The notes under the pieces are model-generated. The model made no database searches. It was not told where the DNA came from and saw only the letters and a program-made list of their open reading frames with translations. A stretch of 45,217 nucleotides of DNA from a virus. Below are positions 1 through 45,217 of the stretch, one piece after another. A program made the position numbers and the translations under genes. The stretch spans positions 1 to 45,217 of the IMG/VR virus record IMGVR_UViG_3300046538_000307; one strand, given 5' to 3'. Each line of letters begins with the position of its first letter. Within the stretch, counting starts at the first letter, position 1.

Positions 1-327
1 CGCTCCTACATTCTGGGCGATTCGGGCGTGCCCCTGCGCGTCTATGACTACGGCGTGCACGCGCGCTGGGCGAGCTTCGAAGGCAAGGGCTGGCAGATCA
101 GGGACATGCTGGGCGAGTTCGGCGTGGAGGTCTGGACCTACTTCTCCGGCTGGGCCAGCCTCAGGAATGACGACCCGCCCGTATTCCGGACCGTGGTCAA
201 GGGCGGCGGCCTGGACAAGACCTTCGACTCCCTGACTTGGTCCGAGGCAGAGGACAAGCATCGGCGGGTGATCGAGAAGGTGCGGAAGACGATACTGACC
301 GTTGCCGAAATAAAAGTGAGCAACTGA
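1..327 (+). CDS. Hypothetical protein, 5' end cut by the window
   Basis: The reading frame is open from the first base, so the true start lies upstream; a GTG at 28 is the first internal start codon but has no clear ribosome binding site. The visible 108 residues are soluble, rich in aromatics in the first half (motifs WASFEGKGWQ and VWTYFSGWASL) and end in a charged helix (EDKHRRVIEKVRKT). I do not recognise the family. It is the only feature that could be host chromosome rather than phage; nothing in the sequence settles this. Confidence 0.5.
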   Translation, partial: RSYILGDSGVPLRVYDYGVHARWASFEGKGWQIRDMLGEFGVEVWTYFSGWASLRNDDPPVFRTVVKGGGLDKTFDSLTWSEAEDKHRRVIEKVRKTILTVAEIKVSN

Positions 328-399
328 GGGCCAAAATACTAAATTTCTTCGATCAGCGCGAAAAAAGTGACGCCGCTGCCGGCGGCGGCGATTCCCTGA

Positions 400-624
400 T
401 CAATCTGACTGCTCCACGCGTGCACGGAGACGTGCACGGTGCGCCCGGTCGGTAGTCACAGCCTTCCGTAGTGCTTGAAGCAGCTTTATCGCCGCTTCGT
501 CCGGCTGGAAGGCTGCTCGCAAGTCTCGAATAATGCCTATTTGCCGCCGGATGAGTACTCGGCCTTCCGCTAGGCGCCGATCCGACTGAGCAATGTCCTT
601 CTCGTCCCGCGACATGTCGGGCAT
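400..624 (-). CDS. Small helical protein of unknown function
   Basis: A 74-residue, highly charged, all-helical protein (motifs SRDEKDIAQSDRRLAEG and RDLRAAFQP) that resembles the short coiled-coil proteins common in proteobacterial genomes whose pattern is 'adRhIaeGe.ri..Q...I..L'. That similarity is from memory and not tested. The start is supported by GGAG six bases before ATG 624. It is divergent from the DUF2188 gene at 760, so the 135 bases between them should hold promoters for both, although I could not pick out clear boxes. No function can be given. Confidence 0.6.
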   Translation of the reverse strand: MPDMSRDEKDIAQSDRRLAEGRVLIRRQIGIIRDLRAAFQPDEAAIKLLQALRKAVTTDRAHRARLRARVEQSD

Positions 625-759
625 GGCGGTCTCCCTATTGTGGGCTGACCGTTATTGTGCCCTGTTCGCCCGTCGGATCCAGCTTTCTGTAGGACCGCGC
701 CGGATACCCGCTCTGTCCGCGTCGGCGCCAGACTGTCCTGACCAACTCAGGAGACAATC

Positions 760-984
760 ATGGCAGCGAACATCCACGTAGTACCCACCGAGCGCAATGG
801 CTGGGCCGTAGAGGTCGAGGGCACGGACGGGGCGACATCGCACTACCCGAGCCAGGAAGAAGCCATCGCCGCCGGCACCGAAAAGGCAAAGAACGACAAG
901 GTGGAGCTGTTCATCCATGGCCGGGACGGCCAGATCCGCGAGCGGAATTCCTTCGGCCATGACCCGCGCAACATTAAGGGCTAA
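760..984 (+). CDS. DUF2188 domain protein
   Basis: A 74-residue protein that matches the DUF2188 pattern over its whole length. It begins with an HVVP motif, then a GWAVEVEG strand, a SHYPSQEEAIAAGTEKAK segment, and ends in the family's hallmark GRDGQIRERNSFGHDP. Members are short, widespread proteins of unknown role, often annotated near stress or mobile genes. The start is well supported: AGGAGA lies seven bases before ATG 760. Downstream there are almost 300 bases without a gene, containing only a terminator at 1235-1261. Confidence 0.85.
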   Translation: MAANIHVVPTERNGWAVEVEGTDGATSHYPSQEEAIAAGTEKAKNDKVELFIHGRDGQIRERNSFGHDPRNIKG

Positions 985-1234
985 AGCCCATGCCGCACGA
1001 TTCGGCGGCGGCCTGGCCCGATACTCTGCCGGCCAGCGCCGCGCGCGTGGCGCGTCGATCCTGAGGGCTCCCGATCAGCACGTGAGGCGCGTGGGGCGCG
1101 CAAGGCTGGCCGGGTCATGAGGTAGCCGGGTCGGGCTTCGCCCCCTCTTCCGAGGGATATTCACGTGCGCACCCTCTTTCGTACGCTTCACATCCCGGCG
1201 CTACCGCGAATGCGTCGGAAACCCTATTTCGGCC

Positions 1235-1261
1235 GGCCCGCCAATGTGCGGGCCTTTTTTT
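1235..1261 (+). terminator. Rho-independent terminator
   Basis: GGCCCGC at 1235-1241 pairs perfectly with GCGGGCC at 1248-1254 around a six-base loop, followed by seven T residues (1255-1261). It would end forward transcripts from the DUF2188 gene. I see no gene or RNA in 985-1234 that it would otherwise serve. It lies only 18 bases before the next start codon, which is odd for that gene. Confidence 0.8.
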
Positions 1262-1279
1262 GCACCTGTCCCTTTAACT

Positions 1280-1576
1280 ATGAAACTACTCCACGTGGTG
1301 CTTCCCGTTGCGGCGGCCCTTGGCCTTCAAGGGTGCCAGAGCGTCAGCGACGTTGTTCCCGCTGGCAGCGGCAACTACATGGTCGGTTCGCAGGTGCGCG
1401 GCGGCTTTTCGTCCTGGACGGAAGTGCGCGCGCTCACGCTTACCCGCGCCAACGAGTACTGCGCCGGCCAAGGCAAGGACATGGAGCAGGTGGACAGCAA
1501 GACTCGCGGCGCCCGTGGCTGGACCCCGCAGGAGGCCGAACTCACGTTCCGCTGCGTCGACAAGAAGAATGGTTGA
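1280..1576 (+). CDS. Small predicted lipoprotein
   Basis: A 98-residue protein with a type II signal peptide: MKLLHVVLPVAAALGLQGC, where LQGC is the lipobox and the cysteine near residue 19 would be acylated. The mature part is short and soluble, with two further cysteines that could form a disulfide. I do not recognise the family. The start at 1280 is chosen because it directly opens the signal peptide, but there is no good ribosome binding site and a strong terminator ends 18 bases upstream, so expression would need readthrough or a promoter within the hairpin region. It probably sits in the inner leaflet of the outer membrane. Confidence 0.6.
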   Translation: MKLLHVVLPVAAALGLQGCQSVSDVVPAGSGNYMVGSQVRGGFSSWTEVRALTLTRANEYCAGQGKDMEQVDSKTRGARGWTPQEAELTFRCVDKKNG

Positions 1577-1690
1577 TGCCTTCAGTTCAGCATCTGACGA
1601 TCCAATATCTTCTGGCCCTTTCGGGCGATTCGCGGGAGCGGTGTAGCGACTATCCTCGACACGGCGGCACAACGCTGCAAGGGGAAGACC

Positions 1691-1876
1691 ATGAACGTCA
1701 TCGATGAGGTGGAGTGCATCTGCGGCACGACCGTGGAAATCTCGGAGTTCCACCTTGGACTACGGGGCGAGACGGTTCCGACAAAGGCGCCCTGCCCGAT
1801 GTGTGGTCGCACGCTGTATGAGGTGGACATCGACGGCATGGTGCTTGTGGAGGTCATCTTGCAAGCCGCCAAGTAG
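1691..1876 (+). CDS. Small zinc-ribbon-like protein
   Basis: A 61-residue protein with two cysteine pairs, CIC near residue 10 and CPMC near residue 36 (context APCPMCGRTLYEV), spaced as in a rubredoxin-type zinc ribbon. The first pair is CxC rather than CxxC, which is unusual but known in degenerate ribbons. GGGGAAG just upstream of ATG 1691 supports the start. It precedes the membrane protein at 1929 by 52 bases on the same strand, so the two may be co-transcribed. Function unknown. Confidence 0.6.
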   Translation: MNVIDEVECICGTTVEISEFHLGLRGETVPTKAPCPMCGRTLYEVDIDGMVLVEVILQAAK

Positions 1877-1928
1877 AATCGCATCAAGACCAACTGCTTC
1901 GATGGCAGCTACTACACGGAGAGCCAGA

Positions 1929-2648
1929 GTGACCAGTATGTGGGAAATTGTACTTCCGGCCGTGGCGGGAATTGCGGGAAGCTTAGGGGCAAGCTACGCG
2001 GGTGCACGGTATGCATTTAGTCTCGAACGCAGTCGTCGCGATACGGAGGACCGGAGCAAGAGAGTAGCGACGATCAATGGCTGCTTGGTTACAATCAGTT
2101 GGTGTCGAAACAGGATTCACAATCTTCGAACGCAGGTCATTGAGCCGGTGCGGGACAATCCATTCCGCCATGTCTGTGCCCGCGCAGTCATCGAGATGGA
2201 AGCTCCGCCACGACTACAAGCAAACGCGCCTTCCGACTTAACCGGGAATGCTGCACTACTCAATGCGTACTTCCACGCTGTATCGGCCACCGCGCACGCT
2301 CAGCAAGCATTCCAATTTGCCAACTCGTTTTCGAGCTATCACCTTAGCCAGTTCCAGCCCCTTCTCGCGACACTGCCTTTAGTTAAGGATAAAAATATCG
2401 TGGAGGCGGAAGCACTAGTGGCCGCTCTTCCGATCAATATCGTAGGCACCTTACGGGGCTATTTCGATGGAATGGTGGAGTGTACTGACGACGCGAGAAC
2501 CGCGCTGAGAGAAGCTGAGGAAATGCTTTGGCGCGAGGCAAAGAAGGCATTCCCGGACGAGAAATTCCTTTACACACAGATCCCTGACGATCCCCTTCCG
2601 GATTTTGTCCAAAATAGGGAACAAGGCAGGTCGGCTCCGCCTGCATAG
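1929..2648 (+). CDS. Membrane-anchored protein of unknown function, possible phage cargo
   Basis: Starts at GTG 1929, with GGAGAG five bases upstream; a second in-frame ATG at 1938 is possible but poorly spaced. The 239-residue product has one N-terminal membrane segment (IVLPAVAGIAGSLGASYAGA), then a basic stretch and a largely helical cytoplasmic domain with no motif I recognise. Base composition is visibly lower in GC than the flanking lysis genes, a sign of separate acquisition. It converges on the Rz1 gene at 2694-2942. This spot, at the end of the late operon and on the opposite strand, often carries morons such as exclusion or defence genes, but nothing in the sequence proves such a role. 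Confidence 0.65.
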   Translation: MTSMWEIVLPAVAGIAGSLGASYAGARYAFSLERSRRDTEDRSKRVATINGCLVTISWCRNRIHNLRTQVIEPVRDNPFRHVCARAVIEMEAPPRLQANAPSDLTGNAALLNAYFHAVSATAHAQQAFQFANSFSSYHLSQFQPLLATLPLVKDKNIVEAEALVAALPINIVGTLRGYFDGMVECTDDARTALREAEEMLWREAKKAFPDEKFLYTQIPDDPLPDFVQNREQGRSAPPA

Positions 2649-2693
2649 GATTCTGGGCACCGAGCGAAGTAAGCGGCAAGGCATTTGCGCGTT

Positions 2694-2942
2694 TTACTTG
2701 GCCCACAACTCCACCACCCTCCGGTGCCGCGCCGCGCATTCGCCCAGCGCACCCAGCAGATCCTTCATCACCCAATCCTGCCAGGCGTCATAGTCGGCGA
2801 CGGCCGGCGCGTCCGGAACTGTGCACGGCGCGGCCAGCGCGCTATCGAGCGGCGGCGGCTTGCTTGGCCGCGTCGACGGCGTCGGACATGAGGCGCACCC
2901 GGCCAGCGTCAGGGCGGCAATCAGCAGGTAGCTTCGGAGCAT
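2694..2942 (-). CDS. Outer-membrane spanin subunit (Rz1-like lipoprotein)
   Basis: An 82-residue lipoprotein: MLRSYLLIAALTLAGC ends in a lipobox (LAGC), and the mature region is proline-rich at first (PTPSTRPSKPPP), as in o-spanins. The C-terminal part (W..WVMKDLLGALGECAARHRRVVELW) matches the Rz1-like 'LysC' proteins of tailed phages. It begins inside the Rz gene in another frame and overlaps it by 101 bases, the classical Rz/Rz1 nesting. The mature protein should sit in the outer membrane, bind the Rz C-terminus across the periplasm and fuse the two membranes in the last step of lysis. It is the last gene of the late operon. Confidence 0.85.
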   Translation of the reverse strand: MLRSYLLIAALTLAGCASCPTPSTRPSKPPPLDSALAAPCTVPDAPAVADYDAWQDWVMKDLLGALGECAARHRRVVELWAK

Positions 2943-3240
2943 TCTTCAGGTCCTTCCGGATGGCGTCGAGCTTGGCGCCGAGGGTGGTCTGGATGCCGGC
3001 GAACTCGTCGGCCTTCTCGCGGATGGTGGCGCCGGCCACGCGCAGGTCGCCGAGCGCTTGGTTGGCGCTGGTCAGGTCCGCCTGGGCGCGCGCGGCGGCC
3101 AGTTCGGCGATCTCGGCGTCCTTGCGCCAGCCGTTGGCGGCCCAGCCGGCGGCGAAGATGCTTGCGGCCAGCAGCGCAGCGCCGATCGCGCGCCATGGCA
3201 CCGCCGCCACGGCAGCCCGAGCTGCAACGAGCGGGATCAT
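2842..3240 (-). CDS. Inner-membrane spanin subunit (Rz-like)
   Basis: Start taken at ATG 3240, which overlaps the preceding lipoprotein stop; a longer upstream frame is not supported. The 132-residue product has one N-terminal membrane anchor (IGAALLAASIFAAGWAANGW) followed by a long periplasmic coiled coil rich in alanine, lysine and glutamate, ending in an Ala-rich tail. This is the standard i-spanin layout. With the embedded Rz1 gene it should form the spanin complex that disrupts the outer membrane after the endolysin has cut the wall. Confidence 0.85.
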   Translation of the reverse strand: MIPLVAARAAVAAVPWRAIGAALLAASIFAAGWAANGWRKDAEIAELAAARAQADLTSANQALGDLRVAGATIREKADEFAGIQTTLGAKLDAIRKDLKNAPKLPADCRPDAGRVRLMSDAVDAAKQAAAAR

Positions 3241-3419
3241 GGTGTCGCCGCGCAGCGCGCGTAGAGGTCCGCCGTGACGCGGATGTGGTCGAGCATGTCG
3301 GCGCGGCCGGCGCCGGGCTTCAGGGTGGGAAGCGTCGGGCAGTCGCGCGGCGCGGGCGCAACCGGTGGCGGCAGAGCAGCGCATCCAGTCAGCAGCAGGC
3401 AAAGCATCAGGACTCTCAC
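3237..3419 (-). CDS. Second small lipoprotein in the lysis cassette, o-spanin-like
   Basis: A 60-residue protein: MRVLMLCLLLTGC is a short lipoprotein signal with lipobox LTGC, followed by a proline-rich stretch (AALPPPVAPAPRDCPTLP). It is the size and shape of an Rz1 protein. It follows the membrane/coiled-coil gene at 3416-3847 with a four-base ATGA-type overlap and runs by overlap into the Rz gene. The two genes upstream of Rz/Rz1 thus look like a second spanin pair. Whether it works as a spanin, an antagonist or something else cannot be read from sequence. Confidence 0.7.
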   Translation of the reverse strand: MRVLMLCLLLTGCAALPPPVAPAPRDCPTLPTLKPGAGRADMLDHIRVTADLYARCAATP

Positions 3420-3847
3420 TTTCGCGCCCCCCTCACCTTCCGGTTTGCTGCTTCGATGTCGCGGTTCACGTCCTGCCGTTCCGCCTCAGACAGCGGCCGA
3501 GGCGCCGCCGGCGCGGCAGCGGGCGCAGGCCGCGTGGCGCGCTTCACCGACTTGGCCGCCTCGACCGAGGCCTCCGCCGCCTGCGCCGACGCGCTGGCAG
3601 CTGCCGTCACCTTTGGCGTCAGCGCCTGGAGCGTCTGGGTGTAGGCGTGCTGCAGCCGGCCGATCTCGGCCTGATGGTCCTCGCGCTGCTGCGCCATCAG
3701 GTCACGGTACTGCCAGACGCAGGCCCAATAGCCGATTCCCATGCCACCACCCAGGAGCAGGATCAGGACGGCCACCGCCTCTATCCTGTGCGCGATCAGG
3801 ATGAACTTCGTCCGGTACCGCGCCAGCCAATCACGTAGCCTTGCCAT
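3416..3847 (-). CDS. Membrane protein with coiled coil, second i-spanin-like protein
   Basis: A 143-residue protein with one membrane segment at about residues 24-44 (VAVLILLLGGGMGIGYWACVW), then a helical region (QQREDHQAEIGRLQHAYTQ) and a long Ala/Pro-rich stretch ending in a basic tail (NRDIEAANRKVRGARK). The N-terminal 22 residues are strongly basic, which predicts N-in, C-out topology, as for i-spanins. GGGAGA lies eight bases before ATG 3847. It overlaps both neighbours, and its downstream partner encodes a small lipoprotein, the same arrangement as Rz/Rz1 just below. Confidence 0.7.
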   Translation of the reverse strand: MARLRDWLARYRTKFILIAHRIEAVAVLILLLGGGMGIGYWACVWQYRDLMAQQREDHQAEIGRLQHAYTQTLQALTPKVTAAASASAQAAEASVEAAKSVKRATRPAPAAAPAAPRPLSEAERQDVNRDIEAANRKVRGARK

Positions 3848-4169
3848 CGAGTTTCTCCCGCAGCGCCTGCACCTGAGCTTCCAGGCCGCCGATTTTGGCC
3901 TTCAACTCGCCGATCACGGCGAAGGCCTCGTTGCGCTCTTTGTAGGCCAGGTCAGCGCGCTGGTTTGCCAGAGCCTCGCGCGCATTGGCCTTATCCAACT
4001 GCTCGGACAGGCGCGCAATGATGTCGATCTCCGCCTGGCTCTGAGCGCCCTCCACTCGATCCTTGCGCCACGCGCTGCGGATGAACCAGATTGCGCCACC
4101 GATAGCGGCCACAATGAAGCCAAGCGCCCCGCCCGTGCCCCCCGGCACATTCATCGTTGTGAGGTCCAT
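3831..4169 (-). CDS. Phage membrane protein with coiled coil in lysis cassette
   Basis: A 112-residue protein starting at ATG 4169. It has one membrane segment at about residues 12-31 (GTGGALGFIVAAIGGAIWFI), a short basic patch (RSAWRKDR) that should stay in the cytoplasm, and then a continuous coiled coil to the end (SEQLDKANAREALANQ, GELKAKIGGLEAQVQALREK). The positive-inside rule puts the coiled coil in the cytoplasm, the reverse of a spanin. Similar short proteins commonly sit beside phage holins; it could act as an antiholin or lysis regulator, but that is inference from position only. Confidence 0.7.
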   Translation of the reverse strand: MDLTTMNVPGGTGGALGFIVAAIGGAIWFIRSAWRKDRVEGAQSQAEIDIIARLSEQLDKANAREALANQRADLAYKERNEAFAVIGELKAKIGGLEAQVQALREKLDGKAT

Positions 4170-4204
4170 CACGGCTCCGTTGTGCGTGCTGCTCTGCTGG
4201 CAGG

Positions 4205-4438
4205 TCACGGTTGGTCGGCGGGCGGCTGCTCGTCCGTCTTCAGGGATGGCTGGGCGATATAGCGCAGCGCGCCGATCAGCACCGCCAGCGCCAGCGAGAT
4301 CTGCGCGAAGAGCTTGGGCTCGATGGCCGCCTGCACGGATGGCAGCACCGCCTGCGCGGCGGCCAGCATGGCCAGCAGCGCCGACAGCAGCACCGTGGTG
4401 CTTTTCCACAACTTGTTCCAGTTTTCGACGATCTTCAT
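4205..4438 (-). CDS. Holin
   Basis: Start at ATG 4438, sharing its A with the endolysin stop (TGATG), so translation is probably coupled. The 77-residue product has two hydrophobic segments, STTVLLSALLAMLAAAQAVL and ISLALAVLIGALRYIA, with a charged N-terminus (MKIVENWNKLWK) and a polar C-terminal tail, as in two-segment phage holins. It should assemble into inner-membrane holes and release the endolysin at the programmed time. Size, hydrophobic pattern and position directly after the endolysin support the call; no specific family is claimed. Confidence 0.8.
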   Translation of the reverse strand: MKIVENWNKLWKSTTVLLSALLAMLAAAQAVLPSVQAAIEPKLFAQISLALAVLIGALRYIAQPSLKTDEQPPADQP

Positions 4439-4971
4439 CACACGACTCCCAATGCGCGCCTCGCGCGATCCCAACGCTGCTGCCGGTCGGCCAGGCCGTT
4501 GGTGCCGCCGTTGATCCGGCGGGTGAGCAGCACAAACTCGCCGGCATCGGCCAGCGCGTTCAGGTTCTTCTTCTGCCAGAACCAGCCCGCCGAGCGCGCC
4601 GCCAGCGCGTCGCCCTGCAGCAGCGCCGGGTTGGCTTCAAGGTCGATGCCGAGGGCGGTCCCGCATACGCGGTAGTTGGCGCGGCCAGTGATCTGGATCA
4701 GCCCACGGCCCATGAAGCGCTTGCCGTCACCCGGCTGGATGTTGCCCAGGTCGGCACGACCTTCGTATCGGACCTGCGCCGGCGTCGGGCCCCACAGCTC
4801 GCGCGTGTAGATGAAGCCGCCGGACTCATGGCCGACCTGGGCAAGCCATGCCGCCTGTCGCTCCACCGTCTGGATGTCGAATTCCTGCCACGCCGCGCTG
4901 ACGTGCGGCCACCAGCGGTCAGCCATCGCCTGCGGCAGGCCCGCCGCCATCTTGAAAAGCTGCCTGTCCAT
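4438..4971 (-). CDS. Glycoside hydrolase family 19-type endolysin
   Basis: A 177-residue muralytic enzyme of the phage GH19 (chitinase-like) type. It shows AWLAQVGHESGGF, where the Glu of GHES is the expected catalytic acid, then YEGRADLGN and GRGLIQITGRANY, all hallmarks of these lysozymes. It should cleave the glycan backbone of peptidoglycan in the periplasm. I start it at ATG 4971, with GGAG six bases upstream; an in-frame ATG at 4998 lies inside a hairpin and is unlikely. There is no signal peptide, so export depends on the holin that follows. Confidence 0.9.
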   Translation of the reverse strand: MDRQLFKMAAGLPQAMADRWWPHVSAAWQEFDIQTVERQAAWLAQVGHESGGFIYTRELWGPTPAQVRYEGRADLGNIQPGDGKRFMGRGLIQITGRANYRVCGTALGIDLEANPALLQGDALAARSAGWFWQKKNLNALADAGEFVLLTRRINGGTNGLADRQQRWDRARRALGVV

Positions 4972-4982
4972 CGCGCACTCCA

Positions 4983-5010
4983 GAAAAGAGAAAGCCACCC
5001 GAAGGTGGCT
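4983..5010 (-). terminator. Terminator-type hairpin with UUCG tetraloop
   Basis: On the reverse strand AGCCACC-TTCG-GGTGGCT (5010 down to 4993) forms a perfect seven-base stem with a cUUCGg loop, followed by the pyrimidine run TTTCTCTTTT. It lies between the tail gene ending at 5009 and the endolysin start at 4971, so it would reduce lysis-gene transcription unless antiterminated. Confidence 0.7.
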
Positions 5011-5308
5011 AGGTGATCGTTCGCGCGGCGACGCGCAGGGGTATCGTTCGTCGGTCGGTCCGGCCGGCGGAGGTCGTGACCTGGCAGGACACCTCGCAGA
5101 ACGTCTCCGCCACGCCGCCGCCCAACCAGAAAGTCACCTTTCCGCCTGACACCGCGGTGGTCTTGCCGGCAGGGTTCACGGTGAGCCCTGGCGCGGCAAC
5201 GGCGACGGCTCCCTCGGTGATCGTCTCGCCTTCCGCGAGCCATGCCGACCAGTCCACCTGGTAGTCGAGGACGGCGGCCGGGTCCTTCGGCGGGAATGCT
5301 GTGGTCAT
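5009..5308 (-). CDS. Probable tail fibre adaptor-type structural protein
   Basis: A 99-residue protein beginning PPKDPAAVLDYQVDWSAWLA, a pattern I associate with small phage proteins described as fibre-tail adaptors. The rest is beta-rich (ITEGAVAVAAPGLTVNP, KVTFWLGGG, CEVSCQVTTSAGRTDRRT) and reads like a single immunoglobulin-like fold. It overlaps the Gly-rich tail protein by four bases and is the last structural gene before lysis, fitting a role in attaching or capping the tail fibres. The family assignment is from memory and should be taken as tentative. Confidence 0.6.
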   Translation of the reverse strand: MTTAFPPKDPAAVLDYQVDWSAWLAEGETITEGAVAVAAPGLTVNPAGKTTAVSGGKVTFWLGGGVAETFCEVSCQVTTSAGRTDRRTIPLRVAARTIT

Positions 5309-7002
5309 CCTGGTATCTCCAGTCCTCTCGTTTCATGCTCGACGCGCGCGGCGCGCGGCTCAGCGGCCACGGCCGCTGCGCGGGATTCTGCTGGCACCAC
5401 GTACAGGCGACTCTCTGCGGGCACTTTGGCCACCCGCCGCTCGGCCGGCACCACGACCACGGCAGGATCGGCAGGGCCGCTGTCTTCGCCGACCACCATC
5501 CCGCTGGCCTGCATCGTGGCCGGCGCCAGCACGGCGGACAGCGCGCCGCTGAGCGTCTGGCGCCCGGCGATGCTGGCCACCGTGGCGCCCAAAGTCGAGG
5601 CCAGCACGCCGGCGAGGCCGTCTGCCGCCAGGCCGGTGAAGTTCGCCGCCGCCGGCGCGAGTGTGGCCGACAAGGTGCCGGCGATCGTCTGGGACCCGCT
5701 GATAGCCGGCGCCAAGCCGCCCAGCACTGGCGCGAGGGTGCCGGCCATGGTCTGCTGCCCAGCGAACGAGGCGGTGGCGGGCGCCAGTGTTGCGGCAATG
5801 ACACCGCCCGCCCCGTCGAGGACGATTCCCGACAGGGAGGCGGTCAGCGGTCCGAGACTCGCTGCCACGGCCCCGCTGTGCGTCTGGATGCCGGACAGCG
5901 CGCCGGCGGAGCCTGCCAGCGCCGCAGCGGTCGATCCGGACAGCGTCTGCCTGCCGGCCACGGCCGCCGTGACGCCGCCCACCGCGGCAGACACCGCGCC
6001 CGAGACAGCCTGCATGCCGGCAATCGCCGCACTTACGCCGGCCAGCGCTGCCCCGATCGAGCCACTGTAGGTCTGCCCACCCGACACCGAAGCCGTGACG
6101 CTGCCCAGTGTTTTCGCAACAGAACCGGTGAACGACTGCCCGCCGGTCGCTGCGAGCGCTACAGATCCCAGCGTGCGCGAAACAGTGCCGGTGAACTGCA
6201 GGCTCCCGGCCAGCGCAGCCGTGGCGCCGCCGAGCGTCGCGGCGATCGTCCCGGTGGCACTCGCCGCCGGGGTGTAGGTGATACGGATCTGCCCGCCGGC
6301 ACCAGCACCAGCGAGGTTGGTGGAGGCGCCGCCGCCCATCCCCCCGCCGCCACCGCCAGGCAGACCGCCCGCCCCGCCGTCGGCGAATCCTGTTCCGCCA
6401 CCACCACCGCCGCCTGACCCGCCGTTGGCATTGGCTGTCCCGGCCTGGCCGACCGCCGAGGCGGTGCCGCCCGCGCCCCCGGTCGTGGAACCACTGGCAC
6501 CGCCCGTGCCGCCGGTGCTCCCGGCAGCTGCGCCGCCAGCCGTGCCATTGCCGCCGGCATACCCGGCGCCACCACCCCCACCACCGCGCCCGCCCGTCCC
6601 GGTATTGCCGTTGCCACCAGCGGTTCGCGTCGTGCCGATGCCGCTGGCCAGCGCGCCGCCCGTGCCCGCTGTGTTGGAGGATGCCGGCCCGCCGCCTTTC
6701 GCGCCGCAAGACGAGCCAGCGAGGGTGGCGCCGTTGAACCAGGTGTCGCCGCCCGCCAGGGCTGTGGCAGATGGCCCGCCGGCCGTGCCTGCTGACCCGA
6801 CGCGGATAGCGATGGATGCCCCCGGCGTCAGGCTCAGGTTGGCGACCGCCGAATATGCGCCAGCGCCGCCGCCCGCCCCGTTGTTATTCCCCTGCGAATC
6901 GCCGCCACCACCGCCGCCCCAGCATTCAATCAGGCTGCCAGCCGACACCCAGTCAGCGGGGACGGTCCAGGTGGTGCCGATCGTGAGGACAACAGTTGTC
7001 AC
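5305..7002 (-). CDS. Glycine-rich tail protein with 21-residue repeats
   Basis: A 565-residue, very low-complexity tail protein in three parts. Residues 1 to about 240 start with a short conserved strand (WTVPADWVSAGSLIECWGGGGGG) and become a Gly/Ala/Thr-rich domain like the polyglycine sandwiches of phage adhesins. Residues about 247-500 are roughly twelve degenerate 21-residue repeats. The last 50 residues repeat PAE(S/R)R-type motifs (VPAERRVAKVPAESRLYVVP) and probably dock onto another tail part. It lies in the fibre region, downstream of the collar and fibre-assembly genes. Likely a receptor-binding or shaft protein at the tail tip. Confidence 0.7.
   Translation of the reverse strand: MTTVVLTIGTTWTVPADWVSAGSLIECWGGGGGGDSQGNNNGAGGGAGAYSAVANLSLTPGASIAIRVGSAGTAGGPSATALAGGDTWFNGATLAGSSCGAKGGGPASSNTAGTGGALASGIGTTRTAGGNGNTGTGGRGGGGGGAGYAGGNGTAGGAAAGSTGGTGGASGSTTGGAGGTASAVGQAGTANANGGSGGGGGGGTGFADGGAGGLPGGGGGGMGGGASTNLAGAGAGGQIRITYTPAASATGTIAATLGGATAALAGSLQFTGTVSRTLGSVALAATGGQSFTGSVAKTLGSVTASVSGGQTYSGSIGAALAGVSAAIAGMQAVSGAVSAAVGGVTAAVAGRQTLSGSTAAALAGSAGALSGIQTHSGAVAASLGPLTASLSGIVLDGAGGVIAATLAPATASFAGQQTMAGTLAPVLGGLAPAISGSQTIAGTLSATLAPAAANFTGLAADGLAGVLASTLGATVASIAGRQTLSGALSAVLAPATMQASGMVVGEDSGPADPAVVVVPAERRVAKVPAESRLYVVPAESRAAAVAAEPRAARVEHETRGLEIPG
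5495..6262 (-). repeat. About twelve degenerate 63-bp (21-residue) repeats
   Basis: Inside the Gly-rich tail gene, units run from a small residue plus SG or AG to a G-x-Q-T end, for example FTGSVAKTLGSVTASVSGGQ and LSGSTAAALAGSAGALSGIQ. Hydrophobic residues recur at fixed positions. Two units carry a five-residue insertion (LDGAG, ADGLAG). The pattern suggests a beta-solenoid or fibrous shaft whose length could change by recombination. Confidence 0.75.
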
Positions 7003-7024
7003 AGCCGCCCTCCCCTTGGATGGT

Positions 7025-7426
7025 TTATGCGTTCGATTCGGTCAACGTGGCCGAGGTGATGCTGACCGCCGCGCCGGCGGAGATCACGTTGGAGTTCATG
7101 TTGAAATCGGCGCCGCTGGTCCCGACGTCCATGTCGAGCACGTGCGTCGTGCCGTCGGATTTCAGGAGGCGGGCCCACGTGGCCGTGCCGCTGGCGTCCG
7201 CCGACGAGTCCCCGGTAATGGCATTGAGGGTCAGCACGCCGCCGGAAGCCGCCGGCGCGAACGTCGCGCCGCAGGTCATCTCGGCCAGAAGCGTCTGCGA
7301 AGTGATCGCCGCGCCGGTCGCCGGCCGGGTGCCCGTGTATAGCCGCAGCTTCGCGTTGGCGCCGGCGGCCGTGGTGATTGCGTCGAGGCGCGCGTTGCGC
7401 AGGGCGGTGGACATACCGATCGTCAT
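7025..7426 (-). CDS. Phage structural protein, unknown role
   Basis: A 133-residue, beta-rich protein beginning MTIGMSTALRNARLDAITTAAGANAKLRLYTG. The N-terminal MSTALRNARLDAIT motif and the short GTRPATGA loop recur in small proteins of phage tail regions, where they remain uncharacterised. It sits between the fibre-assembly chaperone and the Gly-rich tail protein, so a role at the tail tip is likely. No enzyme motif is visible. The start at 7426 lies just below a terminator-type hairpin (7437-7465). Confidence 0.65.
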   Translation of the reverse strand: MTIGMSTALRNARLDAITTAAGANAKLRLYTGTRPATGAAITSQTLLAEMTCGATFAPAASGGVLTLNAITGDSSADASGTATWARLLKSDGTTHVLDMDVGTSGADFNMNSNVISAGAAVSITSATLTESNA

Positions 7427-7436
7427 GGTGAACCCC

Positions 7437-7465
7437 TGAAAATGAAGAAGCCGCCCGAAGGCGGC
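7437..7465 (-). terminator. Terminator-type hairpin with UUCG tetraloop
   Basis: On the reverse strand GCCGCC-TTCG-GGCGGC (7465 down to 7450) is followed by TTCTTCATTTTC. It lies 22 bases past the tail fibre assembly gene and just before the next tail gene. The T-run is interrupted, so termination may be partial. Confidence 0.6.
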
Positions 7466-7486
7466 CGGTACAGAACGCGGCGGGTG

Positions 7487-8089
7487 CTACGCCGGCTTCA
7501 CCGGCCAGTTGATGGTGCGCGGAAAGCCAGCCTGGCCGTTCACCGCGCGCAGCGCCTTGCGGTACTGGCTCAGCGCCTTCAGGCGGATCTCTTCCTCCGG
7601 CGTGAGTTCGTCCAGCACGAAGCCATCCATCAGCGGCGCGATCAACTGGTCGGCCTCGGCCAGGAGCGCATCACGCTGCGCGAGCGCCTGCGCGGTGAGC
7701 TGCTGCGTCTCCAGCTGCTCGTCCAGCACCCATTCGTCGGCAACCCATTTATAGGCAGGACCGGGTCGCGCCTCATCCGTCAAAAAAGCCGGCAGATCGC
7801 CCAGCCCGCTGTACTCGTCGCCCAGCCCGAACGCGGAACCGTCGGCTGTGCGGAACAGCGGCACGGCGCGGTAGTCTGGCACCAGCGACCAGGAACCCTC
7901 CGGCCAGTTCTGGGGCGGCAGTCCCCCGGCGTTGCGGTAGACCGGAGCGCGGCGTTCCTCTGCCTGCGGCGGGGCCACGGTGGTCGCGTAGCCCGGCACC
8001 AGCGGGTCGTCCGGTTCCAGAGGGTTCGGCTCGGCAACGCCGGCGCCCAGAAACTCGCCGGTCTTCGGGTGGTAGTTGAAGATGTCCAT
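7487..8089 (-). CDS. Tail fibre assembly protein
   Basis: A 200-residue protein with the typical two-part layout of phage tail fibre assembly chaperones. The N-terminus (IFNYHPKTGEFLGAGVAEPNP) leads into a proline-rich middle, and the C-terminal half is helical (RDALLAEADQLIAPLMDG) and ends in LSQYRKALRAVNGQAGFP then INWPVKP, a strong family signature. Such proteins help the fibre fold or trimerise and are usually absent from the virion. It directly follows the collar-domain fibre gene, its likely client. Confidence 0.85.
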   Translation of the reverse strand: MDIFNYHPKTGEFLGAGVAEPNPLEPDDPLVPGYATTVAPPQAEERRAPVYRNAGGLPPQNWPEGSWSLVPDYRAVPLFRTADGSAFGLGDEYSGLGDLPAFLTDEARPGPAYKWVADEWVLDEQLETQQLTAQALAQRDALLAEADQLIAPLMDGFVLDELTPEEEIRLKALSQYRKALRAVNGQAGFPRTINWPVKPA

Positions 8090-8097
8090 GGGAGTCC

Positions 8098-8772
8098 TTA
8101 GTACTTGATGCAGGCCAGCAGGCCGACGTTGCGCGGGCGATTCTCCGTGCCGGTGTTTGGCTGCACGCCGTGTGAGCCGTTACTGATCACCACATGCAAC
8201 CCGTTGTTATCGCCGGGCATATATGCAATGCTTTCAGCGCCGCCCGTGACGCCAGATGCAGCGGCAATAGTGTTGTGGGTGTGCGGTCCAATCATCTCGG
8301 TCTGCAAAGTACCGAACCCGCGTCCGGTGTCGAGGCCGCGACCGTCATCCCATCCTCGAACGAACTCCCCACGAAGATCCGGCAGATTGAAGGTCGTCGA
8401 GCCGTCCCCGGCGCCGAAGGTCGTCCCGATCTCGGCGAACAGATCTCCGTAGGTATTGCGCGATACGGCACCGCCGTTGGCCTTCAGATAGCCGGCTGGC
8501 GCCGCGCTCTTAGCATGAAAAACGACCGTTCCGGGGAGGATGTGTCCAAGGTTCGGAACCCCCAGCAGGCCGATGGTGATCCATGCATTGTTCGCGGCGT
8601 TCCGCATCTTCAGCAGCCCGGCGTTGGTGTCCGCCCAGAACTGATATGCGAAGGTCGTGGTCGGCTGTACCGATCCCGAATTCGTGCTGGCCAGCGCCTG
8701 TAGTGCTTGGTTTATGTCGGCGCGGAACGCTGCACCATTCTGGTTGGCAACGTCCATGTCATGTTGGGACAT
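8098..8772 (-). CDS. Tail fibre protein with phage tail collar domain
   Basis: A 224-residue protein. The N-terminal about 70 residues (ADINQALQALASTNSG, FWADTNAGLLKMRNAANNAW) form the attachment region seen in many short tail fibres. The C-terminal part is a phage tail collar domain: PGTVVFHAKSAAPAGYLKAN, then TFNLPDLRGEFVRGWDDGRG and a final GTENRPRNVGLLACIKY. It should trimerise and contribute to host binding. It lies between the J-like protein and its assembly chaperone. Confidence 0.88.
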   Translation of the reverse strand: MSQHDMDVANQNGAAFRADINQALQALASTNSGSVQPTTTFAYQFWADTNAGLLKMRNAANNAWITIGLLGVPNLGHILPGTVVFHAKSAAPAGYLKANGGAVSRNTYGDLFAEIGTTFGAGDGSTTFNLPDLRGEFVRGWDDGRGLDTGRGFGTLQTEMIGPHTHNTIAAASGVTGGAESIAYMPGDNNGLHVVISNGSHGVQPNTGTENRPRNVGLLACIKY

Positions 8773-8786
8773 GCTTTCCTCTCGCG

Positions 8787-11700
8787 TTAGTAGGCAACAG
8801 CATCCCAGTCGAACTTGCGCGACACGGGAGTGCTTGCGGCGTTGTAGAAGGTGATAGTGAATCCAAACTCGGCCTTGCCGGTGATGACGAAGTAGTCGCC
8901 CTGCCCCATGTTCTGGGCCGTGATGCCCAGCACGGGCGGGATTCGGAAGTCCTTGTCGAAGGTGATGACCTTGGCGCCTGCGCCAGAGATGACATCGCGC
9001 GCCGACTCCCTACGGTCCGGCATGTCGATATTGACCGTCAGGCCCGTCACGACCACGTTGTGCGATGTCGAGCCGCTTTCCAGCTCAACCTTCCACTGGA
9101 ACGCGCGCGCCTCGTAGTCGCCCATCGCGAAGTGCTGCCACTCCCCCCAAACTGGCGAGCCTGCCGGGTTGTCGTTCGTGGTGCGCACATAGAGCGAAAC
9201 GACGGTGTCGCTGATGCGGTTGCCGTCGATAGACTCCCACGTGTCGACGAGGTCATACCGGAAGTCGATCTGATCACCGGTGTCGAACGAGATCGCATCG
9301 ATCGTTGCCGTCAGGCGCGACTTCTCCACCGCACCGAGGTCGAACGTGTTGGCGAACTGGTATGTGCCACTGGGGACGATGCCGTCGAGCGAGTCGATCA
9401 GCCCCCAGCCGCCCGCCCCCACGACCGTGTCGATCAGCCCCAGCCCATCGATCGCGCCCTGGCTATCCCACAGGCCGCCGGCGTCGCTCAGCCCCTGATC
9501 ATCGATCAGGCCGGAGCCGACCAGCTTGATGCCGTTGAGCGCAGGGTCGTAGACGATGTTCGACTTCGCGCCAGCGAATGCCGGCTGCTCGATCACCGCC
9601 GCGACGATGTTCAGGCTGCTCAGCGACGGCGCGGTGGTCGCCACCATGGTCGCACTCGGTGACTCGTGGCCCGTCGAGTCGATCCATTTGGCCAAGTAGA
9701 CGCCGGAGAGCAGCGGCAGCTGCGCCGAGTTCGCCGCACCGGAGATATAGCCGCCGATGTCGATGGCGCTTCCCCAGCTCGGCTGCTCCGTGTCGGTCGT
9801 GTGGCGAATCCGCGCCTGCCCGCCCACCCGGACATCCAATTCCTCGGCCGCGTCCCACGTCAGGTTGGCGAAACCGTTGATGGCGGCCAGGGACAGCCCC
9901 GTCAGGTTCCCCGGTGGCGCGAGCTTGCCGACCACAGTGTGGAGAGCCGAGTACGTCCAGGTCGGGCTGCGCACGCCGATGCCTGAAACCACTCGCCCGC
10001 GCACCAGATACCGGCCGCCGTCTTCGACGGGCGAGATGTAGATGCTGGTGGTGCTCGCGCTCACTGGCGCAAGCGCGCTCCAGGTCTCGGCTTCGAGCGT
10101 CTTGTACTCCAGCTCGATGCGTCCCGTCTGGGATACCGCCGCGTCCACCACCGGCGGCCACTTAGCGAGGATCCGCGTGACCACCTGGCCGCCGCCGCCC
10201 ATGACAAGCTGGTCTTCCCCAGAATCGAGCGTGAACGCCCCCAGCGTCTCGACTTTGAAGGGGTCCGGCAGGTTCGTGTCCGGTACCGGGTCCACCACAG
10301 TCGCGTCGCCGTAGGCCCAGTCATAGACCGCCGCGGCTTCCTCGTTCAGCATCAGGTCGATGCCCCCGTCGTCGGACATCTTCCACGACATGACGCGGAA
10401 AACCTTTTCCGACCAGCCGAACTTCGGCAGCGTGACCTTGACGGTGCTGTAGGCGGTCAGCGGGAACGCCGTAAGCTTCGCGGGAAAGTCGACGACGATG
10501 CCCTGCCTCGACCGCTCCAGGATGATCTTCGCTAGGCGCTGGGCCTGAAAGGAGTCGGTCGTGAATGGCAGCTCAATGTCGCGGTTGATCACCTCGCCGT
10601 CCTGCTGGGCATACAGCGGGTTCTCGACGGCCGGGAAGTCACTCGGCTGCCAGCTGTTTGACGGATTGATGAAGGTTCCCTTGACGCGGTTGAAGAGATC
10701 CCGGCGCGGCGTGCGCGCTTGGACCTTCACCGGGCCGCGCAGGTCGCTCTCCGTAAGCGTCACGGTCGCGAGGTCGTAGGCACCGGCGAAGACCCGGAAA
10801 ACACCACCGGTGATCGTCACAGTGGCGCCGCCGGCCGTGACCATCTCCGCGAGGTTGTCGCGCGGCGACTTATCCAGCATGACGATGCCGTTGCAGCTGT
10901 AGCTGCGCTGGTAGCGCTCCGGCGCGACCGCCACGTACTCGTCCGAGATGTTCGCCGCAATGATCACGGACTGAACGTCGACGTCGGTATCGGTGCAGCC
11001 GAAGCCCCGCTCGTCCCGCAGGTAGTCGTTGACACACAGCGCCCAGTTGTCGCTCCACGCGACGGTACCGACGCGGGGATCCAGCACCTTCTTGCCGCGC
11101 ACCAGGGCCTTGATATTCGGCAGGCCGTTGGGAAACACGTCGATGTCGTATTCCAGCCGCACATATAGGTAGCAGACGCCACGCAGCTGGTGTGTCCACG
11201 TCCAGCCAGGAATCTCAGACACCATCACCGGGTCGGCCTCCTGATATGGCGAGCCGAGGTGTGTTCTCACGCGCACCAGCGGGGAACCGACCTCCGCTTC
11301 GTACTCCATGATCACCTTGTTGACACCGGGCTCAATGTCGGTGACGGTGACCGACATCGAGTCGGGCGTGAACGAGAAGTTCACCGAGCCCGCGTAGTTC
11401 TCGCCACCAAAGGTTTCGATCGAGATGATCTTGTGGATTGCCTCGCCCGGAGACAGCACCGCCGTGGTCTCTCCCATCGGCACAGCCTGGCTGAACCGCC
11501 GATTGACCATCTGGATCTTCTTGAATGGCGCGGTCAGCACATAGCCGTTGGGATCCAGAGCGCCCACAGGTGATTCGCCGAGATAGACCTCTTCCACTGC
11601 GTCGCACTCGTGATCCGCCAAGGCGATGACGAGGTGCATATACTGATTCGTCTTGCCCGGAGCATCTGTACTTGCGGCGAAGATCAGCGGCCCGGATGTC

Positions 11701-11951
11701 ATCGCCCGGCCGTAGATCATGTTGCGAGGCTGCACGTTGGAGCGGACAACCTGCGTTCGGCCTTGCGCCTCCGCTGCGAAGCCATTGTTGGAACGCGGCT
11801 TGAAGATAGCGCCCATCAGGGCACCCACGGCGAACGAAATGGCCAACGCCACCACGGCGTATGTAATCGTATAGGCCACCGCAACAACTGCCGCAGTTGT
11901 TCCGGCAGCTGCAACGGCGGCGGCCACCGCCGCGGCAGCTGCTGCTGGCAT
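8787..11951 (-). CDS. Host specificity / tail tip protein (gpJ-like)
   Basis: A 1054-residue central tail-tip protein. I start it at ATG 11951, with GGAG seven bases upstream; an earlier ATG at 11990 overlaps the previous gene. The N-terminus is an Ala-rich hydrophobic stretch followed by SNVQPRNMIYGRAMTSGPL, the conserved opening of gpJ-type hub proteins. Later parts contain fibronectin type III-like strands (about residues 600-760), a Gly/Asp-rich GLID repeat region and a C-terminal domain (FRIPPVLGITAQ, GFTITFYNA) that resembles an H-type lectin fold. It should close the tail tube and recognise the host surface. Domain edges are approximate and the lectin likeness is an impression. Confidence 0.85.
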   Translation of the reverse strand: MPAAAAAAVAAAVAAAGTTAAVVAVAYTITYAVVALAISFAVGALMGAIFKPRSNNGFAAEAQGRTQVVRSNVQPRNMIYGRAMTSGPLIFAASTDAPGKTNQYMHLVIALADHECDAVEEVYLGESPVGALDPNGYVLTAPFKKIQMVNRRFSQAVPMGETTAVLSPGEAIHKIISIETFGGENYAGSVNFSFTPDSMSVTVTDIEPGVNKVIMEYEAEVGSPLVRVRTHLGSPYQEADPVMVSEIPGWTWTHQLRGVCYLYVRLEYDIDVFPNGLPNIKALVRGKKVLDPRVGTVAWSDNWALCVNDYLRDERGFGCTDTDVDVQSVIIAANISDEYVAVAPERYQRSYSCNGIVMLDKSPRDNLAEMVTAGGATVTITGGVFRVFAGAYDLATVTLTESDLRGPVKVQARTPRRDLFNRVKGTFINPSNSWQPSDFPAVENPLYAQQDGEVINRDIELPFTTDSFQAQRLAKIILERSRQGIVVDFPAKLTAFPLTAYSTVKVTLPKFGWSEKVFRVMSWKMSDDGGIDLMLNEEAAAVYDWAYGDATVVDPVPDTNLPDPFKVETLGAFTLDSGEDQLVMGGGGQVVTRILAKWPPVVDAAVSQTGRIELEYKTLEAETWSALAPVSASTTSIYISPVEDGGRYLVRGRVVSGIGVRSPTWTYSALHTVVGKLAPPGNLTGLSLAAINGFANLTWDAAEELDVRVGGQARIRHTTDTEQPSWGSAIDIGGYISGAANSAQLPLLSGVYLAKWIDSTGHESPSATMVATTAPSLSSLNIVAAVIEQPAFAGAKSNIVYDPALNGIKLVGSGLIDDQGLSDAGGLWDSQGAIDGLGLIDTVVGAGGWGLIDSLDGIVPSGTYQFANTFDLGAVEKSRLTATIDAISFDTGDQIDFRYDLVDTWESIDGNRISDTVVSLYVRTTNDNPAGSPVWGEWQHFAMGDYEARAFQWKVELESGSTSHNVVVTGLTVNIDMPDRRESARDVISGAGAKVITFDKDFRIPPVLGITAQNMGQGDYFVITGKAEFGFTITFYNAASTPVSRKFDWDAVAY

Positions 11952-11961
11952 AGACTGTCTC

Positions 11962-12363
11962 CTAAATCTTCCAGGCTGCTTTCGCAGCACTAATGGGGTG
12001 AAATTCGAGACCGGCCACGCCTTGGGCGACGATATTCGCCCCGACGCAGAGCGCCAGTGCTTCGCCGCCCGGTGTGTCGATCAGCACCACGTCGCCACGG
12101 CCAGCCAAAGCAGGAGGGCGCGGTGAGCCAAGGATGAGACTGGCCAGGCCTGCGACACCACCGTTGTCCCGCAGGACGCGACGCGCGCCCTTCTCCGATT
12201 GGTACAGACCCCTCCAACGCTCGCCCGGATCGGTCCCAGTCATGGCTTCGATGCCGTCGCAGACGAAGAGGCAACAGTCCGAGTCTCCCCAAGAAAAGGC
12301 CCGCTCGCGGCGGGCTTCAATGAATGTGGCCAGTCGCTCTGGCCAGTCGCTCATGCGCTGCAT
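11962..12363 (-). CDS. Tail assembly protein of the NlpC/P60-like (DUF6950-type) group
   Basis: A 133-residue protein with the motif ERAFSWGDSDCCLFVCDGIEAMTG, where the cysteine and the later HP (EFHPISAAKAAWKI) correspond to a peptidase-like fold found in tail-tip proteins. The context is right: it lies directly before the J-like gene, where lambda gpK sits. I use ATG 12363, which shares its A with the upstream stop (TGATG), so the two genes are probably translationally coupled; ATG 12354 is the alternative. It may help local wall opening or simply tip assembly. Confidence 0.75.
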   Translation of the reverse strand: MQRMSDWPERLATFIEARRERAFSWGDSDCCLFVCDGIEAMTGTDPGERWRGLYQSEKGARRVLRDNGGVAGLASLILGSPRPPALAGRGDVVLIDTPGGEALALCVGANIVAQGVAGLEFHPISAAKAAWKI

Positions 12364-12914
12364 CAACGCCCCCAAAGCAAGTTCTTTTCCACCATCTGCG
12401 CCACGTACTCAAAGCCACGATCACCGGCGTAGCGGCCCTGCTGGTCTTCGTTGTTGTAGCGGCGGATCTTGGGTCGATCCCACGAGGCCATTCTCGACTC
12501 GGCAGACACAGTGATGGTCGCCGTGTCACCCACTTCGGTATCCATGGTGTCCATGCGCCCATAGAAGAGCCGGACCGGATCGACCAGTAGCCGCATATCG
12601 TCCCGCAACGGCGCGAACCAGATTTGGCACGGTCGGCCCTGGTATTGCTCGCCCAGCGTGATTGCGATCAGTTCGCTCGGCACACCAGAAAGTGTCAGGC
12701 GAATGCCGATCGCTTCAAGACTCGCTTGCTCCTGAATCGGTTCGATGTTCCCCAGCGTGCCCAGTCCTACCCAGTTGATCCCGTTCCAGAACACGTCGTA
12801 CGACGCGCTACAAACGCATAGCGGCTGGGAGAAATCCATTCTCACGAAGAAGAGATAGGGGACATGGCTGGCGATCACTCCCGCCGCCGTCCCGGCGTCC
12901 ATGCTCCGGTTCAT
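12363..12914 (-). CDS. Tail tip / baseplate hub-associated protein
   Basis: A 183-residue protein with the sequence pattern of lambda gpL-like or DUF2163-type tail-tip proteins: an N-terminal SHVPYLFFVRMDFSQP, a central NWVGLGTLGNIEPIQEQAS, then GIRLTLSGVPSELI and a C-terminal ESRMASWDRPKIRRYNNEDQ with GDRGFEYVAQ. The family lies between tape measure and J in siphophages. Start and stop overlap both neighbours by one base (TGATG), so the tip genes are translated as a coupled set. Confidence 0.7.
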   Translation of the reverse strand: MNRSMDAGTAAGVIASHVPYLFFVRMDFSQPLCVCSASYDVFWNGINWVGLGTLGNIEPIQEQASLEAIGIRLTLSGVPSELIAITLGEQYQGRPCQIWFAPLRDDMRLLVDPVRLFYGRMDTMDTEVGDTATITVSAESRMASWDRPKIRRYNNEDQQGRYAGDRGFEYVAQMVEKNLLWGR

Positions 12915-13504
12915 CAGAAAATCTCCGCGGCGGTGACCACAATTGATTCGGCAATGCGGCCGGGCAACATCGACACCGAGTACTCGTCGGCCGTCAGCAT
13001 CATCGTGGCGCGCGGCTTGTTCAGCGTGATGGCCGCGTTGTTCGCCGGTGCATTGCGGAATGGAGGCGCCACCGGCACTGTGGCCAATCCTCCCGCGCTA
13101 CTGGAGACGTCAGCGGTGACAATCTTCAGTTCACCGCCGACGGCCAGATAGTCACCGGCGCGCAGCACCAGCGTGCTAACTGGCCATGACTTCGTCGGCA
13201 GCTCCCGGAAGTTTGTCATCGTGCCGGTCACAAGTGGCGCAAACGCGGAACCGCCGGGGCGACCATGCGGCCACAGCGTGAAGCGCCCCGCCATACCGCC
13301 CAGGGAAGCTAGGAACCCTTGCAGCCGCCCGGTCTGGATCGCGTCCATCGGCGGGAACTCGAGCGCAACCTTCCACCGAGCGCCGGGGCGCTCTACCGTT
13401 TGGACCGATCTATTCAGCGGAGAGATGAAGGTCTCCGTGTTCGACTGGAGGCCCCACGTGGTCTTCGACGGTACAAGATCAGCTGGCCAGTCGAGAGTTG
13501 CCAT
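12914..13504 (-). CDS. Tail tip protein, uncharacterised
   Basis: A 196-residue protein beginning MATLDWPADLVPSKTTWGLQ, with FISPLNRSVQTVERPGARWK further on, a pattern seen in proteins encoded right after phage tape measure genes. The remainder is beta-rich and contains a SFPG-free, LWPHGRPGGSAF loop. It probably forms part of the distal tail or minor tail complex (the gpM position). No catalytic motif is visible. The start lies three bases past the tape measure stop. Confidence 0.7.
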   Translation of the reverse strand: MATLDWPADLVPSKTTWGLQSNTETFISPLNRSVQTVERPGARWKVALEFPPMDAIQTGRLQGFLASLGGMAGRFTLWPHGRPGGSAFAPLVTGTMTNFRELPTKSWPVSTLVLRAGDYLAVGGELKIVTADVSSSAGGLATVPVAPPFRNAPANNAAITLNKPRATMMLTADEYSVSMLPGRIAESIVVTAAEIF

Positions 13505-13507
13505 GCT

Positions 13508-16309
13508 TCACCTCCGGGCCAATTGGTGGATGTCGCCGCCGCGCGATAGGTTCTGCTTCACCTCTGCAACGGCCGCGTTCTTCGCCTGCACCATCGCCTG
13601 CATGATGGAAGCCTGGTCAGACCGGCTGTCGACGTTGATGTGCTGGACGATCATCACATCACCGCCACCGGCGGCGCCCGCTCCGCCCAGCGCGTCGTTG
13701 GGCAGGATGTTCCCGGAAGCCGGCGGCACGAACATCTCCGGACCTTTCTCACCGACTATGTAAGGCTGACCGGCATTCACCGGGCCGCCGGTCGCGCGCA
13801 ACTCGATGCCCTGCACCGAAGACATATCGACGGGCGAAGTGCTGGAGATCCCAGCCGTGCCAGTATCTGTCCCGCCAGCGCCGCCCGCCGCTCCCATGAT
13901 CAAGCCGCCCAGTTGGGTGAACAGCCCAGAAAGCGCCGCGCGCGCCTGGATGCGGATCAGGTCGGCGATGACCGACTGAGCAAAATCGCCGAAGTTGAAT
14001 TTCCCCGTCGTGGCGAAGGTGACGATGCCATCCTCCATGCGCTTGAATGCGTTCGTCGCGGCGTTGCTGCTCTGCGCCATGGCGTTGCGCGATGACTCTG
14101 CATAGTTGGCCATGGCCTCCGTCGCGCCGTTGACCCAGCTCTCCTGCTTTTCGCGCAGCGAGGCGTAGTAGTCGTCATAGTCCTGCAACGACCGATCCAG
14201 CCCAGCGCGGATGTCGTCCTGCGCCTTCGTGTAGGCGGCGGAGTTGCGTGCCGCCTCGGGCGTGGCCTTCTCCAGCTGCAGTTGCAGGTTTTCGTACTCG
14301 CGGTAGATCGAGCGCACCGCCTCGGCCTGCTTCTGCGCCTCGCTGCCCCTGCCCAGCGCGTCCACCTGTCGCTGGTACTGCTCGGCCTGCGACTTCTGGT
14401 AGTTGCCGATCTGGGCGTTGACGGCGGCCGACCGTTCTTCCAGCTTCGTGATGTCGGTCTTGAGCTTCAGCGCGCGCTCATTCTCGACGTTCTGGGCCAG
14501 CTGCACCTTGATCTGGTCCTGGTTGGCCAGCAGGCTCTTCTGCTCGGCCGTCAGGATCGTCTTGCTCTTAAGGTCGCCGATCTTCTGCAGGAACTCGGCC
14601 TGCTGGCGCTCGGCCGCGGTCAGCTTCTCGCTCGACTCCAGCGCCGCGCGCGTGGCGGCGTCCTGATCGCGGAGCTGCTGGAGGAACTTCGTCGCCGCGT
14701 CGTCCTGATAGGCTTTGGGCTTGGCCGTCCGGGTCTTCGGATCCTTGTACTTTTCCTCGATCGCCGCGACGCGCTTGTTGTACTCATCGGCGGCCATACC
14801 GACCGTCTCGGCGTCGCGCTTGAGCTGGTCGATCTCGTCTTTGCGCTGGTCGGCGCGCGAACGCGTGGCTTTGGCCTGTGCGTCAAGCCGTGTCTTCGCA
14901 GAGATCATCGCGTCCTGCTGGCGCTGGTTGGCGGCCTGAGCGGTGGCCTGCGTGCCAGCGTCCTCGAGCGGCTTGGCCTGCGACTGCAGCTTCGACAGTT
15001 CCTCCCGGAGCCGCTGGATCTGCGCAACGCGCGCCCGCGCGCCGGAGCCGAACGCTGCGCCGCCCTCGTTGCTGGCGAAGCCGCCGCCCTTCTCCAGATC
15101 GGCGATCTGGCTCTGCACACCGGTGATCTTGTTGCGAATCTCGTCCAGCGTGGCGGCCCGGCCCAGCCCCAGCATGGCATCCCAAGCGCCCTTCGCCGCG
15201 CCGGTGACAGCGTTCCAAGCGCGCTCCATGTAACCGAGGTTACCGATCACCTTGTCGGCGCGCGCCTTCATCTGCTCAGCGTACGCCTGCTGGGCCAGCG
15301 CGGCGGCCTGGTCCTTCTTCCCCTGCTCTTCCAGCGCCACGATCTGGTCGTAGACCGCCGCCGTGAGGTAGTGATACTGCTCGTTCAGCTTCAGCGACGC
15401 CTTCACCGGCTCGTCGCCCAGTTGCACGAACTGCTCGATCGTCTTGTCGACGGCCGTGCCAGTGGCCTTTTCCATCGCCTCGGCGGCAATGCCGATGGCT
15501 ACGATCTGGTCGCCGGCGATCTTGCCCGTGGCCGCGATCTTGGCCAGCACCTCGGCGGCCTGGCCCTGTGTGCCAATGGTGCGGCTCACGGTGGCCGACA
15601 TGGTCGCCAACTGGTCCGCCGACAGCCCGGCATAGTTGCCGGTCATGATCAGCGCCTGGTTGAACGCCTTCGACTCGCTCGCGCCCTGCGAGATGGCGTA
15701 CGCCAGCGCGCCGGCCGCCGCAGCGCTCAGCGTGAACGGGTTGATCAGGCCGGCAACGGTAGTACCCACAGCGCGCACGGCGGGCCCGATGCCGCCGAAC
15801 ATGTCGCGGAGCTGCCCGCCCTGCTGCGTGAGAATCAGCAGCGGGCTCTGGCCGCCGGCAAGCTGCGTCACGATGTCGGTCATCTGGGCCGGCACCATGC
15901 GCATCGCTGCGGCGGTCTGCCGGGCCGACATGCCGACTCCGTCCAGCGCTTCCTGCACGCGCCTGCCGCCGCCGGCCGCCTGCTCGGCCGCCTTCAGCTT
16001 GGAGATGTAGTCGGAGACCGCATCGGTGACGCCTAATTGGGCGGCCTTCTGCTCCAGCAGCTGGATCTTCGTCTTGCCGACGGTGTCGGCCATGCGTGCC
16101 GTCTGGCTGACGAAGGCGTTGATCGCCCGCGCGCTGGCGTCCGATCCGTTCTTCGCTGCCTCGGCGATGGCGTCCTGGGCGGCCTTGGTGCGGCGCGCGG
16201 CAGCCTCCTGCGAACTGAGGAAGTTGTCCAGGCTGCGCTTCGCCGCGTCCATGCCGGCGCTGTAGCCGCTGGCATCAGCGGTGACGCGGACGATAGTGTC
16301 ATTGGCCAC
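13508..16309 (-). CDS. Tail tape measure protein
   Basis: A 933-residue helical protein. Residues 1-120 are coiled coil; then RQTAAAMRMVPAQMTDIVTQ and GGQSPLLILTQQGGQLRDMF mark the lambda-type tape measure N-terminal domain. A hydrophobic segment (INPFTLSAAAAGALAYAI) follows, then about 450 residues of charged coiled coil. The C-terminal domain has FKRMEDGIVTFATTGKFNF and ADLIRIQARAALSGLF, hallmarks of the lambda H C-terminus. At about 0.15 nm per residue this length predicts a tail of roughly 140 nm (family rule, not measured). Confidence 0.93.
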   Translation of the reverse strand: MANDTIVRVTADASGYSAGMDAAKRSLDNFLSSQEAAARRTKAAQDAIAEAAKNGSDASARAINAFVSQTARMADTVGKTKIQLLEQKAAQLGVTDAVSDYISKLKAAEQAAGGGRRVQEALDGVGMSARQTAAAMRMVPAQMTDIVTQLAGGQSPLLILTQQGGQLRDMFGGIGPAVRAVGTTVAGLINPFTLSAAAAGALAYAISQGASESKAFNQALIMTGNYAGLSADQLATMSATVSRTIGTQGQAAEVLAKIAATGKIAGDQIVAIGIAAEAMEKATGTAVDKTIEQFVQLGDEPVKASLKLNEQYHYLTAAVYDQIVALEEQGKKDQAAALAQQAYAEQMKARADKVIGNLGYMERAWNAVTGAAKGAWDAMLGLGRAATLDEIRNKITGVQSQIADLEKGGGFASNEGGAAFGSGARARVAQIQRLREELSKLQSQAKPLEDAGTQATAQAANQRQQDAMISAKTRLDAQAKATRSRADQRKDEIDQLKRDAETVGMAADEYNKRVAAIEEKYKDPKTRTAKPKAYQDDAATKFLQQLRDQDAATRAALESSEKLTAAERQQAEFLQKIGDLKSKTILTAEQKSLLANQDQIKVQLAQNVENERALKLKTDITKLEERSAAVNAQIGNYQKSQAEQYQRQVDALGRGSEAQKQAEAVRSIYREYENLQLQLEKATPEAARNSAAYTKAQDDIRAGLDRSLQDYDDYYASLREKQESWVNGATEAMANYAESSRNAMAQSSNAATNAFKRMEDGIVTFATTGKFNFGDFAQSVIADLIRIQARAALSGLFTQLGGLIMGAAGGAGGTDTGTAGISSTSPVDMSSVQGIELRATGGPVNAGQPYIVGEKGPEMFVPPASGNILPNDALGGAGAAGGGDVMIVQHINVDSRSDQASIMQAMVQAKNAAVAEVKQNLSRGGDIHQLARR

Positions 16310-16739
16310 GGGTCAATTCCTTTACTTTGGTCTGGATCACTTCGTCCACTGCTGCCGCCGCTGCGCCCTTCTTTGCCTCGAACGCGGGGCGCAGGAAAGG
16401 CTGGGCCGCCATCTTCGACGTGCCGAACTCCAGGAAGCGCCCATAGAACGCCTCCTTCGACCAGGTCACCAGATACGAGGCAATCCGGCCGGGCACCGAC
16501 ATCTCGTCGTCGTAGGCAATGATGATGTGGCTGCGCAGGAAGCCAGGCGGGTGCGGACCCTGCTTCCCTTCGTAGATGCCCTTGTCGACAGGCGCGCGCA
16601 GCTTCACCTCGGTGAAGATCTCGCGCGCGCCGGCCACAGCGGCCTGCCGCAGCACCGACTCGCTCGCGACCGTATCGAGTGCCAGCAGCGTGTCCCGCAG
16701 CGCCTGGGCGTTCTCCACCTCGAAGTTCTTCCGCGCCAT
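16299..16739 (-). CDS. HK97 gp10-like tail completion protein
   Basis: A 146-residue protein of the HK97 gp10 type: VAGAREIFTEVKLRAPVDKG, a GPHPPGFLRSHI loop and the family's YGRFLEFGTSKMAAQPFLRP near the end. These proteins act at the head-tail joint or tail tube end. ATG 16739 shares its A with the stop of the frameshifted tail chaperone (TGATG), and its end overlaps the tape measure start by 11 bases. In most HK97-like phages the gene lies upstream of the major tail gene; here it sits between chaperones and tape measure. Confidence 0.8.
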   Translation of the reverse strand: MARKNFEVENAQALRDTLLALDTVASESVLRQAAVAGAREIFTEVKLRAPVDKGIYEGKQGPHPPGFLRSHIIIAYDDEMSVPGRIASYLVTWSKEAFYGRFLEFGTSKMAAQPFLRPAFEAKKGAAAAAVDEVIQTKVKELTRGQ

Positions 16740-17092
16740 CACGACCTCTTCGGAAACATCACCCGCTCGATCAGATCCGCCTGCGCGTCAGGATCGTCCA
16801 GCAGGATCGGATCGGCATCGTTGGCGGCGCTGTGGTAATCATTCCACGGGATGAAGTCCAACGCGCGGAACGGGTCCGGCGCCGCCTTCGGGTTCCGGTG
16901 GACGTTCGCCACCATCGAGGCGATCGTGCCGGCCCGGAGATCGTCGTAGTGGCTGCCCCACGGCTCCAGCTGGTAGAACGCCATCCACTCGACGAACTCC
17001 GCGCTGGGGATCTCCGCCTGCGCCTGGCCTACTGACTTTCCGAGGGCGAGGGCGAGCCGGAACCAAAATCGCCGCTCTGGGCGGCGTCGGAG
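16739..17092 (-). CDS. Tail assembly chaperone, frameshifted C-terminal part (DUF4035-like, gpT position)
   Basis: This frame is read by a -1 shift from the upstream chaperone gene. From 17092 it encodes RFWFRLALALGKSVGQAQ, then EFVEWMAFYQLEPWG and DDLRAGTIASMVANVHRNP, which is the DUF4035 signature of gpT-like extensions. The part before the first internal ATG (16984) belongs to the conserved domain, so an independent start there would lose it. The G-T fusion would be 231 residues. It should bind tail tube and tape measure during tail assembly and be absent from the virion. Confidence 0.85.
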   Translation of the reverse strand, partial: LRRRPERRFWFRLALALGKSVGQAQAEIPSAEFVEWMAFYQLEPWGSHYDDLRAGTIASMVANVHRNPKAAPDPFRALDFIPWNDYHSAANDADPILLDDPDAQADLIERVMFPKRS

Positions 17093-17433
17093 TTTTTTTC
17101 GGCTTCCTCCACCGCGGTGGCCGCCAGGCCGTTCAGCCGCAGAGCCACGGCGAGCACCCGATCCATCGCGGCCTGGTTCTTCCCGCGCAGCGTCTCGATG
17201 TCGGCTTCATCGAAGACCGGCTGGCCGTCCTCGTCGACCACCGTGGACACCAGCACGCGCGCGGTGAAGACGCTGTAGGGCACCTTGCCGTCGCCCTGGC
17301 GGCTGATCCAGTTGTCGCGCGCGAGGCCCGACATCACGGCGACACGCACGCTGCCGCCCCACTCGGGGACCTCGACGTCTTCCGTCTTGAGGTCCGCCGC
17401 GGCCAGGATTGCTGCTTTCGAAAGGATCGTCAT
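17029..17433 (-). CDS. Tail assembly chaperone, unshifted product (gpG position)
   Basis: A 134-residue protein, taken from ATG 17433, just past the tail tube stop. It is a typical gpG-like chaperone: MTILSKAAILAAADLKTEDV at the N-terminus and FDEADIETLRGKNQAAMDRV in the middle. The zero frame ends with a low-complexity Ser/Pro-rich tail after codon 114, as expected when most of the function lies before the slip site. The ratio of short to shifted protein normally matters for tail length control. Confidence 0.87.
   Translation of the reverse strand: MTILSKAAILAAADLKTEDVEVPEWGGSVRVAVMSGLARDNWISRQGDGKVPYSVFTARVLVSTVVDEDGQPVFDEADIETLRGKNQAAMDRVLAVALRLNGLAATAVEEAEKNSDAAQSGDFGSGSPSPSESQ
17071..17098 (-). 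promoter_or_regulatory. Programmed -1 frameshift site with stem-loop
   Basis: The heptamer A-AAA-AAC lies in the correct phase at 17098-17092 on the reverse strand (zero-frame codons GAA-AAA-AAC). Six bases later GCCGC (17085-17081) pairs with GCGGC (17075-17071) around CCAGA, a stimulatory stem-loop at the usual distance. The -1 frame continues without a stop into the DUF4035 reading frame. Confidence 0.88.
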
Positions 17434-17434
17434 G

Positions 17435-18076
17435 TTAGGCGTCCACCACATCGCCGGTGATGCGCAGCGTCACGCCGGAGGTCTTCAGCACCTGATCCAC
17501 GCCGCCTTCCAGCGGGCTGTTCTTGCAGTAGGCGTCGAAGGTCTTCGTCTTGCCGTTGGGCAGCGTGAGCTTGTAGGACCGCTTCGTGCCGGCGCGCTTC
17601 GCGGCGTCCACCGCCTGCTGGCCCGCGTCGTTGAAGTCCTTATTCACGTCGAAGGTGAACGAGCCCCAGTCCTGCAGGCCGAGCATGAATTCCTTCGCCG
17701 TCGAGTCGAGATCGGTGACATCCAGCTCGCTGGCCTGGCCGTCGAAGCCGTTGAACGAGATCAGGTTCTCGATCTTCGTCCAGGTGACGGGCGTCGCCGT
17801 GCCGGCCGCGGTGATGGTCTTTCCCACCGTGTTGACCTCGACGGCGAAGGTATTGGCCGTCACGTTCTTGACCACCACGGTCTGGCCGTTCAGGGTCGCC
17901 GCGTCGGCGCCGGTCAGGCCGGCCAGCGTCACGACGTCGCCGTTCGTCAGCGCGTGCGCCGCCGAGGTGATGATCGTGGGGAAGCCGACGGCAACGCCGG
18001 TGATGGACTTGGCCGCGCCGGTCGTGCCGGAGACTTCCAGTTTCGAGCCCTGCGCGGAGATTGCGGTAGATGGCAT
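17435..18076 (-). CDS. Major tail tube protein with inserted FCCH-like domain
   Basis: A 213-residue tail tube protein. The outer parts (MPSTAISAQGSKLEVSG, then TKIENLISFNGFDGQASELD and LDSTAKEFMLGLQDWGSFTF) match siphophage tail tube subunits, and the last 60 residues keep the typical LPNGKTKTFDAYCKNSPLEG. Between about residues 34 and 96 lies an extra beta domain with AHALTNGDVVTLAGLTG and TLNGQTVVVKNVTANTF, which resembles the E1 FCCH-type domain found in phage surface proteins. It probably projects from the tube as a decoration. The gene follows an HNH insertion and a hairpin. Confidence 0.88.
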   Translation of the reverse strand: MPSTAISAQGSKLEVSGTTGAAKSITGVAVGFPTIITSAAHALTNGDVVTLAGLTGADAATLNGQTVVVKNVTANTFAVEVNTVGKTITAAGTATPVTWTKIENLISFNGFDGQASELDVTDLDSTAKEFMLGLQDWGSFTFDVNKDFNDAGQQAVDAAKRAGTKRSYKLTLPNGKTKTFDAYCKNSPLEGGVDQVLKTSGVTLRITGDVVDA

Positions 18077-18090
18077 GTTGACCTCTTCGA

Positions 18091-18116
18091 GATGAAAGAG
18101 CCCGCGCAGGGCGGGC
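18091..18116 (-). terminator. Weak terminator-type hairpin
   Basis: On the reverse strand GCCCGC (18116-18111) pairs with GCGGGC (18105-18100) around five bases, followed by TCTTTC. The T-run is short. It separates the inserted HNH gene from the tail tube gene and may have come in with the insertion. Confidence 0.5.
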
Positions 18117-18145
18117 GAGGGAGAAACGGCAAGGAGACAGGATTG

Positions 18146-18646
18146 CTAAATGGTGCAGCCCTTGTGAAGGAGGCGCTTCTGGGCGAGGAATGCTTCGTGG
18201 GCGTCGACCTCGGAATCGAAGCGCCCGATATAGATCGACTTGCCGTTATTCGAGATCTGCGCCTTCCATCGCCCACCTTCTCGCGTCACTCCGAGATACT
18301 TGCTATGGACGCTGTCCGAATCTGCGCGACGACGGTTCTGCGCGTTCTCAACTTGCGGGATGTCGCGCAGGTTTGCGACTCGGTTGTTCAGCCGGTTGCA
18401 GTCAATATGGTCGACCGTGTGGGACGGCCACACGCCGTACACCCACAGCCAGATCACCCGATGCACGAGGTAGTACCGGCCGCCGATACCCACGTATCTA
18501 TACCCGGTTGATCCGTAGATGCTCCCGGCCTCTTCGCCTACTTTCGCCCGCGAGGACAGGGCTACCCGCCACGTGAGACAGCCCGTTGACGGGTCATAGT
18601 CAAAGGCGGCCCGAACGTCGTCCGCAGTCACTAAAGATCGCGTCAT
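18146..18646 (-). CDS. HNH homing endonuclease with AP2-like DNA-binding domain
   Basis: A 166-residue protein. The N-terminus (FDYDPSTGCLTWR) and the centre (YYLVHRVIWLWVYGVWPSHT then VDHIDCNRLNNRVANLRDIP) form the HNH nuclease with its His and Asn residues. The C-terminal SKYLGVTREGGRWKAQISNN and YIGRFDSEVDAHEAF segment is AP2-like and should bind DNA. This is a typical free-standing phage homing endonuclease. The start, ATG 18646, overlaps the tail-completion gene stop by four bases, so the invader is translated with the structural operon it sits in. Confidence 0.88.
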   Translation of the reverse strand: MTRSLVTADDVRAAFDYDPSTGCLTWRVALSSRAKVGEEAGSIYGSTGYRYVGIGGRYYLVHRVIWLWVYGVWPSHTVDHIDCNRLNNRVANLRDIPQVENAQNRRRADSDSVHSKYLGVTREGGRWKAQISNNGKSIYIGRFDSEVDAHEAFLAQKRLLHKGCTI

Positions 18647-18996
18647 GGCTTCCACCAAATCGAAACATCAAGCCTGCTGCCGTAGAGCTTCGTGTCGGCT
18701 TCGTAGGTGCTCACCGGCGCGCCGATGGGGATGCCCCCCACGGCAGAATCCGTCAGCGTAGCGAATACGGAGCGCATGATGGAGACCGCCGCGCCGCGCG
18801 TGGGCGCCCAGACGTTCACCTGCATGCGAGCGTTCTGCAGATCCGCCGGGCCGTCCAGCCCGTTGGTGTCTTGTCCGCCGACAGCCTGGTAGGTGATGTA
18901 CGGGCCGATCGAGCCAGGCGGAGCGACGTCCGGGTAGACCTTCACGTTCAGGCCGGCGAGTGCGGCCACGATGATCGATTCGGCGGAATCAGCCAT
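18643..18996 (-). CDS. Tail completion / tail terminator protein (DUF3168-like)
   Basis: A 117-residue protein with the DUF3168 pattern: a helical opening (ESIIVAALAGLNVKVYPD), SIGPYITYQAVGGQDTNGLD, then RMQVNVWAPTRGAAVSIMRS and a C-terminal YGSRLDVSIWW strand. Members cap the head-proximal end of the tail (the lambda gpU or SPP1 gp17 role). It overlaps the head closure gene by eight bases, and order within the connector module is canonical. Confidence 0.82.
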   Translation of the reverse strand: MADSAESIIVAALAGLNVKVYPDVAPPGSIGPYITYQAVGGQDTNGLDGPADLQNARMQVNVWAPTRGAAVSIMRSVFATLTDSAVGGIPIGAPVSTYEADTKLYGSRLDVSIWWKP

Positions 18997-19324
18997 CGGA
19001 CGCTCCCGTCTCGCACACCAGATCGACGAACTCGCGCTTCACCCGGTCCGGCAGCACGCCCTTGATGTTGTAGGCAGTGCCGTCCGCGCACAGCACGCGC
19101 ATGGCGTTCGTCACGCCAGCGGCGGCGGGTGCCGGGATCCGGATGCTGGCCTGCACCAGCGAGGCCGGCGCATCCGCCCGGATCACCTCCAGCCCGGTGC
19201 GGTGCACGATGCTCGCCCACGCCTCGGTGACCGTCACCCAGCCGGCGACCGGCTGCCCGAACTCGTCCTGCCCTTCGGCCGGGCGCTGGATCTGCACCAG
19301 CTCACTGCGCTGGCCGGCCCTCAT
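18989..19324 (-). CDS. Head closure / head-tail adaptor protein (SPP1 gp16-like)
   Basis: A 111-residue protein of the phage head-tail joining type: MRAGQRSELVQIQRP at the start, then GQPVAGWVTVTEAWASIVHRTG, a very common signature, and a C-terminal GTAYNIKGVLPDRVKREFVD. It should bind below the connector and close the filled head until the tail docks. It overlaps the preceding connector gene by four bases. Confidence 0.88.
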   Translation of the reverse strand: MRAGQRSELVQIQRPAEGQDEFGQPVAGWVTVTEAWASIVHRTGLEVIRADAPASLVQASIRIPAPAAAGVTNAMRVLCADGTAYNIKGVLPDRVKREFVDLVCETGASDG

Positions 19325-19665
19325 ACGCCCAGCCCCACGCGGTATGGTTGCAGCAGGTCGAGCGCGCCGCGCGGCAGCTCCGCCACCGTGGCGCCGACAA
19401 TCGTGTCCTCGCGGTTCATGTACAGGTGGCCGACGGTCAGCAGCACGGCCGCCTGAATCTCCGGATTGACGACCATCGGGTCATCCCCGGCCGTTTCGGC
19501 CAGCACCGCCGCCTCGAGCGCGTCCTGGTCTGGATAGACCTTGCGGTTCAGGAACGAAGCGGCGGAGCCTTCGGCGGCGGCCAGGTACAGGCCGATCAGC
19601 TGATCCTCGTTCGGCCACGTAACCCGCAGGTGCGACTTCACCATGTCGAGAGCGAGGATCGGCAT
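19321..19665 (-). CDS. Head-tail connector protein (HK97 gp6-like)
   Basis: A 114-residue protein from ATG 19665. MPILALDMVKSHLRVTWPNE and DQLIGLYLAAAEGSAASFLN are the classic start of gp6-like connectors, and NPEIQAAVLLTVGHLYMNRE follows. The protein forms a ring under the portal. A longer upstream frame exists but lies inside the previous gene. Confidence 0.9.
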   Translation of the reverse strand: MPILALDMVKSHLRVTWPNEDQLIGLYLAAAEGSAASFLNRKVYPDQDALEAAVLAETAGDDPMVVNPEIQAAVLLTVGHLYMNREDTIVGATVAELPRGALDLLQPYRVGLGV

Positions 19666-19666
19666 G

Positions 19667-20077
19667 TCAGGCACCCTTGTTCTTGGGGTCCGGCGCCTTC
19701 TTGTTGGCCGGCGGCGGCGCGGCTTTTTCCTTTTCTGCTGCAGCGGCAGCGGCTTCTTCTGCTGCCCGTGCCTCTGCTGCGGCGCGCTCTTCCCCCTCAC
19801 GGCGTGACGCCTCTTCCGCCGCAAGCCGGGCTTCCTCGTCCCTTCGGGCCTGCTCTTCGGCGGCAGCCTTGGCCCGGGCTGCCTGTTCCTCGGCTTCCTG
19901 CCGTGCCTGTTCCTCGCGGGCTTCGCGTGCGGCGGTAGCCCGTTTCTTTTCCGGGTCTTCGACCAGGCCTACCTTGGCCAGATCCTTGGCGAGCGCCTCG
20001 CTCACCTCGACTTCTTCGCCGGGCCTGGCGTCGATGTGGTGGTGCACGAACCGGCTCAGTGCTTTCACTTTGATCAT
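19667..20077 (-). CDS. Charged coiled-coil protein next to the major capsid gene
   Basis: A 136-residue protein. Residues 1-40 form a small folded head (MIKVKALSRFVHHHIDARPG, then EALAKDLAKVGLVE). The rest is an Ala/Glu/Arg helix of extreme bias (EEQARQEAEEQAARAKAAAE and similar) that ends in a Lys/Pro tail. The N-terminal segment recurs in small proteins between capsid and connector genes of HK97-like phages. It might be a head-completion or decoration factor; no function is shown. AGGAGA supports the start. Confidence 0.7.
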   Translation of the reverse strand: MIKVKALSRFVHHHIDARPGEEVEVSEALAKDLAKVGLVEDPEKKRATAAREAREEQARQEAEEQAARAKAAAEEQARRDEEARLAAEEASRREGEERAAAEARAAEEAAAAAAEKEKAAPPPANKKAPDPKNKGA

Positions 20078-20091
20078 GTCGGGTCTCCTGA

Positions 20092-20113
20092 GCCCCCGGC
20101 CGAAGCCGGAGGC
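20092..20113 (-). other. Stable hairpin with UUCG tetraloop after the major capsid gene
   Basis: GCCTCCGGC-TTCG-GCCGGGGGC on the reverse strand (20113 to 20092) forms a nine-base stem with one mismatch and a cUUCGg loop. No T-run follows: the next bases are the ribosome binding site of the downstream gene. It may act as an mRNA stability or processing element rather than a terminator. Confidence 0.65.
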
Positions 20114-20129
20114 ATTGCGGGCGGCGCGA

Positions 20130-21362
20130 TTACGCCGGCGTGATGTCGCCCTTCACGAAGGCTTCCGGGCGGTACACGGCGAGGCCGAGACGCTCTTCAA
20201 CGAGGATCGTGACGATGTTCTTCACGAAGTCGTCCTCGTTCTCGGTCGCCACCATCACCGCAGCTTGCTGGCGGTCGAAGATCTGCGCGCCGAGCTTGAA
20301 GGCACCGGTCAGGAACGTGTCGACCGTCATGGCCTGGGTGGCCACCACCGGGCGGCCCCAGAGCGCGGGTTGTGCCACACCTTGCGGATTCGCGAAGATG
20401 TAGTTGCCGGTGGTGTCCTTGGTCAGCTCGATGGCTGCCCAGTCGGACGGGTGCAGCACGATGCCGGTGGACGGGTACTCGGCCAGTTCGGCCTGGAGCA
20501 GAGCCAGACGCAGCACGTCGATGCGGGTCGGGCTCGCAATCGTGATCGGCGCAACATAGGCGGTCGCCTGCGTGTAAATGCCGTTCAGGTTGTTGCCCAC
20601 GCCCGAACCCATCAGCAGCTGCGCTTCTTCCTTGAATGCCAGGCCATAGCGCAGCCGGCCATCGATGTAACTCTGCATCATCGGGGCATCGGCCAGGATT
20701 TCAGTCGAAGCCTTCACGAAATGAGCGATCTTCACCACCGCCTGTGCCAGCAGATCAAAGGTCAGATCCGACTGCGGCTTCTTGGTGCCTTCCGCCACGG
20801 TCGCGGCCATGTTCTGGAAGCCGGTTTCCTTGACGTACTGGATCAGGTTCGAGTTCGTGCGGCCCGGCGTCAGCAGGTCGCGCACCGTCAGGCGACGCTG
20901 GGGCGGCGTCTGGATGCCCGCCAGCCGGTCCGGCGCGATGGTATCGCCTGCCACGGCCGGATCGGAGGTGATCGTCACCACCGCCTTCACCTGGTGGCTG
21001 AAGCCCTTCTTGTAATTGCCTTCGGCGACATATGCCTTATAGGCCTCAGAGTCGACGAAGTCCTGACCGACGGACTTCACGCCGTCCGGCTCGCCCGAGC
21101 CACGGCGCAGCAGCTTCTTCTCGGCGTCGTCCAGGCGCGCCTGCAGTTCGCCCTGCTTCACCAGCAGCTCGTCGACCTTGGTTTTGGTCTCGACCGTCAT
21201 GTCGCCGGCCTTCTTGGCCTCCTTCATGGCCTGCTCGCCGGCCGACTTCACCTCGTCGCCGATGCGCTTCAGTTCGGCGGTGACCTGCTCCATCACCTGC
21301 TCGGGGTTGCCGCCGGCTTCCTTGCGTTGCAGGCCGCCTTGACGTTGGAAAGTGGTGTTCAT
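20130..21362 (-). CDS. Major capsid protein (HK97 fold)
   Basis: A 410-residue capsid subunit. Residues 1-90 are a charged coiled coil (GNPEQVMEQVTAELKRIGDE, DELLVKQGELQARLDDAEKK) corresponding to the delta domain that the prohead protease removes. The remainder follows the HK97 fold: TIAPDRLAGIQTPPQRRLTV, RDLLTPGRTNSNLIQYVKET, then IVLHPSDWAAIELTKD, LWGRPVVATQAM and the end TILVEERLGLAVYRPEAFVK. I start it at ATG 21362, twelve bases after the protease stop; a longer frame upstream is not credible. Confidence 0.95.
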   Translation of the reverse strand: MNTTFQRQGGLQRKEAGGNPEQVMEQVTAELKRIGDEVKSAGEQAMKEAKKAGDMTVETKTKVDELLVKQGELQARLDDAEKKLLRRGSGEPDGVKSVGQDFVDSEAYKAYVAEGNYKKGFSHQVKAVVTITSDPAVAGDTIAPDRLAGIQTPPQRRLTVRDLLTPGRTNSNLIQYVKETGFQNMAATVAEGTKKPQSDLTFDLLAQAVVKIAHFVKASTEILADAPMMQSYIDGRLRYGLAFKEEAQLLMGSGVGNNLNGIYTQATAYVAPITIASPTRIDVLRLALLQAELAEYPSTGIVLHPSDWAAIELTKDTTGNYIFANPQGVAQPALWGRPVVATQAMTVDTFLTGAFKLGAQIFDRQQAAVMVATENEDDFVKNIVTILVEERLGLAVYRPEAFVKGDITPA

Positions 21363-21373
21363 TGCGATCTTCC

Positions 21374-22048
21374 TCAGAATGAAAGGGATTTGAGGCTGTC
21401 CAGCAGCCGATTCACATCGTTCGCCGCGCTGCCAGACTCGCTCTGGAGCAGGTGTTTCAGCCCGCGGTTGGCGATTACCGCGGCCTGTGACTTCGAGAAG
21501 CCTGCCTCGCGCAGGAGCCCTTCGAAGTCGGAAAGGGATGGAAGCGCGCCGTGCGCGATGGCCGACTTCACGGCATCGATGCGGGCAGCATCGTTGGCCG
21601 GCACGGTGACGATCGAGACCTCGACCAGCTCCACTTCCTTGAGCGTGCGCACGCGGGTCTTCTCGTCGAAGCTGTCGTCGCGCACGTAGTAGCCGATCGA
21701 CAGGCCGGTGATGGCCTTGGCCTTCATGCCGCGATACGCGATCTTCGCGTAGGGGGCATCCTCCAGCCACAGAGCGCCGTCACCCTTCAGGCCGGTGTTG
21801 TCTTCGGCCAGCGACGTCCAGTCGCCGATCGGCTCCCCGGTGCGGTGCTGCCAGAGGATTGGCAGCGACCTGCCCTTCGCCTCCAGTTCGGCCAGGCTGT
21901 TCTTGAACGCCCCGGGCGCGACCACCTCGCGGTAGCTGTCGACCACACCGAACACCGAGCCGTAGCCAGAAAAAAGGCCGTCATCTTTGACGGCCTTGGT
22001 GTCCCATTCGAACGCGCGTGTCTTGAACGCGCCAGCTTTACGTTGCAT
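21374..22048 (-). CDS. Prohead protease (peptidase family S78, HK97 gp4-like)
   Basis: A 224-residue maturation protease. VFGVVDSYREVVAPGAFKNS, PILWQHRTGEPIG (catalytic His) and AITGLSIGYYVRDD (catalytic Ser) match family S78. A conserved VELVEVSIVTVPANDAARID strand follows, and the last about 60 residues are a helical tail that may be self-cleaved. It should trim the capsid delta domain after prohead assembly. The start overlaps the portal gene by 11 bases. Confidence 0.95.
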   Translation of the reverse strand: MQRKAGAFKTRAFEWDTKAVKDDGLFSGYGSVFGVVDSYREVVAPGAFKNSLAELEAKGRSLPILWQHRTGEPIGDWTSLAEDNTGLKGDGALWLEDAPYAKIAYRGMKAKAITGLSIGYYVRDDSFDEKTRVRTLKEVELVEVSIVTVPANDAARIDAVKSAIAHGALPSLSDFEGLLREAGFSKSQAAVIANRGLKHLLQSESGSAANDVNRLLDSLKSLSF

Positions 22049-23345
22049 CGCCGCTCTCCGAGTTGAGCCAGGTGGTCAGCGCATCCTTCGCCGCGCCGGC
22101 CGGGTTGTTCTCGCCCAGCTTGTCGATGGGCAGCATGTTGGATTGCACGGTCAGGACGGCAGCGTTGCCTCCCATCGGCGGCAGGTTTTCCTTCTTCCGG
22201 CAGTCGTCGCGTGTCATGACGCCGTTCTGAGTCATCTGCGAATAGAACGCCGCGCGCGAGGCACTGTCGCCGCGCAGGAGACCCTCCATGGCGATCTCCA
22301 CCGAGTACTTGCCCCGCTCCACCGGCGTCATCAAGTCCTTCTTGGCCGACTGCTCAATGCGCACCGCCCACGTCCGAAGGCTGAACGTCACGAAGCCGAT
22401 CATCTGCTGTTCGATGCCGGTGCCCCAAGATGTGGATTTCTCCGTATGGCCCACCATCCACGGCGGCACGCGGTACCAGCGACAGATTTCCTCGACGTTG
22501 AAGCCGCGTGTCGCCAGCAGTTCGGCGTCCTGCGGGTTCATTCTCAGCTGCTCGAACCCAGCGCCCTTCTCCAGCACCATGTAGCCGCCCTGGTCGCTGA
22601 CGGTCTTTACGTGCGCGCGGATCTCATCGCGCTGGCCGGGCTTCAGCACGGCGTCCATCGTGACCAGGCCGGCCGACTTCATGCCGTCCTTGAACGTGGA
22701 GGCGCTGGCCCGGTCGGCAGCAATGGCTCCGCCGAAGACGTTCGCTCCCATCTGCACTGGCGAAATCGGGTTGAGCCCGTCAAGTGTGAAAGCCGGCAGG
22801 TACCACAGGTCGGCTTCCGGAATGACGCGTGACTTCTTGAGGATCGGATCGTTGTAGGTCCACTCGATGCTGCCGTCATCCCGAATGCGCGGCGGCATCA
22901 TGCAGGACGGCAATAGGATGTCCAGCGCAGATAGTTTGCCCAACACATTGCGCCGCTTCTCTACGTAGGCGGCTCCCCAAAGGAGCAGGCAGGCAACATA
23001 GATCTGCCAGAAGACGGCGGCGGTCATGTTGTCGTTGGGCTGGTCGTGCAGGAGCCGGTATAGCTCGTGGTCCTTGGCCAGCGTCTTCGTGTCGCCGTCC
23101 TCGCGGTACACATTGACCGGCAGCGTCGACAGGGTGTCTGCCAGCAGTCGGACGCATGCCCATGCCGTGCTGAGCTGCAGCGTCGAATTGACCGTGACCG
23201 ATTCCCCGGTGAAGTTGCGGCCACCGAACCAAGCCGCCCAGAATGCACTCGAATCGAGGCCGATCGGCACGCCGAGCCAGCCGGCCAGCCCTCCCGCGAG
23301 GGCGGATTTCACCCGCGCGGGCAGTGTCTGCTTGGTCTGGTTCAT
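22038..23345 (-). CDS. Portal protein (HK97 family)
   Basis: A 435-residue portal. GESVTVNSTLQLSTAWACVR, LPVNVYREDGDTK and HELYRLLHDQPNDNMTAAVF are the typical N-terminal motifs; the core shows LLLWGAAYVEKRRNV, PAFTLDGLNPISPVQ and EEICRWYRVPPWMVGHTEKS, and the end holds RDDCRKKENLPPMGG. Twelve copies should form the DNA-entry channel. ATG 23345 overlaps the large terminase stop by four bases. Confidence 0.95.
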   Translation of the reverse strand: MNQTKQTLPARVKSALAGGLAGWLGVPIGLDSSAFWAAWFGGRNFTGESVTVNSTLQLSTAWACVRLLADTLSTLPVNVYREDGDTKTLAKDHELYRLLHDQPNDNMTAAVFWQIYVACLLLWGAAYVEKRRNVLGKLSALDILLPSCMMPPRIRDDGSIEWTYNDPILKKSRVIPEADLWYLPAFTLDGLNPISPVQMGANVFGGAIAADRASASTFKDGMKSAGLVTMDAVLKPGQRDEIRAHVKTVSDQGGYMVLEKGAGFEQLRMNPQDAELLATRGFNVEEICRWYRVPPWMVGHTEKSTSWGTGIEQQMIGFVTFSLRTWAVRIEQSAKKDLMTPVERGKYSVEIAMEGLLRGDSASRAAFYSQMTQNGVMTRDDCRKKENLPPMGGNAAVLTVQSNMLPIDKLGENNPAGAAKDALTTWLNSESGDAT

Positions 23346-25033
23346 ACGATGATCGGGTTCGCCAGAAAGCCGGCCAGGTCGTCAGCCGGCTGTGGGTTGA
23401 GTGAAAGTAGCGCCACCGCATTGAAGAGCGCCATCAGCGGGTCGATCTTGGCCGTCCCGCTGGCCTGCTTCGTGATCAGGATTGCGTTGCCTTTCGGTTC
23501 GACCTTGGCATTGCCCACGCACCAGTTCATCAGCGCCGAGCCACCATGCCACAGCGCGCCCTCCGCCAGCTTCCGCTCGGTGGTCTTGATCGTGCCTCCG
23601 AGCCTCCAGCCCTGTGAGATGCCGACGATCATGTCTTCGCCGTTGGCGTTCTTCTCCGGGATACCGGCCGCCACCAGCGCGTCCAGCACGGCGCCGATGC
23701 CGCTCGGGTCAACGCCGATCTTGTCCAGCAGGCCCGCCTCGTAGATCAGCAGGACATCCTGCGCCAGCTGCTCGACGTCCTCACCGATCTGGTCGACGAT
23801 CACAATCTCGCCCGCTTTCTCCAGATCGAGCAGCTTTGGCGCCTCCGACTTCCGGCGTTCCAGCACCATCGGGTGGGCCCACGCCTTGCACCAGGCGAGC
23901 CATTCGCCGGTCTCCCGGTCGCGGCCCGTAGCCGCCAGCCCCAGCAGGTCATCCAGCCCGCCGCCGTCGATCCCGACGTCGATTACCTCGCACCGGCGGA
24001 TCAGCTCGGCCAGCGTCAGGCCCGCGCGCGCCTGCTGCTCCCAGATCAGCGCCCCAGCCCAGCTGTCGGACCGCAGCGCCAGCCCGATCTCGACGTTCAA
24101 GTGCTGCGACGCCCACGCGCGCAGCTCTTCCTCGCTGGTGTCGCGCGCCGTCTCGAACTCCTGCACCAGGCGGTCGATCGTGATCGATTTGCCGGCGTTC
24201 GGCGTCACCATCGACCAGTTCGCCGGATCCCGCCAGGCGTCCTGCTTCTTCTGGATCGCCTCGGGCAGTTCGTACAGCACCGGCAGCATGGCGCCGCGCT
24301 GGCGGCCGTCACGGATCGCCCGGGCCTTCAGCAGCTCGGCGCGGAATACTCCGGCCGGCGCCTCTTCGCTCTGCGTGGTGATGAAGGCCAGGAAGGCTTC
24401 CGGGTACGGCAGCATGCCGCCCCGCAGCTGACGGATGGCGCTGGCCGCCTTGCTCATCTTGGCGACCACGTGCAGTTCGTCCACCAGCACCGCCACCGGC
24501 TTCTGGCCAGTCAGCGCGGCCGGGTCGAACGACATGATCTGCAGTTCGGCCTTCGTCTCCCGGTGGACGATGGTCTTCAGGTGCTCGCGCACGTGCAGCT
24601 TCTTGGACAGCACGTCGTCGAGCGCGATGGCGCCGGCCGCCGCGTCAAAGGCGAGCTGCGCCACGTCCTGAACGGGCGCCGTCATGATCAGCGACGCGTT
24701 CGGCCGCTCGTTAAGCAGCAGCGCGGTCAGCATCAGCAGCGCGCCGTTGGTCGTCTTGCTGTTCTTCTTCGGCACCAGCAGGAACAGCTCGCGGATGGCG
24801 CGCTGGCGCGTGACAGGGTCCAGCGAGCCGAACAGCGCGCGGACAATGTCGCGGAACCACTCGCCGCCGGCATCGGCCAGCGTCGGCGTGCCCGGCACGT
24901 CCGCCAGCCGCAGCTTGTTGAACACGGCCACGGCACGCTCGCCGCGCGCAACATCGATCGGCAGGTCCGGGACCAGTGACCGTCGGCCGGCCAGGCGCTC
25001 TTCCCAGTCCGGACAGGACAGATCCCACGTCAT
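23342..25033 (-). CDS. Terminase large subunit
   Basis: A 563-residue packaging ATPase-nuclease of the HK97-like (Terminase_1) type. The ATPase part has IRELFLLVPKKNSKTTNGAL, where the KKNSKTT loop is the family's variant Walker A, and KPVAVLVDELHVVAKMSKAA as Walker B with the DE pair. The nuclease domain begins near IDVGIDGGGLDDLLGLAATG with its metal-binding Asp. It should cut and pump phage DNA at the portal. Overlaps both neighbours by four bases. Confidence 0.95.
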   Translation of the reverse strand: MTWDLSCPDWEERLAGRRSLVPDLPIDVARGERAVAVFNKLRLADVPGTPTLADAGGEWFRDIVRALFGSLDPVTRQRAIRELFLLVPKKNSKTTNGALLMLTALLLNERPNASLIMTAPVQDVAQLAFDAAAGAIALDDVLSKKLHVREHLKTIVHRETKAELQIMSFDPAALTGQKPVAVLVDELHVVAKMSKAASAIRQLRGGMLPYPEAFLAFITTQSEEAPAGVFRAELLKARAIRDGRQRGAMLPVLYELPEAIQKKQDAWRDPANWSMVTPNAGKSITIDRLVQEFETARDTSEEELRAWASQHLNVEIGLALRSDSWAGALIWEQQARAGLTLAELIRRCEVIDVGIDGGGLDDLLGLAATGRDRETGEWLAWCKAWAHPMVLERRKSEAPKLLDLEKAGEIVIVDQIGEDVEQLAQDVLLIYEAGLLDKIGVDPSGIGAVLDALVAAGIPEKNANGEDMIVGISQGWRLGGTIKTTERKLAEGALWHGGSALMNWCVGNAKVEPKGNAILITKQASGTAKIDPLMALFNAVALLSLNPQPADDLAGFLANPIIV

Positions 25034-25440
25034 TGCAGCGCGGCCGAGCCGGGCAGCAGGTCCTGCCAGTCGGTGCCGGCCTGCGCCGTCATCGCATCAG
25101 CGTGCGCCTGCTCCTTCTTGCCCTTGGCCGGCGTCTTGGCCTTGCCGGCGGCGGGCTCGTCGGCCGGCAGCGGCGTGGCAGCGGCGCGCGGCGGCGGCAT
25201 TGCGGTGTACGCCTTCTGCGCAGCCACGTTGCCGCGCTTGGCCGCCGCATGCATCGCCACCAGGACCTCCAGCCGCTTGGCGTACGCGCCGTGCGACAGC
25301 TCCGCCTCGAAATGCTTCTCCAGCGTGTTGCGGGAAATGCCCAGTCCGATGGCGATTTCCTCGTGCGACATGCCCGCGCCAGCCGCAATAGCGACCTTCC
25401 GACGCGCTGCCACAGTCGGTTTATATGTCGGTCTCGCCAT
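25030..25440 (-). CDS. Terminase small subunit, HTH type
   Basis: A 136-residue protein from ATG 25440. MARPTYKPTVAARRKVAIAA and GMSHEEIAIGLGISRNTLEK form an N-terminal helix-turn-helix; a helical oligomerisation region (EVLVAMHAAAKRGNVAAQKA) and a disordered Ala/Lys tail follow. It should recognise the packaging site and load the large subunit. A longer frame to 25599 runs through the non-coding gap and lacks similarity. The ribosome binding site is poor, which is unusual in this operon. Confidence 0.85.
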   Translation of the reverse strand: MARPTYKPTVAARRKVAIAAGAGMSHEEIAIGLGISRNTLEKHFEAELSHGAYAKRLEVLVAMHAAAKRGNVAAQKAYTAMPPPRAAATPLPADEPAAGKAKTPAKGKKEQAHADAMTAQAGTDWQDLLPGSAALQ

Positions 25441-25627
25441 TTTTCGGATTCTGCGCAATAACCCAGCCGGGCTGAAATTCCGGTGGAGGAAAAAAACCTC
25501 TGCGTGGGGGAACGGGCGGTCTAGGGCGTATCGATCACCTAGACTTTCGCCCCGCCCCTTCCTTGTGCTTCTCTGTGCACGTTTAGGCGCATGGCGCACA
25601 CTGTTCGTGCCCTTCGACGCACATTCA
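25441..25627 (-). other. Non-coding gap before the terminase genes, candidate cos region
   Basis: These 187 bases lack a convincing gene. They contain GTCTAGG at 25519-25525 and its exact complement CCTAGAC at 25538-25544, 12 bases apart, flanked by GGGCG and CGCCC with a three-base offset, so the palindrome extends to about 25514-25552. A small GAGG-A7-CCTC inverted repeat lies at about 25484-25498. In HK97-like cos phages the packaging site lies between the HNH gene and the small terminase gene, as here. Assignment is from position and symmetry only. Confidence 0.5.
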
Positions 25628-25882
25628 TCAGCCCTCCGTGCCCGCCGTCACTGCGATGGCCACGGGCGGATGGCCCGGACCATAGACGGACAGGCGAATC
25701 GGCACGCCGGCCAGGATGTTGGCAATGTCCTGCTCGGTAGGCTGATACCACGAGAGCCAGCGCCCGTTCAGGTCGTCACGGTGCACAGGCAAGCCGATGC
25801 ACTCGCCCTGCTTGGCAGGATCCCAGTCCACTGGTGCACCCAGCACTGCGGTGGTGTGCCTGGTCTTGAGGGGCGGCATCAT
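25628..25882 (-). CDS. Hypothetical phage protein between HNH and terminase genes
   Basis: An 84-residue protein (MMPPLKTRHTTAVLGAPVDW, then GRWLSWYQPTEQDIANILAG and PIRLSVYGPGHPPVAIAVTA). It reads as a compact alpha/beta domain without metal or catalytic motifs. Small proteins with the 'PT..D...L..G.pI.L...G..hPPv.i.v' pattern are common in phages but uncharacterised. Its start overlaps the HNH stop by four bases. Confidence 0.75.
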   Translation of the reverse strand: MMPPLKTRHTTAVLGAPVDWDPAKQGECIGLPVHRDDLNGRWLSWYQPTEQDIANILAGVPIRLSVYGPGHPPVAIAVTAGTEG

Positions 25883-26277
25883 GATGCGTTCTCCTGCCGC
25901 TGCTTGTCACGGCTGTGGTGGGTGGCGCAGAGGGTCTGCCAGTTGGCCGGATCCCAGAACAGCGTCTCATCACCCCTATGGGGGATGCGGTGGTCCACCA
26001 CGTTCCCATATGGCAGGGCCAGCCCGCGTGCCGCGCACTCAAGGATGACGGCTGCCACGGTGGTGACCGCGATGCGCTGCTCCCTCAGGCAGTACTCGCA
26101 GAACGGATGCTCACGTAGGTGGGCCGCGCGCGCGTGCTGCCAGCGGTAGCCATAGCCACGCTGGGCGCTAGTCAGCGCGCTGGTGCGCCAGGAGCCCGGC
26201 TGCATGGTCGGGGTGCGGCTACCTGCCTGGGCCACCCTGCCGCCTAGCATGGGCAAGCGCCCTCGCTGCTTGGCCAT
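25879..26277 (-). CDS. HNH endonuclease of the packaging module
   Basis: A 132-residue HNH protein. HPFCEYCLREQ supplies a CxxC zinc knuckle half, and VVDHRIPHRGDETLFWDPAN followed by WQTLCATHHSRDK gives the D-H, N and H residues of the HNH fold with the second zinc site. Its position just ahead of the terminase genes matches the HK97 gp74 group, which stimulates terminase cutting at cos. The basic N-terminal 50 residues probably bind DNA. ATG 26277 is used; the 200 bases upstream hold no gene. Confidence 0.9.
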   Translation of the reverse strand: MAKQRGRLPMLGGRVAQAGSRTPTMQPGSWRTSALTSAQRGYGYRWQHARAAHLREHPFCEYCLREQRIAVTTVAAVILECAARGLALPYGNVVDHRIPHRGDETLFWDPANWQTLCATHHSRDKQRQENAS

Positions 26278-26473
26278 GGCGTAGTCCGATGGGTGTGGAA
26301 GTTGGGAGTGCCGCCGCCCGTCGCCAGTGAGACACCCGCGATCCCCATCAGCGGGCAGGAGACCGGCTTACGTCACGTCGGAGGCTGCCGGTGTTATGCC
26401 CCACCGCCGGCCGGGGGTGGCTTCAACTGCTGCCGAAGCTGGTTGCGACCTATTGCGCCTTGCCGCAGTAATG
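26278..26473 (-). other. Non-coding stretch upstream of the packaging and head genes
   Basis: I find no credible gene here. A near-palindromic, very GC-rich block lies at 26398-26421 with CCGGCCGG at its core. As the late operon begins just below, a late promoter or a regulator site is expected, but no good -35/-10 pair could be identified. Confidence 0.4.
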
Positions 26474-26506
26474 GAAAAGCCCCGCGCGGTGCGACCCGGC
26501 GGGGCT
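26474..26506 (-). terminator. Rho-independent terminator after the DUF2158 gene
   Basis: AGCCCCGC (26478-26485) pairs perfectly with GCGGGGCT (26499-26506). Reverse-strand reading ends in TTTTCC; forward reading ends in CTTTCT, so the element may work in both directions. It closes the DUF2158 transcript before the late genes. Confidence 0.75.
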
Positions 26507-26530
26507 CTTTCTAGCGAACCCGTCAGTAAA

Positions 26531-26725
26531 TCAGGAGTTCGCGTCGGAAATCTTCAGGGTATGCAGACCAAATACCGCGCTCTCACGCTTTTTGTTCTCG
26601 AACCACACGCAATTCGCACTCAGCGTGCCGCTATCATCGAGCGAGTAGTCACCAATTTCTTCGATAGTCATCGCCGGACCGCCGCTCTTCAGATGCACTA
26701 CGTCGCCTACTTTGAAATCAGCCAT
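26531..26725 (-). CDS. DUF2158 (YodC-like) small protein
   Basis: A 64-residue protein from ATG 26725 with AGGAGAG upstream. ADFKVGDVVHLKSGGPAMTI followed by VWFENKKRESAVFGLHTL matches DUF2158 end to end. Members are small beta-barrel proteins of unknown role found in phages and enterobacteria. It stands alone between two terminators, so it probably has its own promoter. Confidence 0.88.
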   Translation of the reverse strand: MADFKVGDVVHLKSGGPAMTIEEIGDYSLDDSGTLSANCVWFENKKRESAVFGLHTLKISDANS

Positions 26726-26788
26726 ATGGCTCTCCTTGAGGTTTGGAAGAGCGCCTAGTGTAGCGGACGATAACCGGCAACGCAGATA

Positions 26789-26823
26789 CAAAAAAGCCCG
26801 TGTCGGCGGGGACCGGCGCGGGC
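26789..26823 (-). terminator. Rho-independent terminator after the Q-position gene
   Basis: GCCCG (26796-26800) pairs with CGGGC (26819-26823), with an inner CGG/CCG stem; the reverse strand then reads TTTTTT (26795-26790). It marks the end of the early operon, as the Q-sensitive terminator does in lambda. Confidence 0.78.
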
Positions 26824-26903
26824 TTATGAGACTCTGGCGGTGAGTCTGGGTGCAATCTACATCGCTTGTTTCAAAAAATCAAGGTCTTTCCGCCCGCCAT
26901 CCC

Positions 26904-27530
26904 TTACGCAGCAACACTTTCCGCCGAATCGCACGCTGCACGGTCGGCGACCAGCCCGTGAGCCGTGAACGACGGCTCCAGCCGCTCGATCGCCAGGTTC
27001 TCCAGCGCCCGGAAATGGGTCTCCATCCAGCGCGCCGCGCGGAACAGGCCCGCCGGCGAGCCGCCGTGCTTGTCAGCGAGCGCGCGGAAGGTCAGGTCCT
27101 GCCGCTGCTGCTTGGGCAGGTAGTGCCGCGCGGTCAGGTCCAGCAGCAGCCGCAGCGCGGTCAGCCCGCTGGAGCGCCGCGCGTACACCGCCAGCCGCTG
27201 GCAGCCGGCCAGCTTTTCGGTGCCGTGCCCGTAGCGCGCCAGCACCGCCGCGTATTCGGGCGACGGTAGCCGGGTCTTCGCCGCGTCCGTCACCATCGCG
27301 CACTGCGCCCGGAATTCGTCCATGGTCAGCCGGTCCGGATCGTAGTCCATGGCCGGGCCGGTCAACTGGGCCAGCCATTCGCGCTGCGCGCGGGTCGGTT
27401 TCTCGATGCTGTCCAGCACCTGGATCAGCATTGCCTTGAACGGCGACTTCTGGCGCGGCGGCAAGGACAGCACCAGGAAGGAGACGTGCAGCGCGTGCGA
27501 GACGTCTGCGAACAGCGGTTTGTCGGTCAT
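26904..27530 (-). CDS. Last early-operon gene, possible late regulator (Q position)
   Basis: A 208-residue, basic, helical protein from ATG 27530, which overlaps the preceding stop by four bases. The N-terminal half has no motif I know. The C-terminal part, LTFRALADKHGGSPAGLFRA then ARWMETHFRALENLAIERLE, looks like a helix-turn-helix, as in sigma-like or antitermination proteins. It is the last gene before a terminator and the late operon, where lambda encodes Q. Q function is inferred from position; an unrelated replication accessory cannot be ruled out. Confidence 0.6.
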   Translation of the reverse strand: MTDKPLFADVSHALHVSFLVLSLPPRQKSPFKAMLIQVLDSIEKPTRAQREWLAQLTGPAMDYDPDRLTMDEFRAQCAMVTDAAKTRLPSPEYAAVLARYGHGTEKLAGCQRLAVYARRSSGLTALRLLLDLTARHYLPKQQRQDLTFRALADKHGGSPAGLFRAARWMETHFRALENLAIERLEPSFTAHGLVADRAACDSAESVAA

Positions 27531-27724
27531 TTCTTTTCCCCGTAAGACTGGCAACGCTTGCCGTGATTTCTTCGTTTCCCCCCCGGCAGCAGCTTCGTGC
27601 AGACCGTGTGCGTGGTGCCCATCAGCCGGGCCGTGCGTTCATAGACACACCCTTTGCAGCTGCGTGCCTCGTTCTGTTCGTAGACCTCGGCTGGGTCGCG
27701 GTACATGAAGGCAGGCAGCGTCAT
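27527..27724 (-). CDS. Small four-cysteine protein
   Basis: A 65-residue protein with four conserved-looking cysteines: SCKGCVYE (CxxC), VCTKL and RCQSYGEKK. The spacing suggests one zinc site. The tail is basic (PGGKRRNHGKRC), so nucleic acid binding is possible. It overlaps both neighbours by four bases within the early operon. Function unknown. Confidence 0.75.
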   Translation of the reverse strand: MTLPAFMYRDPAEVYEQNEARSCKGCVYERTARLMGTTHTVCTKLLPGGKRRNHGKRCQSYGEKK

Positions 27725-28005
27725 GCTTCGACCTCACAACCGATAGGTTGTATTTCCGCTTTACAGCACGTCGGTTGTACGGGGGCCGGCTCGTCCAGCC
27801 CACAGAGCCAATCCAGCGAGCAATCGAGCGTCTGGGCCAGCCGCACCGCGGCCTCGATGTTGGGCGATCTGGCCTCGTCCTCGTACAAGTAGACGGTCCG
27901 GAAATCGACGCCTGACATCTCAGCAAGGCGCCGAACGCTCCATCCCTTTTCCAGTCGCGCCCGTTTGAGCCGGGGGCCGAACTGCGTGATTCTTGGCAGC
28001 GTCAT
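27721..28005 (-). CDS. XRE-family HTH regulator
   Basis: A 94-residue protein with a complete XRE/Cro-CI type HTH at about residues 8-62 (GPRLKRARLEKGWSVRRLAE, then SGVDFRTVYLYEDEARSPN and LAQTLDCSLDWLCGL). The C-terminal 25 residues are Cys-containing and probably unstructured. It lies late in the early operon, separate from the main switch at 32.4 kb, so it is more likely to tune late or host genes than to be the immunity repressor. Confidence 0.85.
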   Translation of the reverse strand: MTLPRITQFGPRLKRARLEKGWSVRRLAEMSGVDFRTVYLYEDEARSPNIEAAVRLAQTLDCSLDWLCGLDEPAPVQPTCCKAEIQPIGCEVEA

Positions 28006-28421
28006 GCGTGCACTCCGTCGAACGTAACGCCGTACTCGTTGGCGGCGTTGGCCTGCACCTTGGTCAGGTATTCGCTGAACTCGGCGACGGAGAAGTCCTT
28101 GGTGGACTTGCGGCGCGTCACCAAGCGCCCGCTCGGCAAGCGCAACTCTTCTCGGGGTGCGAACTGTTCTGCGAAGTGCTCATGCCAGGCGGCGGTGCCG
28201 AACTGCTCGCCGTTGACCCATGCCTGTTCCGCGATGTCGCGCAGCGCCACGCCAAAGTAGTAGGCGTTCTGCTCTTTCGTCCGACGCCGCTCGTCCGAGG
28301 TGACGATCAACCGGATGGGTGTGCCCTTTTCCGCGCAGGCCGTGGCATTGGCCTTGATGAAGGCCAGCACCGTGGGCCAGATGCCCGGCGACTTCAGGAC
28401 GAACTCGCGATACAGCGCCAT
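28002..28421 (-). CDS. ninB: NinB-like recombination protein
   Basis: A 139-residue protein from ATG 28421. ALYREFVLKSPGIWPTVLAF, PIRLIVTSDERRRTKEQNAY and YFGVALRDIAEQAWVNG are characteristic of NinB, and it ends with KDFSVAEFSEYLTKVQANAA and the short NEYGVTFDG. NinB (lambda Orf) binds single-stranded DNA and supports RecF-type and phage recombination. Its position after helicase and resolvase genes mirrors the lambda nin region. Confidence 0.9.
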   Translation of the reverse strand: MALYREFVLKSPGIWPTVLAFIKANATACAEKGTPIRLIVTSDERRRTKEQNAYYFGVALRDIAEQAWVNGEQFGTAAWHEHFAEQFAPREELRLPSGRLVTRRKSTKDFSVAEFSEYLTKVQANAANEYGVTFDGVHA

Positions 28422-28425
28422 GGTG

Positions 28426-28533
28426 TCAGACCCCCGCCCTCGCCAGCCGAACGCCCTTCCAACGCCGGCAGCTCGATGCGCGGTGGCCGAAGCCGCCACA
28501 GTAGGTGCAGTAGCCGTTCCAGTTCTTGTCCAT
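28426..28533 (-). CDS. Zinc-knuckle microprotein (35 residues)
   Basis: From ATG 28533 the frame encodes a 35-residue protein containing CTYCGGFGHRASSC, a perfect CX2CX4HX4C zinc knuckle, followed by a basic tail (RRWKGVRLARAG). GGAGG lies four bases upstream, and the ATG overlaps the resolvase stop (TGATG); an adjacent ATG at 28536 is an alternative. The next gene, NinB, starts four bases past its stop. Zinc knuckles of this kind bind single-stranded nucleic acid, which fits the recombination setting. It is very short, but coding signals and operon spacing are convincing. Confidence 0.8.
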   Translation of the reverse strand: MDKNWNGYCTYCGGFGHRASSCRRWKGVRLARAGV

Positions 28534-29090
28534 CATGCCTCCTGCTTCCGTGCGTACTCGAGCAGCGCCAAGGCGTCTGCGTGGTTGTCGTCCACGACGC
28601 GGTGGCCGCGCCCGCGCATGGCCGCGACCATGGCGTCCTTATTGGCGTTGCCCTGCCCCGTGGCCGACTTCTTGATAACCGGCACCGGTACCCCGACGAG
28701 GCGCACGCGGTTGCGGTCCGCCCACGCTTGCAAATGCGCCTCAAAGCCGCCGTAGACGTGCGCTGCCTGGACTGCGGTATGGCGCAGCACCAGCTCGTAG
28801 TAGATCGCCTGGATCTCGCCGGCCTGGCGCGAGCGCTCACCGAGGAAAGCGGCGAACTTGAGCCAGCGCTGGCCGGGCCCGTCGTTGCGCTTCGGCGCGA
28901 AGGACTCGCTGCCGCTGTGCAGCGCCCCGTCGCGCATGCCCAGCGCCCAACCGGTGGTGGTGCCGATGTCGATGGCCAAGATGTTGGCGTTGCAGACCGG
29001 GCTGTCCACTTTCAGCGCCTCATTTGAGGTCGGAAGATCGGAAGTGGCCGGTCGGTCCTGGGCCGTCACGGTGGCGAAGAAGTCGGTCAT
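28533..29090 (-). CDS. RuvC-like Holliday junction resolvase
   Basis: A 185-residue nuclease of the RNase H fold. The first acidic residue lies in NILAIDIGTTTGWALGM, the second is the Glu of AIYYELVLRHTAVQAAHVYG, and the final pair is in RVVDDNHADALALLEYA, together forming the RuvC catalytic set. A conserved Lys/Thr segment (KKSATGQGNANKDAMVAAM) precedes the last motif. It should cleave four-way junctions before packaging. ATG 29090 is used; the preceding helicase gene stops eight bases upstream. Confidence 0.92.
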   Translation of the reverse strand: MTDFFATVTAQDRPATSDLPTSNEALKVDSPVCNANILAIDIGTTTGWALGMRDGALHSGSESFAPKRNDGPGQRWLKFAAFLGERSRQAGEIQAIYYELVLRHTAVQAAHVYGGFEAHLQAWADRNRVRLVGVPVPVIKKSATGQGNANKDAMVAAMRGRGHRVVDDNHADALALLEYARKQEA

Positions 29091-29098
29091 GGGTTTCC

Positions 29099-30490
29099 TC
29101 ACAGGTCGGCGGCGATGCCGCGCTTCCGGACGGCCGGGCCGTGGCTGAGCATGGGCAGCGGGCCGGTCCATTCCTCGAACTTGGTCAGGGCGCCGCGATA
29201 GAGCAGCGGCACGTCGCTGAGCGCACCGTTACGGTTCTTGCGGATCAGCACCTCGGCGTAGCCCCGCAGCGCTTCGTTGCCCGGGTCGTACATCTCCGGC
29301 CGGTGCACAAACAGCACGACGTCTGCGTCCTGCTCGATATCGCCCGAGTCGCGCAGATCGGACAGGATCGGCTTCTTGTCCGGCCGGTCCTCGTTCTTCC
29401 GGCTCAGCTGCGCCAGCGCGACCACCGGCACGTTCAGTTCCTTGGCCAGCGCCTTGAGGCCGCGCGAGTAGGCGCCGATCTGCTGTGTGCGCATCTTTTC
29501 CTCGCCGCCGGTCATCAGCCCGAGGTAGTCGACGATCAGCACGTCCAGCCCATGCTTGCGCTTGTGGGCCTTGGCCTTCGTACGCACCTCCAGCAACGAC
29601 ATGGCCGGCGTGTCATCGATGGCAAACCGCATGTCGTTCATGGTCTGGATGGCATGCGTCAGCCGCGGCCAGTCGGTGTCACCCAGCCGGCCGCTCAGCA
29701 GAGCCGACAGGCCGATGCCGCCGCGGTTCGCCGCAGCCCGGGCCACCAGCTCCTGATCGGACATCTCCATCGAGTCGAGCAGCACGCTCAGACCAGCGTC
29801 GGCCATGTTCAGGCCCATGTCGGTCGTCAGCGCCGTTTTGCCCATGGACGGGCGGCCAGCAACGATCACCAGGTTGCCCGGGTGGAACCCGCCGTTCAGC
29901 GCCGCGTCGAGCGATTCGAGCCCGGTGGAGATGCCGGCCGTCACGCTCCCGTGGTAGCGCTCGTCAACGCGCTCGACGAACTCGTTCATCAGGTCGTAGA
30001 GCATCTTCGGGCCACGGCTGACACCGACCTGCGCCAGGTGCGCCAGCAGCCCCTGGGCCTTGTCCACGATCTCGCTGCCCTTCATCGCGCTGGGCGTCTC
30101 GACCAGCTCGAGCACCTTGCGCGCGGCCACCGCCGTCTCGCGCAGCAGCGCGCGGTCGCGCACGATCTCGGCGTAGCGCCCGATGTTCGCGGCGCTCGGC
30201 GTGTTCTGGGCCACGGCGCTCAGGTACGGCAGGCCGCCAATGCGCTCCGCCCGCCCCTCGACCTGCAACTGCTCGAACACGGTCAGCACGTCCGCCGGCT
30301 TGTTCGCCGAGACGAGCCGGACGATTGCCCCGTAGATCACACGGTGGTCGTCGCGGTAGAAATGCGCGACGTCCAGACCGTTGATGCGGTCGACGGCGTC
30401 GTTGTCGAGCAGCAGGCCGCCCAGCACCGCCTGTTCCGCCTCGACGCTGAACAGCGCCCGGGCCTGCGGGAAGTCGTCGGGCGCGTTCAT
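29099..30490 (-). CDS. dnaB: Replicative DNA helicase (DnaB family)
   Basis: A 463-residue hexameric helicase. Residues 12-110 form the DnaB N-terminal domain (FSVEAEQAVLGGLLLDN). The RecA-like C-terminal domain has Walker A VIVAGRPSMGKTAL near residue 209, Walker B VLIVDYLGLM, and DSGDIEQDADVVLFVHRPEM with the arginine-finger region. It should be loaded on phage DNA by the initiator encoded just upstream, with which it overlaps by four bases. Confidence 0.95.
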   Translation of the reverse strand: MNAPDDFPQARALFSVEAEQAVLGGLLLDNDAVDRINGLDVAHFYRDDHRVIYGAIVRLVSANKPADVLTVFEQLQVEGRAERIGGLPYLSAVAQNTPSAANIGRYAEIVRDRALLRETAVAARKVLELVETPSAMKGSEIVDKAQGLLAHLAQVGVSRGPKMLYDLMNEFVERVDERYHGSVTAGISTGLESLDAALNGGFHPGNLVIVAGRPSMGKTALTTDMGLNMADAGLSVLLDSMEMSDQELVARAAANRGGIGLSALLSGRLGDTDWPRLTHAIQTMNDMRFAIDDTPAMSLLEVRTKAKAHKRKHGLDVLIVDYLGLMTGGEEKMRTQQIGAYSRGLKALAKELNVPVVALAQLSRKNEDRPDKKPILSDLRDSGDIEQDADVVLFVHRPEMYDPGNEALRGYAEVLIRKNRNGALSDVPLLYRGALTKFEEWTGPLPMLSHGPAVRKRGIAADL

Positions 30491-31296
30491 GCTGCCACCG
30501 CCTCGTGGTACCGACCCTCGCGGATTTTCGCGAAGTTGTCGGCCTTGCAGATCCAGTCCAGGCTGGCAATGAACGGCTTGCGGCCGTCAGGGGTTCGAGC
30601 GCGGCCGGTCAGGAATTCCGACTCGGCCACGTAGCCGAAGAACTTGCGCCAGTAGGCGAGGTCCTGCCGCTTCGGGTCTTCGTTCCATCGGGCTCGCAGC
30701 GCCTGCTGTCGGGCCGGCGTCCAGTCCCGAATGCCCGGGCACATCGGCAGCAGCTCGTGGTAGAGCGACAGGATGGCCTGGTGGGGACAGTCCGGCTTTG
30801 CAGGTCTGGGCGGCGTGAGGGTCAGGTCGGCAGCAGCGCTGTCGACGACCACTGCGTCAGCAGTGGTTATCTTTTCTTCTGGTGTCTGGAGTCTGGAGTC
30901 TGGAGTCTGGCTAAGGTTTTTTTCGCTTTCCGAACCAGAACCCAGAGAAAACCCATTGGGTTTTTGTTCGGTTTCATTTCGCTTTGGCCGACCACCCCGT
31001 TTGCCGTTGTTTCGGTTTGCTTCCGCTTGTTGGTTGGCGCCCTCGATCTCCCGTTCGCAACGTGACTGCATCCAGACACCGTCGTCGTTGGTGAAGAACT
31101 CGTTCAGCACGCACTCCAGCGCCTGCAGCTCGTCCTTCGTCCGGGCGCCGATCAGCCGCGCGGCCTGGGCGTCAGGGATGCCGGCTTCGCGGGTGTAGTA
31201 GACGTCCATCAGGCGGGCATAGACGCCATGCTCCAGCAGGGTCAGGTGGGCGGCGTCCCGGATGTAGTCGCCGATGTGGCGCTTGTAGAAATTCAT
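30487..31296 (-). CDS. Replication initiator protein (DUF1376/YdaU-like N-terminus)
   Basis: A 269-residue protein from ATG 31296. The N-terminus (MNFYKRHIGDYIRDAAHLTL then EHGVYARLMDVYYTREAGIP) is the DUF1376 domain of phage initiators, with a winged-helix part to about residue 90. Residues 91-170 are a disordered hinge (NGKRGGRPKRNE, SRLQTPEEK) whose DNA contains direct repeats and an AT-rich stretch. The C-terminus (ARWNEDPKRQDLAYWRKFFG then FIASLDWICKADNFAKI) resembles the helicase-loader end of O/DnaT-like proteins. An A-AAA-AAC slip site at codons 125-127 could give a short form. Confidence 0.85.
   Translation of the reverse strand: MNFYKRHIGDYIRDAAHLTLLEHGVYARLMDVYYTREAGIPDAQAARLIGARTKDELQALECVLNEFFTNDDGVWMQSRCEREIEGANQQAEANRNNGKRGGRPKRNETEQKPNGFSLGSGSESEKNLSQTPDSRLQTPEEKITTADAVVVDSAAADLTLTPPRPAKPDCPHQAILSLYHELLPMCPGIRDWTPARQQALRARWNEDPKRQDLAYWRKFFGYVAESEFLTGRARTPDGRKPFIASLDWICKADNFAKIREGRYHEAVAA
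30884..31030 (-). other. Candidate origin of replication inside the initiator gene
   Basis: Four tandem 7-base repeats (GTCTGGA at 30884, 30891 and 30898, plus GTCTGG at 30905) are followed by an AT-rich stretch with a T7 run (30917-30923) and the palindrome AAAACCC-ATT-GGGTTTT (30948-30964). It occupies the hinge-coding part of the initiator gene, exactly where lambda ori lies in gene O. Inferred from structure and location. Confidence 0.55.
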
Positions 31297-31466
31297 TGCT
31301 GCTTCCCCGGCACTGCCTGTTTCAGCATGGCCTCGAGCGCGTCGATCTCGCGCTTCGCCTCGGCGCACAGATGCAGGCGGGCGCCACGCGACTCGGCGGT
31401 GGTGATCCGGTGCAGCAGCTCGTCGATCCAAGCGCGCTGGGCTCTCAATGCCTGCTGTGCTTCCAT
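31293..31466 (-). CDS. Small helical protein, unknown
   Basis: A 57-residue protein from ATG 31466 (MEAQQALRAQRAWIDELLHR). It is a helical hairpin with mixed charge, EAKREIDALEAMLKQ in the second helix. Stop and initiator start overlap by four bases, so it is translated with the replication genes. It could be a small adaptor; no function can be given. Confidence 0.6.
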   Translation of the reverse strand: MEAQQALRAQRAWIDELLHRITTAESRGARLHLCAEAKREIDALEAMLKQAVPGKQQ

Positions 31467-31474
31467 GTGCGTCC

Positions 31475-31660
31475 TCAGTGCTGCGTGTTCTGTTCGGCCA
31501 GCAGGTCGTGAAGGCCCACCGTCTCGAACGCCTGCGCGATGCGCGGGTCCTGCATGGCCTCGGCAAGCGCCTTGGTCAGCCGGATGTCGTCTCCCCCGCT
31601 CTGCTCCACCGCGTCCTGCATGGCCTTGATGGCCACCTCGCGTGCTTCCAAATGCCTCAT
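31475..31660 (-). CDS. Small protein, unknown
   Basis: A 61-residue acidic helical protein (REVAIKAMQDAVEQSGGDDI then LTKALAEAMQDPRIAQAFE). Overlaps the CII-position gene by four bases and precedes the next small gene by eight, so it belongs to the operon. No motif recognised. Confidence 0.6.
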   Translation of the reverse strand: MRHLEAREVAIKAMQDAVEQSGGDDIRLTKALAEAMQDPRIAQAFETVGLHDLLAEQNTQH

Positions 31661-32043
31661 GCACCCCTCGCTGCCAGCACCGCTTCCATGATGGTCAGAG
31701 CCCCGCGGTGCATGAGGTACTGGCTGAGAATCCGGTTACCCAGCACGCGCTCGACGTCGGCGATCTTCTCGGCCGGCAGGGAGCGGCGCGGGTTGCCCTT
31801 GGCGTTCAGGGCATCGCGCTGGAAGTAGTCGCTGACGTGCGACGGGTAGAGGTCGGCCAGGGCGGCCAGCGCCTGGAGCGTCAGCCCCGGCTGGGTGCGG
31901 CGTTCCCAGGCCAGTGCGCAGGCGTCGCGGTAGGTGCTGCACGTTGCGATCTCGGCGTCAGGCAGAAAACGCCCTTTGCCGTTGATGAAAAATCCTTGAG
32001 ACCCAGTACCGGTGCCGGTTTCCGGCTGTTCGGCTACCCGCAT
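31657..32043 (-). CDS. DNA-binding regulator in the CII position
   Basis: A 128-residue protein with a strong ribosome binding site (AGGAGA, eight bases before ATG 32043). The centre, CALAWERRTQPGLTLQALAA then LADLYPSHVSDYFQRD, is helix-turn-helix-like, followed by a helical end (AEKIADVERVLGNRILSQYL). It lies directly after the Cro-like gene and an intrinsic terminator, which is the place of CII in lambda and of analogous activators in other phages. A function as lysogeny activator is inferred from this layout and the direct repeats in front of it; the family itself is not certain. Confidence 0.7.
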   Translation of the reverse strand: MRVAEQPETGTGTGSQGFFINGKGRFLPDAEIATCSTYRDACALAWERRTQPGLTLQALAALADLYPSHVSDYFQRDALNAKGNPRRSLPAEKIADVERVLGNRILSQYLMHRGALTIMEAVLAARGA

Positions 32044-32075
32044 TTCTTCTTCTCCTGATTGGAAAATTCAATCGA

Positions 32076-32098
32076 TTCCACAGTTGCTTCCACAGTTG
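32076..32098. repeat. Two direct repeats, possible activator site
   Basis: TTCCACAGTTG occurs exactly twice, at 32076-32086 and 32088-32098, a 12-base period. It lies between the terminator and the CII-position gene. A forward -10-like AATAAA (32111-32116) lies 17 bases after TTCCAC (32088-32093), so these repeats would flank a weak -35, as CII sites do at lambda PRE. Confidence 0.5.
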
Positions 32099-32109
32099 GC
32101 CGGGGGGCC

Positions 32110-32134
32110 AAATAAAGGCGTCGAGAACGACGCC
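32110..32134 (-). terminator. Rho-independent terminator between cro-like and CII-position genes
   Basis: GGCGTCG (32134-32128 read in reverse) pairs perfectly with CGACGCC (32123-32117) around TTCT, followed by TTTATTT. It matches lambda tR1 in position and would limit expression of the replication genes. Confidence 0.8.
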
Positions 32135-32139
32135 TTGGT

Positions 32140-32355
32140 TCAAGCCGGGACAGTTGGCTCTTCGGACTTCGGGGGGTTCAGAAAGATGTCCGGGTAGGCC
32201 ACCTTGACGGCAGACGGGATGCCCCGCTCCTTCCAGTTGTGGACGCGTTGGACGCCGCCCTTCTTGTCGAAGCCAAGCAGTTCAGCAACCTTGGCGGGGC
32301 CGCCAAGGCGATCAATGAGTTCACGGTCCATAGCGATAGAGGCGTCGGGTTCCAT
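32140..32355 (-). CDS. Cro-like repressor
   Basis: A small DNA-binding protein divergent from cI. From ATG 32355 it has 71 residues; ATG 32331 is also possible. MDRELIDRLGGPAKVAELLG and FDKKGGVQRVHNWKERGIPS form the short HTH typical of Cro-like proteins, in which the recognition helix reads VQRVHNW; a C-terminal strand follows. It should repress the promoters shared with CI and favour lytic growth. The promoter -10 lies so close that an ATG 32355 message would have almost no leader. Confidence 0.82.
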   Translation of the reverse strand: MEPDASIAMDRELIDRLGGPAKVAELLGFDKKGGVQRVHNWKERGIPSAVKVAYPDIFLNPPKSEEPTVPA

Positions 32356-32361
32356 GACCAC

Positions 32362-32416
32362 ATTAAACACTACGTTTAACTAAAAGGCAAACAGCTTGTT
32401 TATCAACGAAGCGTTT
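32362..32416. promoter_or_regulatory. Immunity operators and cro promoter
   Basis: Three sites share AAAC-N5-GTTT: TTAAACACTACGTTTAA (32363-32379, a perfect inverted repeat), AAACAGCTTGTTT (32389-32401) and CAACGAAGCGTTT (32404-32416, one mismatch). The cro promoter on the reverse strand is TTGCCT (32390-32385), 17 bases, TTTAAT (32367-32362), whose -10 overlaps the first operator. A cI promoter should lie here on the forward strand but its boxes are weak. Confidence 0.82.
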
Positions 32417-32437
32417 ACCTGTGAGACCATCCCGCGC

Positions 32438-33421
32438 ATGCACGAAACGATGGTCCGCCTCTATGAGGCCGCACGCACCCTGAAGAACCTCGAGACGCCC
32501 ACGGACGTCGCGCGGGCGCTTCACCAATCCCAGCAGACGATCAACAACTGGGAGCGGCGCGGCATGTCGCGCCCTGGGATGATCGAGGCGCAGAAGCACC
32601 TCGGCTGCAGCGCAACCTGGCTCCAGACCGGCCGGGGGTCCATGACCTACGATGCAACCATCAAGGCCGCCAACGAGATGGACAATGGTCTGGCCGAGCG
32701 GATAAAGGTGGTGCTCGAAGAGCCGGGAATCGCGCCAAAGGCCCTCGCCAAGGCAGCTGGCGTGCCGCCGGAGATGGTCGGCCAGTGGCTTTCAGGCGAC
32801 GTCAGGACGATGCCGCTCGAGCAGGCGGTGGGGATACAGGACTCATTCGGCTTCAGCGCCGTGTGGCTGGTGATGGGCAAAGGCTCGCCGAAGGCCGCCG
32901 TCTTCGACGACCCCCGACCGCGGCCCGTCCCAGCCAAAGAACCCAAGCCGAGGAAGAAGGCAGAGGTCGAACCGACCGAACCGACGCCGCTGACATACCA
33001 GGCGGACGTAGCAAAATACCGAGCGATCCCGGTGGTAGGTCGCGCGCAAGGCGGCCTCCCTGATCGGATCTGGACGGACGGAGACTATCCTGTGGGAGCA
33101 ACCCAACAGTACGCGGAGGTCGCAAGCGCCGATCCCCAGGCGTTTCTGACGCCCGTGGTGGGCTTGTCGATGATCCCTCGGTTCAACCCGGGCGAATTCG
33201 CGCTGGTGGAGCCGGGCACCGAGCCTGAACTGGAGGATGACGTCCTGGTGAGGCTGAATACTGGCGAGACCATGATCAAGCGCCTGCTGTCCAGGCGCCA
33301 AGGCATCCGGCTGGGAAGCTACAACGATGCGGAGGTCTTCACCTTCGATCCTGAGGCTGTTACGTGGATGTACTACGTCGCCCACCCTGTGCCGGCACGC
33401 AAGATCAAGACGAGGCTGTGA
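32438..33421 (+). CDS. CI-like repressor with two HTH domains and S24 protease domain
   Basis: Taken from ATG 32438, because an earlier ATG at 32396 lies inside the operators. The 327-residue protein has a first HTH at residues 1-66 (ETPTDVARALHQSQQTINNW then HLGCSATWLQTGRG), as in phage CI HTH proteins; a second XRE-like HTH at 84-148 (KALAKAAGVPPEMVGQWLSG); a charged, proline-rich linker; and a LexA/S24 domain with VVGLSMIPRFNPGEF (Ser244) and GETMIKRLL (Lys281). RecA-stimulated self-cleavage would release the lytic operons. Two HTH units in one chain are unusual. Confidence 0.9.
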   Translation: MHETMVRLYEAARTLKNLETPTDVARALHQSQQTINNWERRGMSRPGMIEAQKHLGCSATWLQTGRGSMTYDATIKAANEMDNGLAERIKVVLEEPGIAPKALAKAAGVPPEMVGQWLSGDVRTMPLEQAVGIQDSFGFSAVWLVMGKGSPKAAVFDDPRPRPVPAKEPKPRKKAEVEPTEPTPLTYQADVAKYRAIPVVGRAQGGLPDRIWTDGDYPVGATQQYAEVASADPQAFLTPVVGLSMIPRFNPGEFALVEPGTEPELEDDVLVRLNTGETMIKRLLSRRQGIRLGSYNDAEVFTFDPEAVTWMYYVAHPVPARKIKTRL

Positions 33422-33447
33422 GAGCAGCCCAAATTGGAGAGAACTTC

Positions 33448-33807
33448 ATGCGTTGGATGATCCCCTCACTTGGGGCGCTGAGCCTGGCATTGAGCGGTTG
33501 CGTTTCCCTTGGCGACCTCGACCAGAAGGCCCCCGCATACTCAGCTGACCTTCCGGGCAACTACCTAGCCGCCGCCGAATGCACGAAGGCACGCCAGGCG
33601 AAGGCCACCACGATAGTTCGAATCGACCTGCTCCACGACGCAGCCAAGAAAGAGGCTATGGTCACCTGGAATCACGACCTCGGCACCGGCACGGCCTTCG
33701 TATTCACGGGAACCAACAACGGGACCACGCATCTCCGCGTCTACGAGTCCACGCCCGTCGACCAGAAGTGGATCGCCATTGCTGAGGGATGCGGCTCGAA
33801 CAGCTGA
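33448..33807 (+). CDS. Lipoprotein encoded behind cI, candidate lysogenic-conversion gene
   Basis: A 119-residue lipoprotein: MRWMIPSLGALSLALSGC has a lipobox LSGC near residue 18. The mature part is a small beta-rich domain (ATTIVRIDLLHDAAKKEAMV then TGTAFVFTGTNNGTTHLRVY) with a Cys near the end. GGAGAG seven bases upstream supports ATG 33448. It lies 26 bases after cI, on the same strand and before a strong terminator, so it should be made in lysogens. Surface lipoproteins in this spot often alter phage adsorption, but that is inference. Confidence 0.8.
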   Translation: MRWMIPSLGALSLALSGCVSLGDLDQKAPAYSADLPGNYLAAAECTKARQAKATTIVRIDLLHDAAKKEAMVTWNHDLGTGTAFVFTGTNNGTTHLRVYESTPVDQKWIAIAEGCGSNS

Positions 33808-33838
33808 CAGGCGGCGACCCCGCCCCTCTGGGAACCAT

Positions 33839-33864
33839 GCCCGCCACCGAGCGGGCAATTTTTT
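33839..33864 (+). terminator. Rho-independent terminator after the cI-lipoprotein unit
   Basis: GCCCGC (33839-33844) pairs perfectly with GCGGGC (33851-33856) around six bases, followed by AATTTTTT. It separates the lysogenic transcript from the PL-like promoter. Confidence 0.88.
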
Positions 33865-33873
33865 CGCCCTCGA

Positions 33874-33915
33874 TTAAACATTCTGTTTGACGTTTGTTTA
33901 AACGTCGTGTTTAAT
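33874..33915 (+). promoter_or_regulatory. PL-like promoter with two immunity operators
   Basis: TTGACG (33887-33892), 17 bases, TTTAAT (33910-33915) is a strong sigma-70 promoter. Two copies of the immunity operator overlap it: TTAAACATTCTGTTTGA (33874-33890) and TTAAACGTCGTGTTTAA (33898-33914). Operator centres are 24 bases apart, the same as the first two at the cro promoter, so CI and Cro should control this operon too. Confidence 0.85.
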
Positions 33916-33945
33916 GACTCCATCAACCCACCGATGGAGGCCAAC

Positions 33946-34041
33946 GTGGCAACCGCTCTCATCATCTTCTTCGTGGCTGGACTGGCCTGCGCCTTCTTGG
34001 GCTGGGCCTGCGTCCACGTTGGCGCGAGGTCCGACCAATGA
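33946..34041 (+). CDS. Single-span membrane microprotein
   Basis: A 31-residue protein from GTG 33946, with GGAGG five bases upstream. One membrane segment (ALIIFFVAGLACAFLGWACV) fills most of it. It is the first gene after the PL-like promoter, and its stop overlaps the next start (ATGA). Function unknown; tiny early membrane proteins may modulate host membrane functions. Confidence 0.7.
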   Translation: MATALIIFFVAGLACAFLGWACVHVGARSDQ

Positions 34042-34304
34042 CCTCCGTCCAACGCACCCCCTGGCCGTTCCCCACGCCCGCCGCCCGCCCTGCCCCGGCT
34101 GGTGTGCGCGAGCGCCTCCTGCGCCAGCCGCGCGGCAGCCAGCGGACCGAGATCGAGTTCCGCGGCGCCGACCGTGACACCGTCGTGAGCGTCGCGAACG
34201 ATCGGGCCCGCGGCATCGACGCATACCGCTCTCCGGCCGTGCAGTCCATCCGCCACGACGGCGACGAGTGGATCTGTGTCCTGCGCTACTACAACGCGGA
34301 CTGA
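34038..34304 (+). CDS. Hypothetical early protein
   Basis: An 88-residue basic protein. A proline-rich start (TPWPFPTPAARPAPAG) is followed by a compact strand-helix domain (TEIEFRGADRDTVVSVANDR, then DEWICVLRYYNAD). Overlaps the membrane microprotein by four bases. No family recognised; it looks like a real, translated early gene. Confidence 0.7.
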   Translation: MTSVQRTPWPFPTPAARPAPAGVRERLLRQPRGSQRTEIEFRGADRDTVVSVANDRARGIDAYRSPAVQSIRHDGDEWICVLRYYNAD

Positions 34305-34315
34305 GGCCGGCAGCC

Positions 34316-34546
34316 ATGAATACCACCGACAACGCCTACGGCACGCGCGACGAGCGGGCGTATCTCGCCGAGCTGGCGCGCAGCCCGAACGCCGCCACCC
34401 TGCTCTCCAACTACATCGCCTCGTCCGAAAGGCGCGTGGTCTGGGGCACGATCGACAAGACCGAGGTGCTGCTGTACGCGCAGCTGCTGCTGGGCAACGC
34501 CGGCGCCGCCGAGAAGGCTGACACCACCGTGCGGAGGGCAGCATGA
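34316..34546 (+). CDS. Hypothetical early protein
   Basis: A 76-residue, helical, mixed-charge protein from ATG 34316 (TRDERAYLAELARSPNAATL then TIDKTEVLLYAQLLLGNAGA). The two helical blocks suggest a helical bundle. It overlaps the next gene by four bases. No family recognised. Confidence 0.65.
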   Translation: MNTTDNAYGTRDERAYLAELARSPNAATLLSNYIASSERRVVWGTIDKTEVLLYAQLLLGNAGAAEKADTTVRRAA

Positions 34547-34932
34547 CCGAGAAGCTCAAAGACGGCGGCATGGCCTTCCCGCTCGGAGCCAACGAATATG
34601 CCGGCCATGGCCCGTGCTGGGGCATGTCCCTGCGCGACTACTTCATCGCGCATGCGCCGCACGAGCCGCAGCCGTGGTTCGCGCCGGCTATGGACGACCC
34701 GCGCCCCCCGGTTCCTCGCATTGAGGACGCCCCAGAACATCTGCGCGCCCAAGTCCGCGCCGAACTGATGGACGACTACAACGTAATCGTCGGAGCTGAG
34801 GCAGAGGCGTGGGTTCTCCAAAGGCGTGCGGCCGTTCATGCGTGGGAAGCGGAACGTGAGAAGCGTCGTTATGTTCGTTGGCCAGCGGCATGGGCAGATG
34901 CGCAACTCGCCGCACGGGAGAAGCAATCGTGA
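34543..34932 (+). CDS. Phage early protein, unknown
   Basis: A 129-residue protein. DGGMAFPLGANEYAGHGPCW and GMSLRDYFIAHA form a motif seen in many short phage proteins of unknown role, often in early regions; the rest is helical and charged (AEAWVLQRRAAVHAWEAERE). It overlaps genes on both sides. The family likeness is from memory. Confidence 0.75.
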   Translation: MTEKLKDGGMAFPLGANEYAGHGPCWGMSLRDYFIAHAPHEPQPWFAPAMDDPRPPVPRIEDAPEHLRAQVRAELMDDYNVIVGAEAEAWVLQRRAAVHAWEAEREKRRYVRWPAAWADAQLAAREKQS

Positions 34933-35027
34933 CCCGCGACTTCTTCTACACCGCCCTGCTCTTCTGCGTCGCACCGCCGCTCGCGGTGCTGGCCGTCTCG
35001 GCCATCAGCCTGATGGTGTCGCCATGA
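34929..35027 (+). CDS. Single-span membrane microprotein
   Basis: A 32-residue protein from GTG 34929 (GTGA overlap with the previous stop). Nearly the whole chain is one membrane segment (FFYTALLFCVAPPLAVLAVS). The stop overlaps the next ATG by four bases. Function unknown. Confidence 0.65.
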   Translation: MTRDFFYTALLFCVAPPLAVLAVSAISLMVSP

Positions 35028-35230
35028 CTGGCGCTCAAGAATCCGCGATCGACCGCGCGTGCTGCCGCGAGAACCTGATGCGCGACGCCCTGGCCGCCCT
35101 CCGCCTTACCGAGGACAACCTCTCGCGCTTGATTTCGGCGAAGCACCCGGACGAGGTCCTGATGACCCCATGGCGCGACCACATCCGCGCCTTGCTGGCC
35201 CGCGCGACACAGGAGACCGGCGATGCATGA
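35024..35230 (+). CDS. Small helical early protein
   Basis: A 68-residue helical protein (ESAIDRACCRENLMRDALAA then HIRALLARATQETGDA) between two membrane microproteins, overlapping both. A central CC pair is present, but no metal site is evident. No family recognised. Confidence 0.65.
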   Translation: MTGAQESAIDRACCRENLMRDALAALRLTEDNLSRLISAKHPDEVLMTPWRDHIRALLARATQETGDA

Positions 35231-35321
35231 CCAGGAACGCAACAACCGCTGGCTCGCCAACCTCTTCTGCTTGGCCGTCGGCTATGCCTTGGTCGAGTTC
35301 ATCACCTGGTTGCTGGCATGA
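35223..35321 (+). CDS. Single-span membrane microprotein
   Basis: A 32-residue protein from ATG 35223. A polar start (MHDQERNNRW) is followed by one membrane segment (LANLFCLAVGYALVEFITWL). It overlaps the previous gene by eight bases and the next by four. Function unknown. Confidence 0.65.
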   Translation: MHDQERNNRWLANLFCLAVGYALVEFITWLLA

Positions 35322-35461
35322 ACTACGACCCCGCATCCAACACGCTGCTGGCAGTCGCGAAGTGCTCGCGCGGCCGGCAGTGGGCCGGCGCCGTGGGCTT
35401 TGGCCTCGCCGCCGGCGTCATCTGGTACCTGACCGTCGCCATCCGCGCCGGCGCCCTGTAA
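35318..35461 (+). CDS. Single-span membrane microprotein
   Basis: A 47-residue protein from ATG 35318. A polar, basic first half (YDPASNTLLAVAKCSRGRQW) is followed by a membrane segment (AGAVGFGLAAGVIWYLTVAI). It is the fourth membrane microprotein of this operon. Function unknown. Confidence 0.65.
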   Translation: MNYDPASNTLLAVAKCSRGRQWAGAVGFGLAAGVIWYLTVAIRAGAL

Positions 35462-35484
35462 CTCCCATTCTCTCTGGAGTCATT

Positions 35485-36438
35485 GTGACCGAAACCGAAG
35501 TCATCACCGCCGAGACAGGCACTGTCGCGCTGCTCAATAAGAGCGAGATCGACATGCAGATCACCACGGCCCACAAGTTCCCGCGGAGCATCAAGCGCTT
35601 CCGCGACGAGACGCTGGCCATGGTGACGCTGAACGAGAACATCGCGCAGGAATGCATCTACGCCCTGCCCCGCGATGGCAAAACGATCGAGGGTCCGAGC
35701 GCACGCTTCGCCGAGGTGGTCGCGTCCGCCTGGGGGAATAGTCGGGCGGGTGCCCGCGTGATCAACGACCAAGGCGAATTCGTCACCGCGCAGGGTGTGT
35801 TCCACGACCTGGAGCGCAACGTGGCCATCACGTACGAGGTGCAGCGCCGCATCACCGACAAGAAGGGCAACCGCTTCAAGCCCGACATGATCGGCGTCAC
35901 GGCCAATGCCGCCTGCTCCATCGCGCTGCGCAACGCCATCCTGAAGGGCGTACCGAAAGCATTCTGGTCCGACATGTACGAACAGGCGCGCGCAACTGCC
36001 GTAGGAAATGTGCAAACACTGGCGAATCGCCGCGCCCGAGCTATCACGGTGCTTCAGCGCTATGGCGTCTCGCCGGAGAAGGTGTACGCCTTCCTAGGCG
36101 TGGCCGGCCAGGAGGACATCACCGTCGAGCACCTGACCACACTATTCGGCATCACCACTTCGCTGAAGGAGGGTGAAACCACCGCCGAGGAAGTCTTCAC
36201 TGGCGAGGTCCGTGGCCCCGCGTCGGGCGGCGACGCGCAGCCGGCCGCAGGTAGCGCGAAGCCAGCATGCACCGACGAGGTCTTCAAGAAGAAGGCGCCG
36301 GGCTGGAAGAAGGCCATCGAGTCCGGTCTGAAGACCGTGAATGAGGTCATCGCGATGGTGGAAACGAAGGAGGCCCTGACACCCGAGCAGAAGATGGAAA
36401 TCGCCTCCTGGGCCGCACCTGCCACGGAGGGCAACTAA
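35485..36438 (+). CDS. Candidate phage recombination protein, family not recognised
   Basis: A 317-residue protein from GTG 35485, with GGAG six bases upstream. The core shows ECIYALPRDGKTIEGPSARF, VITAQ-like strands (DQGEFVTAQGVFHDLERNVA) and AACSIALRNAILKGVPKAFW, a pattern of strands and an amphipathic helix that recalls single-strand annealing proteins, though it is not obviously RecT, Erf or Rad52. The end is a disordered linker and a short helical module. It sits directly before a YqaJ-type exonuclease with no gap, the usual place of an annealing partner. Function is inferred from context. Confidence 0.7.
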   Translation: MTETEVITAETGTVALLNKSEIDMQITTAHKFPRSIKRFRDETLAMVTLNENIAQECIYALPRDGKTIEGPSARFAEVVASAWGNSRAGARVINDQGEFVTAQGVFHDLERNVAITYEVQRRITDKKGNRFKPDMIGVTANAACSIALRNAILKGVPKAFWSDMYEQARATAVGNVQTLANRRARAITVLQRYGVSPEKVYAFLGVAGQEDITVEHLTTLFGITTSLKEGETTAEEVFTGEVRGPASGGDAQPAAGSAKPACTDEVFKKKAPGWKKAIESGLKTVNEVIAMVETKEALTPEQKMEIASWAAPATEGN

Positions 36439-38061
36439 ATGCAGATCCACAACCTGAACCAGGGCACGCCCGAGTGGCAGCACTTCCGCCTGTCGTACCA
36501 CGGCGCCAGCGAGGCCGCTGCCATGCTTGGCCTGTCGCCCTACGTAAAGCGCACCGAGCTGCTGCACGTCAAGCACACCGGCACGCCGAAGGAGTTCAGC
36601 GACTTCGTGCAGGAGCGCATTCTGGACCGGGGCCACGAGGTCGAGGCACTGGCCAGGCCGCTGGTCGAGGATGACCTGGGCGAGGACCTGTATCCGGTTA
36701 CCTGCTCGGACGGCGCGCTGTCGGCGTCGTGTGACGGTCTGACCATGGCCGGTGACGTCGCCTTTGAGCACAAGCAGTGGAACGAGGAACTGGCGCTGGC
36801 GGTGGAGAACGGCAACGTTCCGGACAGCCACATGCCTCAGTGCCAGCAGATCATGCTGGTGACCGGTGCCGAACGCGTGCGCTTTGTGGTGTCCGATGGC
36901 ACGCGCGATCGCTTCGTGTGGACCGATGTCACTCCGGACGAAGAATGGTTCGATCGCATTCGCGCCGGCTGGGAGCAGTTCGAGAAGGACCTGGCCGACT
37001 ACCTGCCGCAGGCCCTGGAGGTGAAGCCCGTAGGCCGCACGCCGGAGACGCTGCCGGCCCTGCTGGTTGAGGTCACCGGACACGTCACGGCCAGCAACCT
37101 TACCGAGTTCCGCAACCATGCCGTGGCGGTCTTCCGCGCGATCAATCGGAACCTCTCCACCGATCAGGACTTCGCCGATGCCGACAAGACGGTCAAGTGG
37201 TGCGGCGAAGTGGAAAGTCGACTGGAAGCCGCCAAGCAACATGCGCTGTCCCAGACCGCGAGCATTGACGCTCTGTTCCGGACGATCGACGACATCAGCG
37301 CCGAGGCTCGCCGTGTTCGACTGGATCTCGACAAATTGGTGTCACAGCGAAAGACCGAGATCAAGGAATTGATCATCCGTGGCGGGCGCGACGCCTACGA
37401 AAAGCACGTCCAGGCGCTGAAGGCGGAGACTGGCGGCGCATGGGTGCCGCTAGGCATGCCTGACTTCGCGGGCGCGGCCAAGGGAAAGCGATCGGTGGCG
37501 AGCATTCAGGATGCCGTCGACACGGTCCTGGCGAACGCCAAGATCGATGCGGACGCTTCGGCGAAGCGCATCCGCGCCAACGTCGCCTTTCTCGAAGAAG
37601 CCATCGCCGGCTACGAGTTTCTTTTCGCCGACCGGGCCGGACTGAGCACGAAGCAACTGGACGATCTGCGTCTGGTGGTGACCAGCCGCATCGACAAGCA
37701 CAAGGCGGACGAGCAGCGCCGGCAGGACGCAGAGCGCGAGCGGATCCGCAAGGAAGAGCAGCTGAAGCTGGAGCGCGAAGCCGCCGAGAAAGCCGCCGCC
37801 GACAAGGCAGCAGCTCAGGCGCCCGCGCCAGCGCCTGCACCGGCGCCAGCCCACGAACCGGCTGCTGCTGCGCGGCCGGCCTCACCCGCCCCGCGACAGG
37901 CCGCCCCTGTGACGCAGATGGCCGGCCGCCCGCGCCCCATGCCACGCCCCGCCGACGCGGAGATCGTCAGCGCGCTGGTCAGCCACTTCGAGGCCACCGA
38001 GGCCGAGGTGATCGGCTGGCTGTGCGAACTGGACTTCTCGTCCTTCGACAGCGCCGCGTAA
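36439..38061 (+). CDS. YqaJ-like viral recombinase/exonuclease with long C-terminal extension
   Basis: A 540-residue protein. Residues 1-190 are the YqaJ nuclease: GTPEWQHFRLSYHGASEAAA, LDRGHEVEALARPLVED, then SASCDGLTMAGDVAFEHKQW, which carries the D and ExK metal-binding residues. Typical YqaJ proteins stop near 200-340 residues. Here about 230 residues of helical domain (DISAEARRVRLDLDKLVSQR) follow, then a charged helix, an Ala/Pro linker and a small acidic C-terminal module (AEVIGWLCELDFSSF). It should resect double-stranded ends for the adjacent annealing candidate. Confidence 0.88.
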   Translation: MQIHNLNQGTPEWQHFRLSYHGASEAAAMLGLSPYVKRTELLHVKHTGTPKEFSDFVQERILDRGHEVEALARPLVEDDLGEDLYPVTCSDGALSASCDGLTMAGDVAFEHKQWNEELALAVENGNVPDSHMPQCQQIMLVTGAERVRFVVSDGTRDRFVWTDVTPDEEWFDRIRAGWEQFEKDLADYLPQALEVKPVGRTPETLPALLVEVTGHVTASNLTEFRNHAVAVFRAINRNLSTDQDFADADKTVKWCGEVESRLEAAKQHALSQTASIDALFRTIDDISAEARRVRLDLDKLVSQRKTEIKELIIRGGRDAYEKHVQALKAETGGAWVPLGMPDFAGAAKGKRSVASIQDAVDTVLANAKIDADASAKRIRANVAFLEEAIAGYEFLFADRAGLSTKQLDDLRLVVTSRIDKHKADEQRRQDAERERIRKEEQLKLEREAAEKAAADKAAAQAPAPAPAPAPAHEPAAAARPASPAPRQAAPVTQMAGRPRPMPRPADAEIVSALVSHFEATEAEVIGWLCELDFSSFDSAA

Positions 38062-38088
38062 CCACCCATCAACCACCGGAGCCACCGA

Positions 38089-38589
38089 ATGCTCGAACTC
38101 GATACCGAACTGGTCAAGATCAACCACATCAACGCGCGCAACGAGAAGCACGGCGACGACGCGGTACTGGCCGTCGACCTGAAGCTGCAGGCGCGTATGT
38201 CGAATGACGTGCTGTCCCTCTTCTCGCCCATGCTGAAGCAGAGCTTCTATCACAAGGACGAGTCCGTGCAGGGCGACCTGGTAACCGACGCCGGCTACCT
38301 GCCCAACCTGAAGCATCCGAGCATCGGCCCGGTGAAGTGGGCGGGCGACTGGGACCACCAGCGCCTGGCCATCCACAACGGCGTGCGCAAGCACGACGAC
38401 ATCGTGCTGGGCGACGCCAAGATCAACAAGCTGGCCTTCGATCTCCAAGAAGGGGGAACGGTCTTCGTGACCTTCCGCGTGCAGGCGCACCCGGACGAGA
38501 AGACGTCCGCGAAGCTGCTGGCGCTGCTCGGCCAGGAAGTGCACATGAGCCTCGGCGTCGACGAGGACGCGCAGGAATCGGTGGACTGA
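38089..38589 (+). CDS. Early protein next to recombination genes, unknown
   Basis: A 166-residue, beta-rich acidic protein (HGDDAVLAVDLKLQARMSND, PVKWAGDWDHQRLAIHNGVR, GTVFVTFRVQAHPD). The strand pattern and acidic tail (GVDEDAQESVD) would fit an OB-fold single-strand binding protein, and position after the YqaJ gene agrees, but I see no diagnostic SSB motif. Such proteins are frequent in phage recombination blocks and remain unnamed. Confidence 0.75.
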   Translation: MLELDTELVKINHINARNEKHGDDAVLAVDLKLQARMSNDVLSLFSPMLKQSFYHKDESVQGDLVTDAGYLPNLKHPSIGPVKWAGDWDHQRLAIHNGVRKHDDIVLGDAKINKLAFDLQEGGTVFVTFRVQAHPDEKTSAKLLALLGQEVHMSLGVDEDAQESVD

Positions 38590-38597
38590 CGATCAAC

Positions 38598-38679
38598 GGG
38601 CGGACGGCGGCGGGACAACGCCGAGTCCTTAAACAGCGCGCGACACCTTCTCCTGACTGGGAATGTCGCCTGTCCGCCC
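38598..38679 (+). other. Structured gap, possible three-way-junction RNA
   Basis: GGGCGGAC (38598-38605) pairs with GTCCGCCC (38672-38679). Within lie GGAC/GTCC (38613-38616 with 38625-38628) and GCGACA/TGTCGC (38640-38645 with 38664-38669). No gene fits here. The nesting gives a plausible three-stem fold in the early transcript. Confidence 0.4.
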
Positions 38680-38698
38680 ACCCTACAGCGAGCATGTG

Positions 38699-39376
38699 AT
38701 GAGCAACGAGAAGAACAACGAAGCCGCGAGCGTGGCGCAGGGTATGACGCTGCCACAGATGGAAATGCTGCGCGCGCTGCTGGTCTCGATCCGTCCGGAG
38801 TATGGCACGCCGGGATCGCGCGACGTGGACATCGGTCGCCAGCAGAAGCGCATTGACGCCGCACTGGCCATCCTCGCCCAAGCCGCACCGCCTGCGACAT
38901 CCGCCGCCCGCGACGTGCTGGCCGAGCGTCAGCGCCAGATCAGCGCCGAAGGCTGGACGCCGGAGCACGACGACGAGCACATACCGGGCACGCTTTCGCA
39001 AGCAGCAGGTTGCTATATCGAGTGGAACGGCTATGAGCAGAGTGTCGTGCCAGAAGGGGCGATTCCGATCAATTGGCCGTGGGCCGCTGACTGGTGGAAG
39101 CCGAAGGACGAGCGTCGCAATCTGGTCCGGGCCGGCGCGCTGATCCTGGCCGAGATCGAGCGACTGGACCGCGCGGCAGGCGACAGCTCAGACCGTGCGG
39201 AGATTACGCCCACATTCACCGCAAATTCTGCGGTGAATGCCAATCGCGCCCAGATCGTCTCCCGCGCGGTCAACGCGCACGGTCGGAAATGGCCGGAGCA
39301 GCTGACGTCCGGTGTCATGTTCTACGAGGGTGAGCGGATCACGCGGGCTGAGTTTTTGGCGGAGGTGAGCGCATGA
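38699..39376 (+). CDS. Phage protein with a common 'GWTPEHDDEH' domain
   Basis: A 225-residue protein from ATG 38699. A central domain (DVLAERQRQISAEGWTPEHD then DEHIPGTLSQAAGCYIEW, and WPWAADWWKPKDERRNLVRA) is one I know from many tailed-phage proteins of unknown role. The C-terminal 50 residues (GRKWPEQLTSGVMFYEGERI) form a separate small module, joined by a segment whose DNA is a perfect 11-base inverted repeat. It overlaps the methyltransferase gene by four bases. Confidence 0.8.
   Translation: MSNEKNNEAASVAQGMTLPQMEMLRALLVSIRPEYGTPGSRDVDIGRQQKRIDAALAILAQAAPPATSAARDVLAERQRQISAEGWTPEHDDEHIPGTLSQAAGCYIEWNGYEQSVVPEGAIPINWPWAADWWKPKDERRNLVRAGALILAEIERLDRAAGDSSDRAEITPTFTANSAVNANRAQIVSRAVNAHGRKWPEQLTSGVMFYEGERITRAEFLAEVSA
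39213..39239. repeat. Perfect 11-base inverted repeat inside a gene
   Basis: CATTCACCGCA (39213-39223) and TGCGGTGAATG (39229-39239) are exact complements around AATTC. The site lies at the boundary between two protein modules of the gene at 38699-39376. Confidence 0.8.
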
Positions 39377-41280
39377 TCCGCCGCGAATATCGTACCTTCG
39401 GCTTCTGCTGCGGCCTCGGCGGCGGCGCCAAGGGCTTCAAGAAGGCGGCCTCGCAGGTAGGCAACATGGTCGCCACCTGGCGTTGCATCGGTGGCATTGA
39501 TGTCGACCCGGCTGCTGCGCGCGACTTCGAGACGCTGGTGGGCGTGCCGTGCACGGTCATGGACCTGTTCACCCGCGAGCAATACACCGCCTTCCACGGT
39601 GCCGAGCCGCCTGCCGGCTGGCGCGAGGCCACCCCGAACGACATCGTGCGCGCCGCCGGCCACGAGCGGCCCCACTGCGTGTTCATCTCGTCCCCGTGCA
39701 AGGGCGCGTCCGGCCTGCTTTCGGAGACCCTGAGCCGCACGCCGAAGTACCAGGCGCTGAACGAACTGACGCTGCGCTGCGTCTGGCTGATGTGCGAGGC
39801 CTGGAAGGATGACCCCGTCGAGCTGATCGTGTTCGAGAACGTGCCACGTCTGGCCACGCGCGGCCGGCATCTGCTCGACCAGATTGCCCAGATCCTGCGG
39901 CACTACGGCTACGCGGTGAACGAGACGACGCACGACTGCGGCGAACTGGGCGGCCTGGCCCAGAGCCGGAAACGCTTTCTCCTGGTCGCGCGGCACATGG
40001 AAAAGGTGCCGGCCTTCCTGTACGAGCCCGAGCTGCGGCGCCTGCAGGGCGTCGGCACGGTGCTCGGCCGCATGCCCCACCCGGGCGATCCCGCCGGCGG
40101 GCCGATGCACCGTGTCCCGTCGCTGCAGTGGAAGACGTGGGTGCGGCTGGCGTTCGTGGAGGCCGGCAGCGACTGGCGCAGCCTGAACAAGCTGGCCGTC
40201 GAGAATGGCCACCTGCGCGACTACCTGATCATCCCGGAGCGGCGCAACGGCTATCTGGGGGTGCTGGACTGGGAAGAGCATGTTGGCGCGGTCGCTGGCG
40301 AGTCGCTTCCCAGCAACGGCGCATTCTCCGTGGCGGACCCCCGGCACGCGGCGGGCGTGGCCCAGTATCAGCAGTACGGGGTTCTCCGCTGGGGCGAAGC
40401 GTCAGGCGCCATCACGGCCGGAACGAATCCCGGCCAAGGCACCTTCAGCGTGGCCGACCCACGCCACGCCGGCCCGGCCAAGCATAACAACGAATTTCGG
40501 ATCGTGCCGTGGGGCCAGGCCGCCGGCGCCGTCACCAGCGCGCACGGCACCGGTCAGTGCGTGCAGGATCCTCGCACGGGATTGCCTGATATCGCCCACG
40601 GCAGCAAACTCCGGGGGGCGGCCTACAGCGAGCCGGCCAGCACCGTCACGGGCGCCCGCTTCGGTAGCGGCGGCCTGGCCGTAGCAGATCCGCGCCGGGA
40701 TGGGCCGACGTTCGGCAAATACGCCGTAACGCCGTGGGATTCGGCCACAGGGACGGTGATCAGTGGCAGCACAACGGGCCAGGGCGCCTTCGCCGTCGCG
40801 GATCCGCGCACCAGTATGCGGCGCGAGCGCGGCGACGCATACCTGACAGGCGGCCACTACGGCGTAGTCGCGTGGGACCAGTCGAGCGGCGCAGTGTCAG
40901 CAGCTGCCGGCCATGACAACGGCCGGTGGTCGGTGGCGGATCCGCGCATGCCGGCGCCGAGCGACAAGCTGGTGGCGATCATCCGGGCGCTTGACGGCAC
41001 GTGGCACCGCCCGTTCACCACGCTGGAGCTGGCCGCGCTCCAGTCGCTGATCGAGCCGGAGGAATATCTGGAGCTGGACGGCCTGAGTGATCAGGCTTGG
41101 CGCGAGCGCATCGGCAATGCCGTGCCGCCGGACGCCGCGCGCGCGATTGCGGAGGTGATGGGCACCACCCTGCTGCTGGCCGAGACCGGCGAGACGTTCA
41201 TGCTGTCCGCGACGCCGGTGTGGGTGCGGCCGGTGGCCATAGCACTGACTGTGGCACAGCAGACGGAGCCAGCATGCTAG
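39373..41280 (+). CDS. DNA cytosine-5 methyltransferase with six repeated modules
   Basis: A 635-residue C5-methyltransferase. FGFCCGLGGGAKGFKKAA is motif I; ISSPCKGASG (Cys109) is motif IV with the nucleophile; LIVFENVPRL is motif VI (ENV); GGLAQSRKRFLLVA is motif VIII; and RIGNAVPPDAARAIAEVM is motif X. Between VIII and X, residues about 292-525, lie six modules of 37-46 residues, each with a V-x-W strand, an SGAV/AGAV turn and a final VADPR or close variant. Here a target-recognition domain normally sits. It should protect phage DNA from host restriction; no cognate endonuclease is near. Confidence 0.9.
   Translation: MIRREYRTFGFCCGLGGGAKGFKKAASQVGNMVATWRCIGGIDVDPAAARDFETLVGVPCTVMDLFTREQYTAFHGAEPPAGWREATPNDIVRAAGHERPHCVFISSPCKGASGLLSETLSRTPKYQALNELTLRCVWLMCEAWKDDPVELIVFENVPRLATRGRHLLDQIAQILRHYGYAVNETTHDCGELGGLAQSRKRFLLVARHMEKVPAFLYEPELRRLQGVGTVLGRMPHPGDPAGGPMHRVPSLQWKTWVRLAFVEAGSDWRSLNKLAVENGHLRDYLIIPERRNGYLGVLDWEEHVGAVAGESLPSNGAFSVADPRHAAGVAQYQQYGVLRWGEASGAITAGTNPGQGTFSVADPRHAGPAKHNNEFRIVPWGQAAGAVTSAHGTGQCVQDPRTGLPDIAHGSKLRGAAYSEPASTVTGARFGSGGLAVADPRRDGPTFGKYAVTPWDSATGTVISGSTTGQGAFAVADPRTSMRRERGDAYLTGGHYGVVAWDQSSGAVSAAAGHDNGRWSVADPRMPAPSDKLVAIIRALDGTWHRPFTTLELAALQSLIEPEEYLELDGLSDQAWRERIGNAVPPDAARAIAEVMGTTLLLAETGETFMLSATPVWVRPVAIALTVAQQTEPAC
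40248..40950 (+). repeat. Six repeated modules in the target-recognition region
   Basis: Each module ends in VADPR (VQDPR in the third); ends start at about 40330, 40450, 40561, 40681, 40795 and 40933. Shared features are a tryptophan strand (VLRWGEASGAI, VPWGQAAGAV, VTPWDSATGTV, VVAWDQSSGAV) and a Gly-rich turn (GQGTFSVADPR, GQGAFAVADPR). Confidence 0.85.
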
Positions 41281-42389
41281 CCAACCACTGCTATCAAGGC
41301 GACTGCCGCGCCGTCATGCGCGACCTGATCGCCGCCGGCGTGCGCGTGCAATGCATCGTCACCAGCCCGCCGTACTGGGGCCTGCGTGACTATGGCGTGG
41401 CCGGCCAGTTGGGGCTGGAGCCAACGCTGCGCGAGTTCCTGGCAAACATGGTCGAGGTGTTCGACTTGTGCCGCGAGCTGCTGGCGGATGACGGCACCCT
41501 GTGGCTGAACATGGGCGACAGCTACGCGGGCAGCCGCGGTGCACCGTGGGGCCCATCCCCCAGCGCAACCGAAGCACGCGCCATGACGGCCAGCCGCCGG
41601 CGCGACGACGCGCCGATCCCGCGCAGCGACCTGCGCGTCGAGGGCCTGAAGCCGAAAGACCTGGTCGGCCAGCCGTGGCGCCTCGCATTCGCATTGCAGG
41701 ATGCGGGCTGGTGGCTGCGTCAGGACATCATCTGGCACAAGCCCAACCCGATGCCGGAGAGCGTGCGGGATCGCTGCACGAAGGCACACGAGTACTTGTT
41801 CCTGATGGCCAAGAGCGAGCGCTATCTGTGCGACATGGAATCTATCAAAGAGGTGGCCACCTACGGACCCACACCAACCGGGGTTGGGTTCGGTCATGGC
41901 TATGACGAAGATCCGAAGCCGCGCGTTCGGGTACCGGGCAATGTGAACCCGGCGAAGGGACAAGCCGCCTACGAGGCGGGCGACGAGCGGCACCGCACGA
42001 AGGCGGGCCTCCAAGCCTATGCGCAGAAGGTACGGGACAGCGTGGGGCGCGGTGGCTTCGATGGCAAGACCAACGACCTACCCGGCCGGGAGGCCTTTCG
42101 CGCGATCACGGAAATGCGCAATCGGCGGTCCGTCTGGACGATTTCCACGAAGCCCTACGCCGGCGCGCACTTCGCCACCTTCCCGGAAGACTTGGTCGAG
42201 CCGTGCATCCTCGCCGGAAGCCGGGCCGGCGACATCGTCTTCGACCCCTTCATGGGCTCCGGCACGGTGGCCAGCGTCGCCCAGCGGCTCGGCCGCCGGT
42301 GGCTCGGCGCCGAACTCAACCCCGACTACATCGCGCTCCAAGCGGGGCGGACGCGGCAGCCAGGGCTGGTGCTAGAGGCTTCGGCATGA
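41274..42389 (+). CDS. Beta-class DNA methyltransferase (N4-cytosine or N6-adenine)
   Basis: A 371-residue amino-methyltransferase. The catalytic motif IV, VTSPPYWGLRDYG (SPPY at residues 31-34), comes first and the SAM-binding motif I, IVFDPFMGSGTVASVAQRLG, near residue 320, which is the beta order. RQDIIWHKPNPMPESV and AGAHFATFPEDLVEPCI are typical of phage and type II enzymes of this class. SPPY is compatible with either base. It overlaps the C5 gene by seven bases, so both are made together and should mask phage DNA from restriction. Confidence 0.92.
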   Translation: MLANHCYQGDCRAVMRDLIAAGVRVQCIVTSPPYWGLRDYGVAGQLGLEPTLREFLANMVEVFDLCRELLADDGTLWLNMGDSYAGSRGAPWGPSPSATEARAMTASRRRDDAPIPRSDLRVEGLKPKDLVGQPWRLAFALQDAGWWLRQDIIWHKPNPMPESVRDRCTKAHEYLFLMAKSERYLCDMESIKEVATYGPTPTGVGFGHGYDEDPKPRVRVPGNVNPAKGQAAYEAGDERHRTKAGLQAYAQKVRDSVGRGGFDGKTNDLPGREAFRAITEMRNRRSVWTISTKPYAGAHFATFPEDLVEPCILAGSRAGDIVFDPFMGSGTVASVAQRLGRRWLGAELNPDYIALQAGRTRQPGLVLEASA

Positions 42390-42391
42390 CC

Positions 42392-42607
42392 TCAGTTCTC
42401 AACCTCATGCCAGCCGGCGAAGCTGTCGTTCATGTTGTTCTCGTAGGTCCATTTCGTACCGCACGTCGAGCAGATGAACGACGTCTTGATGACGGGTGCC
42501 TTCCCGAACGGGCGGATTTTCTCACTGCCGGTTTCAACAAGGGCGTCGTGCCCCCGTTCCCCGCGGCTGTCGGGGAGGATCGAAAAGCAAGCATCGCACT
42601 TCGCCAT
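42392..42607 (-). CDS. Small zinc-ribbon protein
   Basis: A 71-residue protein with two CxxC pairs, KCDACFS at the start and FICSTCGTKWTYENN near residue 46, spaced as a zinc ribbon. It runs against the early operon and ends just after the methyltransferase stop. No partner is evident. Confidence 0.75.
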   Translation of the reverse strand: MAKCDACFSILPDSRGERGHDALVETGSEKIRPFGKAPVIKTSFICSTCGTKWTYENNMNDSFAGWHEVEN

Positions 42608-42664
42608 GGCCGTCTCCCAAGAATGGTGACGTTAGGTGGCACCAATGAAGTTGCCGGTGTAAGG

Positions 42665-42865
42665 CTACTCCGGGCTCCGTTCAATTCGACTCCTTGCATC
42701 ACGCATGGCGTCGGCCATCGCAAGTTCACGCGTGGGGAAAGAGTTTCCTTGGCTCTCAAAGGTCGCTTGGTCGTCGAGGGTGTATGTCCAATGCCACATC
42801 CCGAAAGTCCTCTCGGTCAATTCAAAGGTCACGTGCCGACCCATGAAAATAAGGCTCTCAGCCAT
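42665..42865 (-). CDS. Hypothetical protein
   Basis: A 66-residue protein from ATG 42865, with GGAGGG six bases upstream. MAESLIFMGRHVTFELTERT and WHWTYTLDDQATFESQGNSF form a small beta domain followed by a helix (RELAMADAMRDARSRIE). This layout is common in accessory proteins of Burkholderiales phages; function unknown. Confidence 0.72.
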   Translation of the reverse strand: MAESLIFMGRHVTFELTERTFGMWHWTYTLDDQATFESQGNSFPTRELAMADAMRDARSRIERSPE

Positions 42866-42904
42866 GGCTTGTCCCTCCATTTCGTCGGGAGTCAAACGGG
42901 CAAT

Positions 42905-43141
42905 TTACTCGTCCACGCCCAATATCACGTCCACCGCCGCACGGCCAGCGACTTCAGCCACCAGATATGCCCATCGTTTGGAGAATGGGCTGCCGTGAAC
43001 TTTGATCCGCTTTCCTATCGCGGCGACTCCGGCTGGATTTGTCGGGCCCGTGATCTGGAACCAGACGTCAAACATGTCTGTGGAAGTGCCCGTCAGGAAC
43101 ATCCGGATCTCGAAGCCTCGGTACTCGGAAACGCGTTCCAT
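42905..43141 (-). CDS. Hypothetical protein
   Basis: A 78-residue protein with GGAGGGG before ATG 43141. YRGFEIRMFLTGTSTDMFDV, a beta hairpin-like start, leads to KRIKVHGSPFSKRWAYLVAE and a helix. It resembles the small surface-like proteins found near phage integrases. It is the first of three co-directional reverse genes. Confidence 0.7.
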   Translation of the reverse strand: MERVSEYRGFEIRMFLTGTSTDMFDVWFQITGPTNPAGVAAIGKRIKVHGSPFSKRWAYLVAEVAGRAAVDVILGVDE

Positions 43142-43173
43142 ATCCGCCCCTCCAACGTGACAACCATCCTAGC

Positions 43174-43830
43174 ATGACCAACTACCCCCTCACTTGGCCG
43201 GCCGGCTGGCCCCGCAAAACCGACGCTCAGCGCGCCGACGCGCGCTTCGGCCGCAAGGACCGGCGCACGGTCAACTACACGAACGGCGGCAGCACGTCGT
43301 GGACCACCACCAAGGCCCTGACGGTGTCCGACGGCGTGAAACGCGTGCTGGATGAACTGGCCCGCCTTGGCGCGCGGCCGGGCTACACGGTGATCAGCAC
43401 CAACGTGGTGGTCCGCCTGGATGGCCTGCCGCGATCTGGCCAGCGCGAGCCCACCGACCCGGGCGCCGCCGTCTACTGGCAGGACCGGGCAGGTGCGCCG
43501 CGCGTGATGGCAATCGATCGGTACCGCGCCGTGGCCGACAACCTCGCCGCCATCGCGGCAACGCTGGAAGCGCTGCGCGCGATCGAGCGGCACGGCGGCG
43601 CCCAGATCCTCGACCGGGCATTCACGGGCTTCACCGCCCTGCCGCCGCCGGCCGCCGCGCGCAGCTGGCGCGAGGTCATCGGCGTGCCGGCAGGCGAGCG
43701 CGACATGGCCGCGGTGCGAGCGGCGTACCGGCGGCGCGCCCAGACCGACCACCCGGACCGCGGCGGCACGCACGACGCGATGGCAGAACTCACGGCCGCG
43801 ATGCGGCAAGCAGAACACGAACTGGAATGA
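43174..43830 (+). CDS. J-domain protein
   Basis: A 218-residue protein whose C-terminal 60 residues form a J domain: SWREVIGVPAG, then RAAYRRRAQTDHPDRGGTHD, which includes the HPD motif needed to stimulate DnaK. The N-terminal 150 residues (DAQRADARFGRKDRRTVNYT, VISTNVVVRLDGLP) are unfamiliar. It probably recruits host DnaK to a phage or host target. It overlaps the next gene by four bases. Confidence 0.85.
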   Translation: MTNYPLTWPAGWPRKTDAQRADARFGRKDRRTVNYTNGGSTSWTTTKALTVSDGVKRVLDELARLGARPGYTVISTNVVVRLDGLPRSGQREPTDPGAAVYWQDRAGAPRVMAIDRYRAVADNLAAIAATLEALRAIERHGGAQILDRAFTGFTALPPPAAARSWREVIGVPAGERDMAAVRAAYRRRAQTDHPDRGGTHDAMAELTAAMRQAEHELE

Positions 43831-44192
43831 CCGAAGCAGCAGCACGAATCATCGAAACAACAGCCAGAAACTGGAGCATCACCATGAGCGAAGCAGACCT
43901 GATCGAACGCATTGCAGTGGCCGTGGCCAATCACGTGCGGCCAGCGCTGCCCGTGAGCGTTACCCTGTGGGACGTGGAGCGCATCGCCGAATACCTGGTC
44001 CGCTCGCCCAAGGTGGTGCGCGAGCGGGTGGTGACTCTGCCCGGGTTCCCGAAGCCGATCCGCATCCCTTCGGTGCAGTCGGGCAAGGACGAGCTGGCGA
44101 AGGCCCTCCCACGTTGGAAAGCGGCCGAGGTCATCGCCTGGGCGGAGTCGTACCGCGAGCAGCCGGCGGGCCGGCCCCGGAAGACGGACTAG
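43827..44192 (+). CDS. AlpA/excisionase-like DNA-binding protein
   Basis: A 121-residue protein. TLWDVERIAEYLVRSPKVVR then VVTLPGFPKPIRIPS and WKAAEVIAWAESY follow the MerR/AlpA-like fold used by excisionases. It is encoded next to and convergent with the integrase, overlapping its end by four bases. ATG 43827 overlaps the upstream stop; ATG 43884 has a good GGAG site and would leave the whole domain. A role in prophage excision is inferred from fold and position. Confidence 0.78.
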   Translation: MTEAAARIIETTARNWSITMSEADLIERIAVAVANHVRPALPVSVTLWDVERIAEYLVRSPKVVRERVVTLPGFPKPIRIPSVQSGKDELAKALPRWKAAEVIAWAESYREQPAGRPRKTD

Positions 44193-45217
44193 CCGAGCCG
44201 GCGCGCAATGTCCCGGGCGGACTCGTTGTAGTAGGTCAGCAACTCCTGGAGGTTGGTGTGCCCGGTCATCCGGGCCAAATCCAGTGGCTGAAGCTTCTTC
44301 GCCAGGCGGGTGATCGCCTCATGGCGGGTGTCATGGAAGGTCAGGTCGGCAATGCCGGCCTTTTCTTTTGCCTTGCGGAACAGGGCGTCCCGGCTGGCAG
44401 CCGAGAGCGCGAACAGCGGCTTGCCCTCTTCCACCTTCGGCAGCATCCGCAACAGCTCGAGCGCGCGCATGGAGAGCGGCACGTCCCGCGCGCCGCCGTT
44501 CTTGGTCAGCGGCAAGTGCGCAACCTGCGCCTCGAAGTCCACCGTGTCGCTGGTCAAGCCCAGCATCTCCCCGGAGCGCATGGCCGTCTCGATCGCCAGC
44601 AGGAATGCCACGGCGACCCGCTGCGACGGCAGGGCCACCGGCATCCCTTCCTGATACCCAAGAGCCAGGGTGACCTTCTCGATCTCCTTGTCAGAGATGA
44701 GCCGGTCGCGCGGCGGGTTGTCCGGCGGCCGGCGCACCTCCTTCATCGGATCGGCGATCAGCCAGCCCCATTCCTTCCGGGCGACCTCCAGCGCATGGGA
44801 CAGCAGCGACATTTCGCGGGATACGGATGACCCGGAAATCTTCGCTCCAGATCCTGGGACGGTGTCTCGAGCGCGCGCGTCGCGCCACGCGGCAATGTGG
44901 TGAGGCTTCAGGTCGGCCAGCCGGATGTCGCGGAACGGCTTCCCCTCGACCATCTTCTTTCCGATCAGCTCAAGCCGCAGCTTCTCCCACCGCTCGCCTC
45001 GCTTGGTCGGGCTGACCGTCTTTTGGTACTGGTCGAGCACGTCGCCCACCGTGTGGGTTTTGCTCCCCATGCCGCCGTCGATGGATCGCATCTCGGCCTC
45101 GCGCTTCACCGCCCATTCCTGAGCCTGCGCCTTGGTGTCGAACATGCGGCTGTCCCGGGCGCCTTTCACTGTGAGCTGTACGCGCCAACCGGTTGCCGTC
45201 TTGAGAATGGATGCCAT
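44189..45217 (-). CDS. int: Tyrosine-family site-specific integrase
   Basis: A 342-residue integrase. Residues 1-55 form the arm-binding domain (MASILKTATGWRVQLTVKGA), 56-160 the core-binding SAM-like domain, and 170-342 the catalytic domain with R214 (AIETAMRSGEMLG), K239 (LPLTKNGGARDVP), H295 and R298 (TFHDTRHEAI), H320 (MTGHTNLQ) and nucleophile Y329. It should recombine phage attP with the chromosome. The start codon occupies the last three bases of the window, so the promoter and attachment site lie beyond it. Confidence 0.95.
   Translation of the reverse strand: MASILKTATGWRVQLTVKGARDSRMFDTKAQAQEWAVKREAEMRSIDGGMGSKTHTVGDVLDQYQKTVSPTKRGERWEKLRLELIGKKMVEGKPFRDIRLADLKPHHIAAWRDARARDTVPGSGAKISGSSVSREMSLLSHALEVARKEWGWLIADPMKEVRRPPDNPPRDRLISDKEIEKVTLALGYQEGMPVALPSQRVAVAFLLAIETAMRSGEMLGLTSDTVDFEAQVAHLPLTKNGGARDVPLSMRALELLRMLPKVEEGKPLFALSAASRDALFRKAKEKAGIADLTFHDTRHEAITRLAKKLQPLDLARMTGHTNLQELLTYYNESARDIARRLG

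Follow-up and report, generated by a model that had tools for sequence, protein, structure and literature searches.

The locus analysed here lies in a viral DNA stretch of 45,217 bases (the window) and contains a repressor gene, cI, flanked by two divergent early promoters that carry the same operator. A cro gene opens the replication operon on one side, recombination genes lie on the other, and the operators overlap the -35 and -10 elements of both promoters. The features discussed below are:

32140-32355, minus strand: Cro-like repressor of 71 aa (translation; phrog_8008, DNA-binding protein, E=1.8e-21)
32362-32390, minus strand: promoter PR, TTGCCT-17-TTTAAT, from the sequence (-35 at 32390-32385, -10 at 32367-32362)
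32363-32379, unstranded: operator OR1, TTAAACACTACGTTTAA, exact match, with the PR -10 inside its outer arm
32387-32403, unstranded: operator OR2, GCAAACAGCTTGTTTAT, exact core match, conserved, overlapping the PR -35, 24 bp from OR1
32402-32418, unstranded: operator OR3, ATCAACGAAGCGTTTAC, one mismatch, assigned from its conservation in relatives, 15 bp from OR2
32425-32430, plus strand: proposed PRM -10 (GACCAT), from which the message would start at the cI ATG
32438-33421, plus strand: cI repressor of 327 aa, HTH1 - HTH2 - S24 peptidase (Pfam HTH_3, Phage_CI_repr, Peptidase_S24)
32438-32632, plus strand: HTH1 (residues 1-65), proposed reader of AAAC-N5-GTTT from its co-segregation with the operator
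32687-32884, plus strand: HTH2 (residues 84-149), DNA-binding-type domain (Pfam PF07022/PF13443)
33014-33418, plus strand: S24 (LexA/CI) peptidase/dimerisation domain (PF00717, E=2.4e-11; Ser244 and Lys281 present)
33448-33807, plus strand: putative lipoprotein gene (ORF with an N-terminal signal sequence ending in LSGC)
33838-33867, plus strand: intrinsic terminator ending the cI-lipoprotein unit (7-pair stem, then a T run)
33874-33890, unstranded: operator OL2, TTAAACATTCTGTTTGA, exact core match and OL consensus of 61 loci, overlapping the PL -35
33887-33915, plus strand: promoter PL, TTGACG-17-TTTAAT, from the sequence (-35 at 33887-33892, -10 at 33910-33915)
33898-33914, unstranded: operator OL1, TTAAACGTCGTGTTTAA, exact match and OL consensus of 61 loci, with the PL -10 inside its outer arm
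36439-38061, plus strand, in the rightward PL operon: RecE/YqaJ-type (RecE-like) exonuclease gene (phrog_7655, E=6e-184)

The cro gene is the first of the leftward operon driven by PR, followed on the minus strand by one more small gene, a primosomal/replication gene and DnaB. To the right of OL, small ORFs and a phrog_3657 gene (35491-36438) precede the exonuclease gene; a 31-codon ORF at 33946-34041, with a hydrophobic stretch and GGAGG upstream, is likely the first gene of the PL operon. The putative lipoprotein gene occupies the position of rex in lambda, a slot between cI and OL that varies by phage, some carrying lipoproteins, some secreted proteins or other genes, and some being empty. 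The gene order matches lambda. On sequence criteria the locus belongs to the lambda-type OR/OL immunity regions, here in a temperate phage of the Cupriavidus group; the nearest cellular locus, in Cupriavidus campinensis, has an identical HTH1 and a CI 98% identical to that of the window.

Operators and early promoters

The original prediction of one operator family, AAAC-N5-GTTT, in two clusters was borne out by an exact-match search of the whole window, which returned four copies (32365, 32389, 33876 and 33900) against a mean of 0.15 in dinucleotide shuffles, with none of 100 shuffles reaching four and no equally good site elsewhere in the window. Both exact pairs (OR1/OR2 and OL2/OL1) have the centre-to-centre spacing of 24 bp claimed for them, and the site at 33874-33890 has imperfect outer bases (TTAAAC...GTTTGA). 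With up to one mismatch allowed, the window contains seven sites for 4.1 expected, so that the proposed third site (32404-32416) is within chance by window statistics alone. OR3 was discarded on this count and then accepted because relatives keep it as CAAC-N5-GTTTA at a fixed place; its membership of the family thus stands, with a spacing of 15 bp from OR2 and not 24.

The geometry foreseen for the promoters was also found, both having a 17-base spacer and a TTTAAT -10 that falls within the end operator's outer arm, with the -35 overlapping an arm of the inner operator. A consensus promoter scan passed over PR and PL because its -10 rule demands an A at position 2. The PR -10 is TTTAAT in 79 of 81 loci and the PL -10 in 61 of 62. 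The overlap of the outer arms with the -10 boxes could suggest chance palindromes made from TTTAAT promoter elements; we give this reading practically no credence and regard it as already refuted, since the opposite arms, unneeded by the promoter, are also conserved and the four sites compare with an expectation of 0.15.

The PR -10 ends 6 nt upstream of the cro ATG in the window, and the ATG lies 5-8 nt past this element in 55 of 79 loci. Before cI, an SD-like sequence was seen in only 3 of 81 loci, and GAnnAT is common at -13 to -8, i.e. 8 nt before the ATG, in the same set. Because of the closeness of the cro ATG to the PR -10, the scarcity of SD-like sequences and the position of GAnnAT, the cro and cI messages are probably leaderless. 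The proposed PRM -10 is weak; with transcription starting at the cI start codon, the centre of OR2 would lie at -43, near the position from which activation is known in lambda. TTTACC within OR3 was also considered as the PRM -10 and is the less probable choice, having no matching -35 and being poorer than the GAnnAT 8 nt before the ATG.

Conservation in related loci and DNA-first searches

Profile searches added 84 distinct loci in which the repressor begins with the same HTH1 (85 in total), the counts below not being independent owing to common ancestry. An exact OR site was present in 81 of the 85 loci and the OL pair in 70 (62 at 24 bp, seven at 25 and one at 22), contig ends being part of the cause for the four loci without an exact OR site and the 15 without a second exact OL site. 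ATTAAAC..TGTTTA is near-invariant across 80 aligned OR regions, and OR2 is one base off in most of the other loci. The finding made in the window can be generalised to related loci, and the proposal that two divergent early promoters share a single operator family, in the manner of OR/OL of lambda, is supported by sequence and by about 80 of them. A distant HTH1 relative from Acinetobacter (L160) has an operator pair 22 bp apart, not 24. The distance from the cI start to OL ranges from about 0.6 to 3.4 kb among relatives; looping between OR and OL is possible, and because this distance varies, fixed spacing gives no pointer to it.

Searches were also started from the DNA. Scanning 2.9 million viral contigs for operators plus promoter elements yielded 67 stretches, and an HTH1 gene was present in all 31 operator-promoter stretches with GC >0.55 and 2 kb of sequence to either side. 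Under the same GC and flank limits, the bare double operator was accompanied by HTH1 in 17 of 20 cases; two of the misses (L253 and L242) were rejected as chance GC-rich palindromes, AAACC...GGTTT, and the third (L299) has a Cro gene. Among AT-rich contigs HTH1 accompanied 6 of 39 matches, most matches there being due to chance. In four Cupriavidus genomes (5.6-6.5 Mb), the double-operator pattern occurred at one or two places each, only in the repressor-locus stretch, and a reversed control pattern gave no matches in these four genomes. The last results bear on whether the sites serve a host regulator, for example a TetR-family protein like PsrA, which has a reported Pseudomonas site of comparable form, the string AAACN5GTTT appearing in a P. 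fluorescens PsrA paper (PMC3510223). We consider a host regulator highly improbable, given the confinement of the double site to the prophage repressor locus in the Cupriavidus genomes and its association with the phage HTH1/Cro genes throughout Burkholderiales, in a Shewanella phage and in low-GC contigs.

Repressor domains and operator choice

The repressors were compared domain by domain across loci. The operator pair was found in 0 of 37 related repressor loci without HTH1, including loci with the same S24 type. Window-type S24 domains preceded by HTH1 (L015, L017, L021, L022, L027) occur with AAAC-N5-GTTT sites, and those preceded by other heads (L018, L019, L024-L026, L028-L030, L034) occur without them. 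For the S24 type AQLGDNG, repressors with HTH1 and HTH2 (L014, L062, L147) have AAAC-N5-GTTT and HTH2-only repressors (L131-L137) have CTAAAC-N8-GTTTAG, and the same operator split separates L060 (HTH1) from L138, L139 and L141-L143 (HTH2) within the S24 type VQAG..TEAVDP. The AAAC-N5-GTTT operator was retained after replacement of S24 (L040, L041), and operators are still present beside HTH1 repressors of 175-177 aa that have no S24. Repressors of this length with the same OR and OL were seen in L090, L095, L097-L101, L117, L120, L155 and L156. A Cro of the same family was detected in 11 of 11 HTH1 loci, against three weak matches in the 37 loci without HTH1; the inherited unit is therefore HTH1, Cro and OR, with OL 0.6-3.4 kb off past swapped DNA. 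In this comparison the operator goes with the first HTH and Cro, taken together, and not with the rest of the repressor. Neither the presence of two HTH domains nor the link between the first of them and the operator formed part of the original prediction. The relatives thus amount to a natural domain-swap experiment, in which the operator is constant and the peptidase, the second head and the genes between cI and OL vary.

Because HTH1 and Cro co-segregate, the comparison alone does not divide CI from Cro as the main constraint on the sites. These could be Cro operators in the first place, with CI repressing mainly through other DNA or through HTH2, as might be argued from the co-segregation of the Cro family with the sites and from L184, a locus seemingly without cI that keeps both operator pairs beside Cro. 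We judge this improbable, since in phages with this CI family the HTH1 recognition helix is the more conserved, HTH1 has the motif Q-x-x-x-N-W-x-x-R-G in common with Cro, and the operator of HTH2 relatives is absent. In L184 itself (590-730), a Cro gene (E=1.6e-32) accompanies OL and PR operator pairs that are separated by 105 bp and have no cI between them, as would be expected of a phage whose repressor was lost and whose operators stayed.

The AlphaFold model of CI (mean pLDDT 75, pTM 0.40) shows a pair of domains with five helices each (spanning 3-64 and 85-146) and a C-terminal domain rich in beta structure, and places the HTH1 recognition helix at residues 32-41. The top structural match in the PDB was lambda repressor (3bdn, E=4.4e-7); a sequence search of the PDB with CI gave zero matches. 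Ser244 and Lys281 are invariant in seven aligned two-headed proteins, and two-headed repressors were found with two S24 types. The two folds per chain, and the pairing of sites at both promoters, would suit a CI that binds DNA with both heads and treats the two sites of a 24-bp pair as a single composite target. This arrangement is very improbable, as single-headed HTH1 repressors have the same sites at the same 24-bp spacing and the HTH2 recognition helix is variable among close relatives.

HTH2-only repressors are accompanied by CTAAAC-N8-GTTTAG in 13 of 13 loci, in one of them with one mismatch; allowing up to one mismatch, this operator was found neither in the window nor in 23 other two-headed loci. 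The recognition helix evolves faster in HTH2 than in HTH1 (dN/dS 0.30 vs 0.07), and the C-terminal half of HTH2 is conserved (dN/dS 0.14). Recognition of AAAC-N5-GTTT by HTH2 was rejected on the absence of its relatives' operator and on the faster evolution of its helix. Operator choice has no need of HTH2, which was probably brought in when a CI from a different immunity group was acquired, its present role being probably that of a spacer or a part of the dimer. On the simplest reading, fusion of HTH1 to an entire HTH2-S24 repressor gave HTH1 control over which operator is used. In nearly all of L131-L143 and L322-L325, TCTAAAC-N8-GTTTAGA lies just upstream of cI and marks a second immunity group. 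Further tandem-HTH repressors with S24 and another first head were observed in L144 and in L322/L324 (minus-strand ORFs near 2246), those of L322/L324 lying near an HTH2-only repressor gene.

There is a small chance that some two-headed CI proteins are bispecific, HTH1 reading their own AAAC-N5-GTTT and HTH2 the CTAAAC-N8-GTTTAG of the rival group, in which case one protein would give immunity to two phage groups. L014 and L147 are the strongest candidates, their second recognition helices (TKGTVGQW and TKTTVSQW) being near that of HTH2-only repressors (TKGTVSQW), and phages of the HTH1 and HTH2-only kinds share a host genus (6 and 4 of 60 genomes). For the CI of the window bispecificity is a weaker reading, because its second helix has diverged. 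The relatives also raise the question why many repressors have a second DNA-binding head without a site for it in their own genome.

The proposed switch and known systems

We consider it very probable that the locus as a whole is a lambda-type immunity region in which HTH1 of CI reads TTAAAC-N5-GTTTAA at both early promoters. CI, dimerised through its S24 domain, would bind this sequence via HTH1 at OR1, OR2, OR3, OL2 and OL1, binding and the order of occupancy being predicted from the sites. The bound 24-bp pairs would mask the promoter elements (-35 and -10) at PR and PL and block RNA polymerase, so that PR (cro, replication) and PL (recombination) would be off in the lysogen. The Cro-like protein would read the same sites with its matching helix, Q-x-x-x-N-W-x-x-R-G, and OR3, beside or in the cI promoter, most likely sets cI autoregulation. 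The S24 domain probably also allows the prophage to be induced by RecA-stimulated self-cleavage of CI. Given the domain swaps among relatives, the immunity groups of Burkholderiales temperate phages can be predicted from the repressor's N-terminal 70 residues, and the DNA can then confirm them.

By sequence, the phi80 immunity region (GenBank X13065, with O-R and O-L annotated) is the nearest studied relative. The homologous HTH is 41% identical over residues 23-72, the order of a cro-like gene, OR, cI, other genes and OL is the same, and the phi80 OL has TTGACC-17-TTTAAT with operator arms over the -35 and -10, as in the window. The operator sequence itself is not shared: no AAAC-N5-GTTT was found in the phi80 early region, where the arms, read by eye, are ATCMACA...TGTTKA and lie 23 bp apart at OL, compared with 24 bp in the window. 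phi80 also differs in its lower GC, its host group and its CI, which has one HTH and not two. The operator had been proposed as a new sequence, and this holds relative to lambda and in that no description of AAAC-N5-GTTT as a phage operator was found in the openly searchable literature; it is nevertheless common to a large phage group, and phi80, the nearest studied system, combines the same PL geometry with diverged sites.

Lambda has three OR sites, with 24 bp between OR1 and OR2 and about 23 bp between OR2 and OR3, and three OL sites. The window shares with it two operator clusters around cI, three OR sites, the 24-bp OR1-OR2 spacing, the CI fold with an S24 domain and, as we infer, a leaderless cI. 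It differs from lambda in operator sequence, in an OR2-OR3 spacing of 15 bp and not about 23, in having two OL sites and not three, in a cro that is probably leaderless, and in the extra HTH of its CI. The Shewanella phage vB_Sb_QDWS (OK094664, a record without operator annotation) has an HTH1 55.6% identical to that of the window and carries OR1 as well as two OL sites at a 24-bp distance, in combination with a CI that has one HTH and another C-terminal part. Two DNA-binding domains per chain are also present in the immunity repressor of mycobacteriophage TipsytheTRex, a monomer that places both domains on an asymmetric site and has stoperators genome-wide (PMC9283540); the sites in the window are instead palindromic, restricted to OR and OL, and follow one domain. 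It is well supported that the window holds a known kind of switch, in which the operator group is new, the 15-bp OR2-OR3 spacing is conserved and the two-headed repressor is unusual.
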